From an uncultured Olsenella sp. (GTDB taxonomy: Bacteria > Actinomycetota > Coriobacteriia > Coriobacteriales > Atopobiaceae): a DNA stretch of 64,000 nt. The stretch is from the NCBI GenBank assembly GCA_949291295.1, contig CASEVE010000013.1:1-64000 (forward strand), in the 5' to 3' direction. Position numbers and translations under genes: made by a program. The notes under the pieces are model-generated. The model was not told the origin of the DNA and did not search any database. It was given only the letters and a program-made list of their open reading frames with translations. This document shows, piece by piece, positions 1 to 64,000 of this stretch (its first letter is position 1; the number at the start of each line of letters is the position of its first letter).

Positions 1-1883
1 GAGGAGAGGTTGCCCATGACGTCGCCCATGTACTGCTCGGGGGTCTCGACCTCGACCTCCTCGATCGGCTCGAGAAGAACCGGGTCAGACTTCTTCAGGG
101 CGTCCTTGATCGCCATGGAGCCGGCGATCTTGAAGGCGGCCTCGGAGGAGTCGACCTCGTGGTAGGAGCCGTCGATGAGCTTGACCTTGATGTCGACGAC
201 CGGGTAGCCGGCGATGACACCGCTCTCGAGCGCCTCCTGGATGCCCTTGTCGATGGAGGGGATGTACTCCTTCGGGATGACGCCACCGACGATGGCGTTC
301 TCGAACTCGTAGCCCTTGCCCTCCTCGTTGGGCTCCATGTCGATGATGGCGTGACCGTACTGGCCGCGACCGCCGGACTGGCGGACGAACTTGCCCTCGG
401 CGTGCATGACGGCCTTGCCGGCGGTCTCGCGGTAGGCGACCTGCGGCTTACCAACGTTGCAGTCAACCTTGAACTCGCGGCGCAGACGGTCGACGATGAT
501 CTCGAGGTGCAGCTCGCCCATGCCGGAGATGATGGTCTGGCCGGTCTCGTGATCGGTGTGGACCTGGAACGTGGGGTCCTCCTCGGCGAGCTTGGCCAGG
601 CCCACGGACATCTTGTCCTGCTCGGCCTTGGTCTTGGGCTCCACGGCAACGGAGATGACCGGAGTGGCAAACTCGATGGACTCGAGAATGACCGGGTGCT
701 TCTCGTCGCAGAGGGTCTCGCCGGTGGTGGTGTTCTTGAGGCCGACGCAGGCGACGATGTCACCGGCGGAGCAGGCGTCACGGTCGACGCGCTCGTTGGC
801 GTTCATCTCGAGGATGCGGCCCAGACGCTCGCGGTTGTCCTTGACCGAGTTGTAGACGTAGGAGCCAGCCTCAGCCTGACCGGAGTAAACGCGGATGTAG
901 GTGAGCTTGCCCACGTAGGGGTCGGTCATGATCTTGAAGGCGAGAGCGGCGAAGGGCTCCTTGGGGTCGGCGTGGCGGACCTCGGGCTCACCCTTGAGGT
1001 TGGTGCCGTCAATCTCGGTGACGTCGAGCGGGCTGGGGAGGTAATCCACGACGGCGTCGAGAAGCTCCTGGATGCCCTTGTTCTTGTAGGCGGAGCCCAC
1101 GAAGACGAGGTTGAGCTCGCCGTCGATGACGCCCTTGCGAAGAGCGGCCTTGAGGGTGTCAACGGGGATCTCGGCCTCCTCGAGGACGGCCTCCATGATC
1201 TCGTCGGAGAAGTTGGAGGCGGCGTCGAGCAGCTCCTCGCGCTTCTCGTTGGCGAGGTCCACGAACTCCTCGGGAATGGCGTCCATGGCCTCGGGGTAGA
1301 TCATGCCCTTGGCGTCCTCCTTGAAGTCCCACGCGGTCATGGTGACCAGGTCGACGAGACCCCAGAAGTTGTTCTCGGCACCCATGGGGATCTGGGCCGC
1401 AACGGCGTTGGCGTGCAGGCGGTCCTTCATGGTCTCGATGGCGTGGAAGAAGTCGGCGCCGATGCGGTCATACTTGTTGATGAACGCGATGCGGGGGACG
1501 CCGTACGTGGTGGCCTGACGCCAGACGGTCTCGGACTGCGGCTGGACGCCGGCGACGGCGTCGAAAACCGCGACCGCGCCGTCGAGGACGCGCAGGCAGC
1601 GCTCGACCTCGGACGTAAAGTCAACGTGGCCCGGGGTGTCGATGATCTGGATGACGTGGTCCTTCCAGAAGCACGTGGTGGCTGCGGAGGTGATGGTAAC
1701 GCCGCGCTCCTGCTCCTGAACCATCCAGTCCATGGTGGCGGCGCCGTCGTGGACCTCGCCGATCTTGTGGGTCTTGCCCGTGTAGTAGAGGATGCGCTCC
1801 GTCGTGGTGGTCTTGCCGGCGTCGATGTGAGCCATGATGCCGATGTTGCGGAGGTCCTCGAGCTTGTACTTAACCTTTGCCAT
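1..1883 (-). CDS. fusA: Elongation factor G, 3' end cut by window edge
   Basis: Ribosomal translocase GTPase of the str operon. Only the first 627 codons are here; the stop and about 70 residues of the last domain lie beyond the left edge. Visible are G1 AHIDAGKT at residues 18-25, the DTPGH switch II motif, the G4 motif, and EF-G sequence running to [10 protein letters not shown]4 reads NKYD, where most EF-Gs have NKMD. The ATG at 1883 follows a GAGGAG ribosome binding site and lies 24 bp after the rpsG stop, so it is co-transcribed with rpsL and rpsG. Family assignment is certain. Confidence 0.98.
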
Positions 1884-1907
1884 GTGGCTTCTCCTCGTTC
1901 TCGCGGA

Positions 1908-2297
<390 letters not shown>

Positions 2298-2339
2298 GTT
2301 GTATCTCCTTAGTGCTTAGAAGCGATTAGTGGCGGCTGA

Positions 2340-2711
2340 CTACTTGGGGCGCTTGGTGCCGTAGCGGGAACGCGCGCGCTTGCGGTTCTGGACGGCGGCG
2401 CAGTCGTAGGCGCCACGAATGATCTTGTAGCGGACACCAGGGAGGTCGCGCACGCGGCCGCCGCGGATGAGGACGATCGAGTGCTCCTGGAGGTTGTGGC
2501 CCTCGCCGGGGATGTAGGCGGTGACCTCGATGCCGTTCACGAGGCGCACACGGGCGACCTTACGAAGGGCGGAGTTCGGCTTCTTGGGGGTGGTGGTGAA
2601 GACGCGGGTGCACACGCCGCGCTTCTGGGGGTTGTGCTGCAGTGCTGCGTTCTTGGACTTGGACTTGACGCTCACGCGCCCGCTGCGAACGAGCTGGTTG
2701 ATTGTAGGCAA
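2340..2711 (-). CDS. rpsL: 30S ribosomal protein S12
   Basis: S12 shapes decoding accuracy at the A site. It is 123 residues, normal length. The [11 protein letters not shown] block and the GVRYKIIRG block are intact. The lysines that correspond to the streptomycin-resistance positions of E. coli S12 (42/43 and 87/88) are present, so the sequence predicts a streptomycin-sensitive allele. It is first in the str operon, 42 bp before rpsG, with the promoter at 2803-2831 upstream. Confidence 0.98.
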
Positions 2712-2802
2712 AGCTCTCTCCTTCTATACCTAACGTTGTTGCCTGTTGAACCCGTATTCAAGGGCTGAGCAGCACCTCTGCCCCGGATTGACGCAACGGT
2801 GA

Positions 2803-2831
2803 AGATTACGCGCACGCGCGGCTGTTGTCAA
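2803..2831 (-). promoter_or_regulatory. Sigma70-type promoter of the str operon
   Basis: Read on the minus strand, a perfect TTGACA (2826-2831) is followed by a 17-bp spacer and TAATCT (2803-2808). This puts the start of transcription near 2796, giving a leader of about 85 nt before rpsL. No gene lies between it and rpsL. Confidence 0.75.
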
Positions 2832-2947
2832 AACGCCACGGACCCGGGCGTATCCATACTTCACGATATGTTCATGAGAGAAGGGCGACGGGCTTCTCGC
2901 CATGCGCTTATCGGTTGACGTGTGGCGGGTTCCCGCGAAGTGGGTGC

Positions 2948-3121
2948 GTGGACGCTTGCCGACATTTTCTGGAGGCAAAGCGTCGGCTCGGGTCCCGCCC
3001 GGAATGATCGTGGACGCTTGCCGACGGTTTTTGGAGGCAAAGTGTCGGCAAGGGTCCCCGCTGAGAAAAACGTGGACGCGGCCCCACACATCTTTGTTGC
3101 AAACTGTGGGGGGGCGTCCAC
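2948..3121. repeat. Three-unit palindromic repeat array, 62-bp period
   Basis: The non-coding stretch 2832-3139 holds three copies of a unit that opens with GTGGACGC at 2948, 3010 and 3072, exactly 62 bp apart. Each unit can fold: outer GGAC pairs with GTCC and inner GCCGAC or CCGAC with GTCGG. The third unit diverges inside (CCCCACA paired with TGTGGGG) but keeps the outer stem. It lies between the 3' end of degV and the str promoter. No gene is seen in this stretch. Confidence 0.8.
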
Positions 3122-3139
3122 CAAAAACACATAACGTTC

Positions 3140-3955
3140 TTATCGCCGGCAGCTGGGGCGCAGCGACATCCGACCGGGGGAGGTGCTGGTGATTTCCTGG
3201 TTCGGCGCGCCGGAGGGGGGGAGGCGCTGCTGCTGCGCGGCGAGAAACACCTCGCGGGCCTCAACGCCGCGCGGGCCAAAGTGCGAGACGAGAAGCTCGG
3301 TGGCGTCGGCGGGCACGCGGTCGACCATGGCATGCGCCATGCCGCGAGCCCCGCGCCCGTCGGCGAGTTTGACGATGCCGCCTTCGGAGAGCGCCATCAC
3401 CGGATAGCGGTTGAGCTTGGTTGCAACGGCGCGACGGATGGCGCCGAGGCGCCCGCTTCGGGAGAGTGCCACCATGTCGGGCACGGAGAAGACGATGCGC
3501 GTGCCGGCACGCTGCTCGGTCAGCTCGTCGACGATCTGGGAGAGCTCGGCACCCGAATCCGCGAGCGCTCGGGCGCGGCGGACGAGAAACTCGAGCGCCC
3601 CGGCCGTGAGCCAGGAATCAACAACGGCCACGCGAGGGGAGGCAACGGCAGCCGCGGCCTCCTCGGCGCTGCGGTACGTACCGGAGAGTCGGGAGGAGAT
3701 GGTGGCGCAGAGAACGTCGTCACCCGCTGCAAGGCGGGTGCGGAACACGTGCTCGAAGGCCGAGCTTCGCACCGCCTCGGTCGAGACGTGACGGCTTGCG
3801 GCGAGCACGGCGCCGTAGTCGCCGTTCTCACCCACGAAGCCCTCTTCGTGGCGCTTGAAATCCGCCTCGTAGGTCATGTGAAGAACGTCCACGCCGAGCT
3901 CGGCCGCCTCCTGGCGCGTGAGCCCACAGGTGGAGTCGGTGACTATCGCGAGCAT
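3140..3955 (-). CDS. DegV-family fatty-acid-binding protein (FakB-like)
   Basis: DegV/FakB proteins bind a single fatty acid and present it to the FakA kinase for use in phospholipids. It is 271 residues. The N-terminal TDST motif is at residues 7-10, and a Rossmann-like second half contains VFSVPDMVALSRSGRLGA. The ATG lies inside the end of accDA (13-bp overlap), so it is the last gene of the fatty-acid operon and probably translationally coupled. The last 20 residues do not show the usual GPG-rich C-terminus. The coding strand runs through C homopolymers near 3205-3210, so a small frameshift near the end is possible. The fatty-acid role is inferred from family and operon. Confidence 0.85.
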   Translation of the reverse strand: MLAIVTDSTCGLTRQEAAELGVDVLHMTYEADFKRHEEGFVGENGDYGAVLAASRHVSTEAVRSSAFEHVFRTRLAAGDDVLCATISSRLSGTYRSAEEAAAAVASPRVAVVDSWLTAGALEFLVRRARALADSGAELSQIVDELTEQRAGTRIVFSVPDMVALSRSGRLGAIRRAVATKLNRYPVMALSEGGIVKLADGRGARGMAHAMVDRVPADATELLVSHFGPRGVEAREVFLAAQQQRLPPSGAPNQEITSTSPGRMSLRPSCRR

Positions 3956-5664
3956 ATGCGGTCGCCTCCCATCGCGCGGAACTTGTCGTAGCGTCGGTCC
4001 AGCAGCTCGCCGGTCGAGAGGCCGGAGAGCTCGTCGAGCGCCAGCTCGACCTCGCGCATGAGGTCGTGGGCAATCTCGGTATGCGTGAGCCCAAGATCGC
4101 CCACCACTCCGTCCACCAAGCCGAGCTCGGAGAGGTCGGCGGCGGTGATGTGGAGTGCGGCGGCGGCCTCGTCGGCGCGCTTGGTGTCTTTCCAGAGAAT
4201 CGACGCGCAGCCCTCGGGGCTCACGACGGAGTAGGCGGAGCTGCCGAGCATGTAGACGCGGTCGGCAACCGCAAGCGCGAGCGCGCCGCCGGAGCCGCCC
4301 TCGCCCACCACAACGCTCACGATGGGCGTCTTGAGCCCGCTCATGACCACGAGGTTGGTGGCAATGGCCTCGCCCTGGCCGCGCTCCTCGGCCCCGATGC
4401 CGCAGTAGGCGCCGGAGGTGTCCACGAGGCAGAGCACCGGGCGGTGGAACTTCTCGGCCTGGCGCATGAGGCGCAGCGCCTTGCGGTAGCCCTCGGGGTG
4501 CGCCATGCCAAAGTTGCGGCGCACGCGCTCCTTGGTGGAGTTTCCGCGCTCGATGGCAATGACGGTCATCACGCGGTCGCCCTTCCAGCCAACGCCCGCC
4601 ACCACGGCGGCATCATCGGCAAAGAGGCGGTCACCGTGGAGCTCGACAAAGCCGTCGAGGCCGCGCTCGATGAGCTCGAGGGCCGTGGCGCGCTCCGTGG
4701 AGCGCGTGAGCTTGACAATGTCGTAGGCGCTCGTGGGCTCGGGCGAGCGCTTGGGGCGCGTGCCGCGGCCGCGCCGGGGCTCCTCGTGCGAGAGGGCGTG
4801 GGGCGCGTCGGCGGCCGGCGCCTCACCCTTGTGCAGGGTGAGAAGCTCGGCGATCGTGGCGGCCATGTCCTTGCGCTCCACGATGAGGTCGCAGAAGCCG
4901 TGCTCAACGAGAAACTCGGAGCGCTGGAAGCCCGCCGGGAGGCGCTTGTGGGTGGTCTGCTCGATCACGCGCGGGCCGGCAAAGGCGACAAGCGCGCCCG
5001 GCTCGGCGAGAATGACGTCGCCCTCCATGGCAAAGCTCGCGGTGACGCCGCCGGTGGTGGGGTCGGTGAGGACGGTCACGTAGAGCAGGCCCGCCTCGGA
5101 GTGGCGGCGCACCGCCGCGGAGACCTTGGCCATCTGCATGAGGGAGGTGGTGCCCTCCTGCATGCGGGCGCCGCCCGAGACGGTAAATCCCACGACGGGA
5201 AGGCCCAGCTCGCAGGCCCGCTCGAAGGTGCGGCAGATCTTCTCGCCCACCACAGATCCCATCGAGCCCATCATGAACTCGGCGTTCATGAAGAAGAGGG
5301 CGCAGTCGTGGCCGCCAATCTTGCCGCTTCCGCAGACCACGCCGTCGTTCTCGTGGCTCTTCTCGCGCGCGTCAGCGAGCTTTTCCTCGTAACCGGGGAA
5401 GTTGAGGAAGTCCGTGGCCGCGAGGTCGCGATCCCATTCTTCGAAGGTGCCGGCGTCAACGGTGATGCGCATGCGCTTGCGGCCGGAGACGCGCAGGTGA
5501 CGACCGCAGCGCGGGCAGACGTCGAGGTTCTCGGCCAGCTTGGACTGGTCGATCACGCGACGGCAGCCGGGGCACTTGATGAGGACGTGGCGCTCGGGAA
5601 ACTCCGCGGCGACCTCGGTCACCGGGCTCTCGAGGGCGTTGACGCTCTTCTCCCGCTTACTCAT
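3943..5664 (-). CDS. accDA: Acetyl-CoA carboxylase carboxyltransferase, AccD-AccA fusion
   Basis: One 573-residue chain carries both carboxyltransferase subunits, which transfer CO2 from biotin-AccB to acetyl-CoA to make malonyl-CoA. The AccD half comes first with a zinc ribbon (CPGC at 31-34, CPRC at 50-53), then the oxyanion region MGSMGSVVGEK and SGGARMQEG. After a basic linker near residue 300 (EEPRRGRGTRPKR) the AccA half starts, with GNSTKERVRRNFGMAHPEG and the GEGGSGGALA loop. In most bacteria these are separate genes. It overlaps accC by 8 bp upstream and degV by 13 bp downstream. Confidence 0.96.
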   Translation of the reverse strand: MSKREKSVNALESPVTEVAAEFPERHVLIKCPGCRRVIDQSKLAENLDVCPRCGRHLRVSGRKRMRITVDAGTFEEWDRDLAATDFLNFPGYEEKLADAREKSHENDGVVCGSGKIGGHDCALFFMNAEFMMGSMGSVVGEKICRTFERACELGLPVVGFTVSGGARMQEGTTSLMQMAKVSAAVRRHSEAGLLYVTVLTDPTTGGVTASFAMEGDVILAEPGALVAFAGPRVIEQTTHKRLPAGFQRSEFLVEHGFCDLIVERKDMAATIAELLTLHKGEAPAADAPHALSHEEPRRGRGTRPKRSPEPTSAYDIVKLTRSTERATALELIERGLDGFVELHGDRLFADDAAVVAGVGWKGDRVMTVIAIERGNSTKERVRRNFGMAHPEGYRKALRLMRQAEKFHRPVLCLVDTSGAYCGIGAEERGQGEAIATNLVVMSGLKTPIVSVVVGEGGSGGALALAVADRVYMLGSSAYSVVSPEGCASILWKDTKRADEAAAALHITAADLSELGLVDGVVGDLGLTHTEIAHDLMREVELALDELSGLSTGELLDRRYDKFRAMGGDRICSR

Positions 5665-6994
5665 AGAGGTGCTCCATCAGGTTGGTGTGGTAGTTTCCGG
5701 AGACAAACTCTGGGTTGGAGAGAATGTCGAGGTGCAGCTCGCTGTTCTCGGAGACGCCCTCGATCACCAGCTCGCCGAGGGCGGAGCGCATCTTGCGGAT
5801 GGCCTCCTCGCGCGTGGACGAGCAGACGATGAGCTTGCCGAGAAGGGAGTCGTAGTAGGGCGGCACCACGGCGCCCACGTAGAGGGCGGAGTCAAAGCGA
5901 ACCTGCGGACCGCCCGGAACGTGCAGCATGGTGATCTCGCCGCAGGACGGCAGGAACTCGGGCGTCTCGGCATTGATGCGGCACTCGATGGCGTGGTTGG
6001 CGATGGAGATGTCATCCTGCGTGAAGGGCAGCTCGGCGCCGGCCGCAACGCGCAGCTGCCACTTGACGAGGTCGACGCCGCTCACAAACTCCGTGACCGG
6101 GTGCTCAACCTGCAGGCGCGTGTTCATCTCCATGAAGTAGAAGTTGCCGTCGTCGGCAAAGAGGAACTCAATCGTGCCCACGCCCACGTAACCCACGGCG
6201 CTCGTGAGGTCGCGGGCGGCCTTGTGCATGCGCTCGCGGACGCCGGGGTGCGCGTCCAGGCACGGCGCCGGGCTCTCCTCGATGAGCTTCTGGTTGCGGC
6301 GCTGAACGGAGCACTCGCGCTCGCCGAGGGAGACCACGTTGCCGTGGGCGTCGGCCAGGACCTGCACCTCCACGTGGTGCGCCGGCGAGACGAACTTCTC
6401 CATGTAGCACTCGCCGTCACCAAAGGCGGCCTCCGCCTCGGCATAGGCCTCGGTGAAGGCCTTGCCGGCGTCGGCGGGATTCTCGACCTTGCGGATGCCA
6501 CGGCCGCCACCGCCCGAGCGGGCCTTGATGAGCACGGGGCAGCCGATGCGCGTGGCCTCGCGCTCGGCCTCGTCGGCACTCTTGAGCAGGTCGCAGCCGG
6601 GGACGATGGGGACGCCCGCCTCGCGCGCGGTGCGGCGAGCGTTGTCCTTGTCGCCCATGCGGTCGATGACGTCGGGGTCGGGCCCGATGAAGACGAGGCC
6701 GCACTTCTGGCACTCGCGCGCAAAGTGCGAGTTCTCCGAGAAGAACCCGTAGCCGGGGTGGATGGCCTTGGCCCCGGACTGGAGGGCCACCGTGATGATG
6801 GCGTCCTCGTTGAGGTAGCTGTCCGCCGGGCGCGGGCCGCCGATGCAGTAGGCCTCGTCGGCGAGGGCCACGTGCAGGGCCTCGGCATCGGCCGTGGAGT
6901 AGATGGCCACGGTCTTGACGCCCATCTCCTTGCACGCGCGAATCACGCGAACGGCGATCTCACCGCGGTTTGCAATAAGGATCTTGTCGAACAT
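5657..6994 (-). CDS. accC: Biotin carboxylase subunit of acetyl-CoA carboxylase
   Basis: ATP-dependent carboxylation of biotin on AccB. It is 445 residues, the usual size. Motifs are FDKILIANRGEIAVR at the N-terminus, the ATP-grasp glycine loop SGGGGRG, MEKFV, HHVEVQVLAD, and the catalytic EMNTRLQVEHPVTE. The ATG at 6994 was chosen because upstream in-frame codons run into fabZ with no carboxylase similarity. It lies 47 bp after fabZ and overlaps the accDA start, consistent with coupled synthesis of the complex. Confidence 0.97.
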   Translation of the reverse strand: MFDKILIANRGEIAVRVIRACKEMGVKTVAIYSTADAEALHVALADEAYCIGGPRPADSYLNEDAIITVALQSGAKAIHPGYGFFSENSHFARECQKCGLVFIGPDPDVIDRMGDKDNARRTAREAGVPIVPGCDLLKSADEAEREATRIGCPVLIKARSGGGGRGIRKVENPADAGKAFTEAYAEAEAAFGDGECYMEKFVSPAHHVEVQVLADAHGNVVSLGERECSVQRRNQKLIEESPAPCLDAHPGVRERMHKAARDLTSAVGYVGVGTIEFLFADDGNFYFMEMNTRLQVEHPVTEFVSGVDLVKWQLRVAAGAELPFTQDDISIANHAIECRINAETPEFLPSCGEITMLHVPGGPQVRFDSALYVGAVVPPYYDSLLGKLIVCSSTREEAIRKMRSALGELVIEGVSENSELHLDILSNPEFVSGNYHTNLMEHLYE

Positions 6995-7041
6995 CGTCGC
7001 CTCCCGGCGCGTTGTGACTTGCTGGTCTGGGGCGCTTCTCG

Positions 7042-7470
7042 CTAGGCCTTGCCGGCGGGCATCAGGGCGAAGGACATCTCCGCCTGGCAGCACAGCTCGC
7101 CGTTCACGCGGGCCTCGCCCGTGGCAAAGCGGAAGGGTCCGCGGCTCTTGGTGATACGGCAGGTGAGCTCGACGGTGTCGCCGGGGCGCACGGGATGCTT
7201 GAAGCGCACGTTGTCGAGGCTCGTGTACATGGGTGTGGCACCCTTGGCGGCGAGGTCGTCGGCAAGAAGGACGCAGCAGTTCTGCGCCAGCATCTCGCAC
7301 TGGATCACGCCCGGCACGATGGGGTTGCCCGGAAAGTGGCCCTGGACGAAGAACTCGTCGCCGGTGATGGTAATCTTGCCGCGGGCCTCTCCGTCCACAA
7401 TCTCCGCCTCATCGAGGAGCAGCATCGGCTCGCGGTGGGGCAGCAGGCCCTTGAGCTCTTCCTTGTTCAT
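7042..7470 (-). CDS. fabZ: 3-hydroxyacyl-ACP dehydratase FabZ
   Basis: Dehydrates 3-hydroxyacyl-ACP in type II fatty acid synthesis. It is a 142-residue hot-dog fold protein. The catalytic His lies in GHFPGNPIVPGV (about residue 45) and the Glu in IQCEM (about residue 59). A GTG six bases upstream (7476) is an alternative start, but AGGAG sits 10 nt before the ATG and only 4 nt before the GTG. It lies between accB and accC, as in the pneumococcal fab cluster. Confidence 0.95.
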   Translation of the reverse strand: MNKEELKGLLPHREPMLLLDEAEIVDGEARGKITITGDEFFVQGHFPGNPIVPGVIQCEMLAQNCCVLLADDLAAKGATPMYTSLDNVRFKHPVRPGDTVELTCRITKSRGPFRFATGEARVNGELCCQAEMSFALMPAGKA

Positions 7471-7496
7471 GCGCACTCAGCTCCTAACGTGAAAAA

Positions 7497-7523
7497 GAGA
7501 CGAAGGGACAGTCCCTTTGTCTC
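7497..7523. repeat. Dispersed palindrome, GAAGGGACAGTCCCTT family, single copy
   Basis: A near-perfect palindrome around the core GGGACAGTCCC, flanked by GAGAC and GTCTC. The same core occurs as a pair at 9276-9347 and as a pair at 24960-25022. It fills most of the short gap between accB and fabZ, so it would lie inside the fab operon mRNA as a strong hairpin. Confidence 0.85.
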
Positions 7524-7525
7524 AT

Positions 7526-8011
7526 CTAGTAGATCTTCATGAGGCAGCAGCCGTACTCGACGAGGTCGCCGTCGTGCACGCAGATGTCAACGATCTCGCC
7601 GTCCTGCTCGGCGGTAACCTCGTTCATGACCTTCATGGCCTCGATGACGCAGAGGGTGTCACCCTTCTGGACCTTGGAGCCCACGCGCACGAAGGGCTCA
7701 GCGCCGGGCGCGGGGGCAGCGTAGAAGACGCCCACCATCGGAGCACGGACGGCGGTGGTGTGAGACATATCGAGAGGCGCGTCGTCCTCGGAGGCGGCGG
7801 GCTCGGGCGCGGGTGCGGGTGCGGGCACAGGCGCGGGGGCCGAAGCGGGAACGGGCGCGGGGGCAGGCGCAGGGGCGGGGGCGGCGATCAGGGGCGCCGA
7901 GACGCCGCACTCAAGCTCGACCGCCGAGCCGTCGGGCTCCTCCACGCGCACGCGGGAGAGCCCATGGCTCCTCATGATGTCGGCAATCTGGGAGATCTTC
8001 TCGGAGTCCAT
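7526..8011 (-). CDS. accB: Biotin carboxyl carrier protein
   Basis: Carries biotin between AccC and AccDA. It is 161 residues: an N-terminal docking region, an unusually regular Ala-Pro linker of about 35 residues (roughly 45-80), then the biotinyl domain with the target lysine in EAMKVMNE. The ATG at 8011 follows GGGAGT and begins MDSEKISQIADIM, the usual AccB start; longer in-frame extensions run into fabF. BirA, encoded divergently at 13438, is the likely modifying enzyme. It lies 2 bp after fabF. Confidence 0.96.
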   Translation of the reverse strand: MDSEKISQIADIMRSHGLSRVRVEEPDGSAVELECGVSAPLIAAPAPAPAPAPVPASAPAPVPAPAPAPEPAASEDDAPLDMSHTTAVRAPMVGVFYAAPAPGAEPFVRVGSKVQKGDTLCVIEAMKVMNEVTAEQDGEIVDICVHDGDLVEYGCCLMKIY

Positions 8012-8013
8012 CG

Positions 8014-9261
8014 TTACTCCCTTCCCGCGGCACGCAGCGCGAGCGCGGCGTTGTGGCCGCCAAAGCCGAGGTTGGTGGAGATGGCCCAGGCGAGCTCGCA
8101 CTCCACAGCCTCGTTGGGCGTGTAGTTGAGGTCGCACGCCGGATCGGGCGTGCAGTAGTTGATCGTGGGCGGCACAATGCCGTTCTCGAGCGCGAGCGCG
8201 CAGGCCATGGCCTCAACGGCACCCGTGGCACCAATCATGTGGCCGGTCATGGACTTGGTCGAGGAGATGTGCGCGGCACGGGCAGCGTCCTCGCCGAGCG
8301 CGCGCTTGAAGCCAAGGGTCTCGGAGGCGTCGTTGAGCTTGGTCGAGGTGCCGTGAGCGTTGATGTAGAGGCCCTCCTCGGGCTTGACGCCGCCCTCCTC
8401 CACCGCCTGGCGGATGGCGCGAGTGATGCCGTCGGCCTCGGGGTCGGGAGAGGTGATGTGGTAGGCGTCATCGGTGTTGCCGTAGCCGACCAGCTCGGCG
8501 TAGATGTGGGCGCCGCGCGCGACGGCGTGCTCCCACTCCTCGAGAACGAGCACACAGGCACCCTCGCCCATGACAAAGCCGTTGCGGTCCGCGTCAAAGG
8601 GACGGCAGGCCGTGGCGGGGTCGGGGTTGGTGGTGAGGGCGCGGCAGCTCGTGAAGCCGGCAATGGAATCGGGCATGATGGCGGCTTCCGCACCTCCGGC
8701 GAGAATTGCGTCGGCATAGCCGTGCTTGATTGCGCGGAAGGCCTCGCCCAGGGCGTGGGCCGAGGTGGCGCACGCGGTCACAACGGGCAGGGTGGGGCCG
8801 AGCGCCTTGTGGCGGATGGCGATGTTGCCCGTGGCCATGTTGGCGATCATCATCGTGATCATGAAGGGGGAGGCGCGGCGGGGCCCGCGCTCGGCGATGG
8901 TGTGGACGTTATCGGCAAAGGCGTTGATGCCGCCCACGCCGGAGCCCACGTAGACGCCAAGGCGCTCGCGGTCGATGGCGTCCTCGGCATCGAGGCCGGA
9001 GTCGGCCATTGCTTCGTCGGAGGCGACGAGCGCATACTGCGAGAAGAGGTCCAGGTGAGCCGCCTCCTGCTTGCCGAGGAGCGCGGCACCGTCGAAGTCC
9101 TTGACCTCGGCGGCCACCTTGACCTTGAAGTTCTCGGTGTCGAAGTGGGTGATGGGGCCAATGCCGCAGCGGCCGGCGACCATGCCCTCCCAGGTCTCCT
9201 TGGCAGTGTTGCCGAGCGGCGTAACGGCGCCGATGCCGGTGATTGCAACCCTGTGTTCCAT
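8014..9261 (-). CDS. fabF: 3-oxoacyl-ACP synthase II FabF
   Basis: Elongating condensing enzyme of type II fatty acid synthesis, 415 residues. The Cys-His-His triad is visible: C164 in VVTACATSA, His in NAHGTST, His in MTGHMIGA; NLGFGGHNA closes the protein. The ATG at 9261 (MEHRVAITGIG) has GGGAG 6-7 nt upstream. An in-frame ATG at 9306 exists only because the intergenic palindrome reads MIRRDCPF in this frame, and it should not be taken as the start. Confidence 0.97.
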   Translation of the reverse strand: MEHRVAITGIGAVTPLGNTAKETWEGMVAGRCGIGPITHFDTENFKVKVAAEVKDFDGAALLGKQEAAHLDLFSQYALVASDEAMADSGLDAEDAIDRERLGVYVGSGVGGINAFADNVHTIAERGPRRASPFMITMMIANMATGNIAIRHKALGPTLPVVTACATSAHALGEAFRAIKHGYADAILAGGAEAAIMPDSIAGFTSCRALTTNPDPATACRPFDADRNGFVMGEGACVLVLEEWEHAVARGAHIYAELVGYGNTDDAYHITSPDPEADGITRAIRQAVEEGGVKPEEGLYINAHGTSTKLNDASETLGFKRALGEDAARAAHISSTKSMTGHMIGATGAVEAMACALALENGIVPPTINYCTPDPACDLNYTPNEAVECELAWAISTNLGFGGHNAALALRAAGRE

Positions 9262-9275
9262 CTCAACTCCCATCG

Positions 9276-9347
9276 ATGATACGAAGGGACAGTCCCTTCG
9301 TATCATTAGTTTTTTGATGATACGAAGGGACTGTCCCTTCGTAACAT
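9276..9347. repeat. Pair of GAAGGGACAGTCCC palindromes
   Basis: Two 31-bp palindromes, 9276-9306 and 9317-9347, separated by a T-rich spacer. The centre is ACA in one and ACT in the other, so the copies are in opposite orientation and together form a larger inverted repeat. The pair occupies nearly the whole fabG-fabF gap. Confidence 0.9.
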
Positions 9348-9349
9348 CG

Positions 9350-10120
9350 CTACATCGCCATGCCGCCGTCGACGCGAATGACCTCGCCGGTCACGTAGGA
9401 CGCGGCGTCGCTCACCAGGAAGCGAGTGACGGCGGCAATCTCGTCCGCGCTGGCCAGGCGCCCGAGGGGAATCTGCTTCTCGTAGCTCTCGACGACGCCC
9501 TCGGCAAGAACCGCCGTCATGTCGGTCTCCACGAAGCCCGGCGCGATGGCGTTCACCGTCACGCCGCGCGGCGCGAACTCGCGCGCCACGGACTTGGTGA
9601 GACCGATGAGGCCCGCCTTGGAGGCCGCGTAGTTGGCCTGGCCGGCGTTGCCCATGAGGCCCACGACGGAGGCCATGTTCACGATGCGCCCGCCACGCTG
9701 GCGCATGAAGGCGCGGGTAAGGGCGCGCGTGGTGTGGAAGGCGCCCTTGAGGTTGACGTCGATCACGCGGGAGAAGTCCTCGTCGCTCATGCGCACGAGC
9801 AGGCCGTCACGGGTGACGCCCGCGTTGTTGACGAGGGCCCAGACGCTCCCAAAGTCGGCGAGAACCGCGTCCACGGTGGCCTTGACCTCGTCGGCGCTCG
9901 CCACGTCGCAGCGATAGGCGCGCGCGGTGGCGCCGGCAGCCTCACAGGCCGCCACGGCCTCGGCGGCCGCGGCCTCGTTGCCCGCGTAGACGAGCGCGAG
10001 GTCAAAGCCGTCCGCGGCAAGCCCGCAGGCGACGGCGCGGCCGATGCCGCGGGACGCGCCGGTCACAAGGGCCACGCGACGAGAGGCGTCGCGCTCGATG
10101 GCACCGGTCTTCTCGGCCAT
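9350..10120 (-). CDS. fabG: 3-oxoacyl-ACP reductase FabG
   Basis: NADPH-dependent short-chain dehydrogenase that reduces 3-ketoacyl-ACP. It is 256 residues. It shows TGASRGIG for cofactor binding, NNAG, the catalytic Ser in NMASVVG, YAASK with the catalytic Tyr and Lys, and the C-terminal [15 protein letters not shown]. The ATG at 10120 lies 2 bp after the fabD stop. It is part of the fab operon. Confidence 0.96.
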
Positions 10121-10122
10121 GG

Positions 10123-11058
10123 CTACTCCCCCTTCTCCGCGAGGGCGGCGAGAACCGCCTCGAGCTGCTCGACGGTCTCGCACGGCAGCGCCGTGACGCC
10201 CTCGAGCGTGCGGGTCACAAGGCCCGTGAGTGTCTTGCCGGGGCCCACCTCGATAAAGGTGTCCACGCCGTCCGCCGCCATGTTCTCAAGAGTGCGCACC
10301 CACCGGACGGGGTTGGCCACCTGGCTTGAGAGCAGCTCGACGCGAGCGGCCTCGTCGGCGGGGTACGCCTCACCCGTGCGGTTGGCAAGCACGGGCACGG
10401 ACGGCTGCGCCGGGGCGTGACCATCGGCGAGGTACGCGGCAAGGCCGCGCTCGGCGTCCGCCATGAACGGGCTGTGGAAGGCGCCCGAGACGGCGACCTT
10501 CATCGCGCGACCCTTAGCCTCCTTGACGAGAAGATCGAGCTTCTCGCAGGCCTCCGGCGTTCCCGCGACGACGGTCTGAAGCGGGCTGTTGTAGTTCACG
10601 GGCCAGGCGTCGCCCGCCTCGGCGGCAAGGCGCTCCACGGTGGCGGCGTCGAGCTTCACGACGGCGCGCATGGCGCCGGGGTTCTTCTCGGCGGCGTCCG
10701 CCATGAGCTCGGCGCGGTGGCACACGAGCTCAAAGCCCTGCTCGTCGGTGTAGGCACCGGCAAAGGTGAGCGCGGCGACCTCGCCGAGCGAGAAGCCCGC
10801 AACAACGTCCGGGTGCACGCCGCGCGCGGCAAGCGCGCGGGCGCAGGCGAGGTCGGCGGCAAACACGCAGGGCTGCGTGTTGATGGTCTGCGAGAGCTCC
10901 TCCTTGGTGCCGGTAAGGCACTGCTCGGTGGTGCCGGGACGCACGGCGTCCGCGACGTCAAAGACCGCCTTGGCCGCGGGCTCGGACTCGATGAGGTCGG
11001 CGCACATGCCGGGGTGCTGGGCGCCCTGGCCGGCGAAGAGGAAGGCTACTTTACCCAT
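10123..11058 (-). CDS. fabD: Malonyl-CoA:ACP transacylase
   Basis: Loads malonate from CoA onto ACP. It is 311 residues. It begins MGKVAFLFAGQGAQ with the oxyanion glutamine, has the catalytic Ser at 90 in GFSLGE, and the His in SGAFHSPFM. The ATG overlaps the end of fabK by 13 bp. Much longer in-frame extensions upstream are antisense-like reading of fabK and were discarded. Confidence 0.96.
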   Translation of the reverse strand: MGKVAFLFAGQGAQHPGMCADLIESEPAAKAVFDVADAVRPGTTEQCLTGTKEELSQTINTQPCVFAADLACARALAARGVHPDVVAGFSLGEVAALTFAGAYTDEQGFELVCHRAELMADAAEKNPGAMRAVVKLDAATVERLAAEAGDAWPVNYNSPLQTVVAGTPEACEKLDLLVKEAKGRAMKVAVSGAFHSPFMADAERGLAAYLADGHAPAQPSVPVLANRTGEAYPADEAARVELLSSQVANPVRWVRTLENMAADGVDTFIEVGPGKTLTGLVTRTLEGVTALPCETVEQLEAVLAALAEKGE

Positions 11059-11990
11059 TGCATTGCTCCAGCCAGGACCTTCTCGGCCCCGTTGACGAGG
11101 TCGTCCACAATCTCGAGCGCGCTCTGACGCTCCTTGACCATGCCGGCCACCTGACCGCAGAGGAACGAGCCGTTCTCGTAGTCGCCCTCCTTGGCGGCCT
11201 TGCGCAGGGCCCCGGTGCCAAAGGCGTTGAGCTCCTCCTCGGGCGCACCCGAGGCCTCGAGCTGGGCGTACTTGTTGGAGAAGGGATTCTTGAGCGCGCG
11301 CACCGGGTGACCGGTCGAGCGGCCCGTGGCGCGCGTGGCGATGTCGTTGGCCTTGAGGACCATGTCCTTGTACTTGTCTGACACGGTGCACTCGTTGGCA
11401 ACGAGGAAGCGCGTCCCCACCTGGACCCCCACGGCGCCGAGCATGAAGGCGGCGGCAACCCCGCGACCGTCGGCGATGCCGCCGGCGGCGATGACGGGAA
11501 TCTTCACGGCGTCGACGACCTGCGGCACGAGGGCCATCGTGGTGGTCTCGCCGATGTGGCCGCCGGACTCGGTGCCCTCGGCCACCACGGCCACGGCACC
11601 GGCGCGCTGGACGAGCTTGGCCATGGCAACGGAGGCCACCACGGGGATGACCTTGATGCCGGCAGCGTTCCAGGCCTTCATGTACTTGGTGGGGTTGCCC
11701 GCACCGGTCACCACGACGGGCACGTGCTCGTCGATGACGACCTGGGCAACCTCGTCGGCAAACGGGCTCATGAGCATGACGTTCACGCCGAAGGGCTTGT
11801 CGGTCTTGCTCCGGAGCTCGTGGATCTGGTCGCGCAGCCAATCGGCGTTGGCGTTCATGGCCGCGATGATGCCGAGGCCACCGGCCTCGGAGACGGCAGC
11901 GGCGAGGCTGGCGTCGGCAATCCAGGCCATCCCGCCCTGGAAGACGGGCTTCTCGATGCCGAGAAGGTCACAGATGGGGGTGCGCAGCAT
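11046..11990 (-). CDS. fabK: FMN-dependent enoyl-ACP reductase FabK
   Basis: The last reductive step of fatty acid elongation, done by the flavoprotein FabK instead of FabI. It is 314 residues. It is a TIM-barrel nitronate-monooxygenase-like protein: FQGGMAWIADA near the start, GVNVMLMSPF, VVTGAGNP, AEGTESGGHIG, and AAGGIADGRG with GVQVGTRF. FabK enzymes are generally insensitive to triclosan. The start lies two bases after the acpP stop, so the genes are probably coupled. No FabI is seen in the window. Confidence 0.95.
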   Translation of the reverse strand: MLRTPICDLLGIEKPVFQGGMAWIADASLAAAVSEAGGLGIIAAMNANADWLRDQIHELRSKTDKPFGVNVMLMSPFADEVAQVVIDEHVPVVVTGAGNPTKYMKAWNAAGIKVIPVVASVAMAKLVQRAGAVAVVAEGTESGGHIGETTTMALVPQVVDAVKIPVIAAGGIADGRGVAAAFMLGAVGVQVGTRFLVANECTVSDKYKDMVLKANDIATRATGRSTGHPVRALKNPFSNKYAQLEASGAPEEELNAFGTGALRKAAKEGDYENGSFLCGQVAGMVKERQSALEIVDDLVNGAEKVLAGAMQWVK

Positions 11991-11992
11991 GA

Positions 11993-12229
11993 CTAGTTCT
12001 CCAGAAGAGACTCGACCATCTCGACAAACTCGCCGATGGTGGTGGGGTTGGACTCGGCGTCGATCTCGATGCCAAACTCGTCCTCGCACGCCATGACGGC
12101 CTCAACGGTGGCAAGGCTGTCGAGACCGACCTCGGCGAGCGTGGTCTCGGCGGTCAGCTCGACGTCGTCGAGGCCGCCCTGCTCGCGGACGATCGCGCAC
12201 ACGCGGTCAAAGGTGCTCTGGTCTGCCAT
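11993..12229 (-). CDS. acpP: Acyl carrier protein
   Basis: Small acidic carrier of growing acyl chains, 78 residues. The phosphopantetheine serine is S38 in GLDSLA, flanked by the usual acidic helix II (VEAVMACEDEF). ATG at 12229 has a strong AAGGAG site 8 nt upstream; longer in-frame readings are Arg/Pro-rich and not ACP-like. It lies between fabH and fabK. Confidence 0.96.
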   Translation of the reverse strand: MADQSTFDRVCAIVREQGGLDDVELTAETTLAEVGLDSLATVEAVMACEDEFGIEIDAESNPTTIGEFVEMVESLLEN

Positions 12230-12309
12230 GGTTGGTACTCCTTCTTTTTCCATGCGCCCGGCGGGCGCTCCAATGGACGATGCGGGTGCTGGGAACAGGC
12301 GGACGGCCG

Positions 12310-13269
12310 CTAGTCCCAGCGCAGGAGGCAGGCGCCCGTGTCGAGGCCGGCCCCAAATCCGACAAGCGCAACGAGCTGGCCGCTCTTGAGCCCGCCCGAG
12401 CGGACGAGGCGGTCGAGTGCGAGCGGGACACACGCGCTCGAGATGTTGCCCGTCTCCGCAAGGGCGCGCGCCACCTTGGCGTTATCGATGCCGAGGCGCG
12501 CGACGGCCGAGGAGAGGATTCGCTCGTTGGCCTGATGGAACACAAAGTGGTCGATGTCGTCGATCTTGATGCCCGTCTCGTCGCAGAGCATGCGGACGGA
12601 ATCGCAGATCGCGTTGACGCCAAACTTGAAGACGCGACGGCCCTCCATGGAGAGGGTGCTCGCAGGACGGTCCGTCTCGTCATAGGGGGACGTTCCGGCA
12701 ACGCCGGGAACGTGGAGGATGTCGACGGCGGGCTCCGTGGAGAGGTGCGTGGCGAGGGGGTTCTCCCCGCCCGCGGCAAGAACGGCCGCAGCGGCGCCAT
12801 CGCCAAAGAGCACGCAGGTGGCGCGGTCGGACCAGTCCACGAGACGGCTCATCTTCTCTGCGGAGACCACGAGGATGCGCTCGGCGCGACCGCGGACGAA
12901 GTAGCCATCCGCCACATCGAGCGCGAAGATGAAGCCCGCGCAGGCGGCGGAGACGTCGAAGGCCGGGCACGAGGCGCCGAGAAGCTCGGCGATGGCGCAG
13001 GCCTCGGCGGGGATGAGATGGTCCCCGCTCGTGGTGGAGCAGATGATGAGGTCGAGCTCCTCGGGCTTCACGCCAGCGGCGTCAAGCGCCGCGCGTGATG
13101 CGGCAACGGAGAGCTCGTCGAGCGTTTCGCTGGTGCAGATGCGACGGCTCGAGATGCCCGTGCGCTGGGAGATCCACTCATCGGAGGTGTCGAGGAACTC
13201 GGAGAGGTCATTGTTCGTGACCGAGCGGCTCGGAAGCGCCGAGCCCGTTCCCAGTATGCGGAATCCCAC
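12310..13269 (-). CDS. fabH: 3-oxoacyl-ACP synthase III FabH
   Basis: Starts fatty acid synthesis by condensing an acyl-CoA with malonyl-ACP. It is 319 residues. Triad: Cys in DVSAACAGF, His in VFHQANERI, Asn in TGNISSA; GFGAGLD near the end. It is first in the fab operon, 80 bp before acpP. It is divergent from birA across a 168-bp gap that must hold both promoters. Confidence 0.96.
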   Translation of the reverse strand: MGFRILGTGSALPSRSVTNNDLSEFLDTSDEWISQRTGISSRRICTSETLDELSVAASRAALDAAGVKPEELDLIICSTTSGDHLIPAEACAIAELLGASCPAFDVSAACAGFIFALDVADGYFVRGRAERILVVSAEKMSRLVDWSDRATCVLFGDGAAAAVLAAGGENPLATHLSTEPAVDILHVPGVAGTSPYDETDRPASTLSMEGRRVFKFGVNAICDSVRMLCDETGIKIDDIDHFVFHQANERILSSAVARLGIDNAKVARALAETGNISSACVPLALDRLVRSGGLKSGQLVALVGFGAGLDTGACLLRWD

Positions 13270-13287
13270 TGTCCGCCCTCCCTCATT

Positions 13288-13301
13288 GTTAACGTGTCAA
13301 C
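13288..13301. promoter_or_regulatory. Candidate operator in the fabH-birA divergent promoter region
   Basis: An imperfect palindrome, GTTAAC-GT-GTCAAC, lies 19 bp upstream of the fabH start in the gap to birA. There is no MarR-type FabT gene beside the operon, which streptococcal clusters of this order usually have, so the regulator is unknown. No convincing -35/-10 pair was found here. The call rests on symmetry and position only. Confidence 0.3.
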
Positions 13302-13437
13302 ATCTCAATGGTAGGCTAGTCAATGTACGCATGGAGTGAGGCGAGTATTTTCAGCTCCTCCATTTTGTCATGAGTCCTCCATATGGGCGACCCTCCCCGA
13401 CCGCCTACAATGAGACGCAAGGTCAGGGGAGGTTTTC

Positions 13438-14169
13438 ATGAAAAGGTTGCCACGAATCAGGCTTCTCGAGAAGACCGTCTCGACAAACGATGATGTCTTG
13501 GAGCTTGGGCGGCAGGGCTCCGAGAGCGGGACTGCGGTTGCCGCGCGGCGGCAGACGGCCGGTCGAGGACGACGCGGGCATGCGTGGGAGTCACCGGCCG
13601 GAAACCTCTACCTCTCTGTGCTGCTGCGAGCGGAGGTGCCCCCATCGCGGCTGCCCGGACTTGCCGCCGCCTGCGGGCTGGGGGTGACAGATGGGCTGGA
13701 AACGCTCGGGCTTTCAAATGAGGTCCAGCTCAAGTGGCCCAACGATCTTCTCGCCCGCGGGCAAAAGCTCGCCGGGATCCTTGTTGAGGCGGCGCGCGAC
13801 GAAGCTGGAAATCCCTTCGCGGTATGCGGCATTGGAATCAATCTAGAGAGCGCTCCGCGCGAGCTGGGGGCCATTGGGCTGGCGGAGCTGGGAAGCGCGC
13901 CTTCCTTCTCGGAGCTTGCCGAGGTGCTGCGAGACAGCATCGTTGCCCGCGTTGACGCGTGGACAGGCGCGGGCGGACTATGCCCGCTTGACGGAATCCA
14001 AGACGACTATCTGGCACGCCTTGCCTGGCTCAGCGAGAAGGTCGCGGTGCTCTCGCCCGACGGCGCCGAGCTCACGCGTGGCGTCTTTGAGGCCGTGGAC
14101 CCCTGGGGCCGCGCCATCGTTGACGGAAACGCCCACACCGCCGAACAATCCTCCCTCCGCCCGCTGTGA
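13438..14169 (+). CDS. birA: Biotin-[acetyl-CoA carboxylase] ligase, no DNA-binding domain
   Basis: Attaches biotin to the AccB lysine. It is 243 residues and monofunctional: it starts directly with the catalytic domain and lacks the N-terminal helix-turn-helix of BirA repressors. Motifs are STND, the biotinyl-AMP loop GRGRRGHAW, KWPNDLL, and KLAGILVE. ATG at 13438 has AGGGGAGG upstream. It is divergent from the operon that encodes its substrate. Confidence 0.95.
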   Translation: MKRLPRIRLLEKTVSTNDDVLELGRQGSESGTAVAARRQTAGRGRRGHAWESPAGNLYLSVLLRAEVPPSRLPGLAAACGLGVTDGLETLGLSNEVQLKWPNDLLARGQKLAGILVEAARDEAGNPFAVCGIGINLESAPRELGAIGLAELGSAPSFSELAEVLRDSIVARVDAWTGAGGLCPLDGIQDDYLARLAWLSEKVAVLSPDGAELTRGVFEAVDPWGRAIVDGNAHTAEQSSLRPL

Positions 14170-14178
14170 CGGCGTGGG

Positions 14179-14371
14179 GCGGCGACGGAAGCTGACGGGA
14201 GTGATGACAGAGGCGACGGGGCTGACAGGGGCGGCGGGGGTGACAAAGGTGACAGGGTAAATTGTCATCATAAAGCCCATGATGACAATTTACCCTGTCA
14301 CCTTTGTCACCCCCGCCGCCCCTGTCAGCCCCGTCGCCTCTGTCATCACTCCCGTCAGCTTCCGTCGCCGC
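14179..14371. repeat. Perfect 93-bp-arm palindrome between convergent birA and rpoC
   Basis: The left arm 14179-14271 and right arm 14279-14371 are exact reverse complements over 93 bp, around a 7-bp loop (AAAGCCC). Each arm contains the dispersed element TGACAAAGGTGACAGGGTA plus further GTGACA/GCTGACGG-type segments. The rest of 14372-14498 holds no gene. As RNA it would give a very stable hairpin in either direction, so a role as bidirectional terminator is likely. Confidence 0.95.
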
Positions 14372-14498
14372 TTCCCCGGCAAGCGCCCTTCGCTGCAAAC
14401 GCGCGGCCGCCCGCCCTTCTCGCCGGCGATTTCTGAGCGGAGCTCAGCTGAGCCGGAGAGAAGGGCGGGCGCCCCTCAGGTGCGTATGTAGCGAGCGC

Positions 14499-18920
<4,422 letters not shown>

Positions 18921-18925
18921 AGTCG

Positions 18926-22441
<3,516 letters not shown>

Positions 22442-22494
22442 CAGGCTTTTCCTCCTTCAAAAAGGGTGGAAGGCGGCAATTGTCGCAACGTAAC

Positions 22495-22523
22495 AATCTA
22501 CCGAAAAGCGCCTCCTCGGTCAA
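22495..22523 (-). promoter_or_regulatory. Promoter of rpoBC
   Basis: On the minus strand TTGACC (22518-22523), a 17-bp spacer and TAGATT (22495-22500) lie about 55-80 bp before the rpoB ATG. With the terminator after rplL at 22880, this makes rpoBC a transcription unit of its own. Confidence 0.65.
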
Positions 22524-22659
22524 TGAAAAGTCTTGACTTGGCTGCCATTTTCGAGTATGAATTCCCGCTCCTACAATCTACCTGCGTAAACGCCGTGGCG
22601 AGAAGTACCCGCATGTGAAGGTTCGGTGTGCTCCCTCAGCTGGCGCGCGCCTGGACCGC

Positions 22660-22860
22660 AGGACAAATCGGGCAGCGGCGCGTCCCTCTCGCCGGGCGTC
22701 CCCGGGTGCGGGGCCGTGGGGCGTCCTTCTCGCCGGGCGTCCCCAAAAGTGGAGCCGTGGCGCGAATCACCCTCTGTTTTGCGCCACAGCCTCATTTTTG
22801 GGAACATATTGCGCCTTCTGCGCGCCACAGCCTCGATTTTGGGAACGCACTCCCGGGGCA
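22660..22860. repeat. Two-family GC-rich repeat block upstream of rpoB, 41-bp spacing
   Basis: Between the rpoB promoter and the rplL terminator. One element (CGTCC-x-TCTCGCCGGGCG) occurs at 22681 and 22722, 41 bp apart. A second (GCGCCACAGCCTC, then an A/T tract and GGGAAC) occurs at 22781 and 22822, also 41 bp apart. No open gene with coding character was seen in 22524-22879. Confidence 0.75.
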
Positions 22861-22879
22861 CCGAGAAGCACCGATACGC

Positions 22880-22910
22880 AAAAAGGGGCCGGACCCGTAG
22901 GTCCGACCCC
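22880..22910 (-). terminator. Rho-independent terminator of rplJL
   Basis: Downstream of rplL on the minus strand: stem GGGGTCGGACC with GGTCCGGCCCC, then a run of T. A near-identical hairpin follows the alcohol dehydrogenase at 57979-58009. Confidence 0.85.
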
Positions 22911-22946
22911 TGAAGGTGCGCGTTGCGCGTGACCCAGTAAGCGAAC

Positions 22947-23330
22947 TTACTTGAGGGTGACGGTAGCGCCGGCCTCCTCGAGCTGCTTCTTGGCGGCCTC
23001 GGCGTCCTCCTTCTTGGCGCCCTCGAGGACGGCCTTGGGGGCACCCTCGACGACCTCCTTGGCCTCCTTGAGGCCGAGGCTGGTCAGAGCGCGGACGACC
23101 TTGATGACGGCGATCTTGTTGTCGCCGAAGCCCTCGAGCACGACGTCGAAGTTGGTCTTCTCCTCCTCCTCGGCGGCACCGCCAGCGGCAGGAGCAGCGG
23201 CGACGGCGGCGACAGGAGCGGCGGCGGAGACGCCGAAGGTGTCCTCGATAGCGTGAACGAGCTCGGATGCCTCGAGAAGGGTCATCTCCTTGAGGGCGTC
23301 AATGATCTCCTCGGTGGTAAGCTTAGCCAT
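22947..23330 (-). CDS. rplL: 50S ribosomal protein L7/L12
   Basis: Stalk protein that recruits translation GTPases. It is 127 residues: N-terminal dimerization helices, an Ala/Gly-rich hinge at about 37-55, and the C-terminal factor-binding domain ([33 protein letters not shown]). It is 73 bp after rplJ and followed by a strong terminator. Confidence 0.97.
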
Positions 23331-23403
23331 TTTTCAATCCTTTCGGTCCCGCGCGGTCTGCGCGGATTTGCGTTTACGTGTGCGGCGGATGCCGCGGGTG
23401 GAA

Positions 23404-23925
23404 CTAGGCAGCCTGCTTCTGCTCGGAAACAGCATTGACGGTGCGGGCGAGGCCAGCGGGGACCTCCTTGACGCACACGGCGATGTCGCGAGCAAAACCA
23501 GCGATGAGGCCGGCGAGCTGACCCATGAGCTGATCGCGGTTGGGCAGGTCGGCGTAGGCCTTTGCCTCGTCGGCGTTGAGAGCCTTGCCGTCGGCGATGG
23601 CGCCCACGAAGCTCATCTTCTTGAGCTTCTCGGACTGCTCCTTGATGACCTTGGCGGCATCGACGGAGTCCTTCTGATAGAAGACGTACGCGCAGGTGCC
23701 GGCAAGAGCGTCATCGATGCTGGGCAGACCGGCGTTCTGGAGAGCGAGCTTGACGATGTTGTTCTTGTACACCTTCATCTCGGCACCCGCCTCGCGCAGG
23801 GCGCGGCGGACCTCCTGGGTCTCCTTAACGGAGAGACCACGGTAGTCGACGACAAAAACGCCGTTGGAAGCCTCGAGAGAGGCAGAGACCTTCTCGAGCA
23901 TCTCGACATTGGACTTGGATGGCAT
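23404..23925 (-). CDS. rplJ: 50S ribosomal protein L10
   Basis: Base of the ribosomal stalk and autoregulator of its own mRNA. It is 173 residues, starting MPSKSNVEMLEKVS, with VVDYRGLSVKE and the C-terminal helix that binds L7/L12. ATG at 23925 follows AGGAGG. Longer in-frame starts read through the leader RNA and are not used. Confidence 0.96.
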   Translation of the reverse strand: MPSKSNVEMLEKVSASLEASNGVFVVDYRGLSVKETQEVRRALREAGAEMKVYKNNIVKLALQNAGLPSIDDALAGTCAYVFYQKDSVDAAKVIKEQSEKLKKMSFVGAIADGKALNADEAKAYADLPNRDQLMGQLAGLIAGFARDIAVCVKEVPAGLARTVNAVSEQKQAA

Positions 23926-23993
23926 GTTGTTACACCTCCTCGATATGCGGTCGGGCACGAGCCGCCAACGCGGGCGGGCCTTCCGCATGAGAA

Positions 23994-24023
23994 GACCCCA
24001 CTTGGCGCAGCCAAAGCGGGGTC
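23994..24023 (-). terminator. Attenuator-like hairpin in the rplJL leader
   Basis: On the minus strand GACCCC-GCTTTGGC-tgc-GCCAAGTGGGGTC folds into a near-perfect stem followed by TTCTC. It lies between the L10 leader and the rplJ ribosome binding site. The T tract is short, so termination here is a guess from structure and position. Confidence 0.45.
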
Positions 24024-24032
24024 CTCGAAGAT

Positions 24033-24105
24033 GCAATCTCTGAGACCACCTCGGCAGGCGGGTTTCCCCTTTGAGCCTTGCGGCACCGGCTGTCTTTGGC
24101 AGCGG
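24033..24105 (-). ncRNA. Ribosomal protein L10 leader (cis-regulatory RNA)
   Basis: On the minus strand the leader contains CAAAGACAGCCGGTGCC, AAGGCT and TGCCGAGGTGG. These match the conserved L10-binding leader seen before rplJ in many bacteria, in which L10-L7/L12 binding represses the operon. Assigned from remembered consensus and location; a covariance-model search would settle it. Confidence 0.65.
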
Positions 24106-24126
24106 ACGTGCGATGTACATACACAG

Positions 24127-24174
24127 GACGGGCGTCCTGCGCGTGACATTTTTGCACGACGCAGGACGCCCGTC
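24127..24174. repeat. 15-bp-stem hairpin after rplA
   Basis: Left arm GACGGGCGTCCTGCG (24127-24141) pairs perfectly with 24160-24174 around an 18-nt loop. It lies 30 bp past the rplA stop and before the L10 leader. It could terminate or process the rplKA message; no long T run follows. Confidence 0.75.
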
Positions 24175-24204
24175 AAGCACTCCTTGGAAAAATGGCGAGA
24201 AGAA

Positions 24205-24912
24205 CTAGTCCTCCATAAGGTTGCGGGTCTTGGAGGAGTCAACCTTGATGCCAGGGCCCATCGTGGTGGAGATGACGACGGACTTGACGTACTTGCCCTT
24301 GGCGCTCGAGGGCTTGACGCGGAGCAGCTCGTTGATGAGCGCGCCGTAGTTCTCGACGAGCTTCTGGGTGTCGAAGGACACCTTGCCCATCGGGACGTGG
24401 CAGATGCCGTAGCGGTCGGCGCGGTACTCGACGCGGCCGGCCTTGAGCTCGCCGACCATCTTGGCGACGTCCATGGTCACGGTGCCGAGCTTGGGGTTGG
24501 GCATGAGGCCGCGGGGACCGAGGATCTTACCGAGGCGGCCGACCTTGCCCATCATGTTGGGGGTGGCGATGGCGGCGTCGAAGTTCAGCTCACCGGCCTG
24601 AATCTGGGCAACGAGGTCATCGGAGCCCACGATGTCGGCGCCAGCGGCCTCGGCCTCACGGGCCTTCTCGCCCTCGGCGAAGACGGCGACGCGGACGGTC
24701 TTGCCGGTACCGTGGGGCAGGGAGATGGAGCCGCGGACGTTCTGGTCGGCCTTGCGGGTGTCGACGCCCAGGCGAACGGCAACCTCGACGGTCTCATCAA
24801 ACTTGGCGGGGGCGAGCTCCTTGGCGAGCTCCATGGCCTCCTTCGGGGAGTAGAGCTTGGTGCGCTCGACCTTCTCGGCGGCGGCCTTGTAGTTCTTTCC
24901 GTGCTTAGGCAT
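24205..24912 (-). CDS. rplA: 50S ribosomal protein L1
   Basis: L1 stalk protein that moves deacylated tRNA out of the E site. It is 235 residues, normal. Contains the LRVGVDTR-like block, [21 protein letters not shown], and the C-terminal [18 protein letters not shown]. It lies downstream of rplK, separated by a palindrome pair. Confidence 0.97.
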
Positions 24913-24959
24913 GTTGCTTACCTCCTGTGGTCATCGGGCTTTCACCCTCCCACGTCGAT

Positions 24960-25022
24960 GTTACGAAGGGACAGTCCCTTCGTAACGTTCAATGTTACGA
25001 AGGGACTGTCCCTTCGTAACAT
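24960..25022. repeat. Pair of GAAGGGACAGTCCC palindromes between rplK and rplA
   Basis: Copies at 24960-24986 and 24992-25022, again one with ACA and one with ACT at the centre, so in opposite orientation. This is the same family as 7497-7523 and 9276-9347. Lying inside a ribosomal protein operon, it would be transcribed as two strong hairpins. Confidence 0.9.
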
Positions 25023-25030
25023 CTAGACAC

Positions 25031-25459
25031 TTACTCGGCGATGGTGACGCCCATGGAACGGGCGGTGCCGGCGACGATCTTCTTGGCGGCCTCGATGTCG
25101 TTGGCGTTGAGGTCCGGCATCTTGATCTCGGCGATCTTGGTGAGCTGCTCCTGGGTGAGCTGGCCGACCTTGTCGCGCTGGGGCACGCCGGAGCCGCTCT
25201 TGAGGCCGAGCTCCTTCTTGATGAGCTGGGCCGCGGGAGGGGTCTTGCAAACAAAGTCGAAGGAGCGATCCTCGTAGACGGAGATCTCAACGGGAATGAT
25301 GTCGCCGGCCTTGTCCTGCGTGGCGGCGTTGAACGCCTGGCAGAACTGCATGATGTTGACCTGAGCGGCACCAAGGGCGGGACCGACGGGAGGCGCGGGG
25401 TTGGCAGCGCCGGCCGGAATCTGGAGCTTAATGAAGTTGACGACCTTCTTCTTGGCCAT
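25031..25459 (-). CDS. rplK: 50S ribosomal protein L11
   Basis: GTPase-centre protein, 142 residues. It shows [20 protein letters not shown] with the flexible proline-rich N-terminus, the [12 protein letters not shown] region, and the C-terminal rRNA-binding GTARSMGV. On the minus strand TTGCTT-17-TAGTAC lies in the gap to nusG and may be an internal promoter for rplKA. Confidence 0.97.
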
Positions 25460-25548
25460 TGTGTTCTCCTTGAGAGTGTTGCGAACGTACTATCGATGCG
25501 CCGCCCGAGAAGCAATCCTCACCGATACGGGCAGGCGGAATCTCCTTC

Positions 25549-26097
25549 TTATGCGATCACGGTGATCTGATCGAGCTTGAGCTCGACGGGAGCCTCGCGG
25601 CCGAAGATGGTCAGCATGACCTTGACCTTGCCGGACTCGGCGTTGACCTCGGACACGATGCCGTCGAAATCCGCAAGCGGGCCAGAGAGCACACGCACGG
25701 ACTGGCCGACCTCAACGTTGGTGGAGGTGCGCTTGGGCGCAACCGGAGACGTGCCACGAGCGCCCGTGCGACGCATGATCTTGTCGAACTCGCTGCGACG
25801 AAGGGGCGAGGGCTTGCCGTCGGGACCAACAAAGCCGGTGACGCCGGGGGTGTTGCGCACGAAGGACCACGTATCGTCGTTGCCCTCCATGCGAACGAGA
25901 ACGTAGCTCGGCAGGACCTTGGACTCCTTGGTCTCTCGCTTGCCGCCGTCCTTGATCTCGGTCACCTCTTCGGTGGGAATCTGGATGTCGACAATCTGGT
26001 CCTCCATACCGAAGGTCTCGATACGGTGCTCAAGGTCGGTCTTGACCTTGTTCTCGTAGCCCGAGTAGGTATGAATGACGTACCAGCGCTTAGCCAC
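25549..26097 (-). CDS. nusG: Transcription elongation/antitermination factor NusG
   Basis: Binds RNA polymerase and couples it to Rho or the ribosome. It is 182 residues: NGN domain (KRWYVIHTYSGYENKV, PSYVLVRM, NTPGVTGFVG) and a C-terminal KOW domain (VGQSVRVLSGPLADFDGIV). It starts two bases after the secE stop. Confidence 0.97.
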   Translation of the reverse strand: MAKRWYVIHTYSGYENKVKTDLEHRIETFGMEDQIVDIQIPTEEVTEIKDGGKRETKESKVLPSYVLVRMEGNDDTWSFVRNTPGVTGFVGPDGKPSPLRRSEFDKIMRRTGARGTSPVAPKRTSTNVEVGQSVRVLSGPLADFDGIVSEVNAESGKVKVMLTIFGREAPVELKLDQITVIA

Positions 26098-26099
26098 AA

Positions 26100-26486
26100 C
26101 TACCCCCTCAGACCGGTGAAGCCGACAAGCGCAGCGACGATACCAGAGTCAATGAGCCAGATAACGATGCCAAAGACGATGAGCATGATGATGATGGCAA
26201 CGGAATAGCTCTTGAGCTCAGCCTTGGACGGCCAGACAACGCGACGCATCTCGGAGCGGACGTTGCCAAGATAGGTGCGCAGGCGGCGGAAGAGACCGGG
26301 CTTCTTGTCCTTTCTCTCCAGCTCCTTCTCCTGCTTGGCAGCAGCCTTGGCCTCCTGGGCGGCCTTCTTCTCCATGGCCACCTTCTGCTCGGGCGTGACG
26401 GAAACCGCCTGGGCGGCCTCGACGCGGGCCCGCTCCTCGGCGCGTGCCTTACGGGCGCTCCTCTTGTTACGGTCCTTGTTAGCCAT
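26100..26486 (-). CDS. secE: Preprotein translocase subunit SecE
   Basis: Essential SecYEG component in the membrane. It is 128 residues. A highly charged, coiled-coil-prone N-terminal half (about 1-75) precedes the conserved amphipathic helix EMRRVVWPSKAELKS and one membrane segment (VAIIIMLIVFGIVIWLI). The charged extension is longer than in minimal SecE proteins. It is cotranscribed with nusG. Confidence 0.95.
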   Translation of the reverse strand: MANKDRNKRSARKARAEERARVEAAQAVSVTPEQKVAMEKKAAQEAKAAAKQEKELERKDKKPGLFRRLRTYLGNVRSEMRRVVWPSKAELKSYSVAIIIMLIVFGIVIWLIDSGIVAALVGFTGLRG

Positions 26487-26521
26487 CCCTTGACTCCCTT
26501 ACAAAGGTACCTTACATGGAA

Positions 26522-26549
26522 ACCGGCTAACCTCGAAAGGATAGCCGGT
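26522..26549 (-). repeat. Hairpin between tRNA-Trp and secE
   Basis: ACCGGCTA at 26522-26529 pairs with 26542-26549. On the minus strand it directly follows the tRNA and is followed by a short T run, so it could be a partial terminator or a tRNA-processing signal. Confidence 0.5.
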
Positions 26550-26558
26550 GGTGAAATC

Positions 26559-26634
26559 TGGCAGGCCAGGAAGGACTCGAACCCTCAACAAACGGTTTTG
26601 GAGACCGCCGCTCTACCATTGGAGCTACTGGCCT
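26559..26634 (-). tRNA. tRNA-Trp (CCA anticodon)
   Basis: 76 nt including an encoded 3' CCA. The acceptor stem AGGCCAG pairs with CTGGCCT. The anticodon loop is CTCCAAA with anticodon CCA. The T arm contains TTCGAGT. It is placed between rpmG and secE, as in many Gram-positive bacteria. Confidence 0.97.
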
Positions 26635-26652
26635 GTGTAGAAAACCCACCTG

Positions 26653-26802
26653 TTAGCGGGTCTCCCTGTGAACGGTGTGCTTGCGGCACCACGGGCAGTA
26701 CTTCTTCAACTCCATACGATCGGGGTTGTTTGCCTTGTTCTTGTCTGTAGTGTAGTTGCGGCGCTTGCACTCAGTGCACGCGAGGGTAACCAGAGTACGC
26801 AT
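26653..26802 (-). CDS. rpmG: 50S ribosomal protein L33
   Basis: 49-residue zinc-ribbon ribosomal protein starting [17 protein letters not shown]. It has both CxxC pairs (CTEC and CPWC), so it is the zinc-binding form. ATG at 26802 has AGGAGG 7-8 nt upstream. It heads the unit rpmG - tRNA-Trp - secE - nusG. It was found by translating the minus strand directly because it is short. Confidence 0.95.
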
Positions 26803-26869
26803 GAATCAGATCCTCCTGAAAAATACTTCTCGTTGGAGGGAGTTTCCCTCGAACGTGTCGCGGTGGCAA

Positions 26870-26899
26870 ACGATACCACCCTTTTCGCGTCCTTGTCAA
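26870..26899 (-). promoter_or_regulatory. Promoter of the rpmG-trnW-secE-nusG unit
   Basis: On the minus strand a perfect TTGACA (26894-26899), an 18-bp spacer and TATCGT (26870-26875). The leader before rpmG contains a small hairpin, GAGGGA-AAC-TCCCTC. Nothing else is seen in 26803-27003. Confidence 0.65.
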
Positions 26900-27003
26900 G
26901 CCGAGAAGAACTTGTCGCCGCAACTCACAAAATACACAAGACAAGCCGGCGGATACAACGCCGGTGAAGGGCAGACCTGACGCCAAGCGAACTGACAATC
27001 AAC

Positions 27004-27087
27004 CTGACAAACTACCCTGTCACCTTTGTCATCATGACAAACTACCCTGTCACTTTTGTCATACTTTAACCCTGTCACTTTTGTCAT
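27004..27087. repeat. Three direct copies of the TACCCTGTCACCTTTGTCA element
   Basis: Three same-orientation copies of a roughly 25-bp element, at about 27004-27031, 27034-27061 and 27067-27086. The first two open with TGACAAAC, so each can fold on itself. The same family is at 14179-14371, 34207-34336 and 48082-48138. It lies between the tuf terminator and the promoter upstream of rpmG. Confidence 0.9.
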
Positions 27088-27097
27088 ACTTTACGCG

Positions 27098-27131
27098 AAA
27101 AAAAGGCCCGACGCCAGTGGCGCCGGGCCTT
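27098..27131 (-). terminator. Terminator of tuf
   Basis: On the minus strand GGCCCGGCGCC pairs with GGCGTCGGGCC, followed by seven T. It lies 20 bp after the tuf stop. Confidence 0.9.
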
Positions 27132-27150
27132 GAGAGTCGATCAGTTAGAT

Positions 27151-28388
27151 CTACTCGATGATGGTGGAGACACGGCCGTCGCCGACGGTGTGGCCGCCCT
27201 CGCGGATGGCGAACTTGTCGCCCTGCTCCATGGCGATGGAGTGGATGAGCTTGCACTTGACGGTCACGTGGTCGCCAGGCATAGCCATCTCAACCTTGGT
27301 GCCGTTGGAGTCGGTGAGCTCGGAGATGTCACCGGTGATGTCCGTGGTGCGGAAGTAGAACTGCGGACGGTAGCCAGCGAAGAACGGGGTGTGACGGCCG
27401 CCCTCCTCCTTGGTGAGGACGTAGATCTCGCCGGTGAACTCGCTGTGCGGGGTGACGGAGCCGGGCTTGCAGATGACCTGGCCGCGCTCGATGTCCTCGC
27501 GCTTGATGCCGCGGAGGAGGATACCGACGTTATCGCCAGCCTCGCAGAAGTCCATGGTCTTGCGGAACATCTCGATGCCGGTGGCAACGGAGCTCTGCTT
27601 CTCGCGGATACCGACGATCTCGACGGGGTCGTTGAGCTTGAGCTGACCACGCTCGACACGACCGGTGGCAACGGTGCCGCGGCCGGAGATGGTCATGACG
27701 TCCTCGATAGCCATGAGGAACGGCTTATCGTTGTCACGCGGCGGCGTGGGGATGTACTCGTCGACAGCGTGCATGAGCTCGATGATGGAGTCGACCCACT
27801 TCTGCTCGCCGTTGAGGGCGCCGAGGCCGGAGCCACGGATGATGGGGGGGCGCCGAGGCCGGAGCCACGGATGATGGGGAGGTCGTCTCCGGGGAAGCCG
27901 TACTCGGAGAGGAGGTCACGGGTCTCCATCTCAACGAGGTCGATGAGCTCCTCGTCGTCAACCATGTCGCACTTGTTGAGGAAGACGATGATGTAGGGGA
28001 CGCCGACCTGACGGGCGAGAAGGATGTGCTCGCGGGTCTGGGCCATGGGGCCGTCGGTGGCGGCGATGACGAGGATGGCGCCATCCATCTGAGCAGCGCC
28101 GGAAATCATGTTCTTGATGTAGTCGGCGTGGCCCGGGCAGTCGACGTGAGCGTAGTGGCGCTCCCAGGTCTCGTACTCGATGTGAGCAACGTTGATGGTG
28201 ATGCCGCGCTGACGCTCCTCGGGAGCCTTGTCGATGTTCTCGAAGGCGGTGTAGTCAGCCTTGCAGCCCTCGGTCTCGGAGAGGACCTTGGTGATGGCCG
28301 CCGTCGTGGTGGTCTTGCCGTGGTCGACGTGACCGATGGTACCGATGTTTACGTGGGGCTTGGAACGATCGAACTTCTCCTTGGCCAT
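27151..28388 (-). pseudogene. tuf: Elongation factor Tu, frame broken by a 32-bp tandem duplication
   Basis: EF-Tu delivers aminoacyl-tRNA to the ribosome. The first 190 or so codons (from [39 protein letters not shown]) are in one frame. The rest (from about 27815 down to [10 protein letters not shown]) is in another. The break is an exact 32-bp duplication at 27816-27879. Removing one copy restores a perfect 401-codon EF-Tu. EF-Tu is essential and no second tuf is in this window, so an assembly or sequencing error is more likely than real loss. The start has AAGGAGG upstream. Confidence 0.93.
27816..27879. repeat. Exact 32-bp tandem duplication inside tuf
   Basis: 27816-27847 and 27848-27879 are identical and abut. 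The unit begins GGGCGCCGAGG and ends GATGATGGGG, and the G runs at both ends make slippage or misassembly easy. Because 32 is not a multiple of 3, the reading frame shifts. Confidence 0.97.
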
Positions 28389-28450
28389 GTGCCATCCTCC
28401 TTTTGGAACCGACCTTGCGGCCAATCCTAACAAACTGCGTTCTTATGCCA

Positions 28451-28470
28451 AGCGGCGCCGAGGCGCCGCT
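28451..28470. repeat. 20-bp perfect palindrome between tRNA-Met and tuf
   Basis: AGCGGCGCC-GA-GGCGCCGCT on the plus strand, 8 bp past the tRNA 3' end. No T run follows, so read-through into tuf is likely; RNA processing is another possibility. Confidence 0.7.
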
Positions 28471-28478
28471 AAGAACTC

Positions 28479-28555
28479 TGGTACCGGTGACGGGATTCGA
28501 ACCTGTGACATCGCGGGTATGAGCCGCGTGCTCTAACCAGCTGAGCTACACCGGC
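28479..28555 (-). tRNA. tRNA-Met (CAT anticodon)
   Basis: 77 nt with encoded CCA. The anticodon loop is CTCATAC. The A1-type mismatch of initiator tRNA is not seen (G1 opposite T72), so elongator Met is favoured. A lysidine-modified Ile tRNA also reads CAT in the gene and cannot be excluded by eye. Confidence 0.85.
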
Positions 28556-28583
28556 ATGGTGCCTTGCGACTGAATGGCGGAAA

Positions 28584-28659
28584 TGGAGCCCGCGACCGGA
28601 TTTGAACCGGTGACCTCTTCGTTACCAACGAAGTGCTCTACCGACTGAGCTACACGGGC
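28584..28659 (-). tRNA. tRNA-Thr (GGT anticodon)
   Basis: 76 nt with encoded CCA. Acceptor stem GCCCGTG pairs with CGCGGGC. Anticodon loop TTGGTAA gives GGT. T loop TTCAAAT. Confidence 0.96.
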
Positions 28660-28662
28660 AAA

Positions 28663-28746
28663 TGGTGGGGATGCTTGGACTCGAACCAAGGAACCCAGAG
28701 GGAGCGGATTTACAGTCCGCCGCAGTTGCCGCTGTGCCACATCCCC
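28663..28746 (-). tRNA. tRNA-Tyr (GTA anticodon)
   Basis: 84 nt with encoded CCA and the long variable arm expected of tRNA-Tyr. Acceptor stem GGGGATG pairs with CATCCCC. Anticodon loop CTGTAAA gives GTA. Confidence 0.96.
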
Positions 28747-28796
28747 ATTCCGTTTTCAGCCACCCGAGAAGCGCTTGCGCCCCTCAAGCGGAAGAT

Positions 28797-28825
28797 AGAT
28801 TACGACGAGCGCAAGAACTTGTCAA
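28797..28825 (-). promoter_or_regulatory. Promoter of the Tyr-Thr-Met tRNA cluster and probably tuf
   Basis: On the minus strand TTGACA (28820-28825), exactly 17 bp, TAATCT (28797-28802), about 50 bp upstream of tRNA-Tyr. The same hexamer pair and spacing serve the str operon at 2803-2831. Confidence 0.75.
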
Positions 28826-28950
28826 CGTATACCCCGCACCCGGGCGTATCTATCACCACGAGCCGCACACATCTGCAGGTCGTTGCTGGTATGTGCGTCC
28901 GATATGCGTCGAGGCCGCGACGACGCCGCGACCTCGACGAGAAAAAATCC

Positions 28951-29025
28951 TGGAGCCGGCAGAGGGAGTCGAACCCCCAACCCACGGTTTACAAAACCGT
29001 TGCTCTGCCATTGAGCCATGCCGGC
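28951..29025 (-). tRNA. tRNA-Thr (TGT anticodon)
   Basis: 75 nt with encoded CCA. Acceptor stem GCCGGCA pairs with TGCCGGC. Anticodon loop TTTGTAA gives TGT. It stands 204 bp upstream of tRNA-Tyr with the promoter at 28797 between them, so it is probably transcribed separately. Confidence 0.96.
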
Positions 29026-29063
29026 AGGTGCGTGTACATGATAGCGGGTTGGGCGCGCAGGCG

Positions 29064-29609
29064 CTAGCCGCGAAGCATTTGCCAGAGCTTCTCGCGTGCG
29101 GCAGGATCGATGCGGTCCTCAAGGCGCATGTGCTGCGTCTGGCGCTCGGCGTTGGCATGCTCGTATTCCGCGGCAAGGGCGCCCACGTCACTTACGAGCA
29201 CGTCGCTCGAGATACGCGTCACCGGAACGCCACCCACCGTTGCGCGAATGGTGTTGTCAGAGGTCACCACCGTCACGACCCGCGGAGCGAGGCGCGCCTC
29301 CGTGACCAGGCGCTCGATCACCGTGTCGGCGCTCTCGCCGGCGGGCGAGAAGACCATGCGAACGCCGGCCTTGGAGAGGTCCGGCCGCTCCGGGGACACG
29401 TTGCCCGCGGCATCAAAGACGATTACGGGAACGTAGCGCCCCTTTGCGTAGGCGGCAACGTCGGCAACCAGAAGGTCGCGCGCCTGCTCGAAGGGGTCTC
29501 CCTCTGCGGTCTCGTCCATGCGGGCGAGGTAGCGCTCGGACTTGTAGATGACGTTGTAGCCGTCCACAACGAGAAGCTCGCTGGGCTCGGATGCGCGCGA
29601 GCTAGGCAT
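29064..29609 (-). CDS. NYN/PIN-type RNase, YacP (Rae1) family
   Basis: 181-residue protein of the NYN (PIN-fold) nuclease family. In Bacillus the YacP homologue Rae1 cuts mRNA on ribosomes, and it too sits next to an rlmB-type gene. It begins ELLVVDGYNVIYK with the first metal-binding Asp, then VIVFDAAGN, ADTVIERLV and VVTSDNTIR. The ATG at 29609 overlaps the rlmB stop by 8 bp, which argues for coupled translation. Function in this organism is inferred. Confidence 0.88.
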   Translation of the reverse strand: MPSSRASEPSELLVVDGYNVIYKSERYLARMDETAEGDPFEQARDLLVADVAAYAKGRYVPVIVFDAAGNVSPERPDLSKAGVRMVFSPAGESADTVIERLVTEARLAPRVVTVVTSDNTIRATVGGVPVTRISSDVLVSDVGALAAEYEHANAERQTQHMRLEDRIDPAAREKLWQMLRG

Positions 29610-30543
29610 CGGCCTCGCCGCCACACTCCACGCGACGCAGCCACTCGTAGCAGAGCACCGTCGTGGCCTGGGCCACGTTGAGGGACTCCACGCGCCCGCG
29701 CTGCGGCAGGCGGCAGGAGAAGTCGCACTTCTCGGCAACCAGGCGCGAGATGCCCTCGCCCTCCGAGCCCATGACCAGGGCCAGGCGTCCGCCCATGGGG
29801 GCGTGCCAGACGTCCTCGCTTGCATGTTCCGTAGCCGCGCAGGCCCAAAATCCCGCGGCCTGGAGCTCCTCAATCGCTCGTGCGAGGTTGGGGACCTGCG
29901 CGATCGGCAGATGCATGACGGCACCGGCGGAGGTCTTGTAGGCGCCCACGCCAACCGAGGCGGAGCGAGCCTTGGCCACGACAACGCCCGCGGCACCCAC
30001 AACCTCGGCCGTGCGCACGATGGCACCAAAGTTGCCCTGATCGGTCACGTGGTCGAGCACCACCACAAGCGCGTCGCCCTCCCCGGCACGGGCAATGATG
30101 TCCGCGAGTTCGGCATACTCGAAGGGGCGCGTCCGCACAACAACGCCCTGGTGCGCACCGTGGCTCGAGAGCGCATCAAGTCGCGCGCGCGGCACGCGCT
30201 CCACGGGGACGCCGGCATCCTCCAGGCGCGCGGCGATGCGCTCGAGCGCCTGGTCGCGCTCGCCGGAGCGCTCCTGCACGAGGGCGCTTCTCAGCGGCAT
30301 CCCGCAGCCAAGCGCCTCCTCAACGGCGCGGCGCCCCTCGATGAGGTCGCCGCGCTCGCGCTGGGGGCCACGGCGCGCAGCGCCGGGAAGCGGACGGGGC
30401 CCGCGGCTTTTCTCGCCGCGCGGGCCCTTGCCCTTGAAGCCACCGGAACGGCCGGGGGCGCCGGGACGTGTGGGCTGCGGACGCCCCTTGCCCTTGCCGC
30501 CGCGAACGTCGCGGCCCGGCGTGCGTGATTGGTTCTTTGCCAT
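29602..30543 (-). CDS. rlmB: 23S rRNA 2'-O-methyltransferase, TrmH/RlmB family
   Basis: SPOUT methyltransferase that modifies a ribose in 23S rRNA. It is 313 residues. The first 65 are very basic (Arg/Lys/Gly/Pro-rich, likely RNA-binding and disordered). The substrate-binding domain follows (LIEGRRAVEEAL), then the SPOUT core with DHVTDQGNFGAIVRTAE, LVMGSEGEG and RVESLNVAQA. It may equally act on tRNA as a TrmH relative. Overlaps the NYN nuclease gene. Confidence 0.92.
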   Translation of the reverse strand: MAKNQSRTPGRDVRGGKGKGRPQPTRPGAPGRSGGFKGKGPRGEKSRGPRPLPGAARRGPQRERGDLIEGRRAVEEALGCGMPLRSALVQERSGERDQALERIAARLEDAGVPVERVPRARLDALSSHGAHQGVVVRTRPFEYAELADIIARAGEGDALVVVLDHVTDQGNFGAIVRTAEVVGAAGVVVAKARSASVGVGAYKTSAGAVMHLPIAQVPNLARAIEELQAAGFWACAATEHASEDVWHAPMGGRLALVMGSEGEGISRLVAEKCDFSCRLPQRGRVESLNVAQATTVLCYEWLRRVECGGEADA

Positions 30544-30602
30544 GGTGCTCCCTCTATACTTCTAAAGACGCGGCTCGTTAATCCACGCTTGAGCTGAAGT
30601 CC

Positions 30603-31859
30603 TCACCCGGCGCGTCGATATTTCAGGCCTCTTCCCACCCCGCTCGTTTCTGCCAAGCCAAGAGAAATCAGCTGCTTGAGGATCTTCGTGAGTTTGGACC
30701 TGCTGAAGCTCACGTGCTGTTCCAGCTCTCCAGCAGGCACGAGGCGAACGGGACTAAGCAAGTCGTACACGAGCCGCTGGTCCTCAGTCAAGTCGTTATC
30801 TTCCCTCACGAGGGGAAGGATAACCGTTATCGAGTTCTCCGAAATAACGAACTCGGGCTTCGTCGCACTGCCCTCGTATGCCTTCTTGATTCGAATTACC
30901 CCCGTACCAAACGCCTCGATGATATTAAGACGATAGAACACATTTGCCAGGATGGGGTTACGCATGACAGAGACCCTGCCGCAAAGATACTCCTCCTCGG
31001 ACATGCCTGTTGGAAGGCCCCCGGGTGAAGAGATCTCTACGCGGTCGGGATACATGGATACGCGCACACGCGCTGCGATGTCCCACATTCTATGGACAAC
31101 GGCATTTGCGAGGGCCTCTCGAAAGGCACTGATTGGTATGGTCTCTACCGCAATGCGATGGATATCCTTCACCAGCTCATAGCAGTATGCATCCTTGAAG
31201 AGCCGAACCGCCTCGTCAAACTCGGCAAGCACTGAGGCACCCTCATAGGTAGCCCGCTTGAGTATCACACTGACGCTCTCGCCAAAGCGCGCGACGTCAA
31301 TCCCGGGGAAAGTGCTTTGATCGGCCAGAATTGCCGCAGCATTGCTATAACCGTTCGTCGACGAGAGCAGACTCAGTGTCTTAAGGGTATCAGTATTGAA
31401 CTCCTCAAGGCCCAGCTCGGCTTGCAGTGCCGCTCCAAGGTACGTAAACGCAAGGTCTTGATTCTCCGCCGGCAACTGCTCGAAATGCAGGTTGCTTCCA
31501 GCAAGCGTGAGTCGCGTAAGCTCAACACGGTCTACCTCAACCGTCGCGCTGTCCGCGCGCTTGTATGCCTTCGCACGGTAGAGATAGGGCGTTGCAGCGC
31601 CTGGCATGACCCTGAGCTCAACTGTCGAGGTTTCTGCATGTGTCATGAGGGCAAACTCAGGAACGGGAGAGATCGAGTCGTTGATGCGGTTCTCTATGTC
31701 CAGGCACGCCTGCGCGGGGTCTTGCAAACCCACCGTCGACCCATCATCAGCAACGCCAAAGTAGATTGTCCCGCCGCCGTAGTTTGCAAACGCCGAGACC
31801 GTCTTGAGGAACGAGCTGCTGACAGATGTCTTGAACTCAACTGTCTTGGATTCGCGCAC
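30603..31859 (-). CDS. ATP-binding transcriptional regulator with Schlafen/AlbA-like N-terminal domain
   Basis: 418 residues. The first domain (about 1-125: ESKTVEFKTS, FANYGGGTIYFGVADDG) is the divergent AAA_4/Schlafen-AlbA fold. The middle (about 230-345: AFREALANAVVHR, PDRVEISSPGGLP, IIEAFGTGVIRI) is a GHKL-type ATPase domain. The last 60 residues form a winged helix. Base composition is clearly less GC-rich than its neighbours, and the gene interrupts the rlmB-cysS order, which suggests horizontal acquisition. The start is GTG at 31859, with GGAGGG upstream. Partner and target are unknown. Confidence 0.85.
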   Translation of the reverse strand: MRESKTVEFKTSVSSSFLKTVSAFANYGGGTIYFGVADDGSTVGLQDPAQACLDIENRINDSISPVPEFALMTHAETSTVELRVMPGAATPYLYRAKAYKRADSATVEVDRVELTRLTLAGSNLHFEQLPAENQDLAFTYLGAALQAELGLEEFNTDTLKTLSLLSSTNGYSNAAAILADQSTFPGIDVARFGESVSVILKRATYEGASVLAEFDEAVRLFKDAYCYELVKDIHRIAVETIPISAFREALANAVVHRMWDIAARVRVSMYPDRVEISSPGGLPTGMSEEEYLCGRVSVMRNPILANVFYRLNIIEAFGTGVIRIKKAYEGSATKPEFVISENSITVILPLVREDNDLTEDQRLVYDLLSPVRLVPAGELEQHVSFSRSKLTKILKQLISLGLAETSGVGRGLKYRRAG

Positions 31860-31913
31860 GCTGCAACCCTCCGTTCGGCCCGCCTAGCTTTCTCGTATAG
31901 TATACGCAAAAAA

Positions 31914-31949
31914 GTACGAGCAAAAGTTTGCTCGTACTTTTGCTCGTAC
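31914..31949. promoter_or_regulatory. Nested inverted repeats upstream of the ATP-binding regulator, candidate operator
   Basis: GTACGAGCAAAAG (31914-31926) is the exact reverse complement of 31937-31949. A third TTTGCTCGTAC lies between them, so two alternative hairpins or three adjacent half-sites are possible. A fourth TTGCTCGTA is at 31981. TATAGTATA-rich sequence next to it (31895-31906) could hold the -10. Autoregulation is a natural guess. The stretch 31860-31999 has no other gene. Confidence 0.6.
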
Positions 31950-31999
31950 AATTTGGGAGCGAATTAGCAGAAGACCGCACTTGCTCGTATGATGGCGCA

Positions 32000-33478
32000 C
32001 TACTCCTTGCGGTGCAGGCGGGCGCCGGCGGCGGTGTCCTCCACCACCAGGCCGAGCGCGGTGATGCCGTCGCGGATGGCGTCTGCGAGGGCCCAGTTCT
32101 TCTCGGCACGGGCGGCCTGACGCGCGGCGAGAAGAACCTCGGCCGCCTCCGCGGCGGAGTCGCCCTCGTAGCCGGCCTGCTCGCACGCGAGGTCCACAAG
32201 ACCCGCGGGCAGATCGTCCTCCCCGGCGGAACGGGAGAGGTTGATGCCCACGACGTCGGCGAGCTCGCAGAGCATGTCCGCGGCGCGCAGGCAGACGGCC
32301 GTTGAGGTGTCGTCTGCAGCCTCCGCCAGGTAGGTGTTGCAGGCCGTCACCAGCGAGAAGATCGCGGCAAGGCCACCGGCGGTGTTGAAGTCGTCGTCCA
32401 TCTGGCGGCAGAACTCCTCGCGTGCCTCGTCAATCTGGCGGCCGAGGGCACGGTCGGCGTCGTTGAGCTCGCCATCCTGAGGCGAGCGCTCGGCCGCCCA
32501 GCGCAGGTTGCGCGCACAGGTCTGCAGGCGCTCGAGCGTGCCCGCCACGCCCTCAAGGCGCTCGAAGGAGAAGTCGAGCGGTGCGCGGTAGTGGGTCTGC
32601 AGCATGAGCAGGCGCACGGCGTCGGCGGGGTACTTGTCGAGCACCTCCTTGAGCGTATAGAAGTTGCCGAGGCTCTTGGACATCTTCTCGCCGTCCACGC
32701 GCAGCATCCCGGTGTGCATCCAGGTGTTGGCAAGCGCGGAGTCCCAGGCGCACATGGCCTGGGCGGTCTCGTTCTCGTGGTGCGGGAAGATGAGGTCGGC
32801 GCCGCCGCCGTGTATGTCGATCGGGGTGCCCAGGTAGCGGTGGATCATCGCGCAGCACTCGGTGTGCCAGCCGGGGCGACCGTCACCCCACGGGGAGGGC
32901 CAGCTGGGCTCGCCGGGCTTGGCGGCCTTCCAGAGGGCAAAGTCGAAGGGGTCGCGCTTCTCGTCATTGACCTCCACGCGCTCGCCGGCGCGCATCTGAT
33001 CGAGGTCGCGGCCAGAGAGGATGCCGTAGCTGTGATCAGAGCGCACAGAGAAGTACACGTCGCCGGAGGGCACAGGATAGGCGTGGCCGCGCTCAATGAG
33101 CTGGGAGATCATCTCCTGCATGGCCTCGATCTCGTGCGTGGCGCGCGGGCGGATGTCCGGGTCCAGCACGCCAAAGCGGTGCATCTGCTCGATGAAGGCG
33201 GCCGAGCACTCCTCGGCAACCTCTGCGGCCGTGCGGCCGGTCTCGTTGGCGCGGTTGATGATCTTGTCGTCCACGTCGGTGAGGTTCTGGGCAAAGGTGA
33301 CCTGGTAGCCCTTGTACATGAGATAGCGACGAATCACGTCAAACGCGAGGAACGTGCGCGCGTTGCCGATGTGAATCTGGTCGTAGACGGTGGGGCCGCA
33401 GACGTACATGCGAATCTTGCCGGGCTCGATGGGCTCGAGCTCCTCCTTCTTGTGCGTCTGGCTGTTGTAGACGAGCAT
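32000..33478 (-). CDS. cysS: Cysteinyl-tRNA synthetase
   Basis: Class I aminoacyl-tRNA synthetase, 492 residues. Contains [18 protein letters not shown] (HIGN signature plus zinc Cys), [25 protein letters not shown] with further zinc ligands, and [12 protein letters not shown] at 33478 begins [11 protein letters not shown]; upstream in-frame sequence is part of the repeat block. In-frame sequence looks intact. Confidence 0.97.
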
Positions 33479-33550
33479 GCGTGCTCCTTGGGTGTCCGGT
33501 TGCTGGTCCTGCCAGTATAGCGCGTGGGCCGGACACACTCCGCGCGCGAC

Positions 33551-33662
33551 GTGCGGGGACGCATGGCGACACTTTATAGCGGGAAAGTGTCGGGCGGGGT
33601 CCACGCATCAGAAGCGGGGACGCATGGCGACATTCTGCGGGGCCAAAGCGTCGTTTCGCGTC
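33551..33662. repeat. Two-unit palindromic repeat, 63-bp period
   Basis: Units open with GCGGGGACGC at 33551 and 33614, 63 bp apart. Each folds through CGACACTTT with AAAGTGTCG or a degenerate version, and closes with GGTCC or CGTCC. The design resembles the 62-bp units at 2948-3121. It lies between the end of ispF and the start of cysS; no gene is seen in 33479-33710. Confidence 0.75.
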
Positions 33663-33710
33663 CACAAAACGCGAACACCGAGAAGGACCTGCGCGCAGCG
33701 GGTCCGCGCG

Positions 33711-34190
33711 CTACCGCCCGTCGTCGAGAAGGGCCACGGCCCAGGCGGCGATGCCCTCCTCGCGCCCCACAAAGCCGAGCCGCTCCGTGGTAGTGGCCTT
33801 CACGCCCACGTGCTCGACGTCCACGCCCAGCGCAGCGGCCATGTTGGCGCGCATCTGCTCGCGGTACGGCGCGAGCTTGGGGGCCTGCGCCGCTACGGTG
33901 CAGTCCACGTCCTGGATGACGAAGCCGCGCTCGCGGGCCAGCCCAGCCACGCGGGCCATGAGTCCGAGCGAGTCCGCGCCCTCGTAGGCGGGATCGGTGT
34001 CCGGAAAGAGCTTGCCGATGTCGCCCGCGCGCATGGCGCCGAGGACCGCGTCCATGAGCGCGTGCGCGAGCACGTCCGCATCCGAGTGCCCGGCAAGCCC
34101 GCGCTCTGCCGGCACGTCAACGCCGCCCAGTATCAGACGACGCCCCTCGGCGAAAGCGTGCACGTCAAACCCGTGCCCGATGCGCAACAT
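33711..34190 (-). CDS. ispF: 2-C-methyl-D-erythritol 2,4-cyclodiphosphate synthase
   Basis: Step five of the MEP isoprenoid pathway, 159 residues. Metal-site DVH in IGHGFDVHAF, then GGVDVPAERGLAGHSDADVLAHALMDA, and ATTTERLGFVGREEGI at the C-terminus. It follows ispD in the same direction, with a repeat block between. ispE is at 46770 in this window. Confidence 0.97.
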   Translation of the reverse strand: MLRIGHGFDVHAFAEGRRLILGGVDVPAERGLAGHSDADVLAHALMDAVLGAMRAGDIGKLFPDTDPAYEGADSLGLMARVAGLARERGFVIQDVDCTVAAQAPKLAPYREQMRANMAAALGVDVEHVGVKATTTERLGFVGREEGIAAWAVALLDDGR

Positions 34191-34206
34191 GTCGACCCCC
34201 CCTTGC

Positions 34207-34336
34207 TGACAAAGGTGACAGGGTAAAGTGTCACGAAAGAAAAAGCTGACAATCTACCCTGTCACCTTTGTCATCTTTCGTGACACTTTACCCTGTCACC
34301 TTTGTCACCAACCCTGTCACCTTTGTCATCACCTTT
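34207..34336. repeat. Nested TGACAAAGGTGACAGGGTA repeats with 33-bp perfect inverted arms
   Basis: The arms 34207-34239 and 34275-34307 are exact reverse complements over 33 bp. The spacer carries a further copy of TACCCTGTCACCTTTGTCA, and one and a half more copies follow to 34336. It fills the ispD-ispF gap. Confidence 0.93.
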
Positions 34337-34340
34337 GTCG

Positions 34341-35126
34341 TCAGCCAATGAGGCGTCGCTCGAGGGCGGCCTCGGCGAGGGCGAGGTCCTCGGGCAACGT
34401 GACTTTGATGTTGTCGCGCGTGGACTCAACCACGCACACACGGCCACCCAGGCGCTCCACCAGGGAGGCGTCGTCGGTGCCCTGGTACTCGTCACGCACG
34501 GCGCTTCGGTGCGCCGCGACGAGCTTTGCCGTGCGAAACACCTGAGGAGTCTGCGCAGCCCAGTAAAACGAGCGGTCCGGCGTGGCAATGATCGTCGTGC
34601 CCTCGACGAGCTTCAGCGTGTCCACCGAGCGCGTGGCGAGAATCGCCCCCGCAAGCGCCCGGTCCGCGCGCACCGCGGTGCACGCGGCCTCAATCTGCTC
34701 AACCTCGATGAGCGGGCGAGCAGCGTCGTGGACGGCCACCAGCTCCAACCCGCGCGGCACCGCCTCCAAGCCGGATCGCACCGAGTCCTGCCTCGTGGCG
34801 CCGGAGGGCGCGAGCACAACCGGCTTTGTGAGGGTCATCCGCGAGAGCACGTCCTTCTCGACCTCCGCCGCGCGCTCGGGCGCACACACCACCACGATGC
34901 GCGCGACTGAGGGCGCGCGGTCAAACGCCATGACCGACCAGCACATGAGCGGAAGACCGCACAGCTCAACAAACTGCTTGCCGCGCGGGTCTCCAAAGCG
35001 CTCTCCGGAACCGCCGGCAACAATGACGGCGCAGGTGTCGGCAGGTGCCTCCTGGGAGCCCACGCGCTCGGCGCAGACGCTGGGACACGACACGGGAGCG
35101 CCCACGGCTACTCCCCCTTGTCCCAC
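34341..35126 (-). CDS. ispD: 2-C-methyl-D-erythritol 4-phosphate cytidylyltransferase
   Basis: Third step of the MEP pathway. It is 261 residues, about 30 longer than usual at the N-terminus. The core starts at about residue 32, VIVAGGSGERFG, then KQFVELCGLPL, VHDAARPL, and TDDASLVERLG. The annotated ATG overlaps the disA stop by 19 bp; an internal start nearer residue 30 cannot be excluded. Coupling to disA is likely. Confidence 0.94.
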   Translation of the reverse strand: MGQGGVAVGAPVSCPSVCAERVGSQEAPADTCAVIVAGGSGERFGDPRGKQFVELCGLPLMCWSVMAFDRAPSVARIVVVCAPERAAEVEKDVLSRMTLTKPVVLAPSGATRQDSVRSGLEAVPRGLELVAVHDAARPLIEVEQIEAACTAVRADRALAGAILATRSVDTLKLVEGTTIIATPDRSFYWAAQTPQVFRTAKLVAAHRSAVRDEYQGTDDASLVERLGGRVCVVESTRDNIKVTLPEDLALAEAALERRLIG

Positions 35127-36187
35127 ATGCGGTGCAGACTGTTGGCAAGGACGCCGGGGTTCTTGACGCCAATCTCGCCGAGCCGCGACGGGTCGTCGTC
35201 CACGGCCTCCAGCACCTCCTGGAGCGAGCCGTACTCGTCCACGATCTTGTCGGCCATACCGTCGCGCACCACCGAGACGCGCGACAGGGTGCGCAGCCCG
35301 AGCGGCGTCATGACAGAGTCCTCTCCCCGGTCGTCGCTGTAGCCCAGCAGCTTTGCCACAAACTTGGCGGAGCGCAACTGGGTGTTCACGGTGTCGTGCA
35401 ACCGCTTTCTGATGGCGCGTGCCGCCTCCTCGGAGGAGTCCACCGCGTAGTCTCTGACCATGAGGGTGTAGGCCTCGTCCATGCCCGCAAGGTACTCCTC
35501 GCGCTGCATGCGGGTGGTACGGCCCTCGCTGCCGAGCTGGATGATGCAGTCATCGAGCTCGTCTCCGGCCGTCATGAGCACCTCGAAGAGATAGAAGATG
35601 CTCGTGAGGTCACCGAGGGTGACCACGTTGTCAAGCTCGAGGCTCGTGAGGCGCAGCAGGCTGCGGTCGAGCTGGGAGCGCGTGTTCTGCATGGCAACGA
35701 TGAGCTGGTTGACCAGCGAGAAGAGCGCCGTCAGGCTCTTGAGCTCGTAGCCCTTGCCGTCCACGTAGACGTTTACCACCGAGCGGCGGGAGGAGACGGA
35801 GATGACCGTCGCCTTGGTGAGCAGGCTCATGCGCGCGGCGGTACGATGCCGCGTGCCCGTCTCCGAGGTGGGCAGCGACGGGTCGGGATTGAGGTGGTAG
35901 TTCGCGCGCAGAATCTTGGTGAGGTCGCGATCGACCACCACGGCGCCGTCCATCTTGCAGAGCTCGAAGAGACGGTTTGCCGTGAACGAGACGTCAAGTT
36001 TGAAGCCGTCATCACCGGCAGCAAGGACGTTCTCGGTGTCGCCAACGCAGATGAGTGCGCCAAGTTTGCCGGCAAGAATCATGTCGAGCGCCGTACGCAG
36101 GGGCGTGCCCGGCGCCGTCTTCCTGATGGCGTCCTCGAAGCGCTGCTCGCGATCGAGCGCGCCGTTCTCAAACTGGGAACCGTTCAC
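35108..36187 (-). CDS. disA: Diadenylate cyclase DisA
   Basis: Makes cyclic di-AMP from ATP and scans DNA for damage. It is 359 residues. The N-terminal DAC domain has the catalytic DGA (MDGAVVVDRD) and RHR (GTRHRTAAR) motifs. A helical linker follows, then a C-terminal helix-hairpin-helix DNA-binding domain. A TATACT -10-like hexamer lies at 36221-36226 on the minus strand. It is co-transcribed with ispD. Confidence 0.96.
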   Translation of the reverse strand: MNGSQFENGALDREQRFEDAIRKTAPGTPLRTALDMILAGKLGALICVGDTENVLAAGDDGFKLDVSFTANRLFELCKMDGAVVVDRDLTKILRANYHLNPDPSLPTSETGTRHRTAARMSLLTKATVISVSSRRSVVNVYVDGKGYELKSLTALFSLVNQLIVAMQNTRSQLDRSLLRLTSLELDNVVTLGDLTSIFYLFEVLMTAGDELDDCIIQLGSEGRTTRMQREEYLAGMDEAYTLMVRDYAVDSSEEAARAIRKRLHDTVNTQLRSAKFVAKLLGYSDDRGEDSVMTPLGLRTLSRVSVVRDGMADKIVDEYGSLQEVLEAVDDDPSRLGEIGVKNPGVLANSLHRMWDKGE

Positions 36188-36289
36188 GTGCGCCCCTCTC
36201 GTCGATGGCGGTCAGGTACGAGTATAGCGCCGGGCCCGCCGGCCTTTACTCTCGGCGGCCAAGCTCCGGCGCTCAGAGACGAACGAGCA

Positions 36290-36389
36290 GGACCGCCGGG
36301 CCGGGCAAAGGTCCGCCGCGAGTTCTGCAGGCGCGCCCTATGCGCCGAAGCTGTCCGAGCGCCGGACCTTTGCCCGACCGCGGCGGTCC
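36290..36389. repeat. Long inverted repeat at the clpC 3' end
   Basis: Arms 36290-36315 and 36363-36389 (GGACCGCCGGGCCGGGCAAA versus its near reverse complement) differ by one base insertion and a mismatch. It ends 6 bp past the clpC stop, so it is the probable clpC terminator region; no T run is present. Confidence 0.75.
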
Positions 36390-36395
36390 GGACGG

Positions 36396-38981
36396 TCACT
36401 CTCCCGCACTCAGCAGGCCACCCGCGCCCGCAGCCCCACGAGACGGCTCGGGCAGGGCCGAGAAGTCCGGGGAGACCATGCTCTCGCGGCGACGCGGCGC
36501 GGGAATCTCGCCGGTCGTGTGTTCGAAGACGAGCTTGCCGTCCTTCTCGTCCACGCGAATGATCTCTCCGCGGTGCCAGAGGTTCTGGAGCAGCTCCTCG
36601 GAGAGCGGGTCCTCGATGAGCGTCTGGATGGCGCGGCGCAGCGGGCGCGCGCCGTAGACCGGGTCGGCGCCCTCCTTGGCCACGAGGTCGCGCGCGGCGT
36701 CCGTGAGCTCGATGGACATGCCCTGCGCGATAAGGCGCTCGCGCAGGTCGGCCACCATGAGCTCCACGATGCCGCGCAGCTGCTCGGACGTGAGGGAGTT
36801 GAAGACCACGACCTCATCCACACGGTTCAGGAACTCCGGGCGGAAGTGCTTCTTGAGCTCGGACATCACGCGGCTCGTGATCTCCTTGTCGGAGAGCCCG
36901 CCCGCGCCCTGGGCCGAGAAGCCCATGGTGGTGGTCTGCGCGATGTCGCGCGCGCCGATGTTGGACGTCATGATGATGACGGTGTTGGAGAAGTCCACGT
37001 GGCGGCCCTGGCCGTCGGTGAGGCGGCCCTCCTCCAGAATCTGGAGCAGGACGTTGAAGACGTCGGGGTGCGCCTTCTCCACCTCGTCGAAAAGCACGAC
37101 GGAGTAGGGACGGCGCCGCACAGCCTTGGTGAGCTCGCCGCCCTCGTCGTAGCCAACGTATCCCGGAGGCGCGCCGACGAGCTTGGAGACGGTGTGCTTC
37201 TCCATGAACTCGGACATGTCAAAGGAGATGAGCGCCTCCTCGCTGCCGAAGAGGAACTCGGCGAGCGCCTTGGCGAGCTCGGTCTTGCCCACGCCGGAGG
37301 GCCCGAGGAAGATGAACGAGCCGCCGGGGCGGCGCGGGTCCTTGAGCGGGCTGCGGCTGCGACGGATGGCCTTGGCGACCTTGGTCACGGCCTCGTCCTG
37401 GCCAACGACGCGCTCGTGGAGCACGTCCTCGCAGCGCAGCAGCTTGGAGGCCTCGGCCTCGGTGAGGCTCGAGACGGGCACGCCGGTCATGGAGGAGACC
37501 ACGTCGGCAATGTCCTGCTCGTCCACCGTGACCACGTTGGCGGCAAGCTCCTCGCGCCACGCGCTCTCCAGCTCGTCGCGACGGGCCACGAGCGCCTTCT
37601 CCTCGTCGCGCAGGCGTGCGGCCTCCTCAAACTCCTGGGCGGCCGCGGCGGCGGACTTCTCCTCGCGCACGCGGGCAAGGTCGGCGTCGGTCTGGGCAAT
37701 CTCGGGCGGCAGCGTCATCTTGTGGACGCGCGTGCGAGCGCCGGCCTCGTCGAGCACGTCGATGGCCTTGTCCGGCAGGAAGCGATCCTGGACGTAGCGG
37801 CTCGAGAGGGTGACGGCAGCCTGGATTGCGGCGTCGGTGTAGCGCACGTTGTGGTGCTTCTCGTAGCGATCCTTCAGGCCCTCAATGATCTTGAGGGTGT
37901 CCTCGGGGCTGGGCTCGCCGATGTTGACCGGCTGGAAGCGGCGCTCAAAGGCGGAGTCCTTCTCCACGTGCTTGCGGAACTCCTCCGCCGTGGTGGCGCC
38001 AATGACCTGAATCTCGCCGCGCGAGAGGGGCGGCTTCAGGATGGACGCGGCGTCGATGGAGCCCTCGGCCGAGCCCGCGCCAATGACGGTGTGGATCTCG
38101 TCGATGAAGAGGATGTCGTTCTCGGACTCCTCGAGCTCGCGCACGACCTTCTTCATGCGCTCCTCAAACTCGCCGCGGTACTTGGAGCCGGCGACAAGGC
38201 TTGCGAGGTCGAGCGTCCAGATTTGCTTGCCGCGCAGGATGTCCGGCACGTTGCCGCTGGCGATGAGCTGGGCCAGGCCCTCCACGATGGCGGTCTTTCC
38301 CACACCCGGGTCGCCCAGGATGAGCGGATTGTTCTTCTGGCGGCGCGCAAGGACCTGCATCACGCGCTCGATCTCGCGGTCGCGGCCGATGACGGGGTCG
38401 AGCTTGCCGTCCGCGGCAAGCTTGGTGAGGTTGCGGCCGTACTGCTCGAGGACGGAGCCCTCGTCGCCCTGCTGCTGTGGGCCGGGACCACCGAACCCGC
38501 TCATGCGAACGTCCGCCGTAGCGGGCTGCTGGGCAGACTCGGTGCTCTTGCCCGCAAGCTCGTTCACGGCGTTGCGAACCGCGTCGCCCGAGACACCCAT
38601 CTGGCGCAGGGCGTCCATGGCCCGGCCGTTGCCCTCGGCGACGATGCCCAAGAGCAGGTGCTCCGTGGCAATGTAGGTCTGGCCATGGGTCATGGTCTCG
38701 CGATAGGCACCCTCGAGCACGCGCTTGGCGCGCGGCGTGAAGGGGATGTGGCCGCCCGGCACGGGCTCGCCGTCTCCCTCGGTGAGGCTGCGAATGGTGG
38801 TGAGCGTCTCGTCGTAGGTCACGTCGAGCTTGGCGAGCGCCTGCGCGGCCACGCCTTCGCCCTCCTTGATCAAGGCAAGAAGCAGGTGCTCCGTGCCCAC
38901 GTACATCTGCCCGAGGTTGCGCGCCTCGTCCTGGGCGAGGCTCATCACCTTGCGGGCCTTGTCGGTAAACTTCTCGAACAT
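36396..38981 (-). CDS. clpC: ClpC-type AAA+ unfoldase of the Clp protease
   Basis: Unfolds substrates for ClpP and works in protein quality control. It is 861 residues. The double Clp-N repeat starts [14 protein letters not shown]1 has Walker A GDPGVGKT; a UVR-like coiled coil ([18 protein letters not shown]) is the ClpC hallmark; D2 has GPSGVGKTE and [13 protein letters not shown]. No CtsR or McsAB genes are adjacent. A perfect TATAAT lies at 39018-39023 on the minus strand, 36 bp before the ATG, without a good -35. Confidence 0.96.
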
Positions 38982-39152
38982 CTGTGGGCATTCCTTCCAT
39001 ACCGTACAGGTTTCGCAATTATAGCTTGTACCCCGCCCGTGCCTGCCGCAAACCCTTAGGCGACGCTTCGTTTCTTGCAGGACCGCCGAGCAGCAGGCAC
39101 TCCTCGGCAGCGGAGCCGCCTCGGACGCAGGCGAGAAGTGCGACGCGGGCTC

Positions 39153-39339
39153 CGGGCGGGCGGCGCTTCTCGCCGGCACTTGAGGAGTGCCGGCTGCGGG
39201 AGGCTTTGGGGCCGGCACTCCTGCCCGGGCGCCGGGACGGGTCCGGCACCTCTCGGCACTGCCGCGCCCATTTGCCGGCACTTCTCGCCGGCACTCATGG
39301 GTGCCAGCAGTCTCCGGCGCCCCGTCGAGAAGTGCGGGC
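39153..39339. repeat. 187-bp direct repeat, copy A
   Basis: Matches 40822-41008 in the same orientation with only three mismatches and no indel. Inside are several CGGCACTTCTCGCC palindromic units spaced about 52, 31 and 32 bp. The two copies flank the nuclease-like gene at 39408-40520. The rest of 39024-39407 holds more degenerate units and no gene. Confidence 0.95.
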
Positions 39340-39407
39340 GGGCAGCGCCGGCGCCGGCGAGAAGTGCGGCTCAGACAGGAAGCACGAACGACAAGAACGC
39401 CCGCGCC

Positions 39408-40520
39408 TCACCAACCTGGCTTCTCGCTCGGAACGGCAGGTAGCATCTGACTGAGAAGAACGCGTCGCATATGCAACGCCCCTTCATCCGAAAGCGCCCT
39501 GAGCACTCGCCGCTCGTAGTCTGCACCCTCGTGCTTCGCCAGGGAATGCGCGATGCGCGCCAAATAGCCGTTAAGCGCGGGCAACGTCTTCACGTTTCGA
39601 TAGCTTGCCGGAAAGACCGAAATCCCGCATGTCTGGTAGTCCCTGATGCGCCGCTGGTCTTCCTCAAAGGCCTCCTCGCTCACGTGCTCTTTTCCGTTGT
39701 ACTCAGACGCTGTTCCGTGCTTTGGCCAATAGAAATCTGGGCGCATGCGCTCGTGCTCGATGAGGCCACGGACCTCCTCGGGCCACACTATGGGCTCGTT
39801 CTCCAGAAACGCCGGGGTCTCTATGCCCCCAAGGGCAAAATCCAGCTTGAACGCAAAGGACAAGAGCGTCTCTTCCGGAGAGCCGGACCCTCCCTGAACC
39901 AGCTCGGCCGCCCGGCGCGCCCGCTCAAGCCCCCTGATTCTCGTTGCCTCGGCAAGAAAAGCCACGAGCTCATCGGGCGTTGCAACTGGATCGAGCTCAA
40001 AGGCGCACTCGCCAAACGCGGGGTTATCCGGGTCGCGCGCGTAGAGGCCGCAGGCCTCCATCGGAAACGTAAGCAACCTGAAAAATGCCGCGTTTTTTGT
40101 AAGGGCGCCGCGCTTTACGAGTCCAGAAAGGCACTGCTCCATACGAAGGAGGCTCAGGCCCGGGGCCTCGACAAACAGCCGGAGAGATCCGCTGCCAACG
40201 TAGTCCCACGGCGTTCCGTCGGCATGAATCACCTCGAGAAACGAGGATTCCGGCAGCGCCGAGAGCAGAGAGCGAGACCTGATTGACGCCGACTCGCTTC
40301 GCGCCCCTCGCGAGAAAAACGTGAGCTCCAAGGGGTGTGCCGGCGAAAGCTCCCCCAGCCCCTCAGGCAGCGATGCTCTCAGCGCGCCTAGGTCAAGCGG
40401 ACCCTGATCCGCCGACAGGTGCGCCCGCTCCGCCGGAACAAGCAGAAGGTCGGGATCTCGCCGCGCAGCGCGGGTGAGCTTGAGCGAATCCGACCCAGCA
40501 AGAAAGATTTCTTGTCCCAT
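39408..40520 (-). CDS. Uncharacterised protein with a Vsr/DUF559-like nuclease domain
   Basis: 370 residues, not recognised by name. The first 270 residues have no family I can identify. The C-terminal part (about 275-345: MRPDFYWPKHG, then SEYNGKEH, then EDQRRIRDYQTCGISVF) resembles the Vsr/DUF559 branch of PD-(D/E)xK nucleases, with D and E in place but E-x-N where E-x-D or E-x-K is usual. Similar proteins with RxDLxWP...EYDS are frequent in Coriobacteria as I recall. RBS GGGAGG precedes ATG at 40520. It is enclosed by 187-bp direct repeats, which suggests an accessory, mobile or recombination-prone unit. Confidence 0.7.
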   Translation of the reverse strand: MGQEIFLAGSDSLKLTRAARRDPDLLLVPAERAHLSADQGPLDLGALRASLPEGLGELSPAHPLELTFFSRGARSESASIRSRSLLSALPESSFLEVIHADGTPWDYVGSGSLRLFVEAPGLSLLRMEQCLSGLVKRGALTKNAAFFRLLTFPMEACGLYARDPDNPAFGECAFELDPVATPDELVAFLAEATRIRGLERARRAAELVQGGSGSPEETLLSFAFKLDFALGGIETPAFLENEPIVWPEEVRGLIEHERMRPDFYWPKHGTASEYNGKEHVSEEAFEEDQRRIRDYQTCGISVFPASYRNVKTLPALNGYLARIAHSLAKHEGADYERRVLRALSDEGALHMRRVLLSQMLPAVPSEKPGW

Positions 40521-40821
40521 ACGACCTCCCGTTCATTCTGAACACGAAGGTATCAACTCGTGCTTGCACGAATCTTCCCCTCAGATGCGCCGAGCCTACC
40601 GCTAGCTGACACGGCTGCCACTGAGCGAGCATTGCGGCAGCTCAGAAGGCTTGTCTACCACGGGACACACAACATCTTTCTTTTAATCTTTTGGGAAAAG
40701 GACACAGTCTTTCCATAGAGAGTGGTCCAGGCGCAGATAAGGCGCCGAGCAGTTTTGGGCGGCGCTTCTCGGCAGCGGAGCTGCCTCGGGCTGCCGGCAC
40801 TTCTCGCCGGCGGAGCTGTCT
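40521..40821. other. Upstream region of the nuclease-like gene, no gene seen
   Basis: About 300 bp, partly more AT-rich than the surroundings. It contains a 14-bp perfect palindrome TCGTGC-TT-GCACGA at 40558-40571, 38 bp before the start codon, which could be an operator. No coding region or recognised promoter pair was found. Confidence 0.5.
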
Positions 40822-41008
40822 CGGGCGGACGGCGCTTCTCGCCGGCACTTGAGGAGTGCCGGCTGCGGGAGGCTTTGGGGCCGGCACTCCTGCCCGGGCG
40901 CCGGGACGGGTCCGGCACTTCTCGGCACTGCCGCGCCCATTTGCCGGCACTTCTCGCCGGCACTCATGGGTGCCAGCAGTCTCCGGCGCCCCGGCGAGAA
41001 GTGCGGGC
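40822..41008. repeat. 187-bp direct repeat, copy B
   Basis: Second copy of 39153-39339, offset by exactly 1669 bp. Mismatches are at 40829, 40919 and 40994. It ends 38 bp before the lysS terminator. Confidence 0.95.
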
Positions 41009-41046
41009 AGCACGCAAGCGCCGGCGAGACGCGCCGGCAAAGAAAT

Positions 41047-41074
41047 GGCGGCCGGCACAGAAGTGTCGGCCGCC
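41047..41074 (-). terminator. Terminator of lysS
   Basis: GGCGGCCG pairs with CGGCCGCC around a stem interrupted by one mismatch; on the minus strand ATTTCTTT follows. It lies 45 bp past the lysS stop. Confidence 0.7.
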
Positions 41075-41118
41075 AGGTTGACGGATTTGCTCGCCGAGAA
41101 GGCGCGAGGGACGGCGCC

Positions 41119-43344
41119 CTACTTGCCAAACGTGTCGCGGTCCGGAGCGATGGCCTTCATCGCGTCGATGGTGCGCGAGAAGAGCTCGTCGAGCTCCCAG
41201 CCGCAGAGCTCGGCGCCCTTGCGGATAACGTCGCGGTTGCAGCCGGCGGCAAAGCGCTTGTCCTTGAACTTCTTCTTGAGCGACTTCACCTCGAAGTCCA
41301 TGACGGACCTGCTCGGGCGCATGATCACGGCCGCACCGATGAGACCCGTGAGCTCGTCGACGGCAAAGAGGACCTTCTCCATGGGGAGCTCGGGCGCCGG
41401 CAGCTCGGGGTTGTTGTCGGAGTTGTGCGACTGGACGGCGCGCACGAGATCCTCGGAGGCGCCCGCCGCACGCAGGAGCTCGGCCGCGTAGACCGTGTGG
41501 TTGGCCGGGTCATCCGCGTGCTCCTCCCAGTCGAGGTCGTGCAGGATGCCCACGACCTCCCAGAAGTCAGCGTTCTCGGGATCCATCTCCTCGGCAAAGA
41601 CGCGCATCACGCCGCCCACGGTCTCGCCGTGCTCGATGTGAAACTCCTCGTGGTTGTGCTCGGCGAGAAGCGCGAGCGCGGCGTCGCGGTCGATTCCGGC
41701 AACAAGCGCCGCCGGAGCCTCCGCCGCAGCCGCCGTGACCTTCTCGGAGTCCTCGGCGATAGCGTCCACGGAGGCGGCGGCGTTATCCGTCACCACGCCC
41801 GCAACCTGGGCCTCGATGTCCGCGCGCGTGATGGTCTCAGGCTTCATGGCCGGGAAGAGCAGCACGTCGCGGATGGCGGGCTGGTCGCAGAAGAGCATGA
41901 TCATGCGGTCGATGCCGTAGCCGATGCCGCCCGCCGGCGGCATGCCATACTCGAGGGCGCGCACGTAGTCGTAGTCGTAGCCCATAGCCTCGTCGTCGCC
42001 CATGCCCTTGGCGGCAACCTGCTCGGCGAAGCGGCCGGCCTGGTCCACGGGGTCGTTGAGCTCGGAGAAGGCGTTGGCGTACTCGTGGCCGGCAATGACC
42101 AGCTCAAAGCGGTCGGTGAGGCGCGGGTCCTCGGCCTTGCGCTTGGAGAGCGGGGAGACCTCCTCGGGGTAGTCGCACACAAAGGTGGGGTTCACGATGG
42201 TCTTCTCGCCCAGCTCGTCGTAGAGCTCAAAGAGGAGCTTGCCGGCGCCCCAGTTGGGCTGGACCTCGATGCCGTGCTTCTCGCAAAGCTCGCGCAGGTG
42301 CTCGATGGGGGTGTCCATCGTGAGCTCCTCGCCCACGCACTCGGAGGCAATCTCGGAGAGCGGGCGGCTTGCCCAGGTGCCGGACATGTCGATCTTTTGG
42401 CCCTGGAAGGTGATGACCTCGTGGCCCTCCTCGCAGCCGCAGACCTCGCGCGCGATGGCCTTGAACAGGCCCTCGGAGAGGCGCTTCATACCCTCGAGGT
42501 CGGAGTAGGCGCAGTAGGCCTCCATCGAGGTGAACTCAGGGTTGTGCGTGAGGTCCATGCCCTCGTTTCGGAACTGGCGGCCGATCTCAAAGACGCGCTC
42601 CATGCCGCCCACGATGAGGCGCTTGAGCGGCAGCTCGGTGGCAATGCGCAGGTAGAAGTCGCGGTCGAGCGCGTTGAAGTGCGTCACAAACGGACGCGCG
42701 TTGGCGCCGCCGAGGATGGCGTGCATCATCGGCGTCTCGACCTCCATGTAGCCCTCGGCCTCCATGTAGCGGCGGATGAGGGAGATGATCTGGCTGCGCT
42801 TGCGGAAGACGTCGCGGACCTCGGGGTTCATGATGAGGTCCACGTAGCGCTGGCGATAGCGGACCTCACGATCGGTGAGGCCGTGGAACTTCTCGGGCAG
42901 CGGGCGCAGGGACTTGGAGAGCACCGTGAGCTGCGTCGGGGAGACGGAGAGCTGACCGCGGCGCGTACGCATGACGGTGCCCGTGGCGCCCAGGATGTCG
43001 CCAAGGTCAAGGTTGGCGAGAAGCGCCCAGCCCTCGTCGCCCAAAACGTCATGGCGACAGAAGAGCTGGATGGAGCCGGAGACGTCCTCGAGCACGATGA
43101 AGGCGGCCTTGCCCTGCTTGCGCAGCGCTCGCACGCGGCCGGCAACGCTCACCACGTCCTCGGTGTCGGCCCCCTCGGGGAGCTCTGCGTACTTCTCCTC
43201 GAGCTCGCCGGCGTGCGCCGTGACCTCAGAGGAGATGGGATACGGGTTCACGCCCGCGTCGATGAGAGCCTGGCGGCGCGCGCGGCGCATCGTGCGCTCG
43301 TCGGTGGCTGCTGCGGCCGCGCTCGCGGCGGTGTTCTCTGCCAT
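41119..43344 (-). CDS. lysS: Lysyl-tRNA synthetase (class II) fused to an HD-superfamily hydrolase domain
   Basis: 741 residues; ordinary bacterial LysS is about 500. Residues 1-502 are a complete class II LysRS: OB-fold anticodon domain, motif 2 (FRNEGMDLTHNPEFT) and motif 3 (GGIGYGIDRMIML). An Ala-rich linker of about 45 residues leads to an HD domain (about 550-741) with HIEHGETV, GILHDLDWEEH, NHTVYAAELL and a later His/Asn-rich SHNSDNN. It resembles stand-alone HD proteins with MEKVLFAVDELTGLI and MRPSRSV. One continuous frame. ATG at 43344 has AAAGGGA upstream. The HD substrate is unknown. Confidence 0.95.
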   Translation of the reverse strand: MAENTAASAAAAATDERTMRRARRQALIDAGVNPYPISSEVTAHAGELEEKYAELPEGADTEDVVSVAGRVRALRKQGKAAFIVLEDVSGSIQLFCRHDVLGDEGWALLANLDLGDILGATGTVMRTRRGQLSVSPTQLTVLSKSLRPLPEKFHGLTDREVRYRQRYVDLIMNPEVRDVFRKRSQIISLIRRYMEAEGYMEVETPMMHAILGGANARPFVTHFNALDRDFYLRIATELPLKRLIVGGMERVFEIGRQFRNEGMDLTHNPEFTSMEAYCAYSDLEGMKRLSEGLFKAIAREVCGCEEGHEVITFQGQKIDMSGTWASRPLSEIASECVGEELTMDTPIEHLRELCEKHGIEVQPNWGAGKLLFELYDELGEKTIVNPTFVCDYPEEVSPLSKRKAEDPRLTDRFELVIAGHEYANAFSELNDPVDQAGRFAEQVAAKGMGDDEAMGYDYDYVRALEYGMPPAGGIGYGIDRMIMLFCDQPAIRDVLLFPAMKPETITRADIEAQVAGVVTDNAAASVDAIAEDSEKVTAAAAEAPAALVAGIDRDAALALLAEHNHEEFHIEHGETVGGVMRVFAEEMDPENADFWEVVGILHDLDWEEHADDPANHTVYAAELLRAAGASEDLVRAVQSHNSDNNPELPAPELPMEKVLFAVDELTGLIGAAVIMRPSRSVMDFEVKSLKKKFKDKRFAAGCNRDVIRKGAELCGWELDELFSRTIDAMKAIAPDRDTFGK

Positions 43345-43364
43345 GGTGTCCCTTTCAGATAGAA

Positions 43365-43398
43365 GCGCCCCGCACCTGCTGCCGCAGACACGGGGCGC
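43365..43398. repeat. Hairpin between greA and lysS
   Basis: GCGCCCCG at 43365-43372 pairs with CGGGGCGC at 43391-43398. On the minus strand TTCTAT follows, then the lysS ribosome binding site. It could be a weak terminator or attenuator ahead of lysS. Confidence 0.5.
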
Positions 43399-43433
43399 CA
43401 CGCTTACTGCTTGTCGGAAAAGGAAGTGCCGAC

Positions 43434-43910
43434 CTAGCGGGAAATCCCCGTGATGGTGTACTTCCTCGTCTTGCCGGACGGCGCGACGACCTCGACCACG
43501 TCACCCTTCTCGTGACCCACGAGGGCGCTGCCCACGGGAGACTCGTTGGAGATCTTGTGCTCGAGAGAGTTGGTCTCGGTGGTGCCCACGATGGTGAACG
43601 TGGACTTCTTGCCCTTCTCGTCCTCAAGCTCCACGGTGGTGCCAATGGAGACGGTGAGGGCGTGGCCGGAGCCGGCATCCACGATGACGGCCTGCGAGAG
43701 GATCTGGCGGATCTCGTTCACGCGGGAGGCGTTGCGGGCCTCCTCCTCCTTGGCGGCGTCGTACTCGGAGTTCTCGGAGAGGTCGCCAAAGCCGCGGGCC
43801 TCCTTGATGCGCTCGACGATCTCGTCGTGCTTCTCGCCCTCGCGGTACTCAAGCTCCTCGATGAGGCGCTGACGACCCTCGGGGGTGAGCTCGTACTTCT
43901 TGGTTTCCAT
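43434..43910 (-). CDS. greA: Transcription elongation factor GreA
   Basis: Rescues backtracked RNA polymerase by stimulating transcript cleavage. It is 158 residues: an N-terminal coiled coil with the acidic tip (FGDLSENSEYDAAKEE) and a C-terminal FKBP-like domain (NESPVGSALVGHEKGDVVEV). It is 89 bp upstream of lysS in the same direction. Confidence 0.97.
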   Translation of the reverse strand: METKKYELTPEGRQRLIEELEYREGEKHDEIVERIKEARGFGDLSENSEYDAAKEEEARNASRVNEIRQILSQAVIVDAGSGHALTVSIGTTVELEDEKGKKSTFTIVGTTETNSLEHKISNESPVGSALVGHEKGDVVEVVAPSGKTRKYTITGISR

Positions 43911-43933
43911 GTTCTACTCCCTCCCGTGCGTCA

Positions 43934-44254
43934 CTAGTTGAGCTTGTTGCCGCACTTGGAGCAGAACTCGGCGTCGGCCGCGTTCTTGGCGCCACACTTG
44001 GAGCAGAACACGGCGTCGGTGGCCGGGGTCTCGGGGGCGTCGGCGTCGTCCTCATCCTCGACAACCTCAACGTCGTCGTGGGACTCCACGGGACCCTCGG
44101 AGAGCTCCTCCTTGCCGTCCTCCATGCCCTCGCGGACGTTCTTCACGGTCTTGCCCAGAGCGGCACCGATCTTCGGGAGGTTCTTGGGCCCAAAGATGAT
44201 GAGAACCACAAGGACGATAAGGCCAAGCTCAAGGGGACCCATGCCAAAAATCAT
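43934..44254 (-). CDS. tatA: TatA-type translocase subunit with a C-terminal double zinc ribbon
   Basis: 106 residues. It begins MIFGMGPLELGLIVLVVLIIFGPKNLPKIG: a membrane helix, the FGP hinge and an amphipathic helix, as in TatA/B. An acidic linker (about 50-80) leads to two CxxC pairs, FCSKCGAKN and FCSKCGNKL, which look like a zinc-ribbon pair. TatA proteins normally end in a disordered tail. ATG at 44254 follows GGAAGGAC. No tatC in the window. Function of the ribbon unknown. Confidence 0.9.
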   Translation of the reverse strand: MIFGMGPLELGLIVLVVLIIFGPKNLPKIGAALGKTVKNVREGMEDGKEELSEGPVESHDDVEVVEDEDDADAPETPATDAVFCSKCGAKNAADAEFCSKCGNKLN

Positions 44255-44393
44255 GTTGAAATGTCCTTCCGATGCGATGTCGTAGATGGGCCACAGGCCC
44301 AATGCAGCATCAGCTAGTATAGCCGACGTTGGACGCTACTCACAATCTCTAAAACACGAGAAACACGGTTTCTCGTCGAGCCTTGGAGGACCC

Positions 44394-45233
44394 GTGACAG
44401 AGCTCGTCATTGCCCTCGTCATCATGACCGTTGTGTGCACCGCGATCCTGGCCGCGCTGCCCTGGCTGCTGCGCAAGCGCGGCGTGGTGATGCGTCGCAC
44501 CAAGTTTGGCCTCACGCTCGTCTTTGAGTCAGAGAACCTAGACCACACGCCCATGCGGCTCCTCAACGTCAACGGAACCTTCCAGAGCGTCTGCTACCTG
44601 CCCGATGACCTGCGCTTTGAGCTGGCATGCGAATACCACCGCGCCATGGCCTCCGTGATTGAGGGGCTGGCGCGGCGCGCGGCCGGGCGCGGCGTGCGCG
44701 TGATGGTGATGGGCGGGGGCGGCTACTCGCTGCCCAAGTACCTGGCGGCGTATGTGCCGGCCGCGCGGACGGACGTGGTGGAGGTTGACCCCGCGATCAC
44801 GGCGATTGCGCGCGAGTTCTTCTTCCTGGACGAGTGCCTTGAGAAAACAGGTGCCGTGAAGAACGGGCGACTTCGCCTGGTAAACGACGACGCGTGGGCG
44901 TTTGTGCGCGCCGCGGCCGAGCCCTACGACGTCATCGCCAACGACGCGTTCTCCGGCAAGCGCCCGCTTGGGCCGCTCACCTCGGCGGAGGGTGCGCGCG
45001 TGGTGCGCTCGCGGCTTGCCGAGGGCGGCGTCTACCTGGCCAACGTGCGCTGCGCGTGCGAGGGGCGCGGATCGGGGCCGCTGCGCGAGGTTGAGGAGGC
45101 GTTTGGTCGCGAGTTTGCGCACGTGGGCTACGTGCCCGAGTGGCCGGACGACCCCAAAAAACCCGGCAACAACGCGTTTATCGCCACAAACGCCGAGGGC
45201 GTGCTGCCCGCGGACGCCGTCGTGGTGAAGTAG
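44394..45233 (+). CDS. Membrane-anchored spermidine-synthase-like protein
   Basis: 279 residues. An N-terminal membrane helix (LVIALVIMTVVCTAILAALPW) is followed by a Rossmann fold of the spermidine synthase/methyltransferase type: VMVMGGGGYSLPKYL, then the acidic VVEVDPAI and NDAFSGKRPLG. Actual polyamine synthesis is not assured, since membrane-bound SpeE relatives include uncharacterised enzymes. The start is GTG at 44394, chosen because GGAGG lies 4 nt upstream; longer ATG readings start inside the tatA promoter region. It is divergent from tatA. Confidence 0.82.
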   Translation: MTELVIALVIMTVVCTAILAALPWLLRKRGVVMRRTKFGLTLVFESENLDHTPMRLLNVNGTFQSVCYLPDDLRFELACEYHRAMASVIEGLARRAAGRGVRVMVMGGGGYSLPKYLAAYVPAARTDVVEVDPAITAIAREFFFLDECLEKTGAVKNGRLRLVNDDAWAFVRAAAEPYDVIANDAFSGKRPLGPLTSAEGARVVRSRLAEGGVYLANVRCACEGRGSGPLREVEEAFGREFAHVGYVPEWPDDPKKPGNNAFIATNAEGVLPADAVVVK

Positions 45234-45249
45234 GCGCCCGACGCCGGCG

Positions 45250-46398
45250 TCACGTGCGCAGTCGAAAGCCAAGCTCAAGCAGCGAGAAAAGTCTTTCGGC
45301 CGCCAGCGCGTAGAGCTCCTCGGCGCGCGCCAAGGCTTCCTCGAGCGGCATGGCGTCGATTGCCGTGGGAACCGTCGCGGCAAGCCCCGGCAGGCACGCC
45401 GCGTCCGCGCTCATGCCGCCCACCACGGCCACACACGGAACGCCCGCAGCCTTGCATGCCGCCGCCACGCCGGCCACAACCTTGCCGCGTGCCGTCTGCG
45501 CGTCGGCGTGACCCTCCCCCGTGACGCAGAGATCGACACCCTCAAGAAGCGCCGGGAAGTTTGCGAGCTCCAGGACGCGCGCGATTCCGCTTTCCACCCG
45601 CGCCTCCAGAAACGCCATCGCGCCGGCACCCAGGCCGCCCGCGGCGCCCGCACCAGGGATGCACGCGAAATCACGGCCAAACGTTGCTGCAAGCACGCGC
45701 GCATAGTTGGCCATCCCGGCGTCGAGCTCGGCCACCACCTCGGGGGTGGCCCCCTTCTGCGGGCCGTAGACCGCACTCGCTCCGTCGGGGCCTACGAGTG
45801 GGTTGTCTACGTCGCACATGAGGTGAAACTTCGTCCGTGCGACGCGCGGATCAAAGCGCCAGAGGTCAATTGAGACAACGTGAGCGAGGTCGGCACCGCA
45901 GCCTGCGAGCTCGCGCCCACGCGCGTCCAAGAACCGCGCGCCAAGTGCGCGCATGCAGCCCATGCCACCGTCGTTGGTGGCGCTGCCGCCAATGGCGAGC
46001 GTCACGTCTCGCGCACCGGCATCAAGCGCGGCGCAGATGAGCTCGCCGGTACCGTAGGTGCTCGTGAGCAGCGGGTTCTTCTCGCCAGGCGAAAGCAGGG
46101 GCAGGCCGGAGGCGGCGGCCATCTCCACAACGGAGCGGCCATCGGGCAGCATGGCATACGCGGCTTCAACGGGACGTCCCAGGGGATCGTGCGCGCAAGC
46201 CCGCTTTAGCTCGCCGTCACAGGCCAGCGCAACGGCCTCCGCCGTGCCGTCGCCACCGTCCGCCATGGGTATGCAGCGACATTCGCATTGCGGAAAGTGC
46301 CTGCGAGCTGCGGCCTCGAGCAGCCGGCCGGCGCGCACAGATGTGATGGTGCCCTTGAGCGAGTCTGACGCAAACACAAACCTCGGAACGCCGGCCAT
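45250..46398 (-). CDS. Glycerate kinase, GlxK/GarK family
   Basis: Phosphorylates D-glycerate. It is 382 residues. It shows ASDSLKGTITS at the N-terminus, PMADGGDGTAEA, STYGTGELI, AIGGSATNDGGMG, PGAGAAGGLG and VTGEGHADAQT, all typical of the family. It converges with the spermidine-synthase-like gene, 16 bp apart. Nothing nearby points to a specific glycerate pathway. Confidence 0.92.
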   Translation of the reverse strand: MAGVPRFVFASDSLKGTITSVRAGRLLEAAARRHFPQCECRCIPMADGGDGTAEAVALACDGELKRACAHDPLGRPVEAAYAMLPDGRSVVEMAAASGLPLLSPGEKNPLLTSTYGTGELICAALDAGARDVTLAIGGSATNDGGMGCMRALGARFLDARGRELAGCGADLAHVVSIDLWRFDPRVARTKFHLMCDVDNPLVGPDGASAVYGPQKGATPEVVAELDAGMANYARVLAATFGRDFACIPGAGAAGGLGAGAMAFLEARVESGIARVLELANFPALLEGVDLCVTGEGHADAQTARGKVVAGVAAACKAAGVPCVAVVGGMSADAACLPGLAATVPTAIDAMPLEEALARAEELYALAAERLFSLLELGFRLRT

Positions 46399-46496
46399 AT
46401 GCCCTCCCCCTTGCGGCTTTGGCCAAGTATCCCACGTCTGAGGCTCCGGGCGCTCGAAAAGCAGGCGTTTTACGGCCGCCTGACCCCCTTGCGCGA

Positions 46497-46617
46497 GTTG
46501 TAGGTTGTTTGGCACCGACTCCTCAAGTACTACCGGGTTGGTGTCATTTTTCTACCTGCGGATTTACGCGCAAAAAATGTCCTCTACTTGGCATGTCCCG
46601 GCAAAACAACCTACAAC
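46497..46617. repeat. Inverted repeat between glycerate kinase and tRNA-Pro
   Basis: GTTGTAGGTTGTTT (46497-46510) is the exact reverse complement of 46604-46617, about 93 bp apart. The enclosed sequence is AT-richer than the surroundings and holds no gene. Confidence 0.75.
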
Positions 46618-46618
46618 C

Positions 46619-46650
46619 AAAAAAGGCCAGACGAGAAGCCTCGTCTGGCC
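46619..46650 (-). terminator. Terminator of tRNA-Pro
   Basis: On the minus strand GGCCAGACGAG pairs with CTCGTCTGGCC, followed by TTTTTT. It begins 10 bp past the tRNA. Confidence 0.88.
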
Positions 46651-46660
46651 TGAAATTACG

Positions 46661-46737
<77 letters not shown>

Positions 46738-46769
46738 TAGCAAGGGAGCATTCTAGCAGACTTTGCGCG

Positions 46770-47633
46770 CTAGGCCAAGGTTTTTGTGGCCCAGGCACGC
46801 CATCCCCGCTCTGTCTTGGCGCGTGACGCGGCCTCCCTAGCCGCCCCATCGCTCTCGCAGATGGCAAACGAGCATGTTCCCGAGCCCGTGACCTGCGCGG
46901 CAAGCACGCCGTCCCGCTCTTGCAGCCAACCCAAAACGTCGGCTATCGGAGGGCAGAGCGCCATGGCGGCACCTGCGAGGTTGTTGTGAAGACGGGCCGC
47001 AACGCCCCGGATGTCACCGGCGCCCAAGGCGGCGCACACGTCCTCGTAACCCGCGGGTTTTTCGCCGCTGCGGTCAAACTCGGCATAGGACTCCGGCGTT
47101 GAGCCGCCTTCGGCGCGTGGCATCACAAGGACGACCGGCATCTCGAGCCCCGGAAACGTCCGGTCGAGCACATCGCCCGCCCCAAGGTACAGGGAGGGCG
47201 CCGGATTCAGGAAGAAGGCCACGTCGGCGCCAACGCGACGGGCAACCGAGACCACGCGCTGGTCGAGGGGGTCCACACCCCAGAGCTCGGCAAGGGCGCG
47301 CAGCGCTGCGCCGGCGTCCGCGGATGACCCGCCAAGGCCAGCGCGCTCCGGAATGCAGGCTTCCACGTGGACACTCACGAGCGGCTGCACGCCAAGGGCG
47401 CCGGCGAGCATCGTTGCGGCCTTCCACACGCCGGTCTTCTCGGCAGGTATGCCAAGCTCGGGCGAGAAGCTCACGGTAAGCTCCGGCGCACGCTCCACGG
47501 AGACGGTGTCAAACAGCGCAACGGGCACCATCACGGAGTCAACGCGATGGTAGCCGCGCTCGTCACGCCCCTGATGAACGCCCAGGTGCAGGTTGATCTT
47601 GCAGGGCGTGGTAACGATTGTGGCCTGCGACAT
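46770..47633 (-). CDS. ispE: 4-diphosphocytidyl-2-C-methyl-D-erythritol kinase
   Basis: GHMP kinase, step four of the MEP pathway, 287 residues. PCKINLHLGV at the start, the ATP-binding PERAGLGGSSADAGAAL, and VTGSGTCSFAI near the end. It lies 5 bp after veg. With ispD and ispF in the window, three MEP enzymes are present within 14 kb. Confidence 0.95.
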   Translation of the reverse strand: MSQATIVTTPCKINLHLGVHQGRDERGYHRVDSVMVPVALFDTVSVERAPELTVSFSPELGIPAEKTGVWKAATMLAGALGVQPLVSVHVEACIPERAGLGGSSADAGAALRALAELWGVDPLDQRVVSVARRVGADVAFFLNPAPSLYLGAGDVLDRTFPGLEMPVVLVMPRAEGGSTPESYAEFDRSGEKPAGYEDVCAALGAGDIRGVAARLHNNLAGAAMALCPPIADVLGWLQERDGVLAAQVTGSGTCSFAICESDGAAREAASRAKTERGWRAWATKTLA

Positions 47634-47638
47634 GCCGG

Positions 47639-47935
47639 CTACTCAGTCACGGGCTCGACAAAGTCGAAGAGGCGCTCGCCGGTCTCGATGTCAAAGAGCT
47701 CAACGGTGCCCGTGAGAACGTCCACGTACTGATACGACTGGCGCGCGGTGCGGCCACGGCGCTCCTCGACCTCCAGGATAAACAGTGAAGGATGGGCGTT
47801 TACCAGCGTACCCGTGCGCTCCACGATGCGCGAGCGGCCCATGTTGGCCTTCACGCGCAGGCGCTTTCCCTCGAGCTCATGGAGCTCCTCGCGAATCTCA
47901 TCAACCCGGTTGACGGGCGGAATCTCGTTTTCCAT
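47639..47935 (-). CDS. veg: Veg-family protein
   Basis: 98-residue small beta-rich protein of the Veg family, linked in Bacillus to biofilm regulation and often found just before ispE. Recognised by LEGKRLRVKANMGRSRIVERTGTL and HPSLFILEVEE. The ATG at 47935 has GGAGGG 4-6 nt upstream; a GTG at 47947 in frame lies inside that site and is not favoured. Molecular role unclear. Confidence 0.88.
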   Translation of the reverse strand: MENEIPPVNRVDEIREELHELEGKRLRVKANMGRSRIVERTGTLVNAHPSLFILEVEERRGRTARQSYQYVDVLTGTVELFDIETGERLFDFVEPVTE

Positions 47936-48081
47936 ATGGCCCTCCACACGCCTTAAGGCGAAAAGTCCAGAATTACGGAACTTCTATCATATGGCGCAAC
48001 GAGCCGCGGGGCAATCCGGTTCAATCTCTTGTCACGAGAAGACCATCGCGCGGACGCGGCGCTGCGCTGCGGCGCAAAAAC

Positions 48082-48138
48082 CTGACAAACTACCCTGTCA
48101 CCTTTGTCAGGTTAACTACCCTGTCACCTTTGTCAGGT
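48082..48138. repeat. Two copies of the TACCCTGTCACCTTTGTCA element
   Basis: Direct copies whose first half forms an 11-bp stem (AACCTGACAAA with TTTGTCAGGTT). It lies between divergent veg and the M24 peptidase gene. A second small stem, GGGCAG with CTGCCC, follows at 48141-48160. Confidence 0.88.
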
Positions 48139-48184
48139 TTTGGGCAGTGCTAAACTGCCCGCAGGAAATGGTGATGGGAGAAAC

Positions 48185-49258
48185 ATGGACGAGAAGCGCC
48201 TGGCTCGTGTACGTAAAAACCTTGCGAGAAGGGGCCTCACGCAGGTCCTCATTGTGGACCCGCTCTCAATCTGGTGGCTCTGCGGCTACTACACCGAGCC
48301 CTACGAGCGCTTTCTTGCGCTCCTTGTGGGCGCGGAGGGCACACCTACGCTCTTTGTCAACCGCCTCTTCCCCGACGCATCCGACTGCGGAGCGCGCGTC
48401 GTTAGCTTCTCCGACACCGACGACCCCATGGCGCTCGTCGCCGCACGGACCGCGCACGACCTCCCGCTCGGCGTGGACAAGGACCTTGCGGCGCGCTGGC
48501 TCGTGCCGCTCATGGAGTCCGGTGCGGCCTCGGGCTTTGTCCTTGCCTCGGACGCGGTGGACGATGCCCGCTCCATCAAGGACGCCCGCGAGCGCGAGCT
48601 CATGCGAGCAGCCTCCGCCGTCAACGACGAGGCAATGTCATGGCTCGTCGACCAGGTGCGACCAGGCGTCACGGAGCGGCAGATCGCAGACGGGCTTCTT
48701 GCCGAGTACCGGCGTCTGGGAGCCGAGAGCCACTCCTTCTCGCCCATCGTGAGCTTTGGAGACCACGCCGCCGACCCGCACCACGAGCCCGACGACACGC
48801 CCCTCGAGCTTGGGGACATGGTCCTTTTTGACGTGGGCTGCAAGCGTGCGTGGTACTGCTCGGACATGACGCGCACCTTCTTTACCGCCGAGCCGACCGA
48901 GCACCAGCGAGCCGTCTACGACGCCGTGCTGCGCGCCAACGAAGCCGCCGAGCATCTCGTAAGGCCAGGGGTGACGTTTGCCGAGATTGACCGCGCGGCA
49001 CGCAGCGTCATCGAGGAGGCCGGGTGGGGACCTGCCTTCACGCACCGGCTGGGGCACCAGATCGGCCTCGTCGACCATGAGCCCGGAGACGTGAGCTCAA
49101 CGCATGACGAGCCGGTGCGCCCGGGGCAGTGCTTCTCCATCGAGCCTGGAATCTACCTGCCTGGAGACATGGGGGTGCGCATCGAGGACCTCGTCATCGT
49201 GACCGAGGATGGCTGCGAGGTGCTCAACCGCTATCCCAAGGGGCTCACGGTTCTGTAA
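48185..49258 (+). CDS. Xaa-Pro aminopeptidase-like M24 metallopeptidase
   Basis: 357 residues. N-terminal creatinase-like domain, then the pita-bread fold with two-metal ligands: Asp in FDVGCKRAWYCSDMTR, His in HRLGHQIG, Glu in SIEPGIYL, Glu in VRIEDLVIV. This is the PepP/PepQ group that removes residues before proline; exact substrate unknown. ATG at 48185 (MDEKRLARV) was chosen over an upstream in-frame ATG (48140) because the region before it reads through the repeat block. Confidence 0.92.
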   Translation: MDEKRLARVRKNLARRGLTQVLIVDPLSIWWLCGYYTEPYERFLALLVGAEGTPTLFVNRLFPDASDCGARVVSFSDTDDPMALVAARTAHDLPLGVDKDLAARWLVPLMESGAASGFVLASDAVDDARSIKDARERELMRAASAVNDEAMSWLVDQVRPGVTERQIADGLLAEYRRLGAESHSFSPIVSFGDHAADPHHEPDDTPLELGDMVLFDVGCKRAWYCSDMTRTFFTAEPTEHQRAVYDAVLRANEAAEHLVRPGVTFAEIDRAARSVIEEAGWGPAFTHRLGHQIGLVDHEPGDVSSTHDEPVRPGQCFSIEPGIYLPGDMGVRIEDLVIVTEDGCEVLNRYPKGLTVL

Positions 49259-49292
49259 GGCACGCCGTTCCGGAGGGGTCTACTCGACCTCT

Positions 49293-49393
49293 CCGGAAAT
49301 TAACGGACATTGGTTTGCTTAAAAATGCCGTTTTGCGAAGAAAAGGCCAGTTGACGGAGATTTTTCAGCAAACCAATGTCCGTTAATTTCCGG
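49293..49393. repeat. 27-bp perfect inverted repeat between convergent genes
   Basis: Arms 49293-49319 and 49367-49393 begin and end CCGGAAATTAACGGACATTG and its exact reverse complement; the spacer is AT-rich with A and T tracts. It is a probable bidirectional terminator element. Confidence 0.9.
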
Positions 49394-49412
49394 GGGTCTT
49401 GGGTAGCGCGGC

Positions 49413-49461
49413 AAAAAGCGGCGGGCGAAGGCCGTCTGGCCTTCGCCCGCCGCGCGCTTTT
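49413..49461. terminator. Bidirectional terminator between the M24 peptidase and nagB
   Basis: A long stem, GCGGCGGGCGAAGGCC with GGCCTTCGCCCGCCGC (49418-49453), has an A run before it and a T run after it. It can therefore stop transcripts from both convergent genes. Confidence 0.9.
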
Positions 49462-49477
49462 AATCGATAGGGCGAGG

Positions 49478-50212
49478 TTACTCGGCGGGGCAGAGCGAGA
49501 GCGCGGCCTCGTCGGCAACCACGATGCAGTTGGGGTGAAGCTGCAGGATGGAAGCCTGGCAGGACGGGGCGATCGGGCCATAGCACATGTCGTGGACGGC
49601 CTGGGCCTTGACCTCGCCGTTGGCAATCACGAGGACGGAGCGGGCGGCCATGATGGTGCCAATACCCATGGTGTAGGCCTGACGCGGCACGTCGTCGATG
49701 CTATCAAAGAGGCGGCTGTTGGCCTGGATGGTGGACTCGGTGAGGTCCACGCAGTGGGTGCCCTTCACAAAGGCGTCTCCGGGCTCGTTGAAGCCGATGT
49801 GGCCGTTGTTGCCAATGCCGAGGAGCTGCAGGTCCTGGTGACCAGCGGCGGCAACGGCAGCGTCATACTCGGCGCAGGCAGCCTCGTAGTCCTCCATGAG
49901 GCCGTCGGGCACGTGCGTGTTGGCCTTGTCGATGTTTACGTGATCGAAGAGGTTCACGTTCATGAAGTAGCGGTAGCTCTGGTCGTGATCGCCGGGAAGG
50001 CCGCGATACTCGTCGAGGTTATAGGTCTTGACCTGCGAGAAGTCAAGATCGCCAGCCTCATAGGCGGCAGCGAGGTTCTTGTAGGTCCCGATGGGCGTGG
50101 AGCCGGTGGCAAGGCCGAGCACGCAGTCCGGCTTGAGCGTGACCTGGGCCGCGATGATGGCAGCGGCCTTGCGGCTCATGTCCTCGTAATCCTTGGCGCG
50201 AACGATTCTCAT
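49478..50212 (-). CDS. nagB: Glucosamine-6-phosphate deaminase
   Basis: Converts glucosamine-6-phosphate to fructose-6-phosphate and ammonia in amino-sugar catabolism. It is 244 residues. GLATGSTPIGTYK, NLDEYRGLPGDHDQSYRYFM, GIGNNGHIGFNEPG and the HCVDLTEST region are all intact. No nagA or nag transporter is adjacent. Short ending (SLCPAE) as in the compact Gram-positive form. Confidence 0.95.
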   Translation of the reverse strand: MRIVRAKDYEDMSRKAAAIIAAQVTLKPDCVLGLATGSTPIGTYKNLAAAYEAGDLDFSQVKTYNLDEYRGLPGDHDQSYRYFMNVNLFDHVNIDKANTHVPDGLMEDYEAACAEYDAAVAAAGHQDLQLLGIGNNGHIGFNEPGDAFVKGTHCVDLTESTIQANSRLFDSIDDVPRQAYTMGIGTIMAARSVLVIANGEVKAQAVHDMCYGPIAPSCQASILQLHPNCIVVADEAALSLCPAE

Positions 50213-50485
50213 GATACGTCCCTTCCTGATAGCGACGAACAACACGTTCGTCGTGCGGCCCCATCGGCCGCGGCCAATGTGACTGCGACCACCAGGGCGA
50301 GGTCGCCAAAAACACTGCTGAGAAGAACCCGCCGCGTCGAGGCCCCTGCCCGTCCACGACGAACCGAGGCGTGCCGCCCCGGACCATTTTCTATCATGCA
50401 CCCTTCAGCCACTCACCGGCGGCATAATTTGGGTGAGCGGTAGATTGCGTGAGACTGGTGTTAGATCGATCTGTCGCGCCACGGC
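50213..50485. promoter_or_regulatory. nagB upstream region with a short inverted repeat
   Basis: 273 bp without a gene. A 9-bp stem with one mismatch, GCGACGAAC (50232-50240) and GTTCGTCGT (50246-50254), lies about 20 bp before the nagB start and could be an operator or leader hairpin. No clear promoter hexamers were found. Confidence 0.35.
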
Positions 50486-51106
50486 CTAGAGCTTGGCAGC
50501 AAGGTCCTCAAGGGCGTGGAAGCGGTGCGAGATCAGATTCTTCTCGTCGAGCGAGAGCTCGGCCATCGTGCGGCCCGGGGTCTCGTTGGGGAGAAACAGC
50601 GGGTCGTAGCCAAAGCCGCCGTCACCGCGCGGCTGCCAACCCACCATGCCCTCGCAGTCACCGTCGCCGCGCAGAACCTCGTCGCCGCGCACGAGCACCA
50701 CGCTCGAGTGGAAGCGCGCCGTACGTCGCTCGTCGGGGACGTCCGCCATCTGCTCCATGAGCTTTTCGTTGTTGGCCGCATCGTTTCCATGCTCACCCGC
50801 CCAGCGCGCCGAGAAGATCCCGGGGGCGCCATCAAGGGCGTCCACGCACAGGCCCGAGTCGTCCGCCACGGCCATGAGAAGGCCTGTTTCGGCCTGTGCG
50901 GCACGAGCCTTGATGAGGGCGTTGTCAAAGAACGTCTCCCCGTCCTCCACCGGATCGGGAAAGTCGCCAAGCTCGCCGAGCGCAACAAAGCGCACGCCCG
51001 GCATGGCCGGAGAGAGAATGGCCTCGATCTCAATGACCTTGTGCGCGTTACCCGTCGCCACCACAACGGTACGGTCGGGATCGAGCTCACTGATGGTAAT
51101 GCTCAC
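50486..51106 (-). CDS. rdgB: XTP/dITP pyrophosphatase (RdgB/HAM1)
   Basis: House-cleaning enzyme that removes non-canonical purine nucleotides. It is 206 residues. VVATGNAHKVIEI (substrate loop), ETFFDNALIKAR, ADDSGLCVDALDGAPGIFSARWAG, GFGYDPLFLP and HRFHALEDL. It normally follows rph directly; here the glycosidase pseudogene lies between. Confidence 0.95.
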   Translation of the reverse strand: MSITISELDPDRTVVVATGNAHKVIEIEAILSPAMPGVRFVALGELGDFPDPVEDGETFFDNALIKARAAQAETGLLMAVADDSGLCVDALDGAPGIFSARWAGEHGNDAANNEKLMEQMADVPDERRTARFHSSVVLVRGDEVLRGDGDCEGMVGWQPRGDGGFGYDPLFLPNETPGRTMAELSLDEKNLISHRFHALEDLAAKL

Positions 51107-51119
51107 GGTATCTCCTTAG

Positions 51120-51155
51120 AAAAAGGGCTGCCGCGCGGTAGCACGCGGCAGCCCC
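51120..51155 (-). terminator. Terminator after the glycosidase pseudogene
   Basis: On the minus strand GGGGCTGCCGCGTG pairs with CGCGCGGCAGCCC, then TTTTT. It ends the glycosidase unit 22 bp past its stop. Confidence 0.85.
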
Positions 51156-51176
51156 ATGTTACTCGTTGACCCGCGC

Positions 51177-53723
51177 CTAGCGCTCGCGGCGTGCCCCTCG
51201 CACGGCCACAGCAGACGCAGTGGCGAGAAGACCGAAGGTCAGAAGCGACGTTGTCGGGTCGGCAGCCTCGCCCGCAGACGGGAGGGCAACGTCATCGGAG
51301 GCAGGGCCTGCCGGCTTCTCGTCGGAGGGCTTGACGTCGTCACTGGGACGCTTGTCGCCCTGCTGGTCGTCGGGGTCGGACGTGCCCTGCTGGTCGTTGC
51401 CGGGCTTGACGTCGTCGCTGCCGGGCTTCTGGTCGTCGCCGGGCTTGACGTCCTCGCCGGGCTGCTCGTCGTCGCCAGGCTCGGGCTGCTGCTGGTCGTC
51501 TCCGCCGGGCTTGGTGTCCTCGCCGGGCTCGGGCTCCGGCTCGGGCTCCGCCTCCGTCACCTGGAAGGTGGCGGTGAGCTCGCCGTAGGAGACGGTGAGG
51601 GTCTGCACGCCGGCAACGGCGGCGTCGTAGCCGGAAACCTCAACGTCGTCCGTCACGTCAACGCTGGTGCCGTCATCGTAGACGGCCTCAACCTTCATGC
51701 CCGCAAGATCGAGCTCCTCGCCCTGGACATACGTGGTCTTGGCAGGCGCCGTCACCACAATGCGGTCAAGCACGGGCGCCGGGGGCTCCTCGAGCGTAAC
51801 CACAACGCTGGCGACAAGTGCCGACTCGTCCGCAGACACACCCGGAATCAGCGAGAGCGTACCGCTAACCGTCTGCGAACCCGCAGTCTCGGCGTCGTAG
51901 CTCCCCTCATCCCATATAACGGGCAGGCTCGTTGCCACATCGCCCTCAAGCTGAACCATCACCTCAGCAGGTAGACCCAACTCAGAGGAGGGGGTCCCCA
52001 CCTCGGCCACAACGGGCTCAACATCGAGCACCTGGACAAGCGCCCGCGACGTCTCGATCGCGCGACCCTTGAGGCGCACGTAGAAACCCTCGCTCGTTCC
52101 CTGAGCAACGCTCACGCGCAGGTAGCGAGCCGTCTGCCCAACCTTATCGGTGCTGGCAAGGCCACTTACGCCGTCCGTCATGTGGTCGGCAACAGACGCC
52201 CACGTCACTCCGTCATAGGAGACCTCCACCTTGTAGCGGTGGGCCTCGGCCTCGCCGGCCTAAGTGAACTGGACCTCGCTCATGTCGTAGATGCCCGCGG
52301 TGTCGACCATCCACCACACCTCGGCGTCATCGGCCGCGGGCACCCAGTGCTTTGCGGGGTTGCCCTCGTTGCCGTCGCCGGGCGTCACGCCGTCGGCGCA
52401 GGAGCTTGCCGTAGCCACCTTGTTGTACTCAAGGTCGAGAAGCGCGGAGAGCTCCTCGCCCGAGGCGGTGAACTCGGAGATCTCGACCCACTGGGCACTT
52501 CCGTTGTCCTGACGCTTGGCCTCGAGGTCTGCCACGCCGTACTTGTCGCAGGCGTCATAGAAGGCCTGGGAGTGCGGGTAGTGTGCCATGCGCACGAAGT
52601 TGAAGCCGTACTCGCGCAGGCGCTTGATCTCTGCGTCAACCACGTCGTCCGAAACGGCGTTGCCGAGCATGTACGTCTCGGAGTGGAGGTTCGTGCCGTT
52701 GAGGTGCACGCGCTCGCCGTTGATGAGGCAGGCCGTGCCCCCGCTATCGCGCACCCACTCGATGGTGCGGATGCCAAAGGTGGTCTCCACGGTGTCGCAG
52801 ACCTCACCGTTCTGGAAAACGGTGGTGCGCACGGTGTAGAGCTCGGGGGTGTCCGTGGACCAGAGACGCGGGTTGGAAACGGTGACATCCTGCGAGAAGG
52901 TGATCTTCTCGCCTGCCGGAACGACCTGCTCGCTCTGCGTCTCGGTGGCCACGGAGCCGTCCTCGTTCAAAATCTCCGTCTTCACCGTAACCTGGGCCTC
53001 GGCGGCGCCGCTGTTCTCGACCTCGGTCTTGGCATTCACCGTAGCGGAGGAGTGGTCGTCCGCAAGCGACGTGGTAGCGAGAAACACCCCGCCGCCGCCA
53101 ACGGTACCGGAGGACACGGCGTCCGTGACGTGCACGGGGTCGGTCACCGTAAGGGTGACGTTGCGGTAGAGGCCGCCAAAGTACTGGAAGTCGGGGTTGT
53201 TCTTGCCGGGTGCGAAGGCCGCGTTGGGATTGGTGTCCAGCTTCACGGCAAGCACGTTCTCCTCGCCGGCGGGCGCCAGCTTATCCGTGATGTCACACGA
53301 GAACTCCGTGTAGCCGCCCTCGTGCGTGCCGAGCTTCTCGCCGTTGAGCCAGACCTCGGCCTTTTGCATGGCCGCCCCAAAGGTGATCAGCGCGCGGCGG
53401 CCGTCCTGGACGGTCTCGGGGGTCTCGAAGTGCCGGCGGTACCAGAAGACGCCCAGGTCCTCGTGGTAGTAGTTCTCCGGCGTGTACTTGATCGTGCTGT
53501 GGGGCACGTTGGCGTAGAGCCACTCGGAGTCGTCGTAGTCCGCGGCATCCGCGCCGCTCACGTTACCCTCCCAGAAGCGCCAGTCGTTGTTGAAGCTCAT
53601 CTCGACGCGGCCCTGGGAGGCGGCGCGCGCAGACCCGGGAACAAGCGCAAGTGCGCCCACCAGAGCCAGCGTGGCCACGAGGATTGCGGCAAACGCGCCG
53701 CAGAGCGTCCTTCTCAGTCTCAT
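51177..53723 (-). pseudogene. Decayed secreted family 2 glycoside hydrolase with cell-wall anchor
   Basis: A signal peptide (MRLRRTLCG, hydrophobic core, ARAAS) leads to the GH2 sugar-binding and Ig-like domains and the start of the barrel (RMAHYPHSQAFYDACDKYG). At about 52530 the sequence jumps in frame to a C-terminal segment, so most of the TIM barrel with both catalytic glutamates is missing. An F5/8-type carbohydrate-binding domain follows and is cut by an in-frame TAG (52260-52262) where Trp would fit. After the stop come the rest of that domain, two bacterial Ig-like domains, a Pro/Asp/Gly repeat stalk, and LPSAGE plus a membrane helix and RRER, a sortase-type anchor. Without catalytic residues it cannot be an active glycosidase. 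Confidence 0.85.
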
Positions 53724-53873
53724 ATTTTCCCACCCATATCGTCTTGCGACTAACACCATTCAGCTAACGTTTACAAATGAGATTGGGCCAGCTCAGAGAC
53801 TCATTTTGCAAATCCGCGAACAGTGTCCTACGCTAGGCGGACGTGGCATGGGGCAGGAGGGCGCAACACGGGC

Positions 53874-54614
53874 CTAGAGGCGATACCCCGTGACCTCGGA
53901 CTGGAGGCGCGCAAGTCGGGCTATGCCCGCCTGCGAGAGATCGAGAAGCTTATCAAGCTGCGCGCGGTCAATCGTGGCGCGCTCGCCGGTACCCTGAACC
54001 TCCACGATGCGACCGTCACCTGTCCCCACGAGGTTGAGGTCAACCTCGGCGTTCGAGTCCTCGGGATAGTCAAGGTCGAGCAGCGCAATGCCGTCCACAA
54101 AGCCCGCCGAGACAGCGGCAACCTGACCCGTGAGCGGGAGGCGCGGCAGCCGGCCCTTCTCGACCATCCCCATGAGCGCCTGGTGCAGCGCCACCCAGGC
54201 ACCGGTGATCGATGCCGTGCGCGTGCCGCCGTCGGCCTGGATGACGTCGCAGTCCAGCGTGATAGTGACCTCACCAAGGCGGTCGAGGCGACAGACGGAG
54301 CGGAGGCTGCGCCCGATGAGGCGCTCGATCTCCATGGAGCGGCCCTTGCGCCCGCGATACTCGCGCGGCGTGCGGCGGTTGCCCGCGGCGGGCAGCATCG
54401 CGTACTCGGCCGTGACCCATCCCGCATGCGCGCCCTTGCGCCAGGCAGGAACGCCCTCCTCCACGCTGGCGGAGCAGAGCACGCGCGTGTCACCAAACTC
54501 GGCAAGACAGGAGCCCGCGGCGTTTTTCATGACGCCCGGCGTAAGCGTGACGGGACGCATCTCGTCTGCGGCGCGGCCGGACGGGCGACGCTCGGGCAGG
54601 GTGGGGTTGCTCAT
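53874..54614 (-). CDS. rph: Ribonuclease PH
   Basis: Phosphorolytic 3' trimming of tRNA and other RNAs, 246 residues. MRPVTLTPGVMKNAAGS, GDTRVLCSASVEEGVP, GRKGRSMEIERLIGRSLR, QADGGTRTASITGA and LDLDYPEDSNAEVD are all present. ATG at 54614 begins MSNPTLPERRPSGR. A rph-rdgB pair is the usual arrangement; the glycosidase separates them here. Confidence 0.96.
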   Translation of the reverse strand: MSNPTLPERRPSGRAADEMRPVTLTPGVMKNAAGSCLAEFGDTRVLCSASVEEGVPAWRKGAHAGWVTAEYAMLPAAGNRRTPREYRGRKGRSMEIERLIGRSLRSVCRLDRLGEVTITLDCDVIQADGGTRTASITGAWVALHQALMGMVEKGRLPRLPLTGQVAAVSAGFVDGIALLDLDYPEDSNAEVDLNLVGTGDGRIVEVQGTGERATIDRAQLDKLLDLSQAGIARLARLQSEVTGYRL

Positions 54615-54691
54615 GGGGCTCCTATCTTTTGTCGTTTTTCCTGGCCCCATTGTAGCGAGGCCAGGGCGCGGCGACGCCTCGGAGCGCACGC

Positions 54692-54723
54692 AAAAGGCCC
54701 CCGACGCAGGCGCGACGGGGGCC
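54692..54723 (-). terminator. Terminator of tRNA-Val
   Basis: On the minus strand GGCCCCCGTCG pairs with CGACGGGGGCC-like sequence (outer GGCCCCCG/CGGGGGCC exact), followed by TTTT. It lies 10 bp after the tRNA. Confidence 0.75.
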
Positions 54724-54732
54724 GGAGCTTCC

Positions 54733-54808
54733 TGGTGGGCGATGACGGATTCGAACCGCCGACCTTGTGCGTGTAAGGCACCTGCGCTAGCCACTGCGCC
54801 AATCGCCC
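54733..54808 (-). tRNA. tRNA-Val (TAC anticodon)
   Basis: 76 nt with encoded CCA. Acceptor stem GGGCGAT pairs with ATCGCCC. Anticodon loop CTTACAC gives TAC. Confidence 0.96.
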
Positions 54809-54843
54809 GGACAGTGAGTGCCTAGCATTATATACTGGAGGAC

Positions 54844-56370
54844 ATGAATACGACTACCTACATAGACCTCGCCCGCTCCCTCGAGGGCGCGGGCATCCTC
54901 GAGGGAGCCCCCAGCGCCGAGAAGAACCCCCGGATTGCGGGCGCCTACCACGACTCACGCCTCGTCACGCCGGGCAGCCTCTTTGTCTGCAAGGGGGCAA
55001 CCTTCAAGCCGGCGTTTCTCTCCGGCGCGCTCGAGCGCGGCGCCGCGGCCTACCTCTGCGACGTCGCGCGCGCGGACGAGCTCGCCGCCGTTGCGCCGGG
55101 AGTCCCCGCCCTCGTTACGAGCGACCTGCGCCGGGCGATGGCGCTCGTCTCCGCCGAGGCCTTCGACCACCCCGACCGCAGCCTTCCCCTTGTGGGCATC
55201 ACGGGCACCAAGGGCAAGACCACGACGGCCTACATGCTCCGCTCCATCCTCGACGCCGCCCACGGCGCTGGTTGCTGCGGCATGATCGGCACCATCGAGA
55301 CCTACGACGGCGTGGAGGACGGCGCGTCCAGAAACACCACGCCCGAGGCGCCCGACCTCTGGCGCCACCTCGCCAACGCGCGCAACGCCGGCCTGCCCGC
55401 CCTCGTGATGGAGGTCTCGAGTCAGGCCCTCAAGTACGACCGCACCTACGGTGTTGGCCTTGACGTGGGCTGCTTCCTCAACATCGGGCTCGACCACATC
55501 TCCGCCGTCGAGCACGCGGACTTTGAGGACTACTTCACCTCCAAGCTCAAGATCTTCTCGCAGAGCAAGACGGCCGTGGTCAACCTTGACTCCGACCACG
55601 TCGAGCGCATCCTCGAGGCGGCGTCTGTCACCTCGCGCACCCTCACCTTTGGCATCGGGCGCCCCGAGGCAGACGCCTGGGCAGACGAGCTGTCCACGAG
55701 CGAGGAGGGCATGAGCTTCTCGCTGCACCTAAACGGCGGCGTGCACCGCGTGACGCTTCCCTTCCCCGGCGAGTTCAGCGTGTCCAACGCACTTGCGGCG
55801 GCGCTCTGCGCGCACCTCCTTGGCGTTGACGAGAAGGACATCGTGCGGGGCCTTGAGGCCACGCGCGTCCCGGGCCGCATGGAGTTCTATCGCAGCCGCG
55901 ACCGCCAGCTCACGGCCGTGGTCGACTACGCGCACAACAGGATGGCCTTTGAGTCGCTGCTCTCCGCCATCGCAGGAACGTTTACGGGCGCGCGCGTCAT
56001 CTCGGTCTTTGGCGCGGTGGGCGGCAAGGCCTACGAGCGGCGCCACGACCTTCCCGAGGTTGCCGCGCGCTACTCGGACTACGTGGTGCTCACCTCGGAC
56101 GACCCCTGGACCGAGGACCCGCTCGACATCTGCCACGAGATGGAGCGCTCGCTGCCGGAGGGCTTTCCGCACGAGATCGTGGTCGACCGCGAGCGTGCCG
56201 CCGAGCGCGCCTTTGAGCTGGCCGAGGGGCACAAGAGCGTTGTTCTCCTGCTCGCCAAGGGCCACGAGGCCTACCAGCACGACCGCGAGGGCTTTGTCCC
56301 CTGCGTCTCGGACTGCGAGCTTGCGCGCCGCGGCGTGGCCGCGCACGACGAGCGGGTCAGCCGGGGCTAG
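54844..56370 (+). CDS. murE: UDP-N-acetylmuramyl-tripeptide synthetase (MurE family)
   Basis: Adds the third residue to the peptidoglycan stem peptide. It is 508 residues. YHDSR for UDP binding, ATP loop GITGTKGKTTTAY, EVSSQAL, the carbamylated-Lys region FTSKLKIF, VVDYAHNR. The specificity loop reads DDPWTEDP, not the DNPR motif of diaminopimelate-adding MurE, so the third residue is probably Lys or Ornithine. GGAGG is immediately before the ATG. The last codons overlap the convergent HAD gene by 4 bp. It stands alone, not in a dcw cluster. Confidence 0.92.
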   Translation: MNTTTYIDLARSLEGAGILEGAPSAEKNPRIAGAYHDSRLVTPGSLFVCKGATFKPAFLSGALERGAAAYLCDVARADELAAVAPGVPALVTSDLRRAMALVSAEAFDHPDRSLPLVGITGTKGKTTTAYMLRSILDAAHGAGCCGMIGTIETYDGVEDGASRNTTPEAPDLWRHLANARNAGLPALVMEVSSQALKYDRTYGVGLDVGCFLNIGLDHISAVEHADFEDYFTSKLKIFSQSKTAVVNLDSDHVERILEAASVTSRTLTFGIGRPEADAWADELSTSEEGMSFSLHLNGGVHRVTLPFPGEFSVSNALAAALCAHLLGVDEKDIVRGLEATRVPGRMEFYRSRDRQLTAVVDYAHNRMAFESLLSAIAGTFTGARVISVFGAVGGKAYERRHDLPEVAARYSDYVVLTSDDPWTEDPLDICHEMERSLPEGFPHEIVVDRERAAERAFELAEGHKSVVLLLAKGHEAYQHDREGFVPCVSDCELARRGVAAHDERVSRG

Positions 56371-57200
56371 ATGAGCCCAAAGTGCTCGAGCGCCACGGGC
56401 ACGCCCTCTTCCGCGGCGGTGAGCGTGACGTAGTCGGCGCAGTCCTTCACGCCGGGCAGCGCGTTTCCCATCGCCACGAAGGTCTCGACGGAGCCGACCA
56501 TGGAGAGGTCGTTCTCGGAGTCGCCAAAGGCGTAGGTGTCCCTCTTTCCGTGCCCCAGGTACGCGAGCGCCGCCTCGATACCCGTGCCCTTGTCGACGCC
56601 CCTGGGCGAGAACTCAAACGTTCCGCCCTGCAGGTCGCAGGTGGTGTAGTACGTGTCGAGAAACGCGCGCACGGGGGCAAAGTCCTGCTCGTAGAACCCC
56701 TTGGTGCAGAGCTTGCAGTAGCGGTTGCCCTCGGCGAGGCGGGCCAGCTCGACCGCACTTCTCGCGAGATGCGAGTTTGTGAAGCGGGCCGGGCTGCCGG
56801 TGGGGTTGAGCTCGATGTTGTCCTTGTCGCCCTCAAAGATGGCGTCGATGCCCGCCCTCTCAAGGCGGCGGGCCGTCTCGATGAGGAGATCGTGATCGAT
56901 GCACTCGTCGCGAATCACGTGGTCGCCCACGCACACGTAGGCGCCCGCCCCGGCAACAAAGCCGTCCGGATTGAGGTCGCGAATCGTCTGTGGAATGAAG
57001 GGGAGGTGGCGGCCGGTGCAGATGAACGTGCGGTGACCTGCGGCGCGCATGCTGGCAAAAGCTTCGTAGACGGCGGGCGTGGGCCTGAGCTCGGTCAGGC
57101 TGCTGACCGCCTCGTGCTCCTCGGCCTCAAGCTTCGCGTAGTCGTGCCACACCAGCGTGCCGTCCACGTCAAAGAACGCCACCGCGCATTCCGCTGCCAT
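56367..57200 (-). CDS. HAD-superfamily hydrolase, Cof subfamily
   Basis: 277-residue sugar-phosphate or nucleotide phosphatase-like protein. It has the nucleophile motif FFDVDGTLV, then FICTGRHLPF, a C2-type cap in the middle, and KGTGIEAAL with FGDSENDLSM for the last Asp pair. The ATG at 57200 (MAAECAVAFFD) is preferred. Substrate cannot be read from sequence. Its upstream region is the 14-unit repeat array. Confidence 0.9.
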   Translation of the reverse strand: MAAECAVAFFDVDGTLVWHDYAKLEAEEHEAVSSLTELRPTPAVYEAFASMRAAGHRTFICTGRHLPFIPQTIRDLNPDGFVAGAGAYVCVGDHVIRDECIDHDLLIETARRLERAGIDAIFEGDKDNIELNPTGSPARFTNSHLARSAVELARLAEGNRYCKLCTKGFYEQDFAPVRAFLDTYYTTCDLQGGTFEFSPRGVDKGTGIEAALAYLGHGKRDTYAFGDSENDLSMVGSVETFVAMGNALPGVKDCADYVTLTAAEEGVPVALEHFGLI

Positions 57201-57321
57201 TCCGCTCCTCCCGTCGCTGTGTCTCACGGCTGCATTCTAGCTGACAAATGTAAGCGGAACACCCGGTACGAGGAGCGCATCGCGCGGGAGTTGCGCTTTG
57301 ACGCCAGCGCCCGGCTCCGGA

Positions 57322-57946
57322 TGCCGAGAAATGCCAGATGGTGTACCAGGGTCCGCGGGTCCGCGCCGAGAAATGCCGGCTGGTGTACCGCCTTGTGCGA
57401 CATGGCGCCGAGAAATGCCGGCTGGTGTACCGCCTTGCGCAACATGGCGCCGGGAAATGCCGGCCCGTGTACCAACGCCCGCAGGTTCGCGCCGGGAAAT
57501 GCCGACTGGTGTACCAGAGCCCGCTAATCTGCGCCGAGAAATGCAGGGGCCTGTACCGTCCACCAGCGTGCCCCTGGTACAGCCGACGGCTTTTCTCGGC
57601 ACCAATATGGCCTGGGTGGTACACCGGGCAGATTTTCCCGTCGTGCAGACGGCAGCAGCGGTACACTGGTCGGCTTTTCTCGGCGTTTTCCAAACGTGAG
57701 CCTGCGGACGCTGGTACACAGGCCGGCGTTTCTCGGCGTGCGAGCGGCGATAGCGGTACACCACCTGGCTTTTCTCGGCGTTGCCCGCGCGCGGACCTAC
57801 GGGCGCTGGTACACCAAGTGACATTTCTCTGCGCACTCGGCGCAGCTAAACGATTGAAGCCGACGGTGTGGTACACCGGGCGGCGTTTCTCGGCATCGCC
57901 ATGCGCGAGGCGGCGGCAACGGTGCGCCCGGCCGACATCTCTCGGC
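57322..57946. repeat. Array of 14 palindrome-like units, six forward and eight inverted, with helical spacing
   Basis: Six 26-bp units (core CCGAGAAATGCCGG, then GGTGTACC) start at 57322, 57364, 57406, 57448, 57490 and 57532, exactly 42 bp apart, with 16-bp variable spacers. Eight inverted units start with GGTACAC or a variant at 57576, 57618, 57660, 57713, 57755, 57808, 57870 and 57921; the steps are 42, 42, 53, 42, 53, 62 and 51 bp. No cas genes are near. It fills the gap upstream of the HAD gene; no gene was found in 57201-57978. Confidence 0.93.
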
Positions 57947-57978
57947 GCAGCGTCGCGCAACAGCGGCCCAGCGCACGG

Positions 57979-58009
57979 AAAAGGGGCCGGACCCAAGGGC
58001 CCGACCCCC
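57979..58009 (-). terminator. Terminator of the iron alcohol dehydrogenase gene
   Basis: On the minus strand GGGGTCGGGCCC pairs with GGGTCCGGCCCC, then TTTT. Closely similar to the rplJL terminator at 22880-22910. Confidence 0.85.
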
Positions 58010-58050
58010 AAATTGCTCGCTGACAAGAGCTGGCGAGAAGAACGCGCGGA

Positions 58051-59265
58051 TTAGAAGTCCACGTCCACGTCGTTGTAGACGCACTCGAGGAGCTTCTCCA
58101 TCTCCTCGGGCGTGGGCTGGCGCGGGTTGGAGCCGGTGCAGGCGTCGCCGATGGCGTCGACGGCGATGCGGCTCTTCTTCTCCTCAAACTCGGCGTAGTC
58201 GATGACGGACTCGTCGGCCTTGACGCCGCCCTTGCCGTAGTTCTTGATGCCCTGCGGGATGTCGATCTTGTCGTTGAGGTCGCGGATCATCTGAACGAGA
58301 GCGGCAACGAGCTCGTCCTCGGTCTCGCCGGCGAGGTGGAAAACCTCAGAGGCAATGTAGGCGTAGCGGCTCTTGGCGCGGGCGTCCTTGGCGTTGAACT
58401 GGATGACCTTGCCGAGGTACATGGCGTTGGCGCAGCCGTGGATGATGTGGTCGCCGGTGAAGGCGGCGCCGGTCTTGTGCGCCATGGAGTGCACGATGCC
58501 AAGCAGGCCGGAGGAGAAGGCAATGCCGGCGATGCACTGGGCGTCGTGCATGTGCTGACGGGCCTCCTTGTCGCCCTGATAGGACTTGGGCAGCCACTCG
58601 ACGATCTCGCGCATGGCGTAGAGGGCGTTAGCGTCGGTGTAGGCGGAGCCGGCGGTGGAGACGTAGGCCTCGATGGAGTGGGTCAGGGCGTCCATGCCGG
58701 TGTGCGCGCAGAGCTTGGCGGGCATGGTGTAGGTGAGCTCGGGGTCGACGATGGCCACGTCGGGCGTGATCTCAAAGTCGGCGATCGGGAACTTGATGCC
58801 CTTGGAGTAGTCGGTGATGATCGAGAAGGCCGTGACCTCGGTGGCGGTACCGGAGGTGGAGGAAATGGCGCAGAAGTGGGCCTTGGTGCGGAGCTTGGGC
58901 AGGCCAAAGACCTTGCACATGTCCTCGAAGGTGGTCTCGGGGTACTCGTACTTGATCCACATGGCCTTGGCGGCGTCGATCGGGGAGCCGCCACCGATGG
59001 CGATGATCCAGTCGGGCTGGAACTCGGACATCACGGCAGCGCCGTTCATGACGGTCTCGACGGACGGGTCGGACTCGACGCCCTCGATGAGCTTGACCTC
59101 GAAGCCGGCCTCCTTGAGGTCGTTCTCAACATCCTGCAGGAAGCCGCCGCGACGCATGGAGCCGCCGCCGGTGACGATGACCGCACGCTCGCCCTTGAGG
59201 TTCTTGACCTCGTGGCGGGCACCCTCGCCAAAGTACAGGTCACGCGGATTGGTGAAACGTCCCAT
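58051..59265 (-). CDS. Iron-containing alcohol dehydrogenase
   Basis: 404-residue group III alcohol dehydrogenase, likely NAD(P)H-linked reduction of an aldehyde. Cofactor motif IAIGGGSPIDAAK, STSGTATEVTAFSIIT, and metal ligands in TGMDALTHSIEAY and HSMAHKTGAAFTGDHIIHG. The substrate could be butyraldehyde, acetaldehyde or propanediol-type; it cannot be read by eye. ATG at 59265 (MGRFTNPRDLYFGEG) has GGAGGAG upstream. A longer in-frame extension is antisense to the TPR gene. Single-gene unit with its own terminator. Confidence 0.93.
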   Translation of the reverse strand: MGRFTNPRDLYFGEGARHEVKNLKGERAVIVTGGGSMRRGGFLQDVENDLKEAGFEVKLIEGVESDPSVETVMNGAAVMSEFQPDWIIAIGGGSPIDAAKAMWIKYEYPETTFEDMCKVFGLPKLRTKAHFCAISSTSGTATEVTAFSIITDYSKGIKFPIADFEITPDVAIVDPELTYTMPAKLCAHTGMDALTHSIEAYVSTAGSAYTDANALYAMREIVEWLPKSYQGDKEARQHMHDAQCIAGIAFSSGLLGIVHSMAHKTGAAFTGDHIIHGCANAMYLGKVIQFNAKDARAKSRYAYIASEVFHLAGETEDELVAALVQMIRDLNDKIDIPQGIKNYGKGGVKADESVIDYAEFEEKKSRIAVDAIGDACTGSNPRQPTPEEMEKLLECVYNDVDVDF

Positions 59266-59460
59266 AACACTCCTCCAATTCCTTTGCCGCCGCCACCGCG
59301 ACGGATATAAGTTGGCGGCCGAGAAGCCCTTCTCCTCGGTCGGCCATAGTATAGCGAAACGCCCCGGCAACAATCCGGTTTTCTCGGCCGACGCAACGCG
59401 TGGCGTCGCCTCGCCCCCAACTCGCGGGTCCTCCGCTACCATAGAGCGTAAGGAGGCCAC

Positions 59461-60507
59461 ATGGCACACGACGCCAAGCGAGAAGACTATCAGCGACTGA
59501 GCCTGCGCTACGCCCTTGAGCTCGACAAGAGCGGGGCAACAGATGCCGCCCGCGCCTTTGCCGCGTTTGGCCGCCGCTTTGCGCAGAACCGCGACTCTCT
59601 CCCCCAGTCCGACGCCGACCGGGCGTTTCACCTTGTGGCCCTTGCCACCGAGGTCATCGACTACCGCCTCCCCTTTGCCAGCGACACCCAGGCGGAGGCC
59701 CTCATCCGGCGCGGAAGGGACCTCCTCGACGAGGCGGTCTCCCTCGACCCCTCGTGCTGGGACGCCCTGCGCATGCTCGCGGCAACGAGAAGCGCCTCTG
59801 TTGACGAGCGATATGGCTACCTCGTGGAGCAGGAGGACAACGTCCGCGCCGCATGCGAGGCGGAACGTGACCGCTCCCTCGAGGAGCTGGGCCTCGAGCG
59901 CGGCGCCCTCGGCGCGTCCATTGCCATGCGCCCCTACTGGCGCTGGCTCGCCTCCATGGCCGAAGACGCGCTCATCTGCGGGAGAAACCGCGCCTCCATA
60001 GACGCGGCCGAGCGCCTGCTTGCCTCGGACCCAAGCGACCTCTCCGACGTTCGCTTCACCCTCGCCTACGCACTTGCCAAGCTCGAGGACGAGAAGGGCC
60101 TCAACGAGCTGGCAAGCCGCTACGAGTCCATCTCGCCGCTGAGGCCGGCGGACGACGCCTGGATTCTGCTCGCCCGCTGCGCCGTTGCGCATAGCCTCTG
60201 CAACTACCCCGCCGCGCGTGCGATGCTCGTGAGGCTCCTCGAGTCCTACCCCGGCGGCGCGGCCCTGCTCGTTCGCCAGGGGGAGCTCCCCGACGGGGAG
60301 TTTGCCCGCCTGCGCGTCCCGCCCTACAGCGAGGACGAGCTCGTTCTTGCCGTGAGTGAGGGCATCGTGCTGCTCCAGGAGGGCAACGACCGCTCGGGGC
60401 GGGGCGTCTTTGGGCACTGGGTGGCCAACACGGTCTCTGAGCTCGATCCGGAGGCGGCCAAGGAGGCGGCGAGGATGGCAAAGGACAAGGGGGCGAGCAC
60501 CTCGTGA
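59461..60507 (+). CDS. TPR-like protein, function unknown (first of a pair)
   Basis: 348 residues, no catalytic motif seen. Helical repeats with TPR-like pattern occur at about 75-115 (RRGRDLLDEAVSLDPSCWDAL) and about 160-230 (RPYWRWLASMAEDALICGR, AAERLLASDPSDLSDVRFTLAYAL). ST7-like or other TPR scaffolds are possible. No signal peptide or membrane helix, so it is likely cytoplasmic. AAGGAGG precedes ATG. Its stop overlaps the next gene (GTGA). Confidence 0.75.
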   Translation: MAHDAKREDYQRLSLRYALELDKSGATDAARAFAAFGRRFAQNRDSLPQSDADRAFHLVALATEVIDYRLPFASDTQAEALIRRGRDLLDEAVSLDPSCWDALRMLAATRSASVDERYGYLVEQEDNVRAACEAERDRSLEELGLERGALGASIAMRPYWRWLASMAEDALICGRNRASIDAAERLLASDPSDLSDVRFTLAYALAKLEDEKGLNELASRYESISPLRPADDAWILLARCAVAHSLCNYPAARAMLVRLLESYPGGAALLVRQGELPDGEFARLRVPPYSEDELVLAVSEGIVLLQEGNDRSGRGVFGHWVANTVSELDPEAAKEAARMAKDKGASTS

Positions 60508-61463
60508 GGGCATGGGACGAGCTGATCTGGCGCTGCGCAAGCCGACGGAGGGAGAAGATCGGGCCCCTCTCCGACCAGGCGTTTGAGGAGCTTCTCCTTG
60601 CCGTGAGAGAGGACTTTGAGGCCTTTGTCGACCACGACGAAGACCGGGCGGGCCTCATTGTGGCGCGCGCCCTCGACGCCTATCGCGAGAGCTGCCGCGA
60701 CGATGACCTTCTTGACGACGAGACCTTTGAGAAGCACCGCACCGCCCGGCTCGCAGCGCTGCACGGCGAGTGCGTGCGCGCCCAGGAGCTCTGCGAAAAC
60801 TCGCTCGACGCACGGCTGCTTGCCGTTCTTTCCGAGGATCCCGCCCCGGACCAGCTGCTTGAGAGCCTCCTTGGGCTCGAGAGGTCCTTCTCGGGTGACA
60901 CGCCCCCCGCGGGTGACGCCTGGGACGACGTGCTCTACCGCCCCCACCTGCGCCTGCGCGCGGCGGTTGCGCGAACCTGCCTGGACACCGCCCACGTCCG
61001 CATGGCCGCGAGCGCGGCGCTCTCCGTGATGGACGCCTCGCCAACCGATCCGCTCGGCGCCCGAAACACCTATCTGCTCGCCTGCGCCCGGCTCGAGGAC
61101 GAGCCTGCCTTCGACGCTGCCCTCGCGCGCTTCTCGCACCAAGAGAGCGCGTGGTCTCACCTCGCGCGCGTTCTGCTGCTCTACAAGCTGGGCCGCATGA
61201 ACGCCGCCCGCCGTGCCCTCCACGGATACGACGAGCTCTGCCGCGGCGGAGCCTACGCCCTGCTTCGCCCCACCTACGTTGAGATCTATCTTCCCGAGCG
61301 GCCCGAGGTTGCCCCCTGCAGCCTCGAGGAGTGCGCGCTCGCCGTGCGCGAGGCGGAGCCCATCATCGCCGACGCGCCGGACTTCATTGGCTGGTGCCAG
61401 GGGTTTGACTGGCTCGTGGAGTCCGCCGGGCGCTTTGCCGAGAAAAACGATCTGGACTGGTAG
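60504..61463 (+). CDS. Helical-repeat protein, function unknown (second of a pair)
   Basis: 319 residues, GTG start overlapping the previous stop as GTGA, so the two are made together. Again all-helical with TPR-like segments (RLRAAVARTCLDTAHVRMAA, AARRALHGYDELCRGG). Sequence suggests distant relation to its partner: both contain an L-x-R-P-Y/H-LR-x-A-like helix followed by a repeat ending in D-PSD or SPTDP. No known domain recognised. Confidence 0.72.
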   Translation: MRAWDELIWRCASRRREKIGPLSDQAFEELLLAVREDFEAFVDHDEDRAGLIVARALDAYRESCRDDDLLDDETFEKHRTARLAALHGECVRAQELCENSLDARLLAVLSEDPAPDQLLESLLGLERSFSGDTPPAGDAWDDVLYRPHLRLRAAVARTCLDTAHVRMAASAALSVMDASPTDPLGARNTYLLACARLEDEPAFDAALARFSHQESAWSHLARVLLLYKLGRMNAARRALHGYDELCRGGAYALLRPTYVEIYLPERPEVAPCSLEECALAVREAEPIIADAPDFIGWCQGFDWLVESAGRFAEKNDLDW

Positions 61464-61521
61464 CGCGCCGGACGCGCGCGACGGACGCGCCTCCGCGCCG
61501 GATGCGCCAGCCCCCGCGCAC

Positions 61522-61556
61522 AAAAGGGGCCCGACTCGCACGAGACGAGCCGGGCC
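61522..61556 (-). terminator. Terminator of tRNA-Glu
   Basis: On the minus strand GGCCCGGCTCG pairs with CGAGTCGGGCC, followed by CCTTTT. It lies about 10 bp past the tRNA and could also receive transcripts from the TPR pair. Confidence 0.75.
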
Positions 61557-61565
61557 GGAAGGTCG

Positions 61566-61641
61566 TGGTGCCCCCAACGGGAGTCGAACCCGTGTTACAG
61601 CCTTGAAAGGGCCGTGTCCTAGGCCACTAGACGATGGGGAC
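61566..61641 (-). tRNA. tRNA-Glu (TTC anticodon)
   Basis: 76 nt with encoded CCA. Anticodon loop CTTTCAA gives TTC. Acceptor stem GTCCCCA pairs with TGGGGGC, with one G-T pair. Confidence 0.95.
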
Positions 61642-61683
61642 GCAGAAGGAGAGTATACCAGAGGTTCCCTCTCGAGGCGTCAC

Positions 61684-61768
61684 TGGTAGGGGCGGTGGGA
61701 CTCGAACCCACAATCCTTTCGGCCGAAGATTTTAAGTCTCCTGCGTATGCCAATTCCGCCACGCCCCC
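61684..61768 (-). tRNA. tRNA-Leu (TAA anticodon)
   Basis: 85 nt with encoded CCA and a long class II variable arm (TTCGGCCGAAAGG region). Acceptor stem GGGGGCG pairs with CGCCCCT through one G-T pair. Anticodon loop CTTAAAA gives TAA. Confidence 0.95.
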
Positions 61769-61786
61769 GTAGGCGACAAGAACATC

Positions 61787-62797
61787 CTAGCGCAGCGGGC
61801 GCATCGTGGGCTTCCAGACCACGGGGGAATCCGTCCCGGAAAGCGTTGACGCCGCCGCAAGGGAAAGCCCAAAGAGCAGGTCGGACTCGCTCGCCGTAAG
61901 GCTCTCAAAGCCGGTCTGAACCATGAGCTCGGAGACGGCCACCGCCCCGCCCAGCATGACGGGCGCGCGCTTGGCCTGAAGGCCCGGAAGCTCGGCGCGC
62001 TCCTCCACCGTGAGTCCGGCGAGAAGCTCCTCGAGCTCGCACACGCGCTCGCGAGAGAGCGTTGCCAGGTGAACCTGAGACGAGTCGTACGGCTCGAGCT
62101 TGCGGTCAATGGCAACGAGGCTCGTCACCGTGCCGCCGCACACGACGAGCACCTCCGGGGCGTTCTTCTCGGCATGGTCAGAACCCGCGGCCCAAAGGGC
62201 GCCCTCGGCAACGGCCGGAGCAAACCCCGCAGCCGCAAAGGCGTGAGCCGCGCTGCGATCGTCTGCCGTGGGAAGCGGCTCGCGCGAGAGGTACTTCTCG
62301 GTGACGCGGCGGCAGCCAATGTCAATGGAGCGAACAAATCCCAGCTCAAGCATACCGTCCTCGCGCAGCGTTCCGCAGGCGAGCTCCGTGGAGCCACCGC
62401 CGTTGTCGGCCACGAGGATGCGGCGGCCGGGAAAGTCCTGGGCCACGCCAAGAAACGTCAGCGAGCCCTCAACCTCCCCGGGGATGATAAGCGGGTCAAG
62501 GCCAATGGAGTCGAGCGCCGCGCCAAGCTCGCGGGAGTTCTCCGCGTCGCGGGCCGCGCTCGTGAGGGTGCAGCATGCGGCGACGGCACCCGCATCGCGC
62601 GCGGACGCAACGTAGGCCTGCGCACACGCAAACACGCGCTCCATGGCCTCCTGCTTGAGCCTGCCCGTGGCGTCGACCCCCTCGCCGAGGTTGCAGATCT
62701 CGGAGTGCTTGGCAAGGCGAACCACGCGGCCGCCCTCCACGTCTGCCACGGCAAGGCGCGCGGTCACGGTTCCGATGTCGATGCAGGCAAGGCGCAT
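61787..62797 (-). CDS. Ppx/GppA-family phosphatase
   Basis: 336 residues of the ASKHA-fold exopolyphosphatase / pppGpp phosphohydrolase family: MRLACIDIGTVTARLAV, TLTSAARDAENSREL, IPGEVEGSLTFLG, VADNGGGSTELACG and FVRSIDIGCRRVTE. It is a short, single-module form without the extra HD domain of long Ppx proteins. Polyphosphate versus (p)ppGpp preference cannot be judged. It follows the FtsB gene after 2 bp. Confidence 0.92.
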   Translation of the reverse strand: MRLACIDIGTVTARLAVADVEGGRVVRLAKHSEICNLGEGVDATGRLKQEAMERVFACAQAYVASARDAGAVAACCTLTSAARDAENSRELGAALDSIGLDPLIIPGEVEGSLTFLGVAQDFPGRRILVADNGGGSTELACGTLREDGMLELGFVRSIDIGCRRVTEKYLSREPLPTADDRSAAHAFAAAGFAPAVAEGALWAAGSDHAEKNAPEVLVVCGGTVTSLVAIDRKLEPYDSSQVHLATLSRERVCELEELLAGLTVEERAELPGLQAKRAPVMLGGAVAVSELMVQTGFESLTASESDLLFGLSLAAASTLSGTDSPVVWKPTMRPLR

Positions 62798-62799
62798 GT

Positions 62800-63363
62800 C
62801 TACTCCTCGTGATACTGGAAGATGAAGTCCCCCACGCTCAGGTACCACGGAAGCTCGGGCTCTGCGTCCTGGGTGGACTCATCGTCGTCTACGGGGTCGC
62901 CGTCGATGACGATGCTCTTCTCGCCCTCGCCCACGTAGCCCTTTCTGCGGGCCTCGTCCCTGATGCCCTGCTCGGTGAGCAGGGAGTCGATTTCTCCCTG
63001 GTACTGCTCCGTCGTCTCGCTCTCGGTGTCGAGCGTCGTCTGGAGCGCGCCGTTCTCGCGCCAGGCCACGTAGAGGCCGCGCGCCGGCGGGTACAAAAAG
63101 GCGACAAGGGCAACAATCGCGGCAATCACGATGAGCGGCACGCGGAAGCGAGTAACAAAGCCGGAGACATTGAGCGCGGAGAGCTTGCCCTGGACGCCCT
63201 GGGGGGCCTTTGAAACCCGGCCCTTACCCTTGCCGGAGGCACCGGCAGAGCCCCGGCCCCCGCGACCACGGGAAACGCGAGCTCCCGCGGCGTGCGCAGA
63301 CAGGCGCGACCCACGCGGCACGCGACCGCGAACTGACTTGCTGCTTGTGGTGGTGTTGGTCAT
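62800..63363 (-). CDS. Septum formation initiator, FtsB/DivIC family
   Basis: 187-residue bitopic membrane protein of the divisome. The N-terminus (about 1-70) is basic and Ser/Gly-rich, cytoplasmic. One membrane helix (VPLIVIAAIVALVAFLY) follows, then an extracellular coiled coil (ENGALQTTLDTESETTEQYQGEIDSLL) and the conserved RDEARRKGYVGEGEKS, ending in an acidic tail. The order mazG - ftsB - ppx is common in actinobacteria. Confidence 0.9.
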   Translation of the reverse strand: MTNTTTSSKSVRGRVPRGSRLSAHAAGARVSRGRGGRGSAGASGKGKGRVSKAPQGVQGKLSALNVSGFVTRFRVPLIVIAAIVALVAFLYPPARGLYVAWRENGALQTTLDTESETTEQYQGEIDSLLTEQGIRDEARRKGYVGEGEKSIVIDGDPVDDDESTQDAEPELPWYLSVGDFIFQYHEE

Positions 63364-63453
63364 GCCGGGTTCGTTTCTAGGTCGTTTGGCTGGCAGCGCG
63401 GAGTCGCCGCGCTCCCTCAGTTATATCAGACGAGAGGACGAACCGGCGCCGCT

Positions 63454-64000
63454 TCAGAACTTCTCCTCCGCCTTCGCACGGTTCCAAAGGTCGTTCATGG
63501 CCGCGGTGTCAAGGGACTCGAGCTCCACGCCCTGCTCGTCGGCGAGCGCCTCCATGCGGGCCCAGCGCTCCCTGAACTTTCGGTTGGAGGCCGCAAGCGC
63601 CTCCTCGGCGTCTATCCCCTCCCAGCGCGCCACGTTCACAAGCGAGAAGAGCAGGTCGCCAAACTCCGCGGCGCGCTCGGGGCTGCCGGGCGCCTCGCGC
63701 TCCATCTCCGCGCGCTCCTCGGCGACCTTCTCCCACACGCCGGCCTCATCGGGCCACTCAAAGCCCACCTTCGCGGCGCGCTTTGAGATCTTCTGGCACT
63801 GCATGAGGGCCGGGAGGCTGCGCGGTACGGAGTCGAGAAGCCCCTGGGGGCGCTCGTCCTTCTCTCCTGACGCGGCGCGCTCCGCGGCCTTGACCTCGTC
63901 CCAGATGTCCTGGACCTCGCCGCCGTCGCCGGCCGCCGCGTGCTCGCCAAAAACGTGGGGGTGACGGCGCACGAGCTTCTCGTTGAGGCCGCAGATTACG
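63454..64000 (-). CDS. mazG: MazG nucleoside triphosphate pyrophosphohydrolase, 5' end cut by window edge
   Basis: C-terminal 180 residues or so of MazG, which hydrolyses nucleoside triphosphates. The frame stays open to the right edge (CGLNEKLVRRHPHVFGE before the later ATG-like position), so the true start lies outside. Visible features: LVRRHPHVFGEH, EVQDIWDEVKAAER, GLLDSVPRSLPALMQCQKISKRAA, EFGDLLFSLVNVARW and NRKFRERW. All match the second MazG domain. Confidence 0.94.
   Translation of the reverse strand, partial: VICGLNEKLVRRHPHVFGEHAAAGDGGEVQDIWDEVKAAERAASGEKDERPQGLLDSVPRSLPALMQCQKISKRAAKVGFEWPDEAGVWEKVAEERAEMEREAPGSPERAAEFGDLLFSLVNVARWEGIDAEEALAASNRKFRERWARMEALADEQGVELESLDTAAMNDLWNRAKAEEKF

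Follow-up and report, generated by a model that had tools for sequence, protein, structure and literature searches.

A Vsr-fold nuclease-like gene of Atopobiaceae and its lineage-specific palindromic flanking repeats: a putative counterpart of RAYT/REP pairs

The window, a 64,000-nucleotide stretch of a contig from an uncultured Olsenella sp., carries a nuclease-like gene between lysS and clpC, and elements built from a short repeated word bracket the gene. The gene and the word were associated and had co-diversified: flanking words differed between gene lineages, further elements were dispersed and were present or absent at orthologous sites, the gene had flipped orientation, and the words were conserved above the spacers. 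The reading held here, with slightly better than even confidence, is that gene and repeats form a co-evolving pair resembling RAYT/REPIN systems, with an unrelated nuclease whose Vsr-like domain most likely cuts or nicks the elements. We infer that the protein binds the word and, with less certainty, that it mobilises the elements through its nuclease activity.

The locus and the repeated element

Two same-direction repeats of 187 bp enclosed the gene (Table 1). In the pairwise comparison, they were gap-free at an offset of 1669 bp and differed at three positions (39160/40829 G/A, 39250/40919 C/T, and 39325/40994 T/G); the offset, the number of mismatches, and the lack of gaps were as the sequence-only reading had described them. 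The one gene it placed between them, with its own ribosome binding site, was found as a single long ORF having an ATG start and GGGAGG upstream. The full repeat occurred at two places only in the 2.28-Mb assembly; partial matches at C23:9020 and C12:16378 were solo elements of like type. Each repeat consisted of one whole element of ~137 bp plus ~19 bp and ~31 bp. The palindromic character claimed for the repeats was upheld, with four strand matches to element-type palindromes observed in the window against 0.18 expected from shuffles. Rfam gave no match over 38500–41600.

Table 1 Features of the window at and around the nuclease-like gene
Feature	Position	Strand	Basis or remark
Nuclease-like gene, 370 aa	39408..40520	-	ORF list; AF2; structural alignment
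Direct repeat, clpC side (3' of the nuclease-like gene)	39153..39339	.	Repeat comparison
Direct repeat, lysS side (5' of the nuclease-like gene)	40822..41008	.	Repeat comparison
Complete element, clpC-side repeat	39172..39308	+	Read against the relatives' 136-bp architecture; P1 39172-39194; inner words ~39211, ~39243, ~39274; P2 39287-39308
Complete element, lysS-side repeat	40841..40977	+	Relatives' architecture; P1 40841-40863, P2 40956-40977
Extra degenerate word copy beyond the 187-bp repeat	39125..39143	.	Repeat family D2
Extra degenerate word copy beyond the 187-bp repeat	39351..39369	.	Repeat family D2
Tandem pair of 35-bp word-bearing units beside the lysS-side element	40760..40829	.	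Repeat family D3
clpC, 861 aa	36396..38981	-	Neighbour kept in all 16 gene-bearing congeners
lysS with C-terminal extension	41119..43401	-	Conserved neighbour, opposite side from clpC
Empty site	29026..29070 (approximate)	.	Orthologous place in G012 (C6:45131) has a solo element; here few bases between conserved flanks
tRNA-Thr	28951..29025		Adjoins the empty site

The element was composed of short words (GCCGRCACT) at fixed spacing, with 6–7 words per element. Its anatomy was read from 16 elements of equal length (136 bp) found in G012, in the window's genome (G000), and in relatives. Along these 136 bp, a two-word palindrome was followed by a 16-nt spacer, a word with a small stem, a further word, a spacer of ~18 nt, another word, and a second palindrome; both window copies shared this plan, and a 123-bp form had 13 bp fewer. 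At fixed length, identity between copies was 79% in the words and 41% in the spacers, the expectation from composition being 26%. No GTAG-type tetranucleotide was present beside the palindrome in the 136-bp consensus. The spacers of the window's two copies were nearly identical, unlike those of most flanking pairs, and these copies may therefore have been homogenised or duplicated recently.

Position 5 of the half-sites varied without covarying with its partner (GC in 7, GT in 4, AC in 3, and AT in 2). Hairpin-only recognition was judged unlikely because the paired positions varied independently; reading of the half-sites by a protein would fit these data better than a strict hairpin.

The predicted protein

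The window protein had no sequence match in Pfam (empty up to E 10), NCBIfam, PADLOC, or PDB, and the plasmid and viral collections contained no relatives of it. The AlphaFold2 model, built with 28 homologs, reached a pLDDT of 91 and a pTM of 0.88. In the model, residues of about 212–332 form a nuclease domain of the Vsr/I-Bth0305I fold with predicted nuclease activity, followed by conserved C-terminal helices. Using VIA-align, residues 212–332 were matched to NGO0050 (3hrl, Z 9.8), the catalytic domain of the homing endonuclease I-Bth0305I (3r3p, Z 9.7), and Vsr (1cw0, Z 8.5), the alignments spanning about 94–102 residues. Foldseek alone returned no PDB match under E 0.001; the Vsr fold came from the second aligner. 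A Vsr/DUF559-like C-terminus had been proposed earlier, and it stood as Vsr-like by fold but not by Pfam: the gathering scores of DUF559 (PF04480) and MTES_1575 (PF18741) were not reached by the window protein (no match), and paralogs gave weak PF18741 matches of 14–17 bits against a cut-off of 38.2. Residues E217, D262, E273, H279, and D288 were invariant in 28 close homologs, and we take them to be the motif named EDxHD. Y1_Tnp (Pfam) was absent from the 28 homologs, and the window protein is not a RAYT.

The assignment of the N-terminal half (residues of about 1–209) as AbiEi-antitoxin-like is tentative because Z was below 8. The best match in the model was AbiEi (6y8q; Z 6.1, or 6.3 when the N-terminal half was predicted alone), and the next was Rv2827c (1zel; Z 4.7). 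The alignment to AbiEi covered 6y8q 64–195, the C-terminal domain only, with the wHTH outside the match and with Z values (6.1–6.3) too low to trust alone. No AbiEii nucleotidyltransferase toxin operon was found, the nuclease-like gene standing alone between lysS and clpC.

Proteins of the AbiEi family bind repeated inverted DNA sites, the antitoxins recognising multiple 23-bp inverted repeats and autoregulating (PMC7319586), and an operator role of the elements is therefore possible, also alongside mobilisation. Taken as the explanation, the elements would be sites at which the AbiEi-like protein controls its own gene and the neighbours of solo sites, the nuclease domain would do otherwise, and spread would come from chance or other transposition. 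The AbiEi resemblance of the N-terminal half, the conservation of words far above spacers, and the independent variation of half-sites at position 5 agree with this account, which is nevertheless unlikely: elements lie at both gene ends, the 3' end included, many solo copies follow stop codons directly, the repeat-reading wHTH of AbiEi is missing from the match (AbiEi 64–195), and presence/absence at orthologous sites exceeds the expectation for a fixed regulon.

Flanking words across relatives

Sixteen congeners, counting the window's genome, had the gene in the lysS–clpC gap; the relatives named were Atopobiaceae throughout, Olsenella and Thermophilibacter foremost. The gene was oriented as in the window in 7 of the 16 and inverted in 9, and elements with a lineage-specific word flanked it in all 16 lysS–clpC genomes with a close homolog, in either orientation. 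In most relatives, the flanking elements at this locus were inverted, not direct, copies. On the tree, the orientation must have changed three times or more and the site twice, among lysS–clpC, argD, and argF–trpS (sites were named from neighbouring sequences read by eye), and inheritance of the gene was mostly vertical, at a fixed site. The lysS–clpC gap was without the gene in G024, G016, G008, G001, G011, and others.

Separately, other palindromic words (GTCCCGGAATCGCCGAC; TTGGGTACTTTTTTG; ACATCGTCTGTATTTTT) were seen in the gene-less lysS–clpC gaps of L077, L080, L082, L086, and L089. An acyltransferase-like gene (named by eye) lay between lysS and clpC or beside lysS instead in L083, L087, and L089.

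Excision or amplification of the cassette by recombination between the repeats, one of two possibilities raised by the sequence-only reading, is physically possible, but what was seen instead was the cassette inverted in place. No relative had an empty site with a single clean repeat scar: the 135-bp gap of G016 held remnant words, and the 282-bp gap of G024 held no element. A long-repeat cassette that simply recombines (RecA-dependent excision, inversion, amplification), with the nuclease uninvolved, would account for the 187-bp near-identical repeats, the same-site inversion in relatives, and a G030 contig that breaks inside an element, as repeats do. It leaves unexplained the lineage-specific words, their conservation over the spacers, the distant solo copies, and the same pattern around divergent homologs elsewhere, and is considered improbable.

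Still less probable, to the point of being hardly credible, is a free-standing selfish gene resembling a homing endonuclease, which would cut element-free sites, have its cassette copied in, and leave solo elements as scars. The best fold matches do include I-Bth0305I and a phage homing endonuclease, occupied and empty lysS–clpC sites coexist, and two site changes appear on the tree; yet the gene is inherited mostly vertically at a single site, solo elements have the full architecture and are not scars, and relatives are absent from the viral and plasmid collections.

Both gaps at the lysS–clpC loci were rich in a repeated word that varied by lineage (GCCGRCACT, GCCCGCACT, GGCCGCACT, CAGGTGTAT, or GGTGCAC); in L026, the word was weaker. 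Written on one strand, the words had a common core close to RCACYY and a variable 5' side. Homologs with 28–44% identity, at other loci (argD, argF–trpS) and in other genera, had different words on both sides, so that the same kind of gene was indeed found between similar repeats elsewhere, each time with its own word. Neither opposite pattern, all relatives carrying the gene at this place without flanking repeats or repeats of this kind never linked to the gene family, was what the comparison gave.

Flanks were tested by aligning 700 bp upstream to 700 bp downstream in both directions. The median score was 76.5 for 40 homologs and 26 for 787 control ORFs, and 34 of the 40 (85%) lay above the control 95th percentile (p 1e-20 for the 40 against the 787; the homologs are interrelated, so p is indicative). 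Among gap-matched controls (n = 134, gaps of at least 150 bp on both sides), 7.5% exceeded the same cut-off. The gene is thus flanked by cognate palindromic repeats, as RAYT (TnpA-REP) genes are. One of the strongest outliers among these controls (L195:15228–16397, G000 C9) was a gene flanked by repeats with a score of 148; read by eye, its product looks like a complete AbiEi-wHTH joined to a DUF559-like part, and it lies outside the family model used.

Several paralogs and distant relatives examined in detail were flanked on either side by interrupted palindromes of their own, such as CGTTGTGTACAC, CCGATACCTCATAACCC, and CGAGTGTTTGAAAGTCGG; by score, L006, L007, and L012 had no flanking repeats. 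The control value was exceeded by 12 of 19 sampled family members and by 6 of 21 sampled Vsr/AbiEi-like relatives, the latter drawn largely from other families of the order. Flanking repeats as a property of all Vsr/AbiEi-like relatives were rejected on the latter count. Most relatives in other families of the order had no flanking repeats, and the partnership therefore characterises part of the family.

Genome-wide counts were obtained from searches and from samples, the sampled genomes being represented by 400 kb each. Palindromes of word A (≤2 mismatches) occupied 27 places in G012, 11 in G015, 9 in G000, 6 in G003, and 5 in G005, and reversed-pattern controls gave 0. About 15 elements were present in G012, apparently intergenic, and many solo copies were located directly after the stop codons of other genes. 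The words were nearly confined to genomes that carried the corresponding gene. Among 31 genomes, word D was confined to G013 and G014, the two with the matching gene clade, and word B to G009, G010, G017, G019, and G020 (gene-bearing, matching clade) plus G006, where a contig ends in an element beside lysS and the clpC contig likewise begins in word DNA; reversed-pattern controls gave 0 here too. Solo elements were also present in a few genomes without the gene at lysS–clpC, e.g., G004, G002, and G026.

Some solo copies were absent at orthologous places in relatives with good flank identity, and such empty sites were found in G000 (Table 1), G023, and G026. At one site, 3' of a tRNA cluster, G000, G004, and G012 carried word A, G013 and G014 carried word D, and G007, G010, and G018 were empty. 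No target-site duplication was established at the elements. As in RAYT/TnpA-REP systems, the repeats were dispersed and dependent on the gene lineage, with low copy number and a few exceptions. The copy number (a few to ~15) was far under that of E. coli, which has 69 or more REPINs per genome (PMC8049555). Identity of the element as a high-copy REP was rejected because, where 400 kb each of G023, G026, and G045 was sampled, the word occurred essentially only next to the gene.

The elements could be MITEs or REPs of the ordinary kind that some other enzyme mobilises (e.g., a Y1 RAYT), the gene lying among them by chance or at a hotspot. Y1 transposase genes in 28 of the 31 congeners and the abundance of other REP-like repeats speak for this, but G005 and G020 have the gene and the elements with no Y1_Tnp match in a search of these assemblies. 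Every lineage of homologs carries a distinct word at its gene, unlike a chance arrangement, and the gap-matched controls rarely reach such scores; the chances of this explanation are rated as low.

Other repeats were observed as well. Positions 22736–22860 of the window hold a solo remnant that belongs to a different word family (GTTCCCAAAA...GTGGCRC), and the gene of that family lies past the window end (G000:C13:71440–72567). Abundant palindromes, GAAGGGACAGTCCCTTCGTA in G000 samples L182–L201 and CAAAAGGGGACTGTCCCCTTTTG in G007 samples L142–L161, are probably REPs of Y1 RAYTs; G000 had three Y1_Tnp matches. The motif GGCGAGAAG[AG]AC = GT[TC]CTTCTCGCC occurred 24–87 times per 400 kb in all five sampled genomes (L102–L201), often right after stop codons. 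At G000 C14:38387, C29:13242, C13:57367, and C2:33137, GCCGGCATTTCTCG recurred every 42 bp (every 84 bp at C2) as a tandem repeat of a different kind.

Comparison with known systems and a proposed mechanism

The second possibility raised by the sequence-only reading, a nuclease and palindromic repeats forming a pair like RAYT and REP, held as an association, given the near-universal flanks in close homologs, the divergent homologs' own words, the tracking of gene by word, and the presence/absence of solo copies; cleavage and mobilisation by the protein are presumed. REP/REPIN systems with RAYT (TnpA-REP, Y1 HUH) are alike in cognate palindromic flanks, lineage-specific sequence, solo copies, and conserved words with variable spacers, as well as in different words at orthologous genes and mostly vertical inheritance (PMC3686654, PMC8049555). 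RAYT orthologs flanked by different repeats (PMC3686654) are a close parallel. In contrast to those systems, the enzyme here combines a Vsr-fold nuclease domain and an AbiEi-like half in place of Y1 HUH, and the element is ~137 bp long with 6–7 words, low copy number, and no GTAG-type tag.

The AbiEi and Rv2827c antitoxins (type IV toxin–antitoxin) resemble the N-terminal half in fold (6y8q Z 6.3, 1zel Z 4.7), but the match is to the AbiEi C-terminal domain, here without wHTH and toxin partner and with a nuclease domain fused. Vsr and I-Bth0305I (EDxHD) and DUF559/MTES_1575 share the fold (Z 8.5–9.8), conserved acidic and His residues, and the weak PF18741 matches of paralogs, whereas no curated model was reached, the gene is unlinked to mismatch repair or introns, and cognate elements bracket it. 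Like MITEs, the elements are short and non-coding, have terminal palindromes, and are absent from relatives' orthologous sites, but no IS that shares their ends and could be their parent was seen, and the words track the nuclease gene. Searches of an open-licence literature library turned up nothing that ties nucleases of this type to REP-like repeats.

In the favoured reading of a co-evolving gene and repeat, the protein would recognise the short lineage-specific word, repeated 6–7 times at fixed spacing in each ~137-bp element, two elements bracketing its own gene and a few to about 15 more lying between other genes. The Vsr-like nuclease domain would most likely cut or nick DNA at the elements, and repair would then copy, invert, or homogenise them. 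The element would spread slowly, and the gene would pass mostly vertically at its fixed site.

For the family, a wider proposal is made with confidence a little short of even: the AbiEi-like/Vsr-like nucleases of Atopobiaceae may be an independently evolved, non-HUH counterpart of RAYTs that reads a co-diversifying double-stranded word, brackets its own gene with cognate elements, and drives slow spread of those elements, with several paralogs per genome that each have a private word.

Among bacterial enzymes linked to populations of small palindromic repeats, RAYT with REP is the best-known example, and such pairs raise the question of why they persist. If the present reading is true, a second pair would exist, with an unrelated nuclease, several private word families in one genome, and natural word switches between sister species, and the question of persistence would become testable by comparison. 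The words would also provide an unstudied family of proteins with a ready set of candidate recognition sites.
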